Source: a virus
IMG/VR virus record: IMGVR_UViG_3300050821_001920
Location: 1-42,662 of that record
Direction: 5' to 3' (one strand)
DNA: 42,662 nucleotides
In this document: in pieces, positions 1-42,662 of the stretch
Layout: each line of letters starts with the position of its first letter
Position numbering within the stretch: the first letter of the stretch is position 1
Made by a program: the position numbers and the translations under genes
The notes under the pieces: model-generated
The model's database searches: none
What the model saw: the letters and a program-made list of their open reading frames with translations, nothing else
What the model was told of the DNA's origin: nothing

Positions 1-97
1 CGACTAGGCTTAAGACTCGCTCCCTGATGAGGACTGGCTGCTTAATGAGGCCGCTCCATGATGTCTTTGCCCGTGTCCTCGATCGCTTGCATACGCT
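1..97. repeat. Terminal direct repeat, left copy
   Basis: Bases 1-97 are identical to bases 42566-42662. The simplest reading is that the contig is a circular or circularly permuted phage genome whose ends were assembled with an overlap, giving a unit of 42,565 bp. A gene (42-500) crosses the junction without interruption, which argues against a physical end here. A true 97-bp terminal repeat is possible but less likely. Confidence 0.9.
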
Positions 98-500
98 GCC
101 TGTGCGCCACGTTCCTGTGGATAAATTGAAACTCTACCCCTAATCGATGGCCGGCTGTCATCAAAATTAGATCCGATGGAACGGACTGGCGATCATATTC
201 AGTGAGAGTAACGCCTTTCTTTGCGAGTTTCCAGAGCAGTACGCATGCAATTTGCCTCCAGCGACCGACCATCTTGTCGGTTGTGGCCCTCTGTTCCGCT
301 CGCTCAGTGTGAGTACGGGCGTGAGCTTCCTCAAGAGTGATGAAGGACAGATTGATCCTATCTGGCAGACGTTCCTCGAGTAATACCCGGTCATGGGGTA
401 AACCGTTCAAGTCCTCGCGGAATAACACCACTCCACCAGGACAGATCTTCCAAAAAAAGGCGCTGGTAATGGTTTGCCAACCCCAATCTAGTTCTTTCAC
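42..500 (-). CDS. Conserved-looking phage protein, function unknown
   Basis: This 152-residue ORF is read leftward from a GTG that overlaps the stop of the preceding lipoprotein gene as GTGA, so translation is probably coupled. The N-terminal third is rich in Trp and Phe, followed by a charged central stretch with many Arg/Glu and His/Thr. I see no signal peptide, membrane segment or recognisable catalytic motif, and I do not recognise the family. It is the last accessory gene before the circle junction. Across the junction the same strand continues with 42294-42560 and the terminase genes, after a spacer of about 46 bp. A DNA-packaging or morphogenesis accessory role is only a guess from position. 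Confidence 0.7.
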   Translation of the reverse strand: MKELDWGWQTITSAFFWKICPGGVVLFREDLNGLPHDRVLLEERLPDRINLSFITLEEAHARTHTERAEQRATTDKMVGRWRQIACVLLWKLAKKGVTLTEYDRQSVPSDLILMTAGHRLGVEFQFIHRNVAHRQRMQAIEDTGKDIMERPH

Positions 501-679
501 GGCCGTACCGGCCGCTCGACAGGATTGATCATGCGCGATTCCGTGCTATCAGAGTGGCCCACCGATAAAGCGACCGAAGCGATCACAAATGCACCAGCCG
601 CACTACAGGCTATTGGGTGAGTCTGACACGTCGCACATGCCGATAAACTCAAACAAATCAACAATATCCCTCTTTTCAT
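497..679 (-). CDS. Small predicted lipoprotein
   Basis: The ATG at 679 is preceded by GGAG at good spacing. The product is 60 residues. It begins MKRG, then a hydrophobic stretch ending in a lipobox (LSAC, Cys15), typical of a lipoprotein signal peptide cleaved by signal peptidase II. A second apolar stretch (about residues 28-41) follows, then a short Pro/Arg tail. In-frame upstream starts (ATG at 691, TTG at 694) lack a ribosome binding site. It lies just after a 49-residue membrane peptide gene (691-840), and its stop overlaps the next start as GTGA. It is far from the lysis cassette, which has its own o-spanin, so an envelope or superinfection role is more likely than spanin function (inference). 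Confidence 0.65.
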   Translation of the reverse strand: MKRGILLICLSLSACATCQTHPIACSAAGAFVIASVALSVGHSDSTESRMINPVERPVRP

Positions 680-690
680 GGAATTCTCCA

Positions 691-840
691 TCAAGTATTA
701 AAAACCCATACTCCGCACGATACAACCAGCAAAGCGAAAATACCAAGAACCAGTAAGCCTATCCTCAAGTTCTTTCTCTGCTCCTTCTCGAACTCGATCC
801 TGGTCAATGGAATCACATAATCATCGTCATAATCGTCCAT
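691..840 (-). CDS. 49-residue single-pass membrane peptide
   Basis: The ATG at 840 has a near-perfect Shine-Dalgarno (AAGGAGG, four bases upstream). The ORF encodes an acidic N-terminus (MDDYDDDYV), a basic stretch (KEQRKNLR), then about 20 apolar residues and a very short tail. This predicts one transmembrane helix with the N-terminus in the cytoplasm by the positive-inside rule. It sits between the nuclease-like gene 851-1186 and the lipoprotein gene 497-679. The periplasmic tail is too short for an i-spanin. A membrane-associated exclusion or host-takeover peptide is plausible but unproven. Confidence 0.65.
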   Translation of the reverse strand: MDDYDDDYVIPLTRIEFEKEQRKNLRIGLLVLGIFALLVVSCGVWVFNT

Positions 841-850
841 AAACCCTCCT

Positions 851-1186
851 TCACCTTACCCATCCGTTCTTTTTCTGCAGCATAGCAAACCCATGCAATG
901 CGTCCTCGAGGCAATAGGCAGCGATTACAGGCGTTCCTTTCCAAGTGCTGGCAAAGCTATCCTGACCCTCTGAAAAGGCATCCTGGGCCGTTTTACGCCG
1001 TCCTAGCTCTGTTTTCATGTCCCTTGGAGTCTTACATTCAATTTTGGCATCGATTCCGTACTTGCCGATGATCAGGTCCGGGAAGTCATCTCCGACTCTG
1101 GAGGTATCAACAACCGAAAATCCAGCTTTCAGAAGACCTTCAGCAATGGCCTTATGAGTGCTATCACGGCGATTGGCGTACCTCAC
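851..1186 (-). CDS. Putative PD-(D/E)XK (VRR-NUC/Holliday-resolvase-like) nuclease
   Basis: This 111-residue protein opens with ANRRDSTHKAI and a helix followed by a strand (GFSVVDTSRVGDDFPDLIIG), then IECKTPRDMK. The order helix, (F)PD, about 15 residues, E-x-K matches the core of small PD-(D/E)XK nucleases in phages, with catalytic candidates Asp in FPDL and Glu/Lys in ECK. A Trp-containing segment (STWKGTPVIAAYCLEDAL) closes the fold, as in related phage proteins. The start is GTG, chosen because the RRD-type N-terminus is usual for the family; no strong ribosome binding site is seen. Likely substrates are branched or damaged DNA (family inference). Confidence 0.65.
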   Translation of the reverse strand: MRYANRRDSTHKAIAEGLLKAGFSVVDTSRVGDDFPDLIIGKYGIDAKIECKTPRDMKTELGRRKTAQDAFSEGQDSFASTWKGTPVIAAYCLEDALHGFAMLQKKNGWVR

Positions 1187-1195
1187 TACGGAAAA

Positions 1196-1432
1196 TTACC
1201 GATCGCCTGAAAAGTGAGGCTCTGGAGAAGTAAATTCGGCCCTTTTAGAGCCTATCCATAAACCCTTTGAGTTTAGGCACATCCCCTTCGCCAGCATTTG
1301 CTCATCGGTGCGGCACTCGCGCGATAGAACGTTATGGGAAAATGGTCCGGTCCGCTGCTTCTCAAAAGCGTGAGTTGAATTGAAAAACCGTCCGCAAGCG
1401 GTGCATTGACACTTATCGCCCTTGAGTTTCAT
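1196..1432 (-). CDS. Zinc-finger-like miniprotein
   Basis: The ATG at 1432 has an AAAAGGA-type site upstream; a GTG at 1468 is an alternative in-frame start. The protein of about 78 residues contains CQCTACGRFF, a downstream His, then RECRTDEQMLAKGM and GLWIG. The Cys/His spacing suggests one structural zinc site. Small phage proteins with the layout C-x2-C, AFxxHR, RC, W are common, but no function is established to my knowledge. It is flanked by other Cys-rich miniproteins in one leftward operon and overlaps the preceding ORF by 20 bases. Confidence 0.65.
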   Translation of the reverse strand: MKLKGDKCQCTACGRFFNSTHAFEKQRTGPFSHNVLSRECRTDEQMLAKGMCLNSKGLWIGSKRAEFTSPEPHFSGDR

Positions 1433-1601
1433 TGGCTTTATCCTTTTCGGCAGTTGCGATAGCTTCACTCATGGTGAGTTCTCGACCTAAACATGCCCGT
1501 CTATTGCGGCTCATATTCCAAAGCTCCCACCCTCTTATCGACCAATGGATTGAATACGGATGGCATCTGTACTCCATTGGTGCGGTGCAATGAAAGATCA
1601 A
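1413..1601 (-). CDS. Small hypothetical protein (62 residues)
   Basis: A TTG start at 1601 overlaps the previous stop as TTGA, and an internal ATG at 1577 is an alternative. The sequence contains RGWELWNMSRNRRACLGREL followed by TMSEAIATAEKD, which reads like a real short protein with a terminal amphipathic helix. No domain was recognised. It overlaps the start of the zinc-finger-like gene downstream by 20 bases, the usual style of this operon. Support is from operon fit and protein-like composition only. Confidence 0.45.
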   Translation of the reverse strand: MIFHCTAPMEYRCHPYSIHWSIRGWELWNMSRNRRACLGRELTMSEAIATAEKDKANETQGR

Positions 1602-1750
1602 ACCCTCACCCCCGCACAGCCGATTGTTCTTTCATAGTTCATCGATCCTTTCCTATGCGGAAACCACCAGCCGTCACAGCAGCACTTCTGGCGTTTGTTG
1701 CGCCTCTTGCGATTGATTACCCAGCGCTTTGGGGGGGGGCTTCCAACCAC
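1598..1750 (-). CDS. Basic Cys-rich miniprotein next to a C9 homopolymer
   Basis: The convincing part encodes KRWVINRKRRNKRQKCCCDG then WWFPHRKGSMNYER, a strongly basic CCC/H peptide of the kind seen in many phages as a short CxDGxxFPHRKGS protein. As written, the frame opens at a GTG (1750) with no clear ribosome binding site. Immediately upstream lies a run of nine C (plus-strand G at 1731-1739). With eight C the frame would join an ATG at 1763 coupled to the previous stop as TAATG; with ten C it would join an ATG at 1755. The N-terminus is therefore uncertain. The stop overlaps the next TTG. Confidence 0.5.
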   Translation of the reverse strand: MVGSPPPKRWVINRKRRNKRQKCCCDGWWFPHRKGSMNYERTIGCAGVRV

Positions 1751-1762
1751 GACATACGGGCA

Positions 1763-2071
1763 TTACGGCTTGTTCCTATCCAGCCCTGAGCCGCCGCCAT
1801 AAACACCGGGAGGCTTCCAGGGCCAGACTTCGCTCGAATCGCTTAGAATGCGCAATGCCGTTCCATGCGTGACCGCGGTACAGTCCTTAGCGTGCTTATC
1901 GTTGATCATAGGACCGCAAGCCGAACAAGTGTACTTAGCCGTATGCTCTCGTAAAACTCGCCACAAAGCTTTGATCTGCAATTCCTGACGAATCGAGGCC
2001 TGCAGCAGCTTCTCGAGGCGCGAGAGGCCGTGCTTGCGGGTTGATTGCGTCTGTTTAGTCTTTGATTTCAT
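1763..2071 (-). CDS. Zinc-knuckle-like small protein
   Basis: ATG at 2071 is preceded by CGGAG at good spacing. The 102-residue protein has a basic N-terminus and helix (SRLEKLLQASIRQELQIKAL), then a C-x2-C-x7-H-x3-C motif (CSACGPMINDKHAKDC), then a Pro/Gly-rich tail. The same spacing occurs in the rightward-operon protein at 8734-9147, so the two may share an ancestor or a common module. Function unknown; a zinc-binding nucleic-acid or protein-interaction role is inferred. Confidence 0.65.
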   Translation of the reverse strand: MKSKTKQTQSTRKHGLSRLEKLLQASIRQELQIKALWRVLREHTAKYTCSACGPMINDKHAKDCTAVTHGTALRILSDSSEVWPWKPPGVYGGGSGLDRNKP

Positions 2072-2128
2072 GCAAACTCCGAAGATGACTACGGCCCTTT
2101 CTCCCTCTGGATCCTATCCAGGAGTTAC

Positions 2129-2386
2129 TCAGGTCCCCTGCAGGCTGGTACTTGCCCGCTCCATTTCAGGCCGGGTCGCAAGTGGCACAGCGTTGCCCGG
2201 ATAACCGATTGTGTGCGGCAGGACGCGGTTTCGGCCCCATGAGATGCTTTCGTGAGCACTGACGACATGCTTAGGGCAGAAATCAGGGAGGGTTTTGACT
2301 TTAGGGTGAGGATGCGTAGAATTGCATCGTTCCCGGTGGTCGGTGGCCCCTTCACACTGATTGCCGCGCCTGGTAAGCGCATGCAA
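2129..2386 (-). CDS. Putative Cys/His miniprotein, start uncertain
   Basis: Two overlapping frames are open here. I prefer this one because it contains a plausible zinc site: QCEGATDHRERC followed 19 residues later by CPKH. The first usable start after the upstream gene is a TTG at 2386, inside a strong hairpin (2381-2412); a TTG at 2458 is also possible. The competing frame (ends 2125) has an ATG with better ribosome-binding-site spacing but a less protein-like composition. About 85 residues; not recognised. Confidence 0.45.
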   Translation of the reverse strand: MHALTRRGNQCEGATDHRERCNSTHPHPKVKTLPDFCPKHVVSAHESISWGRNRVLPHTIGYPGNAVPLATRPEMERASTSLQGT

Positions 2387-2412
2387 CGCCCCTCTTGTTG
2401 GGGCGTTTGCAT
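2381..2412. terminator. Strong intergenic stem-loop
   Basis: Bases 2381-2392 (ATGCAACGCCCC) pair with 2400-2412 (GGGGCGTTTGCAT) with a single bulged base and a 7-base loop. The hairpin follows the DUF7694 gene in the leftward direction. There is no U-run after it on the minus strand, and only a weak T-rich tail on the plus strand. It could be a plus-strand (antisense) terminator, an RNA-processing or stability element, or a translational control hairpin for the next gene. It is not a textbook terminator. Confidence 0.5.
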
Positions 2413-2423
2413 TTCTACACCTG

Positions 2424-2795
2424 TTAACTGACGCATTCAAGCCCTTTTGGCGCAACAAATATCCCAGGTGGTCGGGGTATTTCGCAATTGGTAGGCCGCC
2501 AAAGGTGCAAACAGTATGGATGGCAATTGACGTGATCCTTCGGAGGAACGTGCAATTGCATCACCGTGTCAGTGTCATCCCAGAATCGGCGCTTCACGTC
2601 TTCCATCTCGTCCCAAGTCGGACAGCGATCTCGAACGCTGACTGATACATGCTCCCAGCCTTCACCATTCGAGAACACGATGCACATCTTCCGCGCAGGG
2701 ATAATAAGATTGCCGTTGCCGCGATCGCCAAAGTCCGATGGATCAGTCCAAGCCGGATGCCTGTAAATCTCCCAATCCATCGGACATCGCATCAT
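2424..2795 (-). CDS. DUF7694-type phage protein
   Basis: The start chosen is ATG 2795, which overlaps the previous stop as ATGA with GGAG upstream; a GTG at 2804 and ATG at 2792 are alternatives. The roughly 123-residue protein contains WEHVSVSVRDRCPTWDEMED, then RRFWDDTDTVMQLHVP, then HVNCHPYCLHLWRP, a signature of a widespread phage domain family (DUF7694 as I know it). The conserved Trp, His and Cys residues suggest a compact alpha/beta fold, but no activity is known. It sits among small accessory genes of the leftward unit. Confidence 0.8.
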   Translation of the reverse strand: MMRCPMDWEIYRHPAWTDPSDFGDRGNGNLIIPARKMCIVFSNGEGWEHVSVSVRDRCPTWDEMEDVKRRFWDDTDTVMQLHVPPKDHVNCHPYCLHLWRPTNCEIPRPPGIFVAPKGLECVS

Positions 2796-3010
2796 GGTAT
2801 GCACTCCGGCGCTTTACCCTCTTTTCCATCGTACCTAGTCAACGGATATCTCGAGCTGAGCGCTATCACCGTCTTCGTGATCTTGCACTTGCTGCAGCGA
2901 AACTTCTGAACCTTCTCGCCCTGGTCGATCAGCGTCCATTTGTGCGTCTTGCGCGAGGGCTTGGCGAATTGTGGCTCGCTGAACTCTTGGTATTCGTCGC
3001 CGGTTCTCAT
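2792..3010 (-). CDS. Zinc-ribbon-like miniprotein
   Basis: ATG 3010 overlaps the stop of the methyltransferase gene as ATGA. The 72-residue product has a central KFRCSKCKITK motif preceded by HKWTLIDQGEKV and followed by basic residues, typical of a half zinc ribbon, with a lone Cys near the C-terminus. The family was not identified. Translational coupling to the methyltransferase suggests co-expression. Confidence 0.65.
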   Translation of the reverse strand: MRTGDEYQEFSEPQFAKPSRKTHKWTLIDQGEKVQKFRCSKCKITKTVIALSSRYPLTRYDGKEGKAPECIP

Positions 3011-3831
3011 GGTCTTTGCGATTGTGAGTAGGTGCGACCAATGTGCCGCGCCAACGGTAAAGGGATTTTGGCGATCGCCGCACTGGCGAATTTCCGGGTC
3101 TTGGATTTATCAGTTCCACGACGCATTGGGCTGCAGCCTTCTTTGTCGAACCAATCGCCGCCGCACTTGATATGGTCGTTATTGTCCCGAGGGTCATTTC
3201 GACCATCAGGATTTTGACCTACTCCGGAGCCCTTGTTATGCGCGATGTTGAACCAGGAACCGCCTGTGTTCTTGATGTGATCCAGCGCTGCTTGCTGAAA
3301 CGAGCGCTTGGAGCCGTCGAATCGAAATCCATCGACTTTTACGCTGCGCCTAACCATGGGCATGAGGGCCGGCACGTCTCCCCACAGATGATAGCTACCG
3401 TAGTTCCACCGACTGCGACCGACCCAGGGTATTGCCCCTCGAACATTCTCGACGACAAGAGGTATCTGCCGGCCGCCGGCGCTGTCAATAGCTTCGCGCT
3501 GAATACGAAAGCATGAATCGAATAGCTTGGTGAGCTCGCGCACGTCACGAACGCCAGAACGGTAGTCGGCCGCGCGCTGCTTGGCCAGCTTCCACGGCAT
3601 CGCCATATAGCTATATTCCTGGCAAGGCGGACTTGCCACGATCAGCGCAGCGTCCTTGAACTGGCTCCCATGAAGTGTCAGCACGTCCTGGATGACGAGC
3701 TGCGCAGGATAGCGGTGCTCTCCGTACTCATGCTTTGTGATGTCGAATCCAATCACGTCATACCCCTCTGCTAGTAATCCTTCCGTCCAACCGCCTAGCC
3801 CGCAAAACAAATCAATTGCCAGTGGCTTCAA
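3007..3831 (-). CDS. C5-cytosine DNA methyltransferase, leftward paralog
   Basis: Motif I (AIDLFCGLGGWTEG), motif IV with the catalytic Cys (ASPPCQEYSY) and motif VI (VVENVRGA) are clear. RSRWNYGSYHLWG resembles a motif VIII region, and IAKIPLPLARHIGRTY fits motifs IX/X. This is a 5-methylcytosine methyltransferase fold using S-adenosylmethionine, probably protecting phage DNA from host restriction. The TTG at 3831 was chosen because it gives MKPLAIDLF, matching the paralog at 7732-8451; longer in-frame upstream starts look spurious. At about 274 residues it is longer than that paralog, with extra segments after PWKLAKQRA and between GDVPALMP and GGSWFNIAH. It overlaps its upstream neighbour by 20 bases. 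Confidence 0.9.
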   Translation of the reverse strand: MKPLAIDLFCGLGGWTEGLLAEGYDVIGFDITKHEYGEHRYPAQLVIQDVLTLHGSQFKDAALIVASPPCQEYSYMAMPWKLAKQRAADYRSGVRDVRELTKLFDSCFRIQREAIDSAGGRQIPLVVENVRGAIPWVGRSRWNYGSYHLWGDVPALMPMVRRSVKVDGFRFDGSKRSFQQAALDHIKNTGGSWFNIAHNKGSGVGQNPDGRNDPRDNNDHIKCGGDWFDKEGCSPMRRGTDKSKTRKFASAAIAKIPLPLARHIGRTYSQSQRP

Positions 3832-4069
3832 GATAATCAGCCATAGCGTGTTGATCGATCGCCCCCGTATGTCCCGACTTAAACCAATAATCCGGGCTCT
3901 CTCGCCCAAGTACTCTCAATTCAGCGACGGTCTTTTCGCACGTACCGGCGAACTTCGATTCCTGGCACATGAAGATTCCAAGCCAGCAAGATGCTTGTAG
4001 GCACTCGCTGCATACAGTTATTTTTCGATCAAGGATGTTTGGCTTGTTCATGGTTCCACAGCGCCACAT
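3812..4069 (-). CDS. Cys-rich small phage protein
   Basis: ATG 4069 overlaps the upstream stop as TAATG; an internal ATG (4051, MNKPNI) is an alternative. The 85-residue protein contains ITVCSECLQASCWLGIFMCQ, then TCEKTVAELRVLGRESPDYW. This pattern (C-x2-C, ASCW, C, then VAELxxLxxExPxYW) recurs in small phage proteins and probably binds zinc. No biochemical role is known to me. It directly precedes the C5-methyltransferase and overlaps its start. Confidence 0.7.
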   Translation of the reverse strand: MWRCGTMNKPNILDRKITVCSECLQASCWLGIFMCQESKFAGTCEKTVAELRVLGRESPDYWFKSGHTGAIDQHAMADYLEATGN

Positions 4070-4206
4070 TAGGTTTCGACACCTCCCTTTGCAGACTGTG
4101 CCAACAAGCTGTACCCCACAATCGCAAATTCCTCACAATGGAGTTCCGCTACGGTCAGTGCGCCGTCTTCCATAATGGCTAGCACCTCTCCGTCACGACT
4201 TACCAT
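4069..4206 (-). CDS. 45-residue acidic miniprotein next to the switch gene
   Basis: The ORF opens at an ATG (4206) inside the last codons of the Cro-like gene and ends in TAATG shared with the next start, so it sits in a fully overlapping chain. The sequence begins MVSRDGEVLAIMEDGALTVA and continues with ELHCEEFAIVGYSLLAQSAK. It is acidic, with LTVAEL reminiscent of the first helix of a small HTH domain, but it is too short to assign. The ATG at 4173 is an alternative start. Confidence 0.55.
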   Translation of the reverse strand: MVSRDGEVLAIMEDGALTVAELHCEEFAIVGYSLLAQSAKGGVET

Positions 4207-4408
4207 TACGCGCTCGTTTTGCGTTTGCCGATCCATTTGTTAAGCCTAATCTGTCTCGTATTCCCCAGTTCCATGCATCAGGTACTTGTTTGGCCCGAAG
4301 CCAGTTATTCAAGCGCTGTGGCGATATGTCTAATCTCCTGGCGACCTCCACCTGGGTGCCGTACTTCTCAATCGCTTCTGCAATGCAATCTAGGGCTGTT
4401 TCGATCAT
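4193..4408 (-). CDS. Cro/YdaS-type helix-turn-helix regulator
   Basis: This 71-residue protein carries YGTQVEVARRLDISPQRLNN followed by WLRAKQVP, a standard Cro/CI-superfamily HTH (helix 2 QVEVARRLD, turn, recognition helix SPQRLNNW). The C-terminus is basic. It is the first leftward gene, facing 4507 across a 98-bp AT-rich gap, the position of a Cro- or repressor-type switch protein. The ATG lacks a recognisable ribosome binding site, so initiation may be leaderless or weak. It may repress one or both divergent promoters (inference). No separate CI-like repressor with a C-terminal dimerisation or cleavage domain was found. Confidence 0.8.
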   Translation of the reverse strand: MIETALDCIAEAIEKYGTQVEVARRLDISPQRLNNWLRAKQVPDAWNWGIRDRLGLTNGSANAKRARNGKS

Positions 4409-4506
4409 ATGGGCACAGTGTAATCCAAATTAATTTATAAATAAAGCTGTACTTTTGAATACAAGTTGTTTTATGATGCACACATGTTCAACGGAGGCCA
4501 GACACA
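4409..4506. promoter_or_regulatory. Divergent control region
   Basis: These 98 bases separate the Cro-like gene and the first rightward gene and are much more AT-rich than their surroundings. Rightward, TATGAT at 4472-4477 is a good -10 with no good -35, suggesting activation. Leftward, TTGTAT (4464-4459) and TATAAA (4439-4434) form a -35/-10 pair with a long 19-base spacer. A small palindrome ACAAGTTGT (4461-4469) and TGTA-N8-TACA (4448-4463) overlap both and are operator candidates. GGAGG at 4494-4498 is the ribosome binding site of the rightward gene. Promoter calls are by eye only. Confidence 0.55.
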
Positions 4507-4719
4507 ATGAGTGATTCATCGATGATATATATCGGCAGTTCACAGGGAACCATTAAAGCCGCATCTGAAGCGATTATCGCTGTCCTTAAAGCTGCTGGTA
4601 CTGAGGCCGCATCTGTCGCTGCAATGCATGCGCTGAGTGAGTTAGCGAGGGCTCCGACCAATACGAGTATTAGAGATTGTCAGTTCACCAATCTACCTGC
4701 TACGAGAGCACGCAAGTGA
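4507..4719 (+). CDS. First rightward gene, hypothetical (70 residues)
   Basis: ATG 4507 has a strong GGAGG eight bases upstream. The product has an Ala/Ile-rich helical middle (AASEAIIAVLKAAGTEAASV) and a polar C-terminus. It does not carry an obvious HTH, so a CII-like role is not supported. As the first gene after the divergent promoter region it is probably expressed immediately on infection. Its stop overlaps the next GTG. Confidence 0.65.
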   Translation: MSDSSMIYIGSSQGTIKAASEAIIAVLKAAGTEAASVAAMHALSELARAPTNTSIRDCQFTNLPATRARK

Positions 4720-4892
4720 AACAACCAATCCTCGCAGATGACATCCTCCTAGCTATTACCGATGCTACCCAAAAGGTCTACAAAGCCGCATACGATCAGG
4801 GCTTCCTGGCTGGTGATCGCGCAGGATATGCGCGCGGCTTCGCAGCAGCTACCGAGCACGCCACGAAGCTAGCTGAGGCGCTGCAGCGATGA
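4716..4892 (+). CDS. Small alpha-helical hypothetical protein
   Basis: The GTG at 4716 overlaps the preceding stop as GTGA. The 58-residue product reads MKQPILADDILLAITDATQK and then a helical run with GFLAGDRAGYARGFAAATEH, likely two helices around a Gly-containing turn. No family recognised. The stop overlaps the next ATG (ATGA). Confidence 0.6.
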   Translation: MKQPILADDILLAITDATQKVYKAAYDQGFLAGDRAGYARGFAAATEHATKLAEALQR

Positions 4893-4972
4893 GCAGGCAC
4901 GATAAGCTGATGCTCGCCGTCATTGGCATGGCGGTGATCGAGATAGGCTTTCAGGTCTGGAGCATCCTATGA
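4889..4972 (+). CDS. 27-residue membrane peptide
   Basis: The ORF starts with ATGA overlapping the previous stop and ends with ATGA overlapping the next start, so it is embedded in a coupled chain. It encodes a short basic N-terminus (MSRHDK) followed by an apolar run (LMLAVIGMAVIEIGFQVW), predicted to be one transmembrane helix. At 27 residues it could be a small membrane effector or mainly serve translational coupling. Confidence 0.5.
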   Translation: MSRHDKLMLAVIGMAVIEIGFQVWSIL

Positions 4973-5271
4973 GATACATCTGCATGGACTGTAGCCACGA
5001 GTTCGACGAACCAGGGCGCACTTACGATGAGCTTGACCGCTGGTGTAACACAGCCATAGGTGCCTGCCCCCAGTGCTTATCGGACGACTACACGCTGATC
5101 GCGGAGCTTGAGGTAAAGCCGATCCCGCCAATCGCGGTCAAGCCTGTGTCCACTGCCGCGCTCGAGGCGCAGGCGCGCAAGGTTCTGCGCTCACAGTCAA
5201 GACCGATGGATGAGAACATCAATTACCGGCGCGACATGATCGCTGGTGGCAGAGGACACCTACTGAAATGA
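4969..5271 (+). CDS. Zinc-ribbon phage protein
   Basis: The 100-residue protein begins MRYICMDCSHEFDEPG and has a second pair in GACPQCLSDDYTLIAE, giving a classic C-x2-C ... C-x2-C zinc ribbon in the first 45 residues. The remainder is a Pro/Ala-rich linker and a basic tail. Such proteins often contact nucleic acids or RNA polymerase, but no specific partner can be inferred. It is coupled by ATGA overlaps on both sides. Confidence 0.7.
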   Translation: MRYICMDCSHEFDEPGRTYDELDRWCNTAIGACPQCLSDDYTLIAELEVKPIPPIAVKPVSTAALEAQARKVLRSQSRPMDENINYRRDMIAGGRGHLLK

Positions 5272-5492
5272 GCAAAGTAGAGGCCATTATCTCAGCCCTG
5301 ATCCTGATCTTTGGCTTACTTGCCATCCTGTGGGGTCTGTGGGCCGCTTTCTGGCAGATCCACGATTCCATGATGCAAAAACGCATCCGCCGGGGAGCCA
5401 CGCCTATGGATATCGATGAGCTGAAAATGCGCAGGCTGGCGAAGTCCGTCAGGCAACGCATTCAGACGCGGAAGATGGCTAATGGACGCTGA
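5268..5492 (+). CDS. Small membrane protein
   Basis: ATG 5268 overlaps the previous stop as ATGA. Of 74 residues, about 8-30 form one long hydrophobic helix (SALILIFGLLAILWGLWAAF), followed by a very basic tail (KRIRRG, RRLAKSVRQRIQTRK). It is a type II or III inner-membrane protein with a positively charged cytoplasmic domain. Unrecognised; it is early in the operon, far from the lysis genes. Confidence 0.65.
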   Translation: MSKVEAIISALILIFGLLAILWGLWAAFWQIHDSMMQKRIRRGATPMDIDELKMRRLAKSVRQRIQTRKMANGR

Positions 5493-5652
5493 TGCTTGGT
5501 GGCATCAGCAAGAACAGGATGAACGCTGGCAGAAGGAATGTTTAGATGGACAAAAGCGAATCGATCAACGAACTGGCAACGGCGCTCTCCAAAGCACAGA
5601 GCGAGATCACTGGGGCAAAAAAGGACTCCAAGAACCCGTTTTTTGGTTCTAA
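5482..5652 (+). CDS. Possible overlapping small ORF ahead of erf
   Basis: An ATG at 5482 opens a 56-residue frame starting MDADAWWHQQEQDERWQKEC. The first 21 codons bridge the gap between the membrane protein and the Erf gene in the style of this operon. The rest overlaps the Erf coding region by about 107 bases in another frame, so it may be a translated linker rather than a functional protein. Confidence 0.3.
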   Translation: MDADAWWHQQEQDERWQKECLDGQKRIDQRTGNGALQSTERDHWGKKGLQEPVFWF

Positions 5653-6319
5653 CTATGCCGATCTTGCCTCTTGCTGGGATGCTTGCCGGGAAGCCCTGTC
5701 GGCTAATGGACTAGCGGTGCTACAGACTACCAGCCGCGGCGAGCCTGTGACCATCCAGTGGGAAACCATGGACAAGGAATCGGGCGAAGTCACCCAGTAC
5801 AAGGTCGATACGGTCGAGACCGTGATTGTGACTACGCTGCTGCATTCCTCAGGCCAGTGGATCTCAAGTCCCCTGCCCATGATCCCTAGGGATGCAAGCC
5901 CCCAAGGGATAGGCTCTGCAATCACCTACGGAAGGCGCTACGGGCTTTGCGCCATGGTGGGGGTTGCTCAGGTCGATGATGATGGCAATGCCGCCTCAGG
6001 CCGTCCTATTGCGACCAAGGGACATAGCCCGAAAGGTGATCTTGGACAGAACGTGCCACCGGCTAAAGCTCAGGCGACCGCTTCGCACATGCTAAAACTG
6101 ATGAACGAGGACGTTATCGGAGATCATGATGGACTCAAAAAGGCCATGATCGTGCTGGATTATCATGAGAAAATCTTGAATCCTGATGAGAATCTATATG
6201 TCGCTGTGGGTGAGGTTTTGACTCCCGCGAAGCGCAATGCCTGGAAGGCTTTGGTATCCATGGCGAAGGCAGCGGAGAAGGCAGATAGAGCATCTGATCC
6301 CTCTAGGCCGCGGTTTTGA
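5546..6319 (+). CDS. erf: Erf-family single-strand annealing protein
   Basis: The 257-residue protein carries the Erf-superfamily signatures: NPFFGSNYADLASCWDACRE near residue 30, then SPQGIGSAITYGRRYGLCAM, then GVAQVDDDGNAA. Erf proteins (P22 Erf type) bind single-stranded DNA and anneal homologous strands, allowing recombination-dependent genome circularisation and repair. The C-terminal 100 residues are a variable helical region. ATG 5546 has AAGGA upstream. No partner exonuclease of the lambda Exo type was found nearby. It is the only recognisable replication/recombination protein of the rightward operon. Confidence 0.9.
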   Translation: MDKSESINELATALSKAQSEITGAKKDSKNPFFGSNYADLASCWDACREALSANGLAVLQTTSRGEPVTIQWETMDKESGEVTQYKVDTVETVIVTTLLHSSGQWISSPLPMIPRDASPQGIGSAITYGRRYGLCAMVGVAQVDDDGNAASGRPIATKGHSPKGDLGQNVPPAKAQATASHMLKLMNEDVIGDHDGLKKAMIVLDYHEKILNPDENLYVAVGEVLTPAKRNAWKALVSMAKAAEKADRASDPSRPRF

Positions 6320-6630
6320 TCGATACGGAGAGAATGGAGGCGGCGATGCAGTATTTGGCTGAAACGGACGACAAATACGCGCTCGCTAAGGCGGACCTCT
6401 TGCGTACCGAGATCCTGGCCAAGCGCGCCAGGGCTCGCGTGTTCATGACTGGCGAGGGGTCAGTAGAGGCGCGTAAAGCCGCCGCAGAGGGCCATAGCGA
6501 GGTGATCGCTGTGGATGATGCGCTGGTAGAGGCTACCGTGACTTTTGAGACCTTGAAGGCCCGTAGGAGCCGTGCCGAGATTCTGATCGATGTTTACCGG
6601 ACACTTGAGGCCTCGAGGCGCAAGACATGA
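6316..6630 (+). CDS. Conserved helical phage protein near erf
   Basis: About 104 residues, almost entirely charged helix (AMQYLAETDDKYALAKADLL, then RTEILAKRARARVF, then a long C-terminal helix ending TLEASRRKT). Similar proteins are commonly next to annealing-protein genes in phages (family memory, no function known). Start choice: a TTG at 6316 overlaps the erf stop; ATG 6334 or ATG 6346 (with GGAGG five bases upstream) are good alternatives. Its stop overlaps the integrase remnant start as ATGA. Confidence 0.7.
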   Translation: MIDTERMEAAMQYLAETDDKYALAKADLLRTEILAKRARARVFMTGEGSVEARKAAAEGHSEVIAVDDALVEATVTFETLKARRSRAEILIDVYRTLEASRRKT

Positions 6631-6970
6631 CAATGAATGATCTTTTTGACCGATACGAGAATGAATGCGTGCCGTTGCTGCAATGGCGCACTAGACGCGA
6701 CTATCACAGCATCCTCGTCATTCTGCGCCGCCACTTTGGTCACCTAACGCCGCGAGAAGTCACACCGCGCAAAGTAGTCGATTTCCTCGAGGTAAAGACT
6801 GGCAGGGTTCATAGGAACCGCATGGTCACGATTTCCACGATCTTAGAGCCAAGGCCGTCTCCGACAATCAAAGCCTTGAGGGCGCTTATCTTCTGGCCGG
6901 CCATACCGACAGCAAGATGACGCGGAAAGTTTATGACCGTTCTCGTCGCATGGTTCAGCCGCTGCGATGA
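6627..6970 (+). pseudogene. int: Tyrosine integrase with internal out-of-frame deletion
   Basis: Codons from ATG 6627 encode a core-binding (SAM-like) N-domain: MNDLFDRYENECVPLLQWRT to the region RKVVDFLEVKTGRVHRNRMV. The frame then breaks. From 6833, in another frame, the C-terminal catalytic part appears: FHDLRAKAVSDNQSLEGAYL, then LAGHTDSKMTRKVYDRSRR, ending at TGA 6968-6970. It keeps the HxxR box, the GH and the nucleophile Tyr (KVYDR). The segment with the first catalytic Arg and Lys, around 200 residues in a normal integrase, is missing. CACGATTT and CACGATCT lie together at the junction (6826-6843), suggesting a short-repeat deletion. Integration through this protein is not possible as written. 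Confidence 0.85.
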
Positions 6971-7010
6971 GAGCTACATGTGCAAAGGCCTGTGAGCCTT
7001 GAGAACTGAA

Positions 7011-7697
7011 ATGATCGGCAACGCCACGTTGTATCTAGCCGATTGCGCGGAGGTCATGCCGACGCTGCAGCCGGTGGACTTGCTCCTGTCCGATCCGCCG
7101 TATGGTCTGGGAGAGTCGAGCAAGAATCACAAAAGCCGCAACCGGGTACGAGGCGGTAAGGCGATCATATCAACCGACTACGGAAGCGACGCCTGGGACG
7201 ATGAACCGCCCAGCGCGGCTCAGATTGCGCTATGCGTGAATGCGGCCAAGTCCTCGATCCTTTGGGGCGGGAATTACTTCGGCCTGCCGGCCGCCTCGAA
7301 GTGGCTAGTTTGGGACAAGGAAAACAGCGGCGACTTTGCCGACTGTGAGCTTGCCTGGACGAACTTACCCGGAGCCGTGCGGATCTTCCGGCACATGTGG
7401 AATGGAATGCTTCGGGCGTCGGAGCGCAATACGCCCCGCGTCCACCCGACCCAGAAGCCTGTCGCCCTCATGGATTGGTGCATAAACCAGGCGGATTACC
7501 GCGCAAATTCTGACGGCATGGTGAAAGTCGGCACTGTCAGTACGGTGCTAGACCCGTTCATGGGATCGGGAACAACTGGGATCGCCTGCGTCAACATGGG
7601 CAAGTCATTTATCGGGATCGAGCGCGAGCCGAGGTATTTTGAAATTGCCTGCGAGCGAATCAAAGCCGCGCACGCTCAAACGAGGTTGTTCGCATGA
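7011..7697 (+). CDS. DNA amino-methyltransferase (N6-adenine or N4-cytosine), beta class
   Basis: The 228-residue protein has motif IV near the N-terminus (LLLSDPPYGLG) and the SAM-binding motif I near the C-terminus (VLDPFMGSGTTGIACVNMGK, then SFIGIEREPRYF). This IV-then-I order is that of beta-class amino-methyltransferases. A conserved HPTQKPVALMDWCI segment sits between them. The target sequence cannot be read from the protein. ATG 7011 is chosen over a TTG at 6999. Lacking a partner nuclease, it is most likely an orphan enzyme that protects phage DNA or alters regulation. Confidence 0.9.
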   Translation: MIGNATLYLADCAEVMPTLQPVDLLLSDPPYGLGESSKNHKSRNRVRGGKAIISTDYGSDAWDDEPPSAAQIALCVNAAKSSILWGGNYFGLPAASKWLVWDKENSGDFADCELAWTNLPGAVRIFRHMWNGMLRASERNTPRVHPTQKPVALMDWCINQADYRANSDGMVKVGTVSTVLDPFMGSGTTGIACVNMGKSFIGIEREPRYFEIACERIKAAHAQTRLFA

Positions 7698-7735
7698 AAA
7701 CGACAGCACTGCAAAGAGATTGTGAGTCTCGGTGA
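7694..7735 (+). CDS. 13-codon coupling ORF
   Basis: ATG 7694 overlaps the methyltransferase stop and its own stop overlaps the next GTG start (GTGA). The peptide MKTTALQRDCESR has no recognisable feature. It may be a translational bridge or the stub of a lost gene. Confidence 0.25.
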   Translation: MKTTALQRDCESR

Positions 7736-8451
7736 AACCATTGGCGATCGATCTATTTTGCGGACTCGGCGGTTGGACGGAAGGACTTTTGGCAGAGGGT
7801 TACTACGTGGTCGGATTCGATAATGTGAAGCATGAATACGGAGAGCACCGCTATCCAGCGCAGCTCGTCTTACAGGATGTGCTGACGCTTCACGGGCGCC
7901 AGTTCAAGGATGCGGCGCTTATCGTAGCTTCGCCGCCATGCCAGGCATATAGCTATCGGGCGATGCCCTGGAAGCGCGCCAAGGCCCTACCGCCGCCTGA
8001 CAATAGCTTGTTCGAGGCGTGTTTCCGCATCCAGTGTGAGGCCTCAGAGGCTGCAGGGCACCATGTCCCAATGGTGGTCGAGAACGTCAAAGGTGCGCAG
8101 CCGTGGGTAGGTCGCAGCCGTTGGAACTTCGGTAGTTTCCATTTGTGGGGCGACGTGCCGGCGCTAATGCCCATGATAAAGAAAGCCAGCAAGAATGAGG
8201 GCGGATCGTGGTTCAACATCGCGCATAACACTACCTCCGGAGTAGGGAGAAACCCTGATGGCAGGCTACACGGAAGGAAAGTTGGCGGTGATTGGTTCAA
8301 CAAGGATGAGTATCCAAAGCGCGGAACCTGCGGATCGCGCCGGCGCAAATTAGCCTCCGCTCTGATGGCTAAAATTCCGCAGCCTCTAGCGCGGCATATC
8401 GCGCGGACATACCTTCCGCAACAATTGAAGGAAATTGCGAATGGGCGATAA
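7732..8451 (+). CDS. C5-cytosine DNA methyltransferase, rightward paralog
   Basis: GTG 7732 opens MKPLAIDLFCGLGGWTEGLL, motif I of C5-methyltransferases. VASPPCQAYSY carries the catalytic Cys (motif IV) and MVVENVKGA is motif VI. RSRWNFGSFHLWG and MAKIPQPLARHIARTY match the other enzyme at 3007-3831 closely. At 239 residues it is about 35 shorter, lacking a segment after PWKRAKA and part of the presumed target-recognition region, so the two may recognise different sequences. It follows the amino-methyltransferase directly, making a modification pair in one operon. Confidence 0.9.
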   Translation: MKPLAIDLFCGLGGWTEGLLAEGYYVVGFDNVKHEYGEHRYPAQLVLQDVLTLHGRQFKDAALIVASPPCQAYSYRAMPWKRAKALPPPDNSLFEACFRIQCEASEAAGHHVPMVVENVKGAQPWVGRSRWNFGSFHLWGDVPALMPMIKKASKNEGGSWFNIAHNTTSGVGRNPDGRLHGRKVGGDWFNKDEYPKRGTCGSRRRKLASALMAKIPQPLARHIARTYLPQQLKEIANGR

Positions 8452-8737
8452 ATCACGCGGTCTATACAACAAGTTCAACGTCACGCGCACCGATGGGAGC
8501 AGCGAGCCAGGTGGCAAGCATGACGGTTGCGACTACTTCGTTCTGGACCTATCACATGATCCTTATGCCATTCCGGCCCTGATGGCTTACCACGAAGCCT
8601 GCCAAGCGTTATATCCGCGCCTTGCGAGCGACATTCTCACCAAAATTAGAACTCATTGCGATCATGAATGGACTGACAAAATTCGTGGTCGAAATCGAAC
8701 TGGGGTTCATTGCATGTATTGCGGAGTTGATCAATGA
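8441..8737 (+). CDS. Conserved phage protein with C-terminal zinc ribbon
   Basis: ATG 8441 has AAGGA eight bases upstream. The 98-residue protein begins MGDKSRGLYNKFNVTRTDGS, then KHDGCDYFVLDLSHDPYAIP, a pattern I know from many phage hypothetical proteins of this type. The last 25 residues (CDHEW ... GVHCMYCGVDQ) look like an added zinc ribbon. Function unknown. It overlaps the end of the methyltransferase gene and is coupled to the next gene by ATGA. Confidence 0.75.
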   Translation: MGDKSRGLYNKFNVTRTDGSSEPGGKHDGCDYFVLDLSHDPYAIPALMAYHEACQALYPRLASDILTKIRTHCDHEWTDKIRGRNRTGVHCMYCGVDQ

Positions 8738-9147
8738 CTCACTTTTGTTCAGCAAAGGAATCACCTGAATTGACGTGCGGGCATCTGCGTCACGCCAGAA
8801 ATAAAATCTCTGAACTCGAACAGGAGCTCAATGATTACAAGGAAGTCCTCGCAGACAAGCATCGCTTGATTCGAGAGTTGGACGTTCTTTTGAATGGTTC
8901 TGGCGCAGCCCAGCAAGCCAGTCTGATCGACATAATTTCTCAGGTTAGGCGAGAAAATATCCGATCGCCTAGCTGTCCTCCTTACGCCTATGTTGGCAAG
9001 CGTTTAGATCAAGATGAAGTTTTGGTGAACGGCGATATACCAATCAGGCAGGCGGACATGGATCTGTTGGGCGAACCGTATTGCCGAGAGTGTCATATGA
9101 TTCTATCAATAGGTCATGCAGAGGATTGCCCGAAACGCCATGAGTGA
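8734..9147 (+). CDS. Coiled-coil protein with C-terminal zinc knuckle
   Basis: The 137-residue protein has an N-terminal Cys/His cluster, a charged coiled-coil segment (ARNKISELEQELNDYKEVLA, about residues 21-50) and ends in CRECHMILSIGHAEDC, a C-x2-C-x7-H-x3-C motif. The identical spacing occurs in the leftward-operon protein at 1763-2071. Possibly an oligomeric zinc-binding adaptor; no family name recognised. Confidence 0.65.
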   Translation: MTHFCSAKESPELTCGHLRHARNKISELEQELNDYKEVLADKHRLIRELDVLLNGSGAAQQASLIDIISQVRRENIRSPSCPPYAYVGKRLDQDEVLVNGDIPIRQADMDLLGEPYCRECHMILSIGHAEDCPKRHE

Positions 9148-9454
9148 TAACGACGTTGTAAAGGGAATAAGGGCTCGCCATAAGAGTGCCACCCCCAAGC
9201 CTGGTATCAACCCTGCGTGGGCCAATGCTGAGGTCGATATCGGCTTGCTGCTCAAGGAGTACGACTGGATGAGACTCGATCGAGATTCGCACCAGCGAGT
9301 AGCTATGAGAGCAATGGAGCGGGCCGATAAACTGGCTGCTAAAAAAATTTCCGAGTCGCTCTCGGATGATGTGGGTACAAGCGGCGGCGATCCTACCGAG
9401 AATGGAGAAAATGGCCGCACATGCTCACAAGCGCAAAGAGCCTCTGAATCATGA
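9140..9454 (+). CDS. Hypothetical protein (104 residues)
   Basis: Starts at ATG 9140, overlapping the previous gene by eight bases. The sequence has a basic N-terminus (DNDVVKGIRARHKSATPKPG), a central helix (WANAEVDIGLLLKEYDWMRL) and an acidic/polar, low-complexity tail. No domain recognised. The stop overlaps the next start as ATGA, consistent with a real gene in the chain. Confidence 0.6.
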   Translation: MSDNDVVKGIRARHKSATPKPGINPAWANAEVDIGLLLKEYDWMRLDRDSHQRVAMRAMERADKLAAKKISESLSDDVGTSGGDPTENGENGRTCSQAQRASES

Positions 9455-9741
9455 GCGAATTTCTCGAAATGGCCGAAAAGTATTACGCGGTTGCACAGTC
9501 GCTGCGATCTCAGGCCGGGTATCTGACCGGCGTTGCCGAGTTCTTGGAGCGCAAAGCTGATAGCTATTGCGAGGAAAACATAAAATTGCATCCGCAGCCG
9601 AGCGTTGGCGAGCATCCTGGCGGCGGTCCGTGCATTCATGTCTGGTCGCTCACCAATCGGTCGGCTATCGAAAACGGCAAGTGCGGACTGTGCGGAAATG
9701 AAGTGACAGTTCCGGAAACGGCCTGTGCGGCCCTTGCCTGA
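9451..9741 (+). CDS. Zinc-ribbon protein interrupted by an in-frame TGA
   Basis: The 96-residue product has a helical N-terminus (MAEKYYAVAQSLRSQAGYLT) and a Cys/His region (PCIHVWSLTNRSAIENGKCG, LCG). Its TGA (9739-9741) is followed in the same frame by 28 more sensible codons containing HICVHCGKRDDEH, and that extension ends in a stop overlapping the next gene's GTG. The annotated product may therefore be a nonsense-truncated or readthrough-regulated version of a longer protein of about 125 residues. Confidence 0.6.
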   Translation: MSEFLEMAEKYYAVAQSLRSQAGYLTGVAEFLERKADSYCEENIKLHPQPSVGEHPGGGPCIHVWSLTNRSAIENGKCGLCGNEVTVPETACAALA

Positions 9742-9828
9742 GACAGGACAGACCACATCTGTGTTCATTGCGGCAAGCGCGACGATGAGCACGCCAGCTT
9801 TCAAGCGAACCGGGGAGGTGTCAAGTGA
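9742..9828 (+). pseudogene. In-frame zinc-ribbon extension beyond the TGA at 9739
   Basis: This stretch has no start codon of its own and continues the frame of 9451-9741. It encodes DRTDHICVHCGKRDDEHASF followed by QANRGGVK and a TGA that overlaps the GTG start of the next gene (GTGA). The C-x2-C pair and the GTGA coupling suggest it was, or still is, translated as the C-terminus of the upstream protein, either after a TGG-to-TGA change or by UGA readthrough. Confidence 0.45.
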
Positions 9829-10070
9829 GCGAGACGCTAGGCGAGCGCCGAATGAAAAAGGGAGGCGACTGCAACCTGTGGACGCCCAGAGAATTGCTGC
9901 TCGCTATGCTGCGCGACCTGGACGATATCTCGCTTGACGGAATTATGGTGTGTTACTTCCGGCGTGAAGGCGATGGCACTATCACCGGCATGAAACGCTC
10001 TAAGACCACGGTCATGGAAGCTGTCGCCATGGTAGAGATGGCGAAATATGACTTACTCAGAATTGAGTGA
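9825..10070 (+). CDS. Hypothetical protein (81 residues)
   Basis: GTG 9825 has a strong GGGGAGG upstream. The protein contains CNLWTPRELLLAMLRDLDDI followed by a beta-like region with YFRREGDGTITG and a C-terminal helix. No family recognised. The ribosome-binding region is one of several recurring start cassettes in this operon. Confidence 0.6.
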   Translation: MSETLGERRMKKGGDCNLWTPRELLLAMLRDLDDISLDGIMVCYFRREGDGTITGMKRSKTTVMEAVAMVEMAKYDLLRIE

Positions 10071-10084
10071 CACGCAGGAGAGTT
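10064..10084 (+). repeat. Second recurring start cassette, copy 1
   Basis: GAGTGACACGCAGGAGAGTT precedes ATG 10087. A close copy, GAGTGACGCAGGAGAGC, lies at 10315-10331 before ATG 10332. Both contain AGGAG. They mark the starts of two consecutive genes of unrelated sequence. Confidence 0.5.
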
Positions 10085-10086
10085 AA

Positions 10087-10335
10087 ATGACCAACGAGCA
10101 AATCAAGTACATGGTGGACCGCTTCCTAGGATGGCGCTTGCCTGAGCATTTCCGCCCAGATGCTGGGATCAGTTTCAATCCTGAGTACAACGTCGAATAT
10201 AACGCGGCGCAGGGCAAGTCTCCCGCGCGCCATGAGCCCTCCGGCACGAACCTGTTCGACGCCACGCAAGCCGAAGCGATGGTGCGCTTCATGGTCGAAG
10301 GAATGCCACAAGCGAGTGACGCAGGAGAGCAATGA
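10087..10335 (+). CDS. Conserved small phage protein
   Basis: ATG 10087 follows AGGAGAG. The 82-residue protein reads MTNEQIKYMVDRFLGWRLPE, then HFRPDAGISF, then PSGTNLFDATQAEAMVRFMV, a layout shared by many phage hypothetical proteins with the TNLFDATQAEAMVR core. The role is unknown. It is coupled to the next gene by ATGA. Confidence 0.75.
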   Translation: MTNEQIKYMVDRFLGWRLPEHFRPDAGISFNPEYNVEYNAAQGKSPARHEPSGTNLFDATQAEAMVRFMVEGMPQASDAGEQ

Positions 10336-10757
10336 ATGAACCGCTCTGGTGGCTCACGAAGGACGGCGACAAAGACTGCCTCGCGCTATACGAGAGGCAT
10401 TACAGCGCCTACCGATACGCAGACGGACGGCACCGCACTCAGTTTGTGGGTCCAGGTGAAAAGGTCGTCCTCCGCACTGAGCGCGCCTGCGCCGTTTGGG
10501 TCTGGCGAAAGTTTATCGACGACAGTGGTCAGCAAGGAATCAACTGCGCCGTCTTTAGGAATGAAGGGACGGCGCGCAGCTCGTGCCTTATACGCCAAGC
10601 GGATCAAATTGCTGATTGCCTCTGGCCTGGTGAGAGGCATTACACCTACGTCAACCCGCAAAGGATCGCCTCAAGGAACCCTGGATATTGCTTTCAGTGC
10701 GCTGGATGGCAGAAATGCGGACGAACAAAAGGAGGCTTGCTGATCTATGAGCGGTGA
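10332..10757 (+). CDS. Conserved phage protein, function unknown
   Basis: The 141-residue protein contains LYERHYSAYRYADGRHRTQF, GPGEKVVLRT, then CAVFRNEGTARSSCLIRQAD, and ends RHYTYVNPQRIASRNPGYCF followed by QCAGWQKCGRTKGGLLIYE. These blocks recur in phage proteins; the NPGYCFxxAGW segment and overall strand-helix pattern resemble a GNAT-like fold, but I see no certain acetyl-CoA loop, so catalysis is not claimed. Its start overlaps the previous stop (ATGA). Confidence 0.75.
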   Translation: MNEPLWWLTKDGDKDCLALYERHYSAYRYADGRHRTQFVGPGEKVVLRTERACAVWVWRKFIDDSGQQGINCAVFRNEGTARSSCLIRQADQIADCLWPGERHYTYVNPQRIASRNPGYCFQCAGWQKCGRTKGGLLIYER

Positions 10758-11016
10758 TCCAGCAGAACCCATGGACGATAGCGACAGGTACGCGCTCTGC
10801 AAGCATTGCGGCTGGGATATGGAATGGGCCGAATGTCTCTACTTAGATTGCGAGGATGGCCAGTACGACGCATGGGAGTACGACTCGATCAACAATGCTC
10901 CGGGAACATACGAGATCTGCCGGGAGTGCAACGGTGCTGGCGGCCACTGGTACTGCCCGAATAAAAAATGCCAGCCAACACAATCTACTTCAGTAGGAGT
11001 CAAAGATGGAAATTAG
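10747..11016 (+). CDS. Acidic DnaJ-like zinc-finger miniprotein
   Basis: The 89-residue protein carries ALCKHCGWDMEW, then CRECNGAGGHWYCPNKKC. The second block resembles the CxxCxGxG repeats of DnaJ zinc domains. It is rich in Asp/Glu/Tyr elsewhere. A zinc-stabilised protein-binding module is likely, with no J-domain present. The tail codons (TSVGVK) overlap a repeated start cassette used by the next gene. Confidence 0.65.
   Translation: MSGDPAEPMDDSDRYALCKHCGWDMEWAECLYLDCEDGQYDAWEYDSINNAPGTYEICRECNGAGGHWYCPNKKCQPTQSTSVGVKDGN
10985..11004 (+). repeat. Recurring translation-start cassette, copy 1
   Basis: CTACTTCAGTAGGAGTCAAA precedes the ATG at 11006. Close copies lie at 11285-11304 (GTACTTCAGCAGGTGTCAAA, before ATG 11304) and 11704-11723 (CTACTTCAAGCGATGTCAAA, before ATG 11727). 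The AGGAG/AGGTG part serves as the ribosome binding site. A shorter relative (GGAGGTGTCAA) precedes GTG 9825. Confidence 0.6.
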
Positions 11017-11224
11017 CCGCCAGCAGTACGAGAACGCCTGCGAGGACCGCGAAGGACTGGCGAAGCGTTGCGCCGGCGCAGAGGACTTGCTGCTAGGGAT
11101 GATCGGCCTTGTTCAATTGCTATCGCACAACAAGGACATACCAGAAGATATCCGCAAGGACATGCTTATAAACCATCGTTACGTCGATGCAGTTGCGTTC
11201 GGGGCGGTGCCGTCGCGTGGTTGA
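11006..11224 (+). CDS. Hypothetical helical protein (72 residues)
   Basis: ATG 11006 is preceded by AGTAGGAGT, part of a recurring start cassette. The protein is a charged helix (ISRQQYENACEDREGLAKRC) plus a C-terminal block with DIRKDMLINHRYVDAVAFGA. Not recognised. A spacer of about 80 bp without a convincing gene follows. Confidence 0.6.
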   Translation: MEISRQQYENACEDREGLAKRCAGAEDLLLGMIGLVQLLSHNKDIPEDIRKDMLINHRYVDAVAFGAVPSRG

Positions 11225-11284
11225 AGTGGCCGCCCTGTTCGTCCGCGCCGATAATGGTCAGTCGTGCGTTAGGACGCTCAGCAC

Positions 11285-11304
11285 GTACTTCAGCAGGTGT
11301 CAAA
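11285..11304 (+). repeat. Recurring translation-start cassette, copy 2
   Basis: This copy differs from copy 1 at only a few positions and precedes the first H-x3-C miniprotein gene. In another frame it encodes TSAGVK, matching the C-terminal TSVGVK read through copy 1, which suggests both came from duplication of a gene boundary. Confidence 0.55.
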
Positions 11305-11513
11305 TGAGCGATCCACTTACTAATTCGGCCAGATTGGTAGGCAAGCAGATAGCGCAAATCATGCTATTGAAGGAGCGCTTTAATGCCTGCCGCCTGGCTC
11401 TCCGTAAATATGGGAGGCATCTCGACTACTGCCATTTGAGGCACGGCGATGATTGCACTTGCGGCTTGCGTGAAGATTTGGAGGCTGCCGAACGAGATGA
11501 GCATGGAACCTAA
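11304..11513 (+). CDS. H-x3-C / C-x-C miniprotein, first tandem copy
   Basis: ATG 11304 has AGGTG upstream within a repeated start cassette. The 69-residue protein has a helical N-terminus and ends LRKYGRHLDYCHLRHGDDCT, CGL, giving H-x3-C-x7-C-x-C. The next gene (11497) carries the same KYGxHxxxC ... CTCG block, so the two are tandem paralogs. Such motifs appear in several short phage proteins and probably hold one zinc ion. Confidence 0.65.
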   Translation: MSDPLTNSARLVGKQIAQIMLLKERFNACRLALRKYGRHLDYCHLRHGDDCTCGLREDLEAAERDEHGT

Positions 11514-11730
11514 AATCCACGAAGCCGAAGTAGATCGGCTCAAGGCGCTGCTATGGAAGTACGGCAAGCATAGGGCTGAGTGCGCTCTTTGGAAGAGCAT
11601 GTTGAATTACTGCACTTGCGGGTGGGTCAAAGTTCGTTCGACGCTGGCACCGCCATACCCTAAGCCGGAAGACGCTTTCAATGCCTCGATAGCACCGACA
11701 CATCCTACTTCAAGCGATGTCAAAACATGA
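11497..11730 (+). CDS. H-x3-C / C-x-C miniprotein, second tandem copy
   Basis: This 77-residue protein (ATG 11497; ATG 11503 also possible) contains EVDRLKALLWKYGKHRAECA and MLNYCTCGW, matching the motif of the preceding gene with a loop two residues longer. The C-terminal third is Pro/Thr-rich and likely disordered, ending PTSSDVKT. It overlaps the upstream stop and is coupled to the next ATG by ATGA. Confidence 0.6.
   Translation: MSMEPKIHEAEVDRLKALLWKYGKHRAECALWKSMLNYCTCGWVKVRSTLAPPYPKPEDAFNASIAPTHPTSSDVKT
11704..11723 (+). repeat. Recurring translation-start cassette, copy 3
   Basis: This copy is more diverged (GCGATG replaces the AGGAG core), but the flanks CTACTTCA and GTCAAA are kept just before ATG 11727. 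Confidence 0.5.
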
Positions 11731-11969
11731 AAATGCGGCTCAAATGCGAAGAACCGAACCAAATCGTGTTTACAGTCAGCGTGACTGCCACTGCCGGCGA
11801 GTGGGGACACTTCCGAGATTGTCTTGACGACTTCACCATGAAAAGCATGATCGGCAATCGAGACATGGTCTATGCCTTCCGCAACCAGATAAACGATCTG
11901 CTGGCGCAGGCTCGCAAGATCTACTGGCCGCAGGAAGTGACAGAAAATCAATCCGGAGGTGGCGAATGA
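11727..11969 (+). CDS. Small conserved phage protein
   Basis: The 80-residue protein reads MKMRLKCEEPNQIVFTVSVT followed by ATAGEWGHFRDCLDD and a C-terminal helix NDLLAQARKIYWP, a strand-strand-helix layout I recall in several phage hypothetical proteins. No function is known. It is ATGA-coupled on both sides. Confidence 0.7.
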   Translation: MKMRLKCEEPNQIVFTVSVTATAGEWGHFRDCLDDFTMKSMIGNRDMVYAFRNQINDLLAQARKIYWPQEVTENQSGGGE

Positions 11970-12307
11970 AGAAAGAGCAACCAGTGGCCGCGACGATCAG
12001 GTCGCACATCCAAAAGGAAAGCGTCAAGCTAACCGAATTACCGGAGAGGCCTACCGGCTGGACCAAGCATCTGGCGGTCCACTATAACTACGGCGAGAAA
12101 GGCGGCGCCGCTACGTACACCATTCGCGACGACAAGGGGCGACAGACGAACATCGGCTATGCCTACGATACGCGAAAGTCCAAGGGTGCGCCGCGCGGAG
12201 AGGCTGGGTTCTTCGTCAACGGTAGCGAACTCATGTCATGGGCCGATCTGCGGCGTCGCTTCACCGAACTGACACAAGCCAATCCAGAGGTTAAGCCAAA
12301 TGGGTAA
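11966..12307 (+). CDS. Hypothetical basic protein (113 residues)
   Basis: ATG 11966 follows CCGGAGGTGG. The protein is Lys/Arg-rich with a beta-like core (HYNYGEKGGAATYTIRDDKG, RQTNIGYAYDTRK). It could bind nucleic acid, but no domain is recognisable. It overlaps the HAD gene by eight bases. Confidence 0.6.
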   Translation: MKKEQPVAATIRSHIQKESVKLTELPERPTGWTKHLAVHYNYGEKGGAATYTIRDDKGRQTNIGYAYDTRKSKGAPRGEAGFFVNGSELMSWADLRRRFTELTQANPEVKPNG

Positions 12308-12680
12308 GCCAATTCTGTGTCTTGATTTCGACGGCGTGATCCACAGCTATTCGAGCGGCTGGAAGGGCGCGAGGACGATACCTGATCCTCCGGTGGAAGG
12401 GGCGATCACGTTCATCGAAGAAACGCTGTTGGCTGGGTGGGACGTGGTGATTCACAGTTCGCGCGCCCGCTACTTCGGCGGAATAACGGCCATGCGCAAT
12501 TGGCTGAGGCACTACGCTGGCAATTCGTGGGACACCATGGGCCTAGCCATTGCCGACGTGCGCTTCGTCCGCTGGAAGCCGCCAGCAGTCGTCACGATTG
12601 ATGATCGAGCCGTAACCTTCACTGGCGTATTCCCCAAGCTTGGCGACCTGAAAACCTTCAAACCTTGGAACAAGAAATGA
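12300..12680 (+). CDS. HAD-superfamily phosphatase-like protein
   Basis: The 126-residue protein opens with CLDFDGVIHSYSSGW (motif I, with nucleophile and general acid Asp residues in DxD), has VVIHSSRARYFGG (motif II Ser) and VVTIDDRAV (motif IV Asp pair). This is a minimal HAD fold without a large cap, as in small phage 5'-nucleotidase or polynucleotide-end phosphatase-like proteins. The substrate cannot be told. GAGG precedes ATG 12300. It may act in nucleotide metabolism or DNA/RNA end repair. Confidence 0.85.
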   Translation: MGKPILCLDFDGVIHSYSSGWKGARTIPDPPVEGAITFIEETLLAGWDVVIHSSRARYFGGITAMRNWLRHYAGNSWDTMGLAIADVRFVRWKPPAVVTIDDRAVTFTGVFPKLGDLKTFKPWNKK

Positions 12681-12949
12681 TCCCCGTACAATTCCCGGAA
12701 TCTAACGCAGTGCTTGCTCGTGACCAAGGCGAATACGAGCCGCTGGCTATCTACAACTTTGGCGATGCGGAAGGCCGCATGGCGTTCTGCTGCCGTCTCT
12801 CGGATGTCGAGATTGCTGAGATTGTGAGCACGCGAACCCTGTGGGTGCAGCAATTAACATTCGGTCGGCGCTTTCAGCCCATCGCGCTCTCGACGCAGCG
12901 CCCGCACGATCTGCCACAGGATAATACACGTGCTGAGCATGTGAAATGA
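12677..12949 (+). CDS. Conserved small phage protein
   Basis: ATG 12677 overlaps the HAD stop as ATGA. The 90-residue product reads MIPVQFPESNAVLARDQGEY, then EPLAIYNFGDAEGRMAFCCR, then RLSDVEIAEIV and LWVQQLTFG. This arrangement recurs in phage hypothetical proteins. The internal Cys pair is isolated. No function known. Confidence 0.7.
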   Translation: MIPVQFPESNAVLARDQGEYEPLAIYNFGDAEGRMAFCCRLSDVEIAEIVSTRTLWVQQLTFGRRFQPIALSTQRPHDLPQDNTRAEHVK

Positions 12950-13209
12950 GCGCGTACGGAGCCGCAATCCGGGTCTGGCATATGACCTTCGAGCGGGTAG
13001 CGCCGGGCAGAGATGCCCCAAGCGTCCGCGAAAACTGCGGTGGCGGTCGGAGAAAATTAGTGCCGACGTTTGCCGGTTGGGAAGTGAGAAACCGGAGGCC
13101 CATGTGCCATCGCATGGTGACGGGAACGACGCCTAAGGTATCCAGTCGTGGCAGCTCGGAGAGACGGCAAATGACAGCGAACGATGGATCAGGAGATGCC
13201 AGTGCCTAA
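12946..13209 (+). CDS. Hypothetical basic protein, weak support
   Basis: The frame is ATGA-coupled to the previous gene and its stop overlaps the next GTG, which fits the operon style. The 87-residue translation is Arg-rich with little regular structure (SVRENCGGGRRKLVPTFAGW). An alternative frame over the same DNA is also partly open, so the true product is uncertain. Confidence 0.4.
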   Translation: MSAYGAAIRVWHMTFERVAPGRDAPSVRENCGGGRRKLVPTFAGWEVRNRRPMCHRMVTGTTPKVSSRGSSERRQMTANDGSGDASA

Positions 13210-13735
13210 TCACGTTTCCCATAAGCTCACATTCGCTGCCGACAAGGCGGCCGAAATATTCGCCGCAACGTGTCCCGATGGTCGCTTTGACTTTGAAACT
13301 CTGGTGCCATCGCCGCCGAATACGTATCACGGCGACCTGTCGTCCGACGACGATAAGGATTTCCCTGTCAATTGGTCTAGTTGGTCGCGCACCAACTGGG
13401 GCACCAAATGGAACGCCTACGATTGCGCATGCACCGTCGATGGAGACAAGGCGGTAATCACTTTCGACACGGCATGGTCGAATCCATACCCGGTGCTGGC
13501 AGCGTTCTGCAATCGTTTCCAGATTCCGTTTGAACATCGGTATTTCGACGAAGGCTCAAACTTTTGGGGCATCGAGGTCTGGAACAATGATCGCTATCAC
13601 AAGCGGGTGCAGCGCACGTCCAAGCTGTGGAAAAGGCAGGAAGATTACCGACCGCTGGCAATCGAATTGAAGGGCTACGACCCGGACGAACGCGAGGCCG
13701 ACGATGTGACACCTGCCAGCGGAGGAACTGAGTAA
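13202..13735 (+). CDS. YubB/DUF1281 (API92-like) protein
   Basis: GTG 13202 is chosen because AGGAG lies six bases upstream and it gives MPNHVSHKLTF, the usual family N-terminus; ATG starts at 13184 and 13196 lack sites. Signature blocks are FDFETLVPSPPNTY, then SRTNWGTKWNAYD, then VITFDTAWSNPYPVL and EGSNFWGIEVW. The family has a ferredoxin-like fold and is frequent on plasmids and phages; its function is unresolved. About 177 residues, with an acidic C-terminal tail. It ends in TAATG shared with the next gene. Confidence 0.85.
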   Translation: MPNHVSHKLTFAADKAAEIFAATCPDGRFDFETLVPSPPNTYHGDLSSDDDKDFPVNWSSWSRTNWGTKWNAYDCACTVDGDKAVITFDTAWSNPYPVLAAFCNRFQIPFEHRYFDEGSNFWGIEVWNNDRYHKRVQRTSKLWKRQEDYRPLAIELKGYDPDEREADDVTPASGGTE

Positions 13736-13932
13736 TGGGCCTGTACGCAATCCCATGTAGACAATGCGGCCAGATATTCATGTGGTTCAGCGGGAATACG
13801 AGTCAATGGTGTGGTAAGTGCCTCACCGGATTACAGCCTAAGCCTCGCGAGGAGCTGGAGGGGCAAAGCGAAGCCGAGATTAAAACGACATCTGTTGATG
13901 CCTTATCGGACCCTGCTAAGCCCGCTCCATAG
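13735..13932 (+). CDS. Zinc-ribbon miniprotein ending the rightward operon
   Basis: The 65-residue protein begins MGLYAIPCRQCGQIFMWFSG and has WCGKCLTG, a two-pair zinc ribbon, then a polar tail. It is the last rightward gene. Its final 30 bases overlap tail-to-tail with the leftward Fis-type gene, so the two transcription units converge here without a visible terminator. Confidence 0.7.
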   Translation: MGLYAIPCRQCGQIFMWFSGNTSQWCGKCLTGLQPKPREELEGQSEAEIKTTSVDALSDPAKPAP

Positions 13933-14139
13933 CCTTGGACCAACTCGCCCGGTAGCATGGTGATTCAAAGGTCGTTTGATGGCTTTGATGCCGATCTTTT
14001 CTAGCCGATGATATACCGATGTTCGGCTATACCCAGCCTCTGCCGCGGTCCTTGTCACATTGCCGCCGTTCTTGAGCAACAGGCGGCTCCAGTATTTTAC
14101 CTGGAACCGCCTAAGAGCCTCTCGATACGTCAAGGACAT
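13903..14139 (-). CDS. Fis-type (HTH_8) DNA-binding protein
   Basis: The 78-residue protein has a helix (TYREALRRFQVKYWSRLLLK) followed by NGGNVTRTAAEAGYSRTSVY and HRLEKIGIK. This is the Fis/NtrC C-terminal HTH pattern (GGN, AA, G, SRxxxYxxL). The rest is basic. As the last leftward gene it could feed back on late expression or DNA packaging (inference). ATG 14139 is chosen; GTG codons at 14148 and 14145 are alternatives, and none has a strong ribosome binding site. Confidence 0.8.
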   Translation of the reverse strand: MSLTYREALRRFQVKYWSRLLLKNGGNVTRTAAEAGYSRTSVYHRLEKIGIKAIKRPLNHHATGRVGPRLWSGLSRVR

Positions 14140-14179
14140 CCACACCACTTACACACACTGCACTCTCGCGGCAGCCAGC

Positions 14180-14200
14180 GCCTAATCGCACAGATTAGGC
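14180..14200. promoter_or_regulatory. Perfect 8-bp inverted repeat upstream of the Fis-type gene
   Basis: GCCTAATC (14180-14187) and GATTAGGC (14193-14200) form a perfect inverted repeat with a 5-base spacer, spanning the stop codon of the Fn3 gene. There is no U-run after it in the leftward direction. It may be an operator for the Fis-type protein or a weak terminator/attenuator after the structural and lysis genes. Confidence 0.45.
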
Positions 14201-14521
14201 CACAGAGAAATTTACAGGCGGATTCGGCACTGGCGGCGGTGGCACGGGCACGTTGAATGCACCCTCGTTCGAAAACGCACTATCCACGGTCGCCGTAATG
14301 GCTCGTACAGCGGCGAAGTAGTCCCCTGGTGCCAGGAGTTCACCCGTCGCCGCAAGCGTCTCATTGACCGCGCTCGAGGCCACTGGGGGCGCAAGAATAG
14401 GGTAGGTGCCGGCGGTACCCGAGGCTGGGCGGATGCCGAGCTGATAACCCTGAATTTCGCCAGCAGTTATAGGCGAACCGTCGGTATTGGTGGTTGGATC
14501 TGTCCAGGAAAAGGTAGTCAT
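14195..14521 (-). CDS. Fibronectin type III-like protein
   Basis: ATG 14521 has AGGAG upstream. The 108-residue protein reads TTFSWTDPTTNTDGSPITAG, then IQGYQLGIRPASGTAG, then LAPGDYFAAVRAITATVDSA, the strand pattern of one Fn3 domain, followed by a Pro-rich tail. Such single Fn3 proteins often decorate virions and may bind host surface sugars. Another Fn3-like gene lies at 36983-37399. Confidence 0.75.
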   Translation of the reverse strand: MTTFSWTDPTTNTDGSPITAGEIQGYQLGIRPASGTAGTYPILAPPVASSAVNETLAATGELLAPGDYFAAVRAITATVDSAFSNEGAFNVPVPPPPVPNPPVNFSVA

Positions 14522-14530
14522 TGAAAGCTC

Positions 14531-14782
14531 CTATTGATGTGCTGAAAGATAAGCGATCGCGTTCTTGGCCCGTTCAATATCATCGACAATGGCGGCTTGA
14601 CAGTGACCCTTGCGGATAAAATCGAGAAAGCCATTCAAAATCTTCGCCCATAGCGGCGGTTTCGCGCGCTGCATGGCTAGGCCAGTCTCGGCCGATATTG
14701 TTACATCGTCTTGACGCCATATGCAGGCGCAGACGAATAGATCGAAGGCAAGAAGGACTTTGAAAACCCAAGTCTTGGTCAT
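14531..14782 (-). CDS. Small protein with N-terminal membrane helix
   Basis: The 83-residue product starts MTKTWVFKVLLAFDLFVCAC, a likely membrane anchor, then WRQDDVTISAETGLAM and a helical C-terminal domain with FLDFIRKGHCQAAIVDDIER. It follows the i-spanin gene (ATGA overlap) in the lysis block. Similar proteins sit near lysis genes in related phages (from memory). A role in lysis timing or membrane protection is possible. Confidence 0.65.
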   Translation of the reverse strand: MTKTWVFKVLLAFDLFVCACIWRQDDVTISAETGLAMQRAKPPLWAKILNGFLDFIRKGHCQAAIVDDIERAKNAIAYLSAHQ

Positions 14783-15282
14783 TGCAGTACGTGCGGCTGA
14801 CTATTCAATGATGCGTAGAGGGAGTCGAGGGTGTCGTCATTGGCTTTGCACTCTCCCCTAAGTTCGGCAACGAGAGTAACCAATTGTCCAAGTTGTTGAG
14901 CGCTACCCTGCTCGCCGGATGAAACGTCGCCTTGTCCAGCACTATCGATTGGCACGGGACGGCTATTGGCTGCGGTGAGTCGGCTTTCCGCATCCCGCAA
15001 GCGCTTAGCAAAAGCGGCAGTATCGGCAGCAGCATTCGCACGATTGGCTTCGTATTGATCATGTAGCACCTGATTAGTCTGTATAGCTTCATCCCGCTCT
15101 TTCGTGGCCTGTGCAATCGCCTTGTCCGTTACGGCCTGGATCGACGCCTTATCCTCATCCCAGCCATGCTGTAGCGATGCCAGAGCCGCTTTCCCGCGCC
15201 AGTCCGCTATCTTGTAGCCCCCAAGGAAGATCGCCGCTACTAGGGCTAATACGCCAGCTAATTTGGCATACGTTCCGATCAC
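14779..15282 (-). CDS. Rz: Rz-like i-spanin
   Basis: The 167-residue protein has an N-terminal signal-anchor helix (YAKLAGVLALVAAIFLGGYK) and a long periplasmic coiled coil rich in Ala/Glu/Lys, the layout of lambda Rz-type inner-membrane spanins. With the outer-membrane partner it fuses inner and outer membranes in the last step of lysis. A lipoprotein ORF is nested in another frame (14805-15062), confirming the assignment. Its start overlaps the holin-like gene as ATGA. Confidence 0.85.
   Translation of the reverse strand: MIGTYAKLAGVLALVAAIFLGGYKIADWRGKAALASLQHGWDEDKASIQAVTDKAIAQATKERDEAIQTNQVLHDQYEANRANAAADTAAFAKRLRDAESRLTAANSRPVPIDSAGQGDVSSGEQGSAQQLGQLVTLVAELRGECKANDDTLDSLYASLNSQPHVLQ
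14805..15062 (-). CDS. Rz1: Rz1-like o-spanin lipoprotein, nested in Rz
   Basis: ATG 15062 has AGGTG at good spacing. The 85-residue frame, entirely inside the i-spanin gene, starts MINTKPIVRMLLPILPLLL and then SAC, a lipobox with Cys22. The mature part has scattered Pro, Ser and Thr. This embedded +1-frame arrangement is the hallmark of lambda-type Rz/Rz1 pairs. It would be an outer-membrane lipoprotein that contacts the i-spanin across the periplasm. An upstream in-frame start at 15116 lacks a ribosome binding site. Confidence 0.85.
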   Translation of the reverse strand: MINTKPIVRMLLPILPLLLSACGMRKADSPQPIAVPCQSIVLDKATFHPASRVALNNLDNWLLSLPNLGESAKPMTTPSTPSTHH

Positions 15283-15527
15283 TGGCGCGGCTGACTACTT
15301 GGCTGCTGTGCCTTCTTACCGGTGTACCAGCCGCGCACAATCACGAGAGCAAACAGGAATGCACCGATCTTCTCAAAAGCATGTTGCCCGAGGTAAGTCT
15401 GAGCGGCCGCCCGAACCGTATCGGGGTCGATCCATGCGACGGTGGACATGAGCGCCGTTCCGACGATTCCCAGAACTTTCGTCAAGTGATTAATGACGGT
15501 GCGATAAGTCTTTTTGAGCCAGTTCAT
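15279..15527 (-). CDS. Putative holin
   Basis: The 82-residue protein has a basic N-terminus (MNWLKKTYRTVINHLTK), an apolar segment (VLGIVGTALMSTVAWI), an amphipathic loop, a second apolar segment (IGAFLFALVIVRGW) and a charged tail. Two membrane helices, small size and a position between endolysin and spanin genes suggest a class II holin. A GGGGGGA site precedes the ATG. The 68-residue protein at 15970-16176 is an alternative holin or accessory. Confidence 0.7.
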   Translation of the reverse strand: MNWLKKTYRTVINHLTKVLGIVGTALMSTVAWIDPDTVRAAAQTYLGQHAFEKIGAFLFALVIVRGWYTGKKAQQPSSQPRQ

Positions 15528-15973
15528 GCTAATTCCCCCCCTGCTTGAGTATACGCTTGCGATAGGCTGGCAAGCGAGGCCTGAGGCTGCCCTGACGTAC
15601 TTCCCGGTAGGGAGGCCCAGATGCCATGACAGAGAGCGATCGCCGCTTCTAGGCGGCCTGCTTCGACCAGATCGAGGGCGCCTTTCTCGCGAATCAACTC
15701 AATCGCGGCTTCATCCTGGGAGGCTGGACTGAAATCCTGTAGTCCTAATCTGGACTTCAAAATAAACCAGGTAGGATAGGTAATCTGATACGCACCTGAG
15801 GCGGTCTCGTGGATGCCTTTCCACAAATACCCAGGCCAGCCTAGCGCATGGGGATGGTCTGAGAAGTCCTTGATCGTGAATGATTCGCCGAAGGTCACGG
15901 CGTAAGGATCATCAGCCTTATCCGTGCCTTCAGAATGGCGCAACATCGCCAAGAAGGCATCCAAGTTACTCAC
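15524..15973 (-). CDS. Lambda R-like endolysin (lytic transglycosylase fold)
   Basis: GTG 15973 overlaps the previous stop as GTGA and has GGAG nine bases upstream. The 149-residue protein follows lambda R closely in blocks: FLAMLRHSEGTD (catalytic Glu15), FSDHP, TASGAYQITYPTW, LGLQDFSPASQDEAAIELI, REKGALDLVEAGR, AIALCHGIWASLPG and the final YTQAGG. The lambda R family (GH104) cleaves peptidoglycan glycan strands, leaving 1,6-anhydro ends. No signal peptide is visible, so release depends on the holin. Confidence 0.92.
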   Translation of the reverse strand: MSNLDAFLAMLRHSEGTDKADDPYAVTFGESFTIKDFSDHPHALGWPGYLWKGIHETASGAYQITYPTWFILKSRLGLQDFSPASQDEAAIELIREKGALDLVEAGRLEAAIALCHGIWASLPGSTSGQPQASLASLSQAYTQAGGELA

Positions 15974-16176
15974 TTCAGCTTGCTCCAAAGCATAATTCCG
16001 GTCGATATCATACCGACAGCCCCTAAGGCCCAGCCTATAATGCGCTCCAAGTAGCGGATGCGCTTCTCGTGATCGCCTCCAGAGACCTTAAGCCCCTCAA
16101 TCAGGCCGGCCATGCGCTCATTGACCACGGGCTGAGGTGCGCCATTGTCGATCAATTTGTGGAGTTGTTCGGTCAT
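15970..16176 (-). CDS. XhlA/holin-accessory-like membrane protein
   Basis: ATG 16176 overlaps the previous stop as ATGA. The 68-residue product has a coiled-coil N-terminal region (EKRIRYLERI) and one C-terminal membrane helix (IIGWALGAVGMISTGIMLW), the plan of XhlA-type holin partners. It lies immediately before the endolysin gene. A longer in-frame start at 16212 is unlikely. Confidence 0.65.
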   Translation of the reverse strand: MTEQLHKLIDNGAPQPVVNERMAGLIEGLKVSGGDHEKRIRYLERIIGWALGAVGMISTGIMLWSKLK

Positions 16177-16436
16177 GAGTACTGGACTTTGTATGCTGAT
16201 AGCACATTCCAAAGTGCCACCCGATCCGCATCGTTAAATTGATCTTTCTCCAGGATATTCCATACCTTCGTCGTGGTATCTGAATCGTTGTCATTGGCCA
16301 CCGACTGAGCAATCGTATCGGTCGCCAAGCACTGGCGCATCTGCGCATCGAATGCGGGTAGCTGCGTAGGATCGGTCGGGATCGCTTTGAAGCGAACAAG
16401 TGCGTGAATGATGATGATACAAGGTGCGCCGCCCAT
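16173..16436 (-). CDS. Hypothetical protein in the lysis block
   Basis: ATG 16436 has a good AGGAGAG site and follows the previous stop directly. The 87-residue protein is mostly helical and acidic (ATDTIAQSVANDNDSDTTTK, then VWNILEKDQFNDADRVALWN). No signal or membrane segment beyond a short apolar N-terminus (IIIIHALV). Not recognised. Confidence 0.65.
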   Translation of the reverse strand: MGGAPCIIIIHALVRFKAIPTDPTQLPAFDAQMRQCLATDTIAQSVANDNDSDTTTKVWNILEKDQFNDADRVALWNVLSAYKVQYS

Positions 16437-16670
16437 TTATCTCTCCTTGCGGGCTTTGAGCTCCGCGTTCATTTCCATGACTTGATTTAAGTACAATCGT
16501 GTCTCGCGGGCCGAGTTCGATGCTTCTTGCCTAGACCATAGTGCAAGTATTATGGCCGCCACGGCAAAGCCGAAAGCAATGATTGAGAGTGTGCGTTCCG
16601 ATATCTCAATGCGTGTGACCTGATTGCCACTGCCGCGCACCGAGTCGTCAATGTTTTCCTGCTGCGGCAT
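16437..16670 (-). CDS. Single-pass membrane protein with coiled coil
   Basis: The 77-residue protein has a polar N-terminus, one membrane helix (LSIIAFGFAVAAIILALW) and a charged helical tail (LYLNQVMEMNAELKARKE). It is coupled to the upstream gene by TAATG. Together with its neighbour at 16670-16966 it forms a pair of small membrane proteins between tail spike and lysis genes; a lysis-accessory or holin-related role is possible. Confidence 0.65.
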   Translation of the reverse strand: MPQQENIDDSVRGSGNQVTRIEISERTLSIIAFGFAVAAIILALWSRQEASNSARETRLYLNQVMEMNAELKARKER

Positions 16671-16966
16671 TATTTCAGTCTCAGCATGACGATTTCCATC
16701 TTAGCCTCTAAGGATGCCATCCGGCCGCTCGAACTGACCGCATAAGAGATCCCGCCAGTAATTGCTGCAGCGATGAGAAGCGCATTGATACCCAATAGCC
16801 ACGAAATGAGCCTGGTCGAGCCATTGAAGACATTCCCAGATCCCATGCCGTAAGTTTTACGCTCGCGCTCAAACCTTCTATCGAGCATCTGCCCCCACTC
16901 GTACACGTCCTCAGGAGTGCTGACTGCTGGCCTGCTCAAAGGATGTTGGCGTGAAGCGTCGCTCAT
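16670..16966 (-). CDS. Single-pass membrane protein downstream of the tail spike
   Basis: ATG 16966 overlaps the tail spike stop as ATGA. The 98-residue product has a charged N-terminal half (WGQMLDRRFERERKTYG), a membrane helix (LLGINALLIAAAITGGISYA) and a short helical tail (ASLEAKMEIVMLRL). Unrecognised; likely inner membrane. Confidence 0.65.
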   Translation of the reverse strand: MSDASRQHPLSRPAVSTPEDVYEWGQMLDRRFERERKTYGMGSGNVFNGSTRLISWLLGINALLIAAAITGGISYAVSSSGRMASLEAKMEIVMLRLK

Positions 16967-19257
16967 GGGATGGTGACAGAGGTCCAAGTTCCGGGCGTAC
17001 CGCTAGTAGTGCAGACAAACTCCAGTGTCCCCGTGGCAGTTGGGGCCGTGTTTTTCACTGTGTCACCAACCACGTGAGGGCCAGCACCGGGGGCCGCCGT
17101 GCCAAGTTGGCGCACGAAAATGCCCGTGCCGCCATTTGATATCACCGCCTGCCCAGTGGATCCTGCTCCGGTGGCGTTGAAGTAGTTGCTCTCATCGATG
17201 TAAGAGTCCGTGCAGGTTCCACTGATCGTCATCGCGTACTGAACGCTTGAGCATACGACGCTATTGCCTGTCATTCGCGTTTGCGTACAAGCCGCAAGAC
17301 TTACACATGGCGTCGCTCCGCAACTCATGACATTGTTAGAAATAGTTGCTTGTGCGAAGTTGCTCAAGTTAAGAGCAGGCGAAGCAACTGAGACCGAGAT
17401 ATTATTATCATTGATCTGCCACTTCTGGAATGGGCCGGCGCCGTTGCTCTGAATCCCGATGTTCGCTGATTGAATGTTGTTGTTGCAGACTGAATTATTG
17501 GCAGAGGCAGCCCCTGCATTCAAGAACACAGCAGCATTCGCCGAGAGATTGTTGACGTTATTGCCTGTGACATTGCAGTTGGATGTCGCGTTAACAGCAA
17601 TGCCATTTCCTGTCGTGTTGCCCGAAGGCATGCGAACCGTGTTTCCTGAGACCTCCACGGAATTTAGGCCAGAAGTCACCAATATGCCGTTGTACTGCGT
17701 CATACCGGTAACGGTATTGCCAACTATGGTGATCGGCGCATTCGTGGCTACGTTGTTGGTGTTGTTGATACCGATCCCAGCAGGTGCCAAAGTTGCATTA
17801 GTCGTCTGTACGCAGCAATTATTCACCGTGTTATTTGCTATCACATCGCCGCAGCTCGCAGCCAAGTAAATGCCTGTACCAGCAGATCCTCCTAAAACGG
17901 TCGATGGACCCTGAATATTTTCGACGTAGTTGCCAATGATCTGGTTGAACAGATCGAAGCTTCCGTTGCCGCTATAGTCAGCAATTCCATAGGATAGATG
18001 TTGGCCGACGCGATTATTAGATATTACGTTGAATAAATTCTTGGTCGTACTAGGCGCTCCCAATCCAGTGAGCATCATGATCCCGTGCCAGGCACCCCCA
18101 AAGCACTGATTGTCTTTGATGACGCAATAGCGATTCCCGGTGCCGGTATCGTTACCTAGATATATATCACCTACATCACCGTTGGCATTGACGACGTTGA
18201 AATTGTGAAAGTAATTGTTTTGTACTGTGCAAGAAATAGAGTCTTGTAGCAGAACTCCGCATCCTGAGTTGCCTGAAATGTCAAGATTCTTGGCCGTGCC
18301 ATTCGTGCAGACGAAGAAGTTTACCGCTCCGACATAGCTCTGATTTCCATTGCCGGTTACGGTGATCTTAAAATCACGCACCGTAGCATCTGTGATGGTG
18401 TTTCCTTGAATGTTATGCGCGCTGTTGTTAGAGAACTGCAGAGTGGTTTTTGAACCATCCCCGTACAAAATACCGTTAGTCACAAGATTCAAGGTCGCGC
18501 TGACAAGATAGAGGCCAGATGGCACATAGGCAGAAACGCCACCGATAATTCCTGACTGGTTGATCGCAGCCTGGATGGCTGCGGTCATATCGGTCGTTCC
18601 TGGAGTGGTATTGCTCCCATAACGCAAGGCATTACCTGCAGCATATTGTAGATTCACAGGCGTCACGCCGGCGGCAGCCTCGGCAGTTGTCTGAGAGAGG
18701 CCTAAGAACGGCGCGAGTGTTGCTGTGCTTATCGTGCCTGAAGCTAGTTGCAGACTAATTGCAACATTGCCATTTGAATCAAAACCCAGGTTCGTTGACT
18801 TGCGAAGCCCGGCGGCAGGAAGCGTCATAACTGGATTTACATCGCCATCAGGCGCCACAATGGCGCGGTTGATACCATCGTTTTGTCTGATGTTTATCTG
18901 CGTAAGCCGATCCATATTCGTTTGGATGGCAAGAGAGGGGAATGCCTGACCCTGAACATACTGCGTAAGCTGAGTGTTTGGAGGGTTTAGGATTACCTGC
19001 AAAGCATAGGAGCTGCTGTAAGGAGATGTCAGTTGTCCAGTCTGGGTGGTGAGAGTCCAGAAAGGCGGTTGTAAAGTTCCTGAAGTGACCAGCGTGTAAT
19101 CACTATTGAGAACCAGCGTGGTTGATATACCGGTGACGATATTGGTGGCGATAACCAGGAAATCTGTCGCCAGGTATGCTTGGATATTAGCCGCAAAAAC
19201 CGTGCTGGATCCGTTGCAAGCAAAACTGACGCGAGAGGTAGAGGCTTGTACTGTCAT
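16963..19257 (-). CDS. Tail spike / receptor-binding protein with beta-helix
   Basis: The 764-residue protein begins MTVQASTSRVSFACNGSSTV with a podoviral-type N-terminal particle-binding domain (about 1-200). Then comes a linker and DMTAAIQAAINQSGIIGGVS followed by YVPSGLYLV, the entry to a pectate-lyase-like right-handed beta-helix. About 500 residues of Asn/Gly/Val-rich rungs (GNTVTGMTQYNGILVTSG style) follow, with a short C-terminal beta domain (FVCTTSGTPGTWTSV). It probably binds, and may depolymerise, host surface polysaccharide. Catalytic residues cannot be picked by eye. It lies between the ejection-protein and lysis genes. Confidence 0.85.
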   Translation of the reverse strand: MTVQASTSRVSFACNGSSTVFAANIQAYLATDFLVIATNIVTGISTTLVLNSDYTLVTSGTLQPPFWTLTTQTGQLTSPYSSSYALQVILNPPNTQLTQYVQGQAFPSLAIQTNMDRLTQINIRQNDGINRAIVAPDGDVNPVMTLPAAGLRKSTNLGFDSNGNVAISLQLASGTISTATLAPFLGLSQTTAEAAAGVTPVNLQYAAGNALRYGSNTTPGTTDMTAAIQAAINQSGIIGGVSAYVPSGLYLVSATLNLVTNGILYGDGSKTTLQFSNNSAHNIQGNTITDATVRDFKITVTGNGNQSYVGAVNFFVCTNGTAKNLDISGNSGCGVLLQDSISCTVQNNYFHNFNVVNANGDVGDIYLGNDTGTGNRYCVIKDNQCFGGAWHGIMMLTGLGAPSTTKNLFNVISNNRVGQHLSYGIADYSGNGSFDLFNQIIGNYVENIQGPSTVLGGSAGTGIYLAASCGDVIANNTVNNCCVQTTNATLAPAGIGINNTNNVATNAPITIVGNTVTGMTQYNGILVTSGLNSVEVSGNTVRMPSGNTTGNGIAVNATSNCNVTGNNVNNLSANAAVFLNAGAASANNSVCNNNIQSANIGIQSNGAGPFQKWQINDNNISVSVASPALNLSNFAQATISNNVMSCGATPCVSLAACTQTRMTGNSVVCSSVQYAMTISGTCTDSYIDESNYFNATGAGSTGQAVISNGGTGIFVRQLGTAAPGAGPHVVGDTVKNTAPTATGTLEFVCTTSGTPGTWTSVTIP

Positions 19258-22200
19258 TGCGGCATCTTCAAGGCGTTGACATTCGCGCGCATCTCATTCA
19301 CCTGCGTTTGCAATTTCGGGTTTTCCTGCAAGAGTTGCTGGCGCGCTCCATCGCGGTACTGATTGAGTAAGCCGTTGACCATCTCGGCTTTACCGCCTTG
19401 TGGACCGTCAGACTTCATGTTGTAAACAGCCGAGAGCGGGTGGTTGCCTGAGACGATCTGATCGAGCAAGTCCTTAGCTCCTAACCCCCAAGCCGGATCC
19501 TTGTATCCGTTACCAGCCAGTTCCTGATACCTATCATAGGTCTTAGGATCTTTCGCCAAATCAATCACCGCACCCTGACCGAAGGAAGCGCGCGCTGCGG
19601 GTTTGTTCACATTGAATCCCTGTCGCTCGATTTCCTTGTCGATCGGCGAATCAGAGGGTGCGCGGGTGGCAAATGGGGAAAGCAAGTCATAAGCTTTGCC
19701 CATATCGGAAGCGTGTTCTACCGGCTGTCCCCACACATCACGGCGCGGCGGCAAGGTCTCGCTCCATCCCGGAGTTCGGGCCTTGATGGCATCGATCATG
19801 GAGTACACGGTGCGCTGATAGGGATCACTCATGCGATCGATTGCGGCTACGCCTGCCGGAACCACGGAACCTACATAGGAACGGGCGACCAATTCACCTT
19901 CCGTTTTGGGGCTAGCTAGTGCTTCAAACAAGTTCGACAGTCCTTGCAGGTAAGTTTTGCTGGTGATGTTTTGCGCCACACTGAGGGCACCTGCAACTGC
20001 CAGCTTCTCCATGTCTGGGTTATCCCCATTGATGGCCGCATGGTAGTTCCTAGCAGTTTCGACAATATCTGCAGCCATGGCCATGGAAGATCCTGCGGTC
20101 TCTAACTTATTGTACTGGACCCACCTGTCACCAACTTTCATGGAATATGGCATCCAGCCCTGATTCTCCATCGCGCCCCGGGTGGCTTTATCAGGAGGCC
20201 CTGAGCCTGTGATCTTTCCAGACATGACAGCATCTGCGGTGGCTAGCATCATCGCCGTGCCTAGGCCCATTTGCGCTCGTGCTAATGATGCTCTAGCCCC
20301 ACCCGCGGCAATGTTGGCCTGATAACTCGACATGAGAGGCGCTATCGGAGTGCGCTCGAAAGTGAAGGAGAGGATACGGGCCGGGATCTTGTAGAAGGGC
20401 AGCACCACTCGAAGCATCGGAAAGTCGGTGCGGGCCTGCTCGATGAGGTTAGCAAGCTTCCCAGGAGCGTCAGTGAATGTCTGATACTTCATCGCATCGA
20501 TCGAGCCTATCGTCACTGATGGCGGCGGGTTCTCCATGATCTCGGCAATGCGTCCTGCCATGGCATCCTGGGTGATGGAACCTGTCGCCACCTCCTGAGT
20601 GGCCTGGCGGGTGGCAAGGGCAGAGAGCTCCATGCGATAGCCAATGGAGCGAAAGAAGTCATGCTCACCGGTCAGGGCCCTGCCAGGAGAGCGCACTAGC
20701 TGGCCCATTAGATCTACCCCTTGTCCTGCCCATCCGGATTGACTCATGTTGAAGGCTTCTGAGGAGATTGCCCCACCAAAACGATGATCAGGCATATCCT
20801 CACCAGCGCTATAGGTACCTGACTTAGCGGCCTTCACCGCATTGGAGATCGGGTCATTCTCCAAAGCAGGCAATGGTTCCTCATTCAGAAAGGCATTAGC
20901 GGCTTTGCCGGCATATCTAAAAGCGTCTTTAAGACCACCAACCAGACCAGCATATTGAGCAGCGGCTTCACCCGGAGCCACGCCGTTAGTATCGCCAAGG
21001 ACACTGGATATCTTCTCTGCAATGCCACGCTCGCCGATCCGTAGAGCAACCGTTGCAGCATTGCTCGCAACCACCTTAACGTGGGTAGCGGGCGAGGTGA
21101 GAAGTCCATTCGTCCAAGCCTCAAGGGCAGCATCACGAGTGCGCGCATAGACTGATTTCTCCACAAAGCCATTCAATCCCGATACATCGCCAGCATCCTG
21201 AAAAGCCTTCACCCGCTGAGCCATGTTGTATGCCAGTGATAGGCCATCGCTATTCGGACCAGTGTCCTGTTTCAAGGCATTCATGATGCCATCCATTCGA
21301 AGGTCAGACTCCCCTGCTGGGATGCGCCAGGAGGAGAGCGCTCGAGCGGTCTCGGTTCGCGCTGCAATCACCTGCTCCTGAATGGCCGCATGGGTAGCGA
21401 GCATCTTGCGGAAGGCAAAGAGGTTCTCAGGCGTGGGCGTAGCTACTGCCTGGTTAGCTAGATCGTAGGTCTTGGCAGCCGAAGTTGCCCAAAGCTGACG
21501 TGCCGCCAATGATTCCTCGGCATTAAGCGGCTGTCCGACTCGCCGTGACATCAAGGTAGCCCAAGCATCGACCGATCCTGCCCCTAGCTTAGTTTCCTCA
21601 AACGTTCGGACACCGCGGCGCGCATCGTTGATATTGTCCTTGAAGGCATCGGCCAACTGACCCATGGCATTCTTCACATCATCAGGCGAATCTATGCGGG
21701 CGAAGTTGATGAAGACGCCTGGCTCTTTCGGAGCCACCGGAGCCCGAACCATGGCAGCCTCACCCTTTTCAGGATTTGGCTTAAAGCCAGCCTTCTCATA
21801 AATAGACATGAGTTTGGCTGTATCGGGACCGCCTGCCTGAGGAACGGCGTTCATTTCCAAAGAGACGCCGTGCTTATCTGCTAGGTCCGTGACCTGTTTA
21901 AGCGCAGCCGTACCCATACCCTGACCGGTCTCGTCGGCCTTGATCATCTCCAAGTGCGCGGTATTCGGCTCAAATGGATCTGTCGCGAGATCCACGTTCG
22001 TGTTGCCATTGACGCGCTGGCCTGAGAATCCAACAGGAGCTGGTTCAGTGTTCTTAGCCTGAAACTCATCCACCATATTCTTAGCGCCGCCCACCTTGCC
22101 CATGGAGGCCACATCTTGCGGACTCATGCCGGATGTCACGCCTTCCTGCTCAGCTACGCGGCCCTTGGATTCATCGAAGTTGGCAGAGACTAAAGGCTTT

Positions 22201-23414
22201 GAGTCATCACCCAGTGTCGCGAGACCTGATGGCTTAGGCTCAGGTGAGCCGATGTTATCGCCTAAATCCTCATTGCCAGAGGCGAGCCCTTGGACGTGCT
22301 CCGCAGCTTCCTTGGCGTTATTCACCGCGCGAAGGTAGCGGATACCGCCGATCACCCCATCGATCGCCTGACCAACCACAGTGCCTTCAGCCGCGGCTTT
22401 TAAGCGCCTGACCACGTTGCTGTCATCACCCTTGACCGCCAGCAGTTCAGTCACTGGATTCTTCAAAGCTGGCACGTTCTGCACGAGGTTAGACAGGTCC
22501 TGCTTCGGGCCATCGAAGGCCTCAAAAGCTCCTAAGAAACCCTTGATGGCTGTAAGGCCCCGTGCTGCCCATCCAGCCTTGGAGACAACCCCAAGGGCTT
22601 GCAGTTGCTTACCTGCCATCCCCATGCCAGTGATGAACTGGGTGGTGTTCTGAATAAGGCTACCGGTGACGGATCTTGCATCGTGCCCAACATCCGGGAA
22701 GTGCATGTCATCGGCCAAAGAGGGCGGTAAGTCAGGATTGGCCTGACCGCTTGTACCAAGAACCTCTGTGCTCAAATTACGTGGGTACCTCTCCGATGGC
22801 ATCACCACCCGAGGCAGGATCATCTTCCCCTGTTTGTCTAGAACTTGAAGCGCCGGCAAGTAGTGATTCGTGAACTCTCCGGCCTGCTTGCCCAACTCGA
22901 TGATGGACTGGTAGGCATCTCGAAAACCCTTTACTGCAACGGCAGGTGCCTCAATGATTCCAGTACCCACATCGCTTGCCACATTCTCGGCTTTATCAAG
23001 GAGCGTTGGCTGCTTAATACCTAGATTTTCCTCGGCCTTCGCCCGCAAGACATTCGGCAGATCCTTGCCATACTGCTTATCGAGGCGTGCCCCTACGGTC
23101 TCCGGGCTCTGTAGCCGCTGCATCTCAGCCTGGACTGCTTGGTCTACCTGACCGCCTTGCTGCACATTGGATTGCGGATAGGCCGCATCTAGCTGCTGAG
23201 CTGGAGATGGCTCAGGTTTTTTAGGCTCCTGTTCCTGGGCTTTCTTCGGGAACATCGCATCTAACTGCTCTGCCGCAGATGCACCGCGCATGTTTTCCGT
23301 ATGCGCCATGTAGGCAGATTGAACCCCTGAAGCAGGAGCAGTCGCGCTGGTCGGTGGTGGCGCTTGCGGCTGAGGAGGAGGCCTTATATCTAATTGTTCT
23401 GCAGGGCTGCTCAT
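19254..23414 (-). CDS. Giant internal virion (ejection) protein with embedded GNAT domain
   Basis: The 1386-residue protein has a Pro/Gln/Ala-rich, disordered N-terminus and a largely helical body, in the position and size range of T7 gp16. Residues about 465-556 form a distinct GNAT-like module: NVDLATDPFEPNTAHLEMIK, then DETGQGMGTAALKQV (acetyl-CoA loop Q-x2-G-x-G/A), then IYEKAGFKPNPEKG. No N-terminal transglycosylase (SLT) motif was seen. In T7-like phages such proteins leave the capsid and form the trans-envelope channel for DNA entry. The embedded acetyltransferase fold might modify host proteins on entry or be purely structural. Confidence 0.8.
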   Translation of the reverse strand: MSSPAEQLDIRPPPQPQAPPPTSATAPASGVQSAYMAHTENMRGASAAEQLDAMFPKKAQEQEPKKPEPSPAQQLDAAYPQSNVQQGGQVDQAVQAEMQRLQSPETVGARLDKQYGKDLPNVLRAKAEENLGIKQPTLLDKAENVASDVGTGIIEAPAVAVKGFRDAYQSIIELGKQAGEFTNHYLPALQVLDKQGKMILPRVVMPSERYPRNLSTEVLGTSGQANPDLPPSLADDMHFPDVGHDARSVTGSLIQNTTQFITGMGMAGKQLQALGVVSKAGWAARGLTAIKGFLGAFEAFDGPKQDLSNLVQNVPALKNPVTELLAVKGDDSNVVRRLKAAAEGTVVGQAIDGVIGGIRYLRAVNNAKEAAEHVQGLASGNEDLGDNIGSPEPKPSGLATLGDDSKPLVSANFDESKGRVAEQEGVTSGMSPQDVASMGKVGGAKNMVDEFQAKNTEPAPVGFSGQRVNGNTNVDLATDPFEPNTAHLEMIKADETGQGMGTAALKQVTDLADKHGVSLEMNAVPQAGGPDTAKLMSIYEKAGFKPNPEKGEAAMVRAPVAPKEPGVFINFARIDSPDDVKNAMGQLADAFKDNINDARRGVRTFEETKLGAGSVDAWATLMSRRVGQPLNAEESLAARQLWATSAAKTYDLANQAVATPTPENLFAFRKMLATHAAIQEQVIAARTETARALSSWRIPAGESDLRMDGIMNALKQDTGPNSDGLSLAYNMAQRVKAFQDAGDVSGLNGFVEKSVYARTRDAALEAWTNGLLTSPATHVKVVASNAATVALRIGERGIAEKISSVLGDTNGVAPGEAAAQYAGLVGGLKDAFRYAGKAANAFLNEEPLPALENDPISNAVKAAKSGTYSAGEDMPDHRFGGAISSEAFNMSQSGWAGQGVDLMGQLVRSPGRALTGEHDFFRSIGYRMELSALATRQATQEVATGSITQDAMAGRIAEIMENPPPSVTIGSIDAMKYQTFTDAPGKLANLIEQARTDFPMLRVVLPFYKIPARILSFTFERTPIAPLMSSYQANIAAGGARASLARAQMGLGTAMMLATADAVMSGKITGSGPPDKATRGAMENQGWMPYSMKVGDRWVQYNKLETAGSSMAMAADIVETARNYHAAINGDNPDMEKLAVAGALSVAQNITSKTYLQGLSNLFEALASPKTEGELVARSYVGSVVPAGVAAIDRMSDPYQRTVYSMIDAIKARTPGWSETLPPRRDVWGQPVEHASDMGKAYDLLSPFATRAPSDSPIDKEIERQGFNVNKPAARASFGQGAVIDLAKDPKTYDRYQELAGNGYKDPAWGLGAKDLLDQIVSGNHPLSAVYNMKSDGPQGGKAEMVNGLLNQYRDGARQQLLQENPKLQTQVNEMRANVNALKMPQ

Positions 23415-25066
23415 GGCGGTTTCTGCTGTGTCTTAGCCTTGTTGGCGGCCTGCTGGTTCGTATAGCTTTGCCATGTAAGTATCAGGGCCGATTGGCGAGC
23501 GAACTCAGAATCAGACATTTGACCAGAATCGTGAGCTTGCCTGGTCGCTTCAAACGTCGCGCCAATGTCAGGCACCTGACGAGTTCCCTTAAGATATACA
23601 GGCACAGGACCAAAAGTGATGGCTTTATCGGCCTGAACAAAGGCGTAGTTCTGGGCGATCCTACGGGCTTCATTCATACCCTGATCTGAGCTTGCCTTAG
23701 GGTTGTCCTTAAGCCAGGCGTGGAAGTCATCCATGGCATTCGCATAGTCAAGCGCAGCATCAGGCTTGTACAGGAGCGGCGATGGCTTTAAGGCCTGCTC
23801 AATGTACTGCGAACCGTTCTTGACAAAGTTACCGCGCGGGAGATCGGATTTCTCCACGATCTTGGTGTAATCGGATTGCGTCAAGTTACCTGAATAGAAC
23901 TGCTGTTCAGCCTCTTTGGTGACATCCTCGCCTTCCAGCGAGCGCTGCAAGAGCGGCGCGAACACATGCGGATCAGTCTGATTCTCCTTTCCTGAGAGTA
24001 GTTTATAGGCGTACTCATACGCAGCTGGCTCCCAGGTGTTGTGGTACTTCTCGATGTAGGCTGGCGTAAGTTGGCCGTTCTTCTGCATGAGAATGGCGTT
24101 CTTCAAGAGACTATCTGAGGCATCCTTCTGCGCCCGATCCGCCATGGTACGCGCCATCTCGACCTGTCCGTTGATCGTGCGCTGTAGAGTCTCAGCCACC
24201 TTAGGATCCAAGATATCTTCGTTCTTGTTCAAGGCGAGCTGCGCACCGCGGAAGTTCTTATTCTCCAAAGCGGTGTAGATCGTATCGCCCATGTGCTCAT
24301 TGGCTTTTGCGCGGATCGCCTCACGCTGAGCGTCCGATAGATCCGAGATCACGGGTTTTAAATTGGCCGGCGCATTCTCCGGATCCTTCAAGGCTAATAG
24401 CATGCCTCTAGGATCCTGCCGTGTGAGGCCATTGGCAGAAGCCAAAGTAAGCGCATCGTGCATCTGGCGCATTCTTGTTAAGCGAGCCGCTGGATCACCC
24501 CCTATACCATTCGCTTGATCGGATAAGGTTGCCCCGATTTGCCCTGCCATTTCAGGGTGTGCTTCGACAATCGCCGATTGAGTTTTAACCGCCGCATCAA
24601 AGGCGTTCGAACGATAGGCCACCGCCTGATTCGCCTGCCACTCCATGGTATGGGTCTGCAGCGTATCGCGAAGCTCTGAGATCCCGTTGTTGATCATGCG
24701 CGAGGCGAACGGGTTATTCTGGATCGCAGTGTTGCTAGTGTAGGTTGCAGACTGCTTATCGAATTGCGTCAGGTAGTTTCCAGTAAAGCCATCGATCTTC
24801 TTGATGGCATCTGGATCATTCGGATCGACCGGTACGGCTTGCTTTGCTTGATCCAAGGACTGCAGTGCCTGTTGCCTAAGCTGTGCTAACTGAGTCCCTG
24901 CAAAGGTGACTGAATCGGCCTTATACTTAGCCTCCGATGCTTCGGCTGCTTGCGCAAAGGCAGGAGCGGCACTAATGCCCTCATCGCGAGGTACGATCTT
25001 TCGCGGCAGATCCTCAGGCTGTACCTGCGGTGTATAAGTTTCTTCGGATGGTCCGCCGCGGGCCAC
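23411..25066 (-). CDS. Internal virion protein, gp15-like
   Basis: The 551-residue protein is almost entirely helical and rich in Ala, Gln and Asp, with repeated helix-turn patterns but no signal or membrane segment. By position between the gp14-like protein and the giant ejection protein, and by size, it corresponds to T7 gp15-type internal virion protein C (inference). GTG 25066 follows the previous stop directly, with GGAG 11 bases upstream. Confidence 0.75.
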   Translation of the reverse strand: MARGGPSEETYTPQVQPEDLPRKIVPRDEGISAAPAFAQAAEASEAKYKADSVTFAGTQLAQLRQQALQSLDQAKQAVPVDPNDPDAIKKIDGFTGNYLTQFDKQSATYTSNTAIQNNPFASRMINNGISELRDTLQTHTMEWQANQAVAYRSNAFDAAVKTQSAIVEAHPEMAGQIGATLSDQANGIGGDPAARLTRMRQMHDALTLASANGLTRQDPRGMLLALKDPENAPANLKPVISDLSDAQREAIRAKANEHMGDTIYTALENKNFRGAQLALNKNEDILDPKVAETLQRTINGQVEMARTMADRAQKDASDSLLKNAILMQKNGQLTPAYIEKYHNTWEPAAYEYAYKLLSGKENQTDPHVFAPLLQRSLEGEDVTKEAEQQFYSGNLTQSDYTKIVEKSDLPRGNFVKNGSQYIEQALKPSPLLYKPDAALDYANAMDDFHAWLKDNPKASSDQGMNEARRIAQNYAFVQADKAITFGPVPVYLKGTRQVPDIGATFEATRQAHDSGQMSDSEFARQSALILTWQSYTNQQAANKAKTQQKPP

Positions 25067-25519
25067 TTAGGTTCCAGCTCCTGGCGTTGAAGGACTTGGC
25101 GTGTAGGTATAGTTCTGGCCGTAACCTTTCAGGAGCGCAGCGCCGGCCATAAGTCCTGCCTGCTTGGCATTAGACTGATCAATCCCTGATTGCACCCGAT
25201 ATCCGTACCCGGTGATAGAACCTTTATAGCGAGTATTGAGCGCGTCTAATTCCTGGTTGATCGCTGATTGATCGAGCGATACTTCAGATGAGCCGCCATA
25301 TCCCACCCCGGCAGCACCAAAGGCGGCTGCTTGTTTGCCTAATGCTTCACGCGATGCACGCCTGACCAGGCCCTCTTGCGCATTGGCCTGATCGACCGAG
25401 AGCTTCGATTCATTCTGTGCAACCTGTGCATTGAAGGTATCGGCATTGGACTTCTGGGCGTAGCTTACTGCGGTGGCGCCGGCGGCAACGTAAGGCAGAA
25501 CTGCTGGTAAGAAAGCCAT
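25067..25519 (-). CDS. Internal virion protein, gp14-like
   Basis: The 150-residue protein has an apolar N-terminus (LPAVLPYVAAGATAVSYAQK), a central helical part rich in Gln/Asn and Ala, and a Gly/Tyr-rich C-terminus (KGYGQNYTYTPSPSTPG). This matches T7 gp14 type: an internal core protein that inserts in the outer membrane on DNA ejection. The segment AAAFGAAGVGYGGSSEVSLD is common in such proteins. Coupled by TGATG to the upstream gene. Confidence 0.75.
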   Translation of the reverse strand: MAFLPAVLPYVAAGATAVSYAQKSNADTFNAQVAQNESKLSVDQANAQEGLVRRASREALGKQAAAFGAAGVGYGGSSEVSLDQSAINQELDALNTRYKGSITGYGYRVQSGIDQSNAKQAGLMAGAALLKGYGQNYTYTPSPSTPGAGT

Positions 25520-25950
25520 CAGCCATACCTTCCATAGCGAAGATGCGTTTCTCCAGCCGGTCCATAGAATGGCATGGGGCCCTCGAATTTAAAGCCCAAC
25601 ATCTCCACCCACCGACAGCCTGGCGTGAATCCTTCGGCAACCGTGGCCTCAAGACGTTTCCATGGCTGGCTCGTGATAAAGCGTTGCACAGCTCGGTGCA
25701 TGAATAGCATGTGACGCCCAGCCTCAGGAGACATCAGAGCCCAGCATACGCCATGATTTGCGCTTATCTTCGCGATACCTCCACAGATCATGATGCGATC
25801 AGCCTCGAACGCCGTAACGGCAGGACCTTCAGGTCTTGCCATTTGCGCATAACTCGCTGGCACAATCGACACCTCAGTGATCTGCGCATCCTGCACGCCT
25901 TGGGCACGAAGAAGGTCAACGTGATAGGGCTTGAAGACCTCGATTCTCAT
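25519..25950 (-). CDS. GNAT-fold internal virion protein, gp13-like
   Basis: The 143-residue protein starts MRIEVFKPYHVDLLRAQGVQ and ends with a GNAT-like C-terminal block (RWVEMLGFKFEGPMPFYGPA, GETHLRYGR). It has the size, position (between tail nozzle and gp14-like protein) and fold signature of T7 gp13-type internal protein A. A functional acetyl-CoA loop is not obvious, so it may be a structural relic of the fold. Start ATG 25950 overlaps the nozzle stop. Confidence 0.75.
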   Translation of the reverse strand: MRIEVFKPYHVDLLRAQGVQDAQITEVSIVPASYAQMARPEGPAVTAFEADRIMICGGIAKISANHGVCWALMSPEAGRHMLFMHRAVQRFITSQPWKRLEATVAEGFTPGCRWVEMLGFKFEGPMPFYGPAGETHLRYGRYG

Positions 25951-28886
25951 TGATCGTCTTCTACTTTGTATTGCGGATACAAACCTACAACTGTCATCGG
26001 CAGTGGCCCTGTTGTCTGCACCAGCACATAGAAATCGCGCTGATCCTGATCGGATGAAGCTGAGTCAGGGAAGGAAATCGGGAAATCCCCGGACTGCAGT
26101 GGCGGCGGCGAGTCCAATGGCGTGTTGGTGTAGTTGTAGACAATATTTTCCATATTCTGCATGGATATAGCCGTAAGCCCCAAGGGGTCCTGGTAGTTCT
26201 GGGTCACGAAGTTCTGATTAGATAGCTTGCCGATTGAGCCGCCTGCGGTATCCACCAGCCGTATAACGAGCGTTGCGCCCTGCTTCTTCTTGCCCTGTGC
26301 AGTTCCCACATCAGCGCCACCTTCTGGACGCATGGGCACCAGGTTGCCTTGATAGGGGAAGCCTAGATTCACCACGTTGAAAGTATTGGCGAGCGTCAAG
26401 GAGCCAGTGGGCCCCACCACTTGCTGCGGTTGAGTTGCTCCATCTGCGAGGATCGCCACGGTTTGATTCCACAGAACCGGTGGAAGTCCAGTGATTGTCT
26501 GGCCGCTCGTAGAGCCAAGCGAATAACCGCCTCCAGATAGATAGCTAAAGGTTCCACCGAGACCCAAATTCTGAGAAATGCTGAAAGATACCCCAGGATT
26601 AACTGCTATAACGATTGCGCCCTGTATGTTGGGGTTGAAAGTTCCGGTATAGAGGATTCCTGAGATAAAGACATTTTGACCAATGGCTGGAGTCGTAGCG
26701 GTGAAGTACGTAGTATTTCCACCGCCATGCAATCCACCTGAAGCACTGATCACGTTGGTGATCGCGAAAGCTGGTGAGAGAACTGTTTGTACACCACAAT
26801 CAACATACCAAGCCGATGCTTGAGAATCTCCTACATACCCGCCCTGCGGTCCCTCATAGTGCTTGGCCATGTATTCAACGGTGCGGATTACGGCGCCATT
26901 GATCGTGCGATTGATGATCATCCATACCTCATCGCGCAGTCCATCAGGCGCTGGAGTCACGCTGATCGATTCACAGATACCGCCATTGCCTAGGTTATGT
27001 CGGTTCCAGGCCGTGACCTGATCTTCCCGGTTGAAGGTATAGGAGAGCAGCGTCCCGTCAGCTCGCGTGGCCCAAAGTACGCTCCAGGGCTCCTGCTGGA
27101 AGGCGATGGAGGTAATCCCACCAATCGTGATGTGATAAGCAAACTTGGACTGATCGGTAGAATCGTAGCGATTAAGGTAAAAATTGTAGTCCGCGGCAAA
27201 GACCTTGCGGCCCGCGCGCTGGACATACAGAAGCGATGGCCCTACCAGAATCGGCGCAATGTGCCGACAGCGCCAATTGCTCTGGCGTAGAACCTCCACA
27301 TTCGCAGGGCCCAAGGGAGAGGCCGAGTAGTTTGCAGCATCCAGCCCATATTCACCGCCCTCCGTCCCAACAAGCATGATAATCGCGCCATTGAGCCAGC
27401 AGATGTTGGATGAATCAGTGCCTGTCACAATGACATTGATGGCCGCATCGGTGGTCTGCTGGCCAAAGAAGTCCTGCGCATGTGAGTTGTAAAGTCCAGG
27501 CACAGAACCCCAAAGAGTGAGTTTCCCACCCCAAAAGAGCCGATCTTTGAAGAACGTATTCGCTCGAGGCCATTCAGTGGTATTACTCCACGCGCCTAGT
27601 TGCCACTCCACTGAGGCGTTTCCAATGATGGTGCCGCCAGAGGAATAGGCCGTGAAGCTAGTTGAGTCGATACCAGCTAGAGTGACTGTCGCACCATTCG
27701 CCACTTGATTTGAATAGGGGTTTTGGTTGACCTGCGTCATTCCCACCACTCCGGTGATGAAGACCGCTTCCCCGGTGGTAAAGGCATTCGCGGCCGATAC
27801 CACCGCAGGGTTGGCCTGAGTGATCGCAGTAATCGCAGCGCTCGATCCAACCACATTAGCTGGGAAGCGTGTCAAAACCTTGGCTGTGACCTGCGTAGCG
27901 CTCGTGAAAGCGGTGATCTGCGCAATACCGTAGCCAGAGTCGGTGTAGAGCCAGCGCACCCCTGTAGGGCCATCCAATGCGCTCCCAGCCGTATGCACAG
28001 GAGGGGATCCGCCTGTGGTCGCGGAATTCAAGGCCACATAATTGTTGCCGTTGTTCACATTGATGGCGCCGACGGTGATCGCAGCTCCATTGGCCCATGG
28101 GGTCTGATTGAAGTATTGCGATTGAATCCGAACCAGCCGGCCGACATCGGTGGCGGCGAAGAGATTCCCGCCCCAGGCATTGATAGTGATGGCCTGTCCC
28201 TGAGCGGCTGAAACAGTCAGCGCTATCTCACTTCCTGGCACTAGAGGCGGTGGTGATGCGAAAGGACCATCGGTGGGTGAATACTGCGAGAACTGCCAGT
28301 TAGGCGGTGCGTTAGCAAAGCGCGTAAGCGTGTATGGAGGATATCCTACCCCAGCAGGTCCTGTGCCTGCCGCACCTCCAGCCAAGTAAAGCACGTCTCC
28401 CGATTGCACTACCTGAAGCGTGAACTCGCCTAGAGAATCCGTAAGATCTGCCGCGGCGTAGGGAGACGGTATTTCATATATCGCCATGGTTGGTGAGCCG
28501 TTATAAGGGGACATCGGGTACCAAAACGATGCATTAGGAGGCGCATTGCCTGTGGTCGGCGCGATGCAGTAATACGTGATGCCACCTGAGACAACCTGAT
28601 TACCCACCACATAGGCCGTTGCTCCGTTATAGGCCGGATTGCCAGTCGAGAGTAAGGGCCCGTGAAGGGTGTAAAAGCGGACATACTTGTCTCCGAATTC
28701 AATCTGGAAAGCTTGGGTTTGAGAGAACTCGAATCTCACCAGCCACGTGCGATTGGCACTGTTCTTAACCGGTTGAACGTATACCGTGCCCTGGCGGAAT
28801 GTGGCAGGGCCCTGCTTTAAGGATATGAAGTTCTGACCGATGTGGGCGGCGATCGGATACTTCTCATTATCGGTCCTGGATTCCAT
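25947..28886 (-). CDS. Tail tubular protein B (tail nozzle), gp12-like
   Basis: The protein is large and beta-rich, with the nozzle signature ISLKQGPATFRQGTVYVQP near the N-terminus and RSNWRCRHIAPILVGPSLLY and SIAFQQEPWSVLWATRADGT in the middle. It builds the distal tail tube. Residues 83-126 contain a carbohydrate-binding-like insert (AYVVGNQVVSGGITYYC, W). The first ATG (28886) gives 979 residues, but the conserved N-terminus (AIAAFNAGEWSPQ) lies upstream in frame with no ATG, GTG or TTG. An HNH gene ends exactly there. The real start may be a rare ATC (28943) or ATT (28922), or truncation at 28886, which has GGAG upstream. Confidence 0.88.
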   Translation of the reverse strand: MESRTDNEKYPIAAHIGQNFISLKQGPATFRQGTVYVQPVKNSANRTWLVRFEFSQTQAFQIEFGDKYVRFYTLHGPLLSTGNPAYNGATAYVVGNQVVSGGITYYCIAPTTGNAPPNASFWYPMSPYNGSPTMAIYEIPSPYAAADLTDSLGEFTLQVVQSGDVLYLAGGAAGTGPAGVGYPPYTLTRFANAPPNWQFSQYSPTDGPFASPPPLVPGSEIALTVSAAQGQAITINAWGGNLFAATDVGRLVRIQSQYFNQTPWANGAAITVGAINVNNGNNYVALNSATTGGSPPVHTAGSALDGPTGVRWLYTDSGYGIAQITAFTSATQVTAKVLTRFPANVVGSSAAITAITQANPAVVSAANAFTTGEAVFITGVVGMTQVNQNPYSNQVANGATVTLAGIDSTSFTAYSSGGTIIGNASVEWQLGAWSNTTEWPRANTFFKDRLFWGGKLTLWGSVPGLYNSHAQDFFGQQTTDAAINVIVTGTDSSNICWLNGAIIMLVGTEGGEYGLDAANYSASPLGPANVEVLRQSNWRCRHIAPILVGPSLLYVQRAGRKVFAADYNFYLNRYDSTDQSKFAYHITIGGITSIAFQQEPWSVLWATRADGTLLSYTFNREDQVTAWNRHNLGNGGICESISVTPAPDGLRDEVWMIINRTINGAVIRTVEYMAKHYEGPQGGYVGDSQASAWYVDCGVQTVLSPAFAITNVISASGGLHGGGNTTYFTATTPAIGQNVFISGILYTGTFNPNIQGAIVIAVNPGVSFSISQNLGLGGTFSYLSGGGYSLGSTSGQTITGLPPVLWNQTVAILADGATQPQQVVGPTGSLTLANTFNVVNLGFPYQGNLVPMRPEGGADVGTAQGKKKQGATLVIRLVDTAGGSIGKLSNQNFVTQNYQDPLGLTAISMQNMENIVYNYTNTPLDSPPPLQSGDFPISFPDSASSDQDQRDFYVLVQTTGPLPMTVVGLYPQYKVEDDQ

Positions 28887-28935
28887 TTGGGGACTCCATT
28901 CCCCTGCGTTGAACGCAGCAATGGCCGGTGAGGCT

Positions 28936-29454
28936 TTACCGATGATGATTCGGCGCGAATTCCCCGAAGTATTTCGCCTCCGCCTCTCTGCGAATTATCG
29001 CTGCCTCTTGGATTGACTCAAAGCTACCTAAATTTTTGCGTTTTCCATCGATACTGATATAGGCAACAAAACCGCGTCCTGGTCTTGGGTCTTTCCAGAC
29101 TCCACGTACGCCCGTCTTATTGGCCCGGCAAATTCGGATATTCTGCTGATTCTTACTCTTCGTTGCTTCTCGTAAATTTTCGATGCGATTGTCAGATTTG
29201 ATGCCATTGCGATGGTCGATAAATGCTTTTGGCATCTCACCATTCATGACCAACCACGCTACCCGATGAGCCAAATATATGCGCCCATCTATACGTAGCC
29301 TCACATAGCCATTCTTCGGATCAAACTGACCAGCTATGTCCCCAGGATGCATCCTGTGACCGGCGGCGCCACCCGCAATTTTCCAAGTGAAAATGCCACT
29401 TTCTGGATCATAGTTGTAACGCTGTACGACAGCGGCTAGGGATAAGGTTTTCAT
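28936..29454 (-). CDS. HNH homing endonuclease with AP2 domain
   Basis: The 172-residue protein has an N-terminal region with FTWKIAGGAAGHR, then an HNH_3-type core (YLAHRVAWLVMNGEMPKAFI, then DHRNGIKSDNRIENLREAT), then an AP2-like DNA-binding segment (KTGVRGVWKDPRPGRGFVAY, ISIDGKRKNLGSFESIQEAA). Free-standing enzymes of this type insert between structural genes of phages. Its ATG overlaps the tail tubular A stop (ATGA), and its stop lies within the reading frame of the nozzle N-terminus, so the insertion site is the junction of the two tail genes. Confidence 0.88.
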   Translation of the reverse strand: MKTLSLAAVVQRYNYDPESGIFTWKIAGGAAGHRMHPGDIAGQFDPKNGYVRLRIDGRIYLAHRVAWLVMNGEMPKAFIDHRNGIKSDNRIENLREATKSKNQQNIRICRANKTGVRGVWKDPRPGRGFVAYISIDGKRKNLGSFESIQEAAIIRREAEAKYFGEFAPNHHR

Positions 29455-30068
29455 GCGTTCCCCATCCTACATACCAGCCATTCGCTGTCCGCGTTGTGTC
29501 CAGGGGGCGACATGAAGGCATTCGAGGCCGCCGCATCTCGATAGGCTTTGTCCTTTCGATCCTCCGCAGCTTTCTGCTTGGCATCCGATCCGGTCAAGCG
29601 TTCGCAGCATGTCCACGCGAGTTGCGCAGCTAGCGCGATCACAAAGTTAGGATTGAATAACGTGGTGTTGGTGGTGTCTGCAACGTACTGAAATGAAACA
29701 GGAGAACCATAATCACAGAGCAAAATACCATTCTCAATCGACCAGTCAGCGTCCGTGGGCCCTTGCCGGTAATCAGACATATCGAGGCCTGCGTAAGTGT
29801 CCCCGATCTGCAATGGCCTAATGTAATCGGAAGGCAGCGCAAATTGCTGCTGAAATGGCCCGGATGCTGGCTTATTGGTAAGAGCTGGAAGTGAGGTCCT
29901 TAAAACCGTGAAGCGCCATGTTCCAGGGCCTTCCTGCATGCCCTTGCGCAGAAGATCGTACTCAATATTGATGATGCGTGCGGTGTTCGAGTTGTCGGTG
30001 AAGCTTGCGATGCTGGGCTTCCCGAGGATCGAGAGAGCAAGGTTTGCGATATCGACCTGAGAAGCCAT
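29451..30068 (-). CDS. Tail tubular protein A (adaptor), gp11-like
   Basis: The 205-residue protein begins ASQVDIANLALSILGKPSIA, then IINIEYDLLRKGMQEGPGTW, then RFTVLRTSLPAL, and has FALPSDYIRPLQIGDTYAG, the well-known pattern of T7 gp11-type tail tube/adaptor proteins. These form the ring between portal and nozzle. The C-terminal third is helical with many Ala. The ATG lacks a strong Shine-Dalgarno. Confidence 0.88.
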   Translation of the reverse strand: MASQVDIANLALSILGKPSIASFTDNSNTARIINIEYDLLRKGMQEGPGTWRFTVLRTSLPALTNKPASGPFQQQFALPSDYIRPLQIGDTYAGLDMSDYRQGPTDADWSIENGILLCDYGSPVSFQYVADTTNTTLFNPNFVIALAAQLAWTCCERLTGSDAKQKAAEDRKDKAYRDAAASNAFMSPPGHNADSEWLVCRMGNA

Positions 30069-30101
30069 TCGCCGGACTATGCTTGAACTTTAAGGCACTT
30101 T

Positions 30102-30563
30102 CTACACGAGCATTGCGTTCAAGGTTCCAAAAGCGGTAATCGTGCCGGCGCTGAATGTGGCTTGAGCAACCAAGAATACGGTAGTGGTCGCAGCCAGGGT
30201 GACAATGGTCGGGCCAGCAATGTCATTGACAATGTCGGTCGTGATGGCCGGCGCGAAGGGGAAAATTGAGGTTGGATCCGGACCTAAACCACCGCCTCCG
30301 GCCTGACCTGCCAAGGTGGCCGAGGTTAAAGACAAACCAACCCGGTATTCAGTCGAGGTAGCCGCGGTCAAGGCGAAATCAACAATGCCCCAAATCAAAT
30401 AGGTGCCTGGAGCTAAGGACTTGCTCGTGACATTCGCTGTCGTTGCGGTGGTGAGCGAGACCCCGGGAGTGGCAACTGTGGTCTGCGTGATGCCGGCAGA
30501 GAGAGCGGCGGGCAGACTGGCAGGCGTCAATACGCCTAAATCGCCACCGCCTTGGACGGCCAT
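30102..30563 (-). CDS. Beta-rich virion-associated protein
   Basis: The 153-residue protein has alternating Thr/Ala/Val strands (TTVATPGVSLTTATTANVTS, then LAPGTYLIWGIVDFALTAAT) in the style of C1q/TNF-like jelly-roll capsid or tail decoration proteins. It is located between capsid and tail genes. No family recognised; a structural role is inferred from position and composition. Confidence 0.65.
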   Translation of the reverse strand: MAVQGGGDLGVLTPASLPAALSAGITQTTVATPGVSLTTATTANVTSKSLAPGTYLIWGIVDFALTAATSTEYRVGLSLTSATLAGQAGGGGLGPDPTSIFPFAPAITTDIVNDIAGPTIVTLAATTTVFLVAQATFSAGTITAFGTLNAMLV

Positions 30564-30564
30564 T

Positions 30565-30894
30565 TTAAGCCACCACGCGGGCTATAGAGACGAAAAGAGC
30601 TGTCGGCGTTCCTCCTGAGACCACCATCTGCAAAGTACAGGGTGGTAAATAGACTGTGCCTAGCCCATTGGCCGTGAAGGTCGATTGCGTGGGAGAGACT
30701 GGCAGAAGTGTCGCACCATCAGGCCCTAGCATATTCAATGTCGCAGTTGCGGCATTCCATGCTGATGCGACCGCTGCAATGACCATGAGGCCGCCCGGAC
30801 AGTCATATTGAGCACCGGTTGCCGTGCCTCCAGGATTGCCACCGGAGGCATTGGGCGGTCCACCGATGAGCTGCTGACCCCATGAGCCTGACAT
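30565..30894 (-). CDS. Small beta-rich structural protein
   Basis: The 109-residue product is Gly/Thr/Ala-rich (NASGGNPGGTATGAQYDCPG) with predicted strands ending PTALFVSIARVVA. Composition resembles head decoration proteins. It is not recognised. The next gene start follows its stop immediately. Confidence 0.6.
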   Translation of the reverse strand: MSGSWGQQLIGGPPNASGGNPGGTATGAQYDCPGGLMVIAAVASAWNAATATLNMLGPDGATLLPVSPTQSTFTANGLGTVYLPPCTLQMVVSGGTPTALFVSIARVVA

Positions 30895-30895
30895 G

Positions 30896-31126
30896 CTATT
30901 CCAGGACGTTCACATCGCGGATCAGGTATTCCTCGAGAATCCGGATAAGCTGCTGGATCTCGCCTTTCTTAGGAGCCCGTGTGCCAGTGGTCGATTGCGA
31001 ATCGGTCACTGCGGTGACGGTCTGATCCATGCGGATCTCCACGCTACCTGAGGTTGGAGCAGCCACCCCAGTGGTGACTTGCTCCAAGGTCTGACCAACC
31101 GCAATGACGTAGCTGATCGCGGCCAC
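30896..31126 (-). CDS. Small virion-block hypothetical protein
   Basis: GTG 31126 follows the preceding TAA directly. The 76-residue protein has a beta-like first half (VEIRMDQTVTAVTDSQSTTG) and a helical end with EIQQLIRILEEYLIRD. Unrecognised; co-transcribed with the capsid-associated genes. Confidence 0.6.
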   Translation of the reverse strand: MAAISYVIAVGQTLEQVTTGVAAPTSGSVEIRMDQTVTAVTDSQSTTGTRAPKKGEIQQLIRILEEYLIRDVNVLE

Positions 31127-31834
31127 TTACCGCACCCAGTCAAATTGCAACGTGATGTTGCCGTTAGCCGTGGGCGCTGTGGTTGCCGTGAGCGCTAAGT
31201 CAAATTCGTAGAACGGATCCTGCGCCATACCCAATAGTTCCCAGATGCGCAAATTCGCATTGATGGCACCGAAGGCACCGCTCGTCACTGCCGGGCTATA
31301 GACCGACTTCCACGTGGTATTAGCCGCAGCAGTCGAAATACCTGTGCCTAAGATGCCAACAGCGGAAGCGATGACCAAAGTTCCAGGAGGAACCACAACA
31401 GCACCACCCGTGGTCCAGTTGCCAGAAGGCGGCTGAGAGCCTGTGGAACCGGCAGAAGCGGTGTAGATCACGCCGTTGAAGATCACGACATTCCCGGTGA
31501 CATAGGCCGTGGTCGAGTTCCAGGTGGGATAGGCACCCTGTCCGCCGCCGCTTGTCGGAGCCGAGACGTTCAAGGATTGAAGGTCATTGGTGTACAGTCC
31601 CATAGACCACACGCCAGCAGTAGTGGCGTCATTCATCAACTGAATGTCGTAAATCCTGATACCTGACGGAAGCTTGGCGAATTTGTAGATCGAACCGATG
31701 GAATCGGTCGATACCGCGCCTACCGTGCCGACACCTGCCGTGTCATTCGCCCCAGCGAGATACCCGGATGAGAGAATGCGCGGCTGCGCTTCCCAGTTTG
31801 AAATCAGCGTTCCAAGACGAGTGACTAAGGCCAT
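31127..31834 (-). CDS. Structural protein with carbohydrate-binding-like insert
   Basis: The 235-residue protein has a body typical of capsid-associated proteins (LPSGIRIYDIQLMNDATTAG, WSMGLYT ... GMAQDPFYEFDLALT). Residues 101-144 interrupt it with TWNSTTAYVTGNVVIFNGVI followed by YTASAGSTGSQPPSGNW, the W, Y-x2-G, V, Y, P-P, W pattern of CBM5/12-type chitin-binding folds. A related insert occurs in the tail nozzle. AGAGGA precedes ATG 31834. It lies directly after the capsid gene. Confidence 0.75.
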   Translation of the reverse strand: MALVTRLGTLISNWEAQPRILSSGYLAGANDTAGVGTVGAVSTDSIGSIYKFAKLPSGIRIYDIQLMNDATTAGVWSMGLYTNDLQSLNVSAPTSGGGQGAYPTWNSTTAYVTGNVVIFNGVIYTASAGSTGSQPPSGNWTTGGAVVVPPGTLVIASAVGILGTGISTAAANTTWKSVYSPAVTSGAFGAINANLRIWELLGMAQDPFYEFDLALTATTAPTANGNITLQFDWVR

Positions 31835-31852
31835 TTACTTTTCCTCTGGGCT

Positions 31853-31877
31853 CCAAGCTGGGGACCTGCCCCCTTGG
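31853..31877. terminator. Stem-loop downstream of the capsid gene
   Basis: CCAAG (31853-31857) pairs with CTTGG (31873-31877) and GGGG (31860-31863) with CCCC (31869-31872), with a two-base bulge and a 5-base loop. It lies between the capsid gene and 31127-31834 in the leftward unit. It has no U-run, so it may act as an attenuator or a 3' stabiliser of capsid mRNA. Confidence 0.5.
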
Positions 31878-31901
31878 CTATTTACCCATTAGTTGATCGA
31901 A

Positions 31902-32819
31902 CTATCGGCACCAAATCTGTGTGACTCGCGCTTCCTCGAGCCGAGTCGCACCAGCAGTCATGTACACATAGCACTGCCAGGGAATGGACTGCAGGTCCTT
32001 GCGCTCTGCGATATCGGTACGGATATCGTTCCACAATCCTAAGTGCATGCCCTCGCGCTGCCACATATGGACCTTGGTTGAGATTCCTGCCTGATCATCC
32101 GTACCAGTGAGCAAGCGCTCCGAGCGGATGAAGGTGACGCCCAGGAAGCGCTTGACGCGCCCTTCCTCAAGCACCGGTTGATCATTGAAATCGCGGCTGA
32201 TGACCTGGGCCTCGGCCATCAGGTTATCGAGCTGACGTGCGCCAGCGACGCATACAAGCCCTGAGTTAGGATCGCCTGGATCCTCTTCCTCATCCGAATA
32301 GGCTTCGTTTTGCATCAGGATAAGCTTGGCTTGGCGCAGCTTCGCAACTGTAAGTCCAGTAGGCGCGGTTGCGCCCTGCTGTACAGAGACGATTTCCTGG
32401 GCGGGTAGCACCGTAGCCGTAGCGCCGGCGACACCGGTTTGAGCTGTGCCACCTAAGGCTGCGATGATCAAGTCATCGAACTGTCGGTTCGCGGCATTGT
32501 GCGCGTTCGAGGTGAACTTTCCCTTAGGATCGATCTGTAGGCGCAGCTTGTCGAAGTTGTCGAAGAGTTGCGGCAGATCATAGTCAGATGGGTAAACCCA
32601 CCGGCGATTGGTCGGCGCATCCACTCGCTGCATCGGGCCATAGCGCTGGGTCACTGGTTGCATCGCGACCGCGCCAACCTGCTCAACCGGGCTACCGGCC
32701 TGGCCTACGTACTTGTCTTCGGTGACGAATTTACGCAACCGAGACATCTTCTGTTGCACGAGTTCATTCAGCGTCTTGGCGTATTGCTGGACGTAGAATG
32801 TGACGATATTGGTTGACAC
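31902..32819 (-). CDS. Major capsid protein
   Basis: The 305-residue protein contains FYVQQYAKTLNELVQQKMSR, then RKFVTEDKYVGQAG, then RRWVYPSDYDLPQLFDNFDK and LRLQIDPKGKFTSNA, and ends near the region VKRFLGVTFIRSERLL. This is a recognisable podovirus major-capsid sequence type, expected to have the HK97 fold, and it follows the scaffold gene. The start is GTG with GGAG eight bases upstream, unusual for a highly expressed gene. A stem-loop follows the stop. Confidence 0.88.
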   Translation of the reverse strand: MSTNIVTFYVQQYAKTLNELVQQKMSRLRKFVTEDKYVGQAGSPVEQVGAVAMQPVTQRYGPMQRVDAPTNRRWVYPSDYDLPQLFDNFDKLRLQIDPKGKFTSNAHNAANRQFDDLIIAALGGTAQTGVAGATATVLPAQEIVSVQQGATAPTGLTVAKLRQAKLILMQNEAYSDEEEDPGDPNSGLVCVAGARQLDNLMAEAQVISRDFNDQPVLEEGRVKRFLGVTFIRSERLLTGTDDQAGISTKVHMWQREGMHLGLWNDIRTDIAERKDLQSIPWQCYVYMTAGATRLEEARVTQIWCR

Positions 32820-32931
32820 GCGATGCTCTCCGAAAATGATTGGATTTCACTCTCGAAGGCCGTGTCCGTTAGGGGGCGCTTCTATCCAGTTAGGCTGGCT
32901 AGTCCATGGTCTTTCCCATCGTCACCGGGGA

Positions 32932-33108
32932 TCAGGTCCTGACCGTATCCGGCTTCGTTAAAGTGACGCTAATTGAACTAGCTGGCACCTGCAACTGTTT
33001 TTCAATTATCTCGATATCGACACAGGCATCCCTTACAGCGTGCCAATCCTCTTGTTCGACTTTCATCTTCAGGTAGTCGATCAGCACCTGCCTAGCGTCA
33101 GTTGGCAT
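32932..33108 (-). CDS. Small helical protein between scaffold and capsid
   Basis: ATG 33108 overlaps the scaffold stop by 11 bases. The 58-residue product reads MPTDARQVLIDYLKMKVEQE, then DWHAVRDACVDIEIIEKQLQ, a helical hairpin-like stretch. A TTG at 33129 is an alternative start. Small helical proteins in this position may help capsid assembly. About 110 bp without a gene separate it from the capsid gene. Confidence 0.6.
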   Translation of the reverse strand: MPTDARQVLIDYLKMKVEQEDWHAVRDACVDIEIIEKQLQVPASSISVTLTKPDTVRT

Positions 33109-34039
33109 TACCGGCCGCAATCCGCTCAACTAAAGCATTTAGCTTGGCCTGAAACTCAGGCGCGCGCCATTGATAGTCGGTGATCTTACCCGCCGTGCGA
33201 TCGGCATAGAGTTGATCCCACTCAGCCTGAGCCGCGGAGGCACCACCCTCGAAGCCCTTACCCTGGCCGCCGCTCGCTGCGAAGGAAGGCTCTTTATTGC
33301 CCTCACCAAACTTCCACATGAGTGACATGAATTTAGAGGTCCCAAGGACTGACTCCATGGTCCGAAGTTGCATATCTGATAGGCCACCGACTTCCTTGGC
33401 AAGCCACTCCTTGCCGCGGGCGCCTAAGGCGATGCGCTCCTTGTAGTTCGATCCCCACTCCTGCTCGAGTTGTTTTAAGTCAGCAGCGCTCTTGGCATCC
33501 TCGGCTGTGCGCAGTTCGGTCTCAAGTTTTGAGACTGCCGCCTCATAGCCATTCGCTAATACCTTAGCCATCCCAGGAGGGGCGCCGGCCTGATGCAGAA
33601 CTTCCTTCAAGTAATTGGTGAACTGTGGGTAAGGCGAGCCATCTGGCGGCTTGATATCGTATTTGTCAGCCGTTTCAGGCACGCCCATGGCGGTGCGCCA
33701 TGCCTTGACCGCATTCTCATCCGGCTTGATGACGGCATTGGTTTTAGGGTCTACGCGCTCCTCGGGATAGCCTTTGACGTTGACCGCGGTCCTTAAGGCT
33801 GCCGCTTCCTTCTCCAGCCCCTGAGCGGTTTTGGCAAGGACAAATGGGTCTGCGTAGCGCTTATTTGAGATCCAATCGCGGGTTTCTTTCTGCTCAGGTG
33901 CGTTCCAGTCCTTCCAGAATCCCTCATTTGCAGCGGGTTGCTGGCCATTTCCTGCAGTATTTGGAGTGCCTTTGCCATCGCTTGAGGATTGGGCACTCGC
34001 GCCCGCATCGTTAAGTGCTGCTGCTGCCGGGGTGGACAT
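33098..34039 (-). CDS. Capsid scaffolding protein
   Basis: The 313-residue protein has a disordered Ala/Ser/Gly N-terminus and charged helices in the middle (ETELRTAEDAKSAADLKQLE, then EWGSNYKER). A Gly-rich region (ASGGQGKGFEGGASAAQAEW) and a terminal helix motif (DYQWRAPEFQAKLNALVERI) complete it. The pattern NYLKEVLHQAGAPPGMAKVL is typical of podovirus scaffolds. It is located just before the capsid gene. It guides procapsid assembly and is lost at maturation. Confidence 0.85.
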   Translation of the reverse strand: MSTPAAAALNDAGASAQSSSDGKGTPNTAGNGQQPAANEGFWKDWNAPEQKETRDWISNKRYADPFVLAKTAQGLEKEAAALRTAVNVKGYPEERVDPKTNAVIKPDENAVKAWRTAMGVPETADKYDIKPPDGSPYPQFTNYLKEVLHQAGAPPGMAKVLANGYEAAVSKLETELRTAEDAKSAADLKQLEQEWGSNYKERIALGARGKEWLAKEVGGLSDMQLRTMESVLGTSKFMSLMWKFGEGNKEPSFAASGGQGKGFEGGASAAQAEWDQLYADRTAGKITDYQWRAPEFQAKLNALVERIAAGNAN

Positions 34040-34310
34040 CTTCTTTGAACTCCATTTGCAATTTGATGTAGGCGATCACGTCATGATGGCCTAGTTTGCG
34101 CCACGTCTGCAAGGCATCGGTACGACCGTGATCATCGAGGGAATTGGGTGGAAAGCCTGAGGCAGTTTGGAACTTCACGGTGAGGGTTTCTAGGACCAAT
34201 TTACCCAATGGCGTACTGAATAACTCACGGAATTGCCGCGCCTGATCGCGGAGCTTACTTTTGAGCTTTGCGCGGTCAATCTCATTTTGCTGATCGACGG
34301 TATTTTCCAA
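34011..34310 (-). CDS. Bbp19-like phage protein
   Basis: The 99-residue protein contains RQFRELFSTPLGKLVLETLT followed by VKFQTASGFPPNSLDDHGRT, DALQTW and a C-terminal helix, similar in layout to Bordetella phage Bbp19-type proteins located between portal and scaffold genes. The start is TTG 34310 by frame limits. Its 3' end overlaps the scaffold gene by 29 bases. Function unknown. Confidence 0.65.
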   Translation of the reverse strand: MENTVDQQNEIDRAKLKSKLRDQARQFRELFSTPLGKLVLETLTVKFQTASGFPPNSLDDHGRTDALQTWRKLGHHDVIAYIKLQMEFKEDVHPGSSST

Positions 34311-34314
34311 GGCC

Positions 34315-35754
34315 TTACAGGATAGACCCCAGCATGATCATAAGCAATTGAGCCTCATCGAAAGTTGGCGCTGCCGTTGCGGGCTCCGCACCCTCGTTAG
34401 AAGGCACAGCTGACGACGGCTCCGCAGCGTGCAGCGCCGGCTGTAGTGTCTCACTTGAGCCCATAAAAGGCGATGGCACGATGGGTGCACCGGTAGCCTG
34501 CCAGGGATAAGGCTTTCGACCCTCTTGAGATGTTCGCAATGCAGCTTCGCTTAAGACTCCGGGTAGCAGCGCTCCTGCAATCGGCACAGAAATGGATGGC
34601 GTCTGACCGCCAAAAGTAGCGGTGCTTCCAGACCAGACATATCCAAAAATCGGATCACTGGAAATCTGCGTCGGGACCTGCGAGGTAGTGCCGGACCAGG
34701 CATAAGCGCCAATCCCCGCGCTGATTGCTCCGGCCCCAAAGGTGGCCGTCGTCGCAGCCCAGGTATAAGCCCCAGTGCTTGCCGCAATGAGCTGAGTAAG
34801 CGAGGAGCTAGTACCGACCCAATTATAGGCCCCGGCTAATCCGCTGATGTTCTGAATAAGGCCGGAATTACTACCTGCCCAACTATAAGCAGCCACCCCC
34901 GAAGAGACATTCTGAAGAAGTCCCGAAGTAGTTGCGGCCCAATTATATGTTCCAACCGCTTCATTGATGAGGCTGGAGGTGGTGGAAGTCGTGCCAACCC
35001 AAGAATAGGCTCCAATGCCGGCTTGGATCAGTCCTGATGCGGTACTGGTAGTCCCGATCCAAGAATAGGCGCCCGCCGAAGCATTTATCAGGCCAGCGCC
35101 ACCGCCGCTTTCCTTGAAGAATGCTGCGAGGGTAACGTAATCATCACTCACTACGCCGGTAAATGTCGCGGCTTGAGCGGCGGTGGACGTGTAGCGCTTT
35201 GACTCAGAGCGCGCCATCGCGGCGCCGCCAAAACCGCTAAAGGCGGCGATGCCAGCTGTAAATCCAGTCCCAACAGCTGGCGTGTTGAACGCCGACATAT
35301 CCTGCGCAAAAGCGGAAATCAGCCCAGGTTGAACCGATGGTGTGGCATTCCCGGTAGAAACCGCATCGGTGCCAGCGCCTGGCCCTGTTTGCAATCGCCC
35401 AACATGGGTGTCGAAGCCCGATGTACCGCCGATCTCTCGAATCAATATTCCAACGAAACCCGCCGAAGTATTCAGCGTAATGGTTACGGTGTCGGCGCCG
35501 GACGCGGAATTGTCAAACTTGAAATGTGCGGCGCGTTGCAGGTCGGCGCCCCCCGGCGCATCGATATTATCGAGCGCGGCGCCATAAGACCCATTGGCCG
35601 TATCAGCACAGGTAAAGCTCGCATTGCTATCGTTTGATGTGCCGACCGCATGAATCGATGACGCGGCGGTCAGGTTGGAACTGAAGGCCAGCGCCAGCGA
35701 TGACACGCTGGCGCTGGTGCTAGTCTCCCGCTCCTGCAGTACCGAAATCGTCAT
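34315..35754 (-). CDS. Virion protein with eight AYxW repeats
   Basis: The 479-residue protein starts with a beta-rich domain (about 1-215) resembling a jelly-roll (FVGILIREIGGTSGFDTHVG). Residues about 228-385 then hold eight tandem units of about 20 residues with the core GAYSWxGTTSTxSGLIQ (variants GTYNWAATTS, AAYSWAGSNS, GAYNWVGTSS, GAYTWAATTA, GYVWSGSTA). A Pro/Ala-rich C-terminal tail ends with a short helix. The position between the portal-adjacent and scaffold genes suggests a head fibre or head-decoration role. The repeat might form a beta-solenoid. Confidence 0.75.
   Translation of the reverse strand: MTISVLQERETSTSASVSSLALAFSSNLTAASSIHAVGTSNDSNASFTCADTANGSYGAALDNIDAPGGADLQRAAHFKFDNSASGADTVTITLNTSAGFVGILIREIGGTSGFDTHVGRLQTGPGAGTDAVSTGNATPSVQPGLISAFAQDMSAFNTPAVGTGFTAGIAAFSGFGGAAMARSESKRYTSTAAQAATFTGVVSDDYVTLAAFFKESGGGAGLINASAGAYSWIGTTSTASGLIQAGIGAYSWVGTTSTTSSLINEAVGTYNWAATTSGLLQNVSSGVAAYSWAGSNSGLIQNISGLAGAYNWVGTSSSLTQLIAASTGAYTWAATTATFGAGAISAGIGAYAWSGTTSQVPTQISSDPIFGYVWSGSTATFGGQTPSISVPIAGALLPGVLSEAALRTSQEGRKPYPWQATGAPIVPSPFMGSSETLQPALHAAEPSSAVPSNEGAEPATAAPTFDEAQLLMIMLGSIL
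34600..35091 (-). repeat. Coding tandem repeats (eight units of about 60 bp)
   Basis: This DNA encodes the eight AYxW units of the 34315-35754 protein. The DNA copies are diverged (for example GCCTATTCTTGG against GCATATGCCTGG-type spellings), so the array is old rather than a fresh replication slip. Confidence 0.75.
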
Positions 35755-35764
35755 AGCCTAATCC

Positions 35765-36139
35765 TTATAGGCTAGATAGCGTAGCCCCGAGCTTGCACGC
35801 CTGCAGCACGTTTAGGGTGACGCGCACCTTGCGTGTTGCGGAACCTTGATTATCGAACTGCACGATCCATCCCGAGGTATTCGAATTCACTCCTTGGCGA
35901 GTTTTCCATTGACCCCCCGTGAGGGTAATCGAGCCATCGAACGCCCAGGTATTTCCAGAGTTGTTCGATTGCTCGACGGTTATAGCGCAGACATCGCCGC
36001 TCGCGGGCCATGACGAATCGTTGATCAGATCTACGCTGTAGGCAGCAAGACTCGATGGCAGAAGGCCCGATGTGAATGGGCCATGCACACCCACGGTAAG
36101 CGCAGTAAGCGGGAAGCTGATTTGCGATTGCTCGGACAT
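35765..36139 (-). CDS. Beta-rich small structural protein
   Basis: The 124-residue protein contains FPLTALTVGVHGPFTSGLLP, then WPASGDVCAITVEQSNNSGN, then TWAFDGSITLTGGQWKTRQG, a single immunoglobulin-like beta domain. A TTG at 36142 precedes the chosen ATG. Its location in the portal-to-scaffold block suggests a virion decoration protein. Confidence 0.6.
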   Translation of the reverse strand: MSEQSQISFPLTALTVGVHGPFTSGLLPSSLAAYSVDLINDSSWPASGDVCAITVEQSNNSGNTWAFDGSITLTGGQWKTRQGVNSNTSGWIVQFDNQGSATRKVRVTLNVLQACKLGATLSSL

Positions 36140-36169
36140 CAATCTGCCGTTTTGCCCAAGATCTTACCC

Positions 36170-36649
36170 CTACGTTGCCGTCCCTTGGAAGATGGGCTGG
36201 GCACCAGAGGAAACGCCATTGATATTGATTTGCAAGCCAGGAACTAGCGATAACGCACCTGCAAGGTCCATGAAACCAAAGACGTGCTTTCCCGCATCGG
36301 TCGAATCATAAAAGATCGCCCAATAAGCGCCTGTGGGATTGCTCGCATTGGCCGCTATCGTGATAGGACTCGTGGCATTTAACGAAGTTACGGCGCCTGA
36401 AAGCGTCGAAGTCGTACCGGCGAGGCTCACCCCGCCCGCCGAATAGTTACCGCCTGGAGTAACTTCGGCAGTCGAATAATTCTGTGTCCCGCCAGCTCCC
36501 CAGCGCGGATCCGAGTCATTGATACCGGGAGTCTGCGCATTGGTGATGATTGCCATCTTGATCGTATCGGATGCCCATAGGCTCGCAAGCCCAGTGATGG
36601 ACATGTTCGAGACGAACTTGGCGGAAACGTGAGTTTGACCGACTGACAT
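36170..36649 (-). CDS. Putative virion structural protein
   Basis: The 159-residue protein has SITGLASLWASDTIKMAIIT followed by PRWGAGGTQNYSTAEVTPGG and NYSAGGVSLAG, and ends with beta strands. This repeats a pattern common in small phage structural proteins encoded near the portal gene. AGGA precedes the ATG at good spacing. Its exact site in the virion is unknown. Confidence 0.65.
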   Translation of the reverse strand: MSVGQTHVSAKFVSNMSITGLASLWASDTIKMAIITNAQTPGINDSDPRWGAGGTQNYSTAEVTPGGNYSAGGVSLAGTTSTLSGAVTSLNATSPITIAANASNPTGAYWAIFYDSTDAGKHVFGFMDLAGALSLVPGLQININGVSSGAQPIFQGTAT

Positions 36650-36651
36650 AT

Positions 36652-36990
36652 TTAATTCCTCGTCTCTTGAACCAGCATAGTTACAGGACCTGAGGGCAAT
36701 TGCGCGGTTATTTCGCGCGATGTGGGTTTCTTCAGCTGCTCAATCAGTTCCCTGATGCATTCTTGGGTCAGGCGGTTGGATTCCACCACTTGGCGATCAA
36801 GCTCAACATCCGATTCCTGCTTAGCCTTGATCTCGGCGATATCGCGCTTGATCTCCTGGATTGCCAACCCAGCCACGCCACTCGCAATACCGGTGATCAT
36901 GTCGGTCGATGGCACTGAGGAAAGTGAGCGCTCTATCTCATCGATGCGCCAGTGCGCTTCCTCATCCACTGGCTTTTTCTTCTCAGCCAT
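36652..36990 (-). CDS. Coiled-coil hypothetical protein
   Basis: The 112-residue protein has a charged N-terminus, an apolar segment (DMITGIASGVAGLAIQ) and a long charged coiled coil (EIKRDIAEIKAKQESDVELD, then RQVVESNRLTQE). It ends in a short beta tail. It overlaps the upstream gene by eight bases. Not recognised. Confidence 0.6.
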   Translation of the reverse strand: MAEKKKPVDEEAHWRIDEIERSLSSVPSTDMITGIASGVAGLAIQEIKRDIAEIKAKQESDVELDRQVVESNRLTQECIRELIEQLKKPTSREITAQLPSGPVTMLVQETRN

Positions 36991-37399
36991 CTGGTGAGCC
37001 CGTGTTGGGATAGGGGAATGGACGCTTCATGGGGGTAGTGAGCATGATTGAAAAAGGAGCCGGCGTGCCGATGCGAGTCTTAGACTGTGCCACCTCCACC
37101 CCGGCTATCACGGCAGTGATCTGGAAGATATAGGTGCTGGCGGGAGTGACCGCACCGACCGGCGGCATATTCTGTGGCCGCGCGGAATTTCCAGATGGAG
37201 CCGAAATGGTGGAATTTGAATAAGTGGTCTGTGTGAGACCAGTAACAGTGGCAATCCTTGAGGTAACGTTCTGATTCAAGACGCCATTGACGTAAACGTT
37301 ATAGGAGGTCGGCGCAGTTCCTGGGAACACACCCCACTCCAACGTAATCGAGCCATTGCCGTTATCGTAAGCATCGATATGTCCGCAGCCGTACGTCAT
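36983..37399 (-). CDS. Fn3-like protein
   Basis: The 138-residue protein contains GSITLEWGVFPGTAPTSYNV followed by YVNGVLNQNVTSRIATVTGL and TYIFQITAVIAGVEVAQS, the strands of one Fn3 domain. It is translationally coupled to the portal stop (ATGA). It parallels the Fn3 protein at 14195-14521. Confidence 0.7.
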   Translation of the reverse strand: MTYGCGHIDAYDNGNGSITLEWGVFPGTAPTSYNVYVNGVLNQNVTSRIATVTGLTQTTYSNSTISAPSGNSARPQNMPPVGAVTPASTYIFQITAVIAGVEVAQSKTRIGTPAPFSIMLTTPMKRPFPYPNTGSPDG

Positions 37400-39060
37400 G
37401 CGGCCGCCGGTTGCGCCTGCGCGGCTGGCTGACCAGCCCCACCTGCCGCGGAGGCTGATTTAGCTGCATCGGCCAAGTTCTTAGCCCCTTGCGTGACCGC
37501 CAATCCCTGCTGCGCCTGAGAGGCTTGCGCCTGCTGATCGGCAGCGTGTTGTAGCAACTGTGTGACCTGATCCTCTGAGAGCAAGAGCTTTGCCGGCATA
37601 CCGCGGATAGCCGCCATCTCACGCAGCGCATCGTGCGCATCAATGACCTTGACTACTGATGGGTCGATCTGGGCGAGCTGCGCCGCATCGGCCACCGTGT
37701 TCATGATGGCAGTACCTTCTTCGGCCCGTAGCGCTCGAGCCATCGGTGAAGTGTATTCAATCCTCATACCTCGCTTGGAGCGCACCAGTTCCATCGGTGG
37801 CGGCGGCAGTTGACCAGCCTCAGTCAGGATATCGATCTCGCGATGGATCAATGGTCCTAAGAACTCGCTCTGCTGGCGTCCCATCGCAGGGGCAATCAGT
37901 TCGCCCTTCTCCTGGGCGCGAAGCAAGGCTTCGGTTGCCGTCATGTTGGGGTTTTGCACCAGAATCTGAAAGAGCGTGTTAAGAAACGTATCCCGAATTG
38001 TGGCCCGCGTGCCCTCGAGCATCTTCTCGGCAAGCTCAAAGTTACCCTCAGTTTTGAATGGGATAGCTAGCGGCTTCCCGTCCTGGGTCACCATACCGTA
38101 ATTATTTGCTCCCGGGCGCTGGTTGAAGTTGTTTAAGACAGATTCCTCGGCTATGAGGATAGGCGGGTCAACAGCCTTCTGACCTGCTCTGAGGCCCGTT
38201 TTGACCATTTCGTTCGCGGTCCGAACATCAGGGAGGCAAGTAGTTGCTGGTCCTCTGCCATAGTGCTCCCTAGGAGCAACGCGATAACGTCCGATAGCGC
38301 AGGGGAATGTTCTGTAGGCACCTTTTTCAAGGACCGATTTGTCGGCGAGGTGGATATACCAGGACTCGAACTTCTTGCCCTTGTCCCCGTACGCATAAGG
38401 CTTCCACTCATTAGAGGGCTTGATCACATGCAGAAAGTCGAACTCGCGGTACTGATTAGTCGCAAGCACGCGCTGAATGGCCTGAGGCACGCGAGACTTA
38501 CCCCAGTGCTCAACAGCCTGTTTGGCCGTGTACTGGAACTTTCGATACATGGTATCGACCATGCCCTGGTGATTTAAGCTCCAGACAAGCTCTGAGAGAG
38601 GCACAGCGCGATACCGCAAGGAATGTCCGATCGCTTCATCAATGAATAGCAGATTGTTCCCAAAGGCCCCCAATGACATGTAGCACTCATCGGTCTGGGA
38701 GGCGAAGTTAGCCTCAGGGTGATAGCGTGCGGCAAATAGGATCTTATTGACCTGGTCCAGATAGTTCTGCACCGCAGGCACGTCTTCCAGTTCCTTATCA
38801 TCAGCCTTGAGCTTGTGCCAGATCTGCGAGCGGGGAGTAAGAATAGCCTCCATCGCGGCGGCAAAGCGTTCATTCGCAATCACACCGGTCGAGTCAAATA
38901 TACGGGTGTTGCGGTTTACCCCTTCGGCAAACCAGCCGATGAAGTTGTCGTTTGCCGGTAAAACGAACTGAGCTGCTTGATTCCACAATGCCCGAAAGTT
39001 CCCTTGCGCTGCCCAGAGGAACTCATAGTCACTCACCAGACTATTGGCTTCGTCGCTCAA
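37396..39060 (-). CDS. Portal protein (T7-like head-tail connector)
   Basis: The 554-residue protein shows the connector family pattern: LWNQAAQFVLPANDNFIGWF, then FDSTGVIANERFAAAMEAIL, then TPRSQIWHKLKA, then RYRAVPLSELVWSLNHQGMV. The C-terminal 100 residues are a helical barrel rich in Ala and Gln. It forms the dodecameric ring through which DNA is packaged and ejected. The start is TTG with AGGAG eight bases upstream and overlaps the previous stop as TTGA. Confidence 0.92.
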   Translation of the reverse strand: MSDEANSLVSDYEFLWAAQGNFRALWNQAAQFVLPANDNFIGWFAEGVNRNTRIFDSTGVIANERFAAAMEAILTPRSQIWHKLKADDKELEDVPAVQNYLDQVNKILFAARYHPEANFASQTDECYMSLGAFGNNLLFIDEAIGHSLRYRAVPLSELVWSLNHQGMVDTMYRKFQYTAKQAVEHWGKSRVPQAIQRVLATNQYREFDFLHVIKPSNEWKPYAYGDKGKKFESWYIHLADKSVLEKGAYRTFPCAIGRYRVAPREHYGRGPATTCLPDVRTANEMVKTGLRAGQKAVDPPILIAEESVLNNFNQRPGANNYGMVTQDGKPLAIPFKTEGNFELAEKMLEGTRATIRDTFLNTLFQILVQNPNMTATEALLRAQEKGELIAPAMGRQQSEFLGPLIHREIDILTEAGQLPPPPMELVRSKRGMRIEYTSPMARALRAEEGTAIMNTVADAAQLAQIDPSVVKVIDAHDALREMAAIRGMPAKLLLSEDQVTQLLQHAADQQAQASQAQQGLAVTQGAKNLADAAKSASAAGGAGQPAAQAQPAAA

Positions 39061-39326
39061 TGCAGAAACTCCTGCGCTGGCAGGATCTCAAGGCCTAAAA
39101 GCGTGAAGTTAGATAGCACCTGGAATGGATCACCAGTTCTATGCGCTTCCGCAGCGTCTAGCTCAATCATCTCGTTGGGTGCGTTCTGCTCAACCAGATG
39201 ATCCACAAGCTCCAAACCCTCGGCAGCGGTCAGGATCAGCTTGAAAGTCGATAAGGGAGCTCCCTGGCCTTGAGCGAACTTGTACAGGCTCTCGGCTTTC
39301 TCGATAGCTGCTACCTTAAGTTCCAA
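39057..39326 (-). CDS. Small helical protein before the portal
   Basis: About 89 residues from TTG 39326: MELKVAAIEKAESLYKFAQG, then APLSTFKLILTAAEGLELVD and VEQNAPNEMIELD. It is mostly helical, with an acidic middle. It overlaps the preceding gene's stop and is coupled to the portal start. The start is uncertain (longer in-frame extension exists). Unrecognised. Confidence 0.55.
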   Translation of the reverse strand: MELKVAAIEKAESLYKFAQGQGAPLSTFKLILTAAEGLELVDHLVEQNAPNEMIELDAAEAHRTGDPFQVLSNFTLLGLEILPAQEFLH

Positions 39327-39573
39327 GGGCGGACTTACCGACGACCGGCGCCTGATTCTGTGAGCCTGCGTAGATGTTCGATAGCATGCCGCGGCGCATA
39401 CGCATGGCATCGGTCTGTGACTGGGCGGCATTGGCCGCATCGTTTGGGTTCGGTACGCCAGGCGGTGGAGGCGGGGTCTTAGGTTTCAGCACATCCCAGG
39501 CAAGATCAGCCTTACCGCCGTCTAAGCGTGATGCAGGATCTGCCCACTTGGCTACATTGTGCAGGAAGGACAT
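39316..39573 (-). CDS. Small phage protein with DAMRMRRGxLxNIYAG motif
   Basis: The 85-residue protein has WADPASRLDGGKADLAWDVL, a Pro-rich linker, and AAQSQTDAMRMRRGMLSNIY followed by AGSQNQAPVVGKSALGT, a signature I know from small structural-block proteins near podovirus portals. It may be a minor head component. ATG 39573 lacks an obvious ribosome binding site. Confidence 0.65.
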   Translation of the reverse strand: MSFLHNVAKWADPASRLDGGKADLAWDVLKPKTPPPPPGVPNPNDAANAAQSQTDAMRMRRGMLSNIYAGSQNQAPVVGKSALGT

Positions 39574-39604
39574 TGCGCGACACTGCGATAAGTGCGCGGC
39601 ACAT

Positions 39605-39772
39605 TCAAGTCAAAGAATATGGCGGACGGCGTGATTGTAGACGCTGCACCATCAGCCATTCACGGGCTGAGAGCGATTCACCAGGACAATGCCGAGCGCG
39701 ATCCTCAAGCCAAGTTTTCAGTTCCTCGCGATTCTTTGGATCAGCCCTAAGTGAGGGAACCTGATCAGCCAA
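39605..39772 (-). CDS. Small hypothetical protein after the endonuclease VII-like gene
   Basis: TTG 39772 overlaps the end of the upstream HNH gene by eight bases. The 55-residue product is MADQVPSLRADPKNREELKT, then WLEDRARHCPGESLSAREWL, a charged helical peptide. The start may instead be TTG 39793. About 30 bp without a gene follow. Confidence 0.5.
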   Translation of the reverse strand: MADQVPSLRADPKNREELKTWLEDRARHCPGESLSAREWLMVQRLQSRRPPYSLT

Positions 39773-40196
39773 GATGCTTTTCCAGATAAGCAATTGCTGC
39801 TTTCAGGACAGCGATTCTATCCCGTGCGTGACCAAGTATTAGATTGCATCTCTGGCATAGGATGCCACGTACTTTGCCAGTCGTATGGCAATGATCCGTA
39901 TGAGCCTTATCTAAGCCTAGATCTCGTGAGAAGGGTGGCTTTACGCTCCCATCCTCATTGAGGATATATCCTAAAGATACCGAGCAAATCGCACACACTC
40001 CACCCTGATGCCTAAGCATCTGATCCCGTTGCTCAAAATTTATCCCAAACTCATAGATGAAAGCAGACTCTCGGCCACGACCGTTCTTTTTGCGTTTAAT
40101 GGTAGCTTCGGTCATTTTGCCAGGATTGGCCTCAAACCATCGCTTCATATAAGCAGCGCGAGCTATCTTTTGCTCAGGTGTGTAAGTGCGTGTCAT
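39765..40196 (-). CDS. Endonuclease VII-like HNH protein
   Basis: The 143-residue protein has CAICSVSLGY, then LDKAHTDHCHTTGKVRGILC followed by QRCNLILGHARDRIAVLKAA, the recombination endonuclease VII family core: two C-x2-C zinc pairs around the catalytic DHCH and CN residues. T4 gp49-type enzymes resolve Holliday junctions and branches before packaging. It is ATGA-coupled to the large terminase. It could be a packaging resolvase or a free-standing homing enzyme of the same fold. Confidence 0.85.
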   Translation of the reverse strand: MTRTYTPEQKIARAAYMKRWFEANPGKMTEATIKRKKNGRGRESAFIYEFGINFEQRDQMLRHQGGVCAICSVSLGYILNEDGSVKPPFSRDLGLDKAHTDHCHTTGKVRGILCQRCNLILGHARDRIAVLKAAIAYLEKHLG

Positions 40197-41506
40197 GTCA
40201 ATGAATACTCTGGTCTGCCAACGCTACCAGCCTCCCTATGCTCTTTCAGCCCTTGCGCTAAGTACCCGAAGGCATCGGCTGCGTGAGAAGTCCAGTCGTG
40301 CAATGGAGCGGAGCTAAAGATTTTAAGCTTATCGTCCCATCGCTTCTGATACTGACGCAGGGCGGACAGCCCTCGCTCGCATTTGACGCGGTCAAATCTG
40401 GCCCCATGCAGGATGATCCGAACAGCATTAATTCCATCATCGACTGATGCACGACGCATGACTCGTGGGCGTATTCCAAGGCCCTTGAGGACATCGACGC
40501 GGGACATCGCATTGTTTCCCCATTCACGGTCATCAGCATCATGGGGCAGGATATGGTAATCGTAGTGATAGGGCTTTTCTCGGCAAACTCGCGCATAGTG
40601 ATCTGCCCCGACTCCGGAGGCTTCGTAGTAGTCAATGATGCGAAGTTCGGTTCTAGTCTGCTGAGCAAACCAGATAGCCGTGCTGTCACCGACCCCAATA
40701 TCCCAAGCAGTAATGACCGGATACCTTGGATCATACGCAACATTCCCTATGCACTCGTTAGCCTCTAAGTCCGCGATCAGCTTGCCGTAATAGCTTCCTG
40801 GAATCGCTGCATCCCATGAGCAATAATACTCCTGGTTAATGATGTTCTGGGCCTCATCATCGCCTCGCTCGGCTGCGATCTGCCGGCGGATAGTCTCGAT
40901 CTGCGCATCGGTTAGAGCCTTGGTGTCTCGGACCGTGAGCAGCTCGCCATACCAGCCTGGCTCGCTTAAGGACAGTTGGTAGAGGTTGTGGAAGTGATTA
41001 CGGCCTCTCGGAGTACCGTTGAATATTGCCCAACCGCCGTTCTCTTCGAGGATGGGGGATAGATATAGCCAAGCGTTTGGATCACTGAGCATGTATTCGG
41101 AGTAAACGATGCCGAAGGCACCAGAGCCAATAACACCCTGATAGTTATCTGATCCCACGACTTGCCACGTGGAACCATTCTTGAAGCGAATGAGCATTTC
41201 CTGGTCATTGGTTGCCTCTCTAATAGCTGGTGGGAAGGCCCAGTCAATGCGCTTGATCCCTGTGTGGCTATCTACGGCAGTCCATATGGCTTTTCTGGCC
41301 TGATTGGCCTGAGGCAGCATGTACCAATAGTTGGCTGGATACTGAATGGCCTGCGTGGCTGTAAAGTGCAGGCCAATGTCATCCTTACCTGATCTACGGT
41401 GCCACGGCAGTACGACGCGGCGGCACCCCTGTTCCAGAGCGCTCCACGCCTTCATTTGGTAATCGCGCGGTACCCATTGGTTTGGAATCGTTACCGAATT
41501 GGACAA
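40193..41506 (-). CDS. terL: Terminase large subunit
   Basis: The 437-residue protein has an ATPase Walker A (PWHRRSGKDD, residues 34-43), Walker B (FGIVYSEYML, about 131-140), coupling motif region (FNGTPRGRNHF) and nuclease acidic residues (VITAWDIGVGDS, D269; PHDADD, about 321-326; HAADAFGY, about 409-416). The start is TTG 41506 with AGGTG upstream, limited by an in-frame stop two codons above. It begins inside the small-subunit gene, overlapping by 113 bases. It powers DNA packaging through the portal and cuts the concatemer. Confidence 0.93.
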   Translation of the reverse strand: MSNSVTIPNQWVPRDYQMKAWSALEQGCRRVVLPWHRRSGKDDIGLHFTATQAIQYPANYWYMLPQANQARKAIWTAVDSHTGIKRIDWAFPPAIREATNDQEMLIRFKNGSTWQVVGSDNYQGVIGSGAFGIVYSEYMLSDPNAWLYLSPILEENGGWAIFNGTPRGRNHFHNLYQLSLSEPGWYGELLTVRDTKALTDAQIETIRRQIAAERGDDEAQNIINQEYYCSWDAAIPGSYYGKLIADLEANECIGNVAYDPRYPVITAWDIGVGDSTAIWFAQQTRTELRIIDYYEASGVGADHYARVCREKPYHYDYHILPHDADDREWGNNAMSRVDVLKGLGIRPRVMRRASVDDGINAVRIILHGARFDRVKCERGLSALRQYQKRWDDKLKIFSSAPLHDWTSHAADAFGYLAQGLKEHREAGSVGRPEYSLT

Positions 41507-41765
41507 GCTTCACCTGCAATGGGCCACCGTCTTTACCACTCACCTCAATATTGGCGAGCTTAGGATGTACATAGGGAGCTACCGCTTTGCCTGCGTCGAT
41601 CCTGGTAGCAACTTCGGCTTTAGTGTCTCGCATAACGCTAAGTAGGAAATCAACCGGAGTGAGGCCAGATGCTGCAATCTGTGCTGCGCGTTCCGTATTC
41701 GCTCGGTTCGGTGTTCCCTTCTGTCTGCCACCCCTGCGCTCTCCTGGTTGTGATCCACGAGGCAT
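41394..41765 (-). CDS. terS: Terminase small subunit
   Basis: The 123-residue protein starts PRGSQPGERRGGRQKGTPNR, then LTPVDFLLSVMRDTKAEVAT, then RIDAGKAVAPYVHPKLANIE and VSGKDGG, the pattern of small phage terminase-type DNA-recognition proteins. The last 37 residues are read over the start of the large subunit in a different frame and look less ordered, so the functional domain is mainly residues 1-85. It likely recognises the packaging site. Confidence 0.8.
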   Translation of the reverse strand: MPRGSQPGERRGGRQKGTPNRANTERAAQIAASGLTPVDFLLSVMRDTKAEVATRIDAGKAVAPYVHPKLANIEVSGKDGGPLQVKLVQFGNDSKPMGTARLPNEGVERSGTGVPPRRTAVAP

Positions 41766-41767
41766 TG

Positions 41768-41941
41768 CTACCTTTTTGCAACTTTAGCCATTTTGCGGCG
41801 ATGCACATACTCAGGCAGCTTGCTCACGTGCTTGGTGGCTGAGACGAATTCCTTGCCGACCTTCTTTGGGATTCCCAGCGTGGAGTGTCCGGATGCGGCG
41901 GCGTGCATAGCGGCGTTCTGGGCTTTAGAGACGGCTGGCAT
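41768..41941 (-). CDS. 57-residue basic protein before terminase
   Basis: ATG 41941 shares bases with the previous stop as TAATG. The peptide is [20 protein letters not shown], then [20 protein letters not shown], then a basic tail. MPAxSKAQ with [10 protein letters not shown] is a familiar short phage protein pattern, often near terminase genes. It may bind DNA. Its role is unknown. Confidence 0.75.
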
Positions 41942-42297
41942 TATTCGTCGAACTTCAAAGATTTATCGCCGGCGCGTGTCGGTCCAGATAGCTTGGCCTT
42001 GCGCCAAGACTGCCCAGTAATCGCCGAATAGGCGTCTAGCGTGGCTATAGCAAGCTTGCGCAAGTCCAGCGCTGTGGTTGGAAGTCCTGTGGCATTGTCC
42101 ATTTCAGCGATGACAATGGCCTCTAGGCCTGATCGAAGCGCATCAACGCACATGGTGAGCTTTCGGTTACCTTCAGCGAAGTGACCTTCGGCTTCCTTGG
42201 CTGCGGCAAATGGGTCAAGAGCGGGAAGTTTGGGCTTCTCGCCATTGGGTTTGATCTTTGGCGGTCTGCCGCGGCGTTTGGGCTCTGTGCCGATCAT
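41941..42297 (-). CDS. Helical protein with AT-hook-like N-terminus
   Basis: The 118-residue protein opens with [20 protein letters not shown], an AT-hook-like RGRP core, followed by helices ([20 protein letters not shown], then [20 protein letters not shown]). It could bind AT-rich DNA in the minor groove near the packaging site. The family is not recognised. It is coupled to both neighbours by ATGA/TAATG. Confidence 0.65.
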
Positions 42298-42560
42298 ACG
42301 GTGGCCTCATTGGGAGTTTCAGAAATCACCTTAGGCTTGACCTTCGGCACTCCCCTAGGTCCTTTCGGCATCTTCTTGCGCATGGCTCTGCGGGTTTTGT
42401 CGAAGCGATTGATCGACGCAGGTTCGCCATTGAGATTCTGCATGATCGCCTGGGCTATCTCGGTTGCGGTATCGAACTGCTTTGGAGCTTCGAGTTTCAG
42501 CAGCAGCTCGCCCTCAAATTCAGGTAAGGCTGATGTGTAGGCGTGCAGGCGGCGGATCAT
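42294..42560 (-). CDS. Hypothetical basic protein upstream of the terminase genes
   Basis: The 88-residue product reads MIRRLHAYTSALPEFEGELL, then KFDTATEI-like helical sequence and a strongly basic tail (RFDKTRRAMRKKMPKGPRGV). It follows the 42-500 gene across the circle junction with a spacer of about 46 bp. Unrecognised; a DNA-binding packaging accessory is possible. Confidence 0.6.
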   Translation of the reverse strand: MIRRLHAYTSALPEFEGELLLKLEAPKQFDTATEIAQAIMQNLNGEPASINRFDKTRRAMRKKMPKGPRGVPKVKPKVISETPNEATV

Positions 42561-42565
42561 CTCGA

Positions 42566-42662
42566 CGACTAGGCTTAAGACTCGCTCCCTGATGAGGACT
42601 GGCTGCTTAATGAGGCCGCTCCATGATGTCTTTGCCCGTGTCCTCGATCGCTTGCATACGCT
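42566..42662. repeat. Terminal direct repeat, right copy
   Basis: This is an exact copy of bases 1-97. It should be collapsed with the left copy when the genome is circularised. It contains the upstream spacer of the 42294-42560 gene and the last codons of the gene that is complete at 42-500. Confidence 0.9.
42607..42662 (-). CDS. Partial duplicate of the 42-500 gene (C-terminal codons)
   Basis: This is the 3' end of the 152-residue gene, repeated because the window carries the 97-bp overlap. It is not a separate gene. It shows that the leftward operon runs continuously from the accessory block into the terminase block on the circular map. Confidence 0.85.
   Translation of the reverse strand, partial: RMQAIEDTGKDIMERPH

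Follow-up and report, generated by a model that had tools for sequence, protein, structure and literature searches.

Among the closest described systems are the free-standing HNH endonuclease genes of phage T4, mobA-mobE, which are inserted between phage genes. As treated in the pertinent sections of one review (PMC2988022), the start of mobE overlaps the stop of the gene upstream (UAAUGA), translational coupling has been proposed for it, and promoters of downstream genes embedded in homing endonuclease genes (HEGs) favour HEG retention; those sections are concerned with promoters and split genes and describe no near-cognate start. As far as their description goes, Aeh1 mobE in nrdA and T4 mobA in gene 60 are tolerated HEG insertions that alter an important gene by splitting its coding region. 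In ShiLan, an out-of-frame HNH gene within a phage methylase has its stop among the insert's final bases and overlaps the host gene in another frame, while the insert itself stays in frame with that gene (PMC11855218). Initiation at rare codons is established elsewhere: infC starts with ATT in E. coli and with ATC in Streptomyces, and sigR with GTC, making ATC a natural start codon (PMC5472188).

The window analysed here is an entire IMG/VR virus record of 42,662 bases, a metagenomic consensus from an uncultured virus. Its structural genes lie on the minus strand, where tail tubular protein A (TTPA) is followed by an HNH/AP2 endonuclease gene and then by the tail nozzle (Table 1), and its long structural ORFs are intact. 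The locus resembles the T4 mob genes in carrying a free-standing HNH gene between phage genes, with the HEG start overlapping the upstream stop; unlike in T4, the downstream start codon itself has been replaced and now reads ATC. It also shares with Aeh1 mobE and T4 mobA an insertion that alters an important gene, but here only the stop/start join is changed and the reading frame remains whole. Like the ShiLan insert, it places the HNH stop in its terminal bases and overlaps the neighbouring gene in another frame, whereas it ends before nozzle codon 2 and contributes nothing to that gene except the start triplet. ATC is a candidate start comparable to those of infC and sigR; theirs are regulatory, whereas that of the window belongs to a phage structural gene and seems to have arisen as a side effect of a mobile gene.

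Table 1. Coordinates of the features at the TTPA-HEG-nozzle locus of the window
Feature	Coordinates	Strand	Basis or remark
Tail tubular protein A (TTPA, adaptor) gene	29451..30068	-	phrog_394 tail, E 3.7e-36; upstream of insert
ATGA: HEG start (ATG 29454-29452) overlapping TTPA stop (TGA 29453-29451)	29451..29454	-	sequence
HNH/AP2 homing endonuclease gene (predicted, free-standing), 172 aa	28936..29454	-	phrog_99, E 7.6e-64; Pfam HNH_3, E 2.3e-17
In-frame stop TAA closing the nozzle frame upstream	28995..28997	-	codon-by-codon reading
GGGGA, Shine-Dalgarno-like	28961..28965	-	anti-SD duplex about -5.7 kcal/mol
Two further in-frame ATC (28949, 28946), alternative starts	28944..28949	-	directly upstream of ATC 28943
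ATC at ancestral nozzle start codon; proposed start	28941..28943	-	in the HEG's last two codons (CAT CGG)
HEG stop TAA, from bases of nozzle codons 2-3 (GGT AAA)	28936..28938	-	GGT AAA also in HEG-less L011
ATT codon (I8), alternative near-cognate start	28920..28922	-	codon-by-codon reading
ATG (M20), first canonical start	28884..28886	-	GGAG 28897-28894 upstream, spacing 7 nt
Nozzle (tail tubular protein B) gene by homology, 998 residues from ATC	25947..28943	-	phrog_376 tail, E 6.3e-134

The HNH_3 match of the predicted endonuclease scores well above the Pfam cutoff (62.8 versus 24.8 bits), and its match to Pfam AP2 is weak (16.6 versus 33.3 bits). The conserved HNH residues D80, H81 and N89 are present and are invariant in the family alignment (A1); a single-sequence search found no close HEG relatives. 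The same alignment identifies the ATG of the HEG as the family's own first codon, and this ATG lies at the end of the insert opposite the nozzle start. The nozzle codon was therefore not literally captured by the HEG, as an earlier note on this DNA had proposed, although the evidence supports that note in placing the HEG where the nozzle start should be and in holding that the gene has lost its canonical start; the start was replaced.

Comparison with relatives defines the insert closely. TTPA and nozzle join directly in L002-L017, and among these genomes the HEG occurs only in the window, its presence or absence being polymorphic among relatives at one precise site. Among the closest HEG-less relatives, the join of L011 (TTPA 80% identical to the window) reads GCC-TAA-GTG-GGT-AAA-GCC; L002 (81%) is identical except for GGG in codon 2, and the join in L006 is TGATGGGGAAAGCC. 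Measured against L011, the window's TTPA continues to its last codon and then ends in the ATGA of the HEG, TAAGTG is replaced by the HEG, and the nozzle resumes after the insert at GGTAAAGCC. The insert is almost exactly the HEG ORF, and the three genes interlock, the HEG codons CAT CGG containing the nozzle start triplet ATC. The overlaps reported from the sequence alone, of the HEG's ATG with the TTPA stop and of the HEG's end (29454-28936, TAA at 28938-28936) with the upstream nozzle frame, were both recovered. An exact-pattern search with the HEG-nozzle junction matched only unrelated loci and gave no second genome with such a join.

Extra sequence is also found at the TTPA-nozzle join of L019, L134 and L150. 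In L134 (about 400 nt before position 1898) it is a different small gene of about 120 aa, fibronectin-III-like by eye. These insertions were considered as further copies of the HEG and rejected; they are not the HEG, and all three relatives retain ATG nozzle starts.

The HEG and nozzle frames overlap from 28994 to 28936, with the nozzle frame +1 relative to that of the HEG, an arrangement in which +1 frameshifting within the 59-nt overlap could yield a HEG-nozzle fusion; alternatively, the HEG might be spliced out as an intron or intein. However, inspection by eye revealed no slippery site, Rfam gave no match to a group I or group II intron, and the HEG ORF takes up the whole insert, so that neither an intron core nor splicing domains could be accommodated. 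An intron-encoded endonuclease (group I or II) and an intein were accordingly rejected, and fusion or splicing of any kind appears very improbable.

The identity of the downstream gene is supported by the nozzle-family profile, whose alignment with the solved Tail Nozzle 8ck1_A (E 6.3e-77) takes in the N-terminal motif (stretch 10-104). The conserved nozzle N-terminus GKASPAIAAFNAGEWSPQ is encoded in frame upstream of the ATG at 28886; this part of the frame translates as FAERRRRNTSGNSRRIIIGKASPAIAAFNAGEWSPQM and, read back to the TAA at 28997-28995, gives FAERRRRNTSGNSRRIIIGKASPAIAAFNAGEWSPQ. Codon-by-codon reading bore out the earlier note in that this stretch, open as far as the TAA, holds no ATG, GTG or TTG despite the conserved N-terminus, and extended the absence to CTG and ATA. 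The only ATN-type near-cognates within it are ATC at 28949, 28946 and 28943 and ATT at 28922. The conserved upstream segment is not a product of chance, because every relative examined has a homologous N-terminus.

Nozzle relatives were drawn from IMG/VR and GTDB genomes, giving 35 distinct sequences about 37-89% identical in the N-terminal region; five nozzle relatives were found on genome contigs. In all 35 the start codon (ATG in 19, GTG in 16) aligns with 28943, and ATC occurs there in the window alone. The nozzle start position is therefore 28943, the best candidate among those proposed from the sequence, and the HEG sits exactly where a canonical start has been lost. The annotated nozzle starts of the isolates BcepC6B and HTVC034P coincide with the same codon.

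Initiation at the ATG at 28886 would produce a nozzle 19 residues shorter. This is the first canonical start and follows a GGAG at a spacing of 7 nt, and residue 22 (28878-28880), which is Gly in 33/35 relatives and Ala in the other two, is an unusual Ser in the window. Yet none of the 35 relatives starts at the equivalent position, where Met is internal in 21 and absent in 14. Such a start would also remove the invariant G14 together with E15 and P18 (each in 34/35), residues of a motif whose conservation extends as far as the solved nozzle 8ck1. Moreover, the segment that would be removed still evolves as protein: window-specific changes in codons 2-20 comprise 4 synonymous and 0 non-synonymous substitutions, against 119 and 24 in codons 21-998, where the frame is intact, although in codons 2-20 much of this constraint and divergence may be older than the insertion. 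Taken together, these observations make a truncated nozzle improbable. RNA folding around 28943 versus 28886 did not discriminate between the candidate starts, and an AlphaFold2 model of the nozzle, with a pLDDT of 42, was not good enough to be used.

The ATT at 28922 would retain the FNAGEWSP core and belongs to a well-known class of near-cognate starts, exemplified by E. coli infC (PMC5472188). Against it, this codon lies 7 residues inside the conserved N-terminus and 13 nt beyond the HEG stop, and has no good Shine-Dalgarno (SD) sequence (-3.0 kcal/mol), making its use highly unlikely.

The original observation is thus confirmed, and its interpretation is supported in part. The HEG insertion most likely left the nozzle with a near-cognate ATC at its ancestral start position. 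We favour, at a probability of roughly 0.55, the reading in which the HEG replaced the TTPA-stop/nozzle-start join and the nozzle is still made at full length from ATC 28943, with low efficiency and by coupling. A free-standing HEG would have displaced a short L011-like TAA GTG join, its ATGA providing the TTPA stop, its last two codons the triplet at the nozzle start position, and nozzle codons 2-3 (GGTAAA) the HEG stop. Ribosomes just finishing the overlapping HEG would then initiate the nozzle at ATC 28943, perhaps also at 28946 or 28949. With 2 nt between ATC 28943 and the HEG stop, the geometry suits coupled reinitiation. In HEG-less joins (TAAGTG, TAGTG or TGATG) the nozzle start mostly touches or overlaps the TTPA stop, and SD sequences are mostly weak (-2.4 to -3.3 kcal/mol; two at -5.9), suggesting that coupling is the ancestral mode.

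Podovirus tails need the nozzle in few copies per virion, and for this reason low output might be tolerated. Two considerations weigh against efficient use of ATC. The nearest SD-like motif, GGGGA, precedes ATC 28949 by 11 nt and ATC 28943 by 17 nt, a longer spacing than usual. In addition, IF3 disfavours non-canonical starts as well as SD-less reinitiation (PMC2268962), and very little nozzle might therefore be made from ATC. An essential gene with a near-cognate start would be expected to carry a cost, and the HEG-nozzle join is known in one genome only; both points are compatible with a defective or fitness-reduced genome in which the nozzle is barely made and which is being lost or complemented in mixed infection. 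However, the canonical ORF of 979 codons is uninterrupted and under constraint, and no other decay was noticed, leaving this explanation with a small probability.

The origin of the ATC triplet can be approached through the HEG family, whose members often end in GEFxNHG. Among 71 distinct HEG loci, 44 are followed on the same strand by an ORF of 80 aa or more whose start is near the HEG end, and in roughly half of these 44 the start lies inside the HEG's last codons, indicating that overlap is normal for the family and that the near-cognate triplet is the exception. Salmonella phage INT55 (L034), with a same-family HEG upstream of terL, and L071 illustrate the parallel: the HEG ends AAC CAT GGC TAG and CAC CAT GGC TAA, respectively, and in each the CATGG nests the start of the next gene, which, unlike in the window, is ATG. 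The window HEG ends AAT CAT CAT CGG TAA; a single substitution at 28941, G in place of C, would turn this into a version with ATG GGT AAA. The nozzle start is replaced at the 3' join by the HEG's last bases; by analogy with INT55 and L071, an ATG lying within the HEG's terminal codons may have served as the start before it was lost. The long start-less frames behind the HEG in L076 and L077 are GC-rich and were judged spurious.

The main uncertainty of the ATC reading is this one base in a metagenomic consensus. Were base 28941 an assembly error or a minority variant, the true sequence would be ATG GGT AAA, with the HEG ending N-H-H-G and overlapping the nozzle in the ordinary way. The change of C to G alone gives an ATG at the exact ancestral start together with Gly as the last HEG residue, in keeping with the frequent NHG ending of the family and with the nested ATG of INT55 and L071 (NHG/HHG). 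On the other hand, errors are rare per base in an assembled contig consensus, the window's long structural ORFs are intact, and two further contigs also show near-cognate starts behind a HEG, ACG in one and ATT in the other, which means that such starts are not always errors. We regard a base error as unlikely.

These two contigs, L091 and L176, come from a phage pair unrelated to the window. They carry tail-fibre-like genes that are 73% identical (L091:2495-3958, L176:1003-2436), with an HNH/AP2 HEG directly upstream. The HEG ends with a TAG inside an SD sequence, AATAGGAGGCTGCC, conserved in both, and the expected start position behind it is occupied by ACG in L091 and ATT in L176. No ATG, GTG or TTG occurs before about codon 26 in L176, and in L091 the first such codon is a TTG lying 16 nt beyond the SD. 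Both genes thus seem, from their sequences, to have near-cognate starts just behind a HEG, a pattern resembling that of the window and counted in favour of ATC use there. Readthrough of the TAG is a rival explanation for this pair, because the HEG and the tail gene share a frame. A search for a HEG-less relative of this tail gene found none.

We tentatively raise the possibility, at less than even odds, that HNH/AP2 HEGs landing on stop/start joins can put their own terminal bases in place of the next start triplet, whereupon the essential gene would rely on the 3' end of the HEG and on HEG translation, and the HEG could not be cleanly deleted, near-cognates (ATC here; ACG and ATT in L091 and L176) being tolerated and perhaps keeping the product low. 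Such starts would escape gene callers restricted to ATG, GTG and TTG, and the predicted protein would lose its conserved N-terminus. If ATC is used, a mobile gene has left an essential structural gene with a near-cognate start in place of its canonical one, and production of the nozzle depends on translation of the adjoining parasite gene. In that case the locus would show cleanly, as a natural experiment, how weak a start can be tolerated in a phage structural gene.
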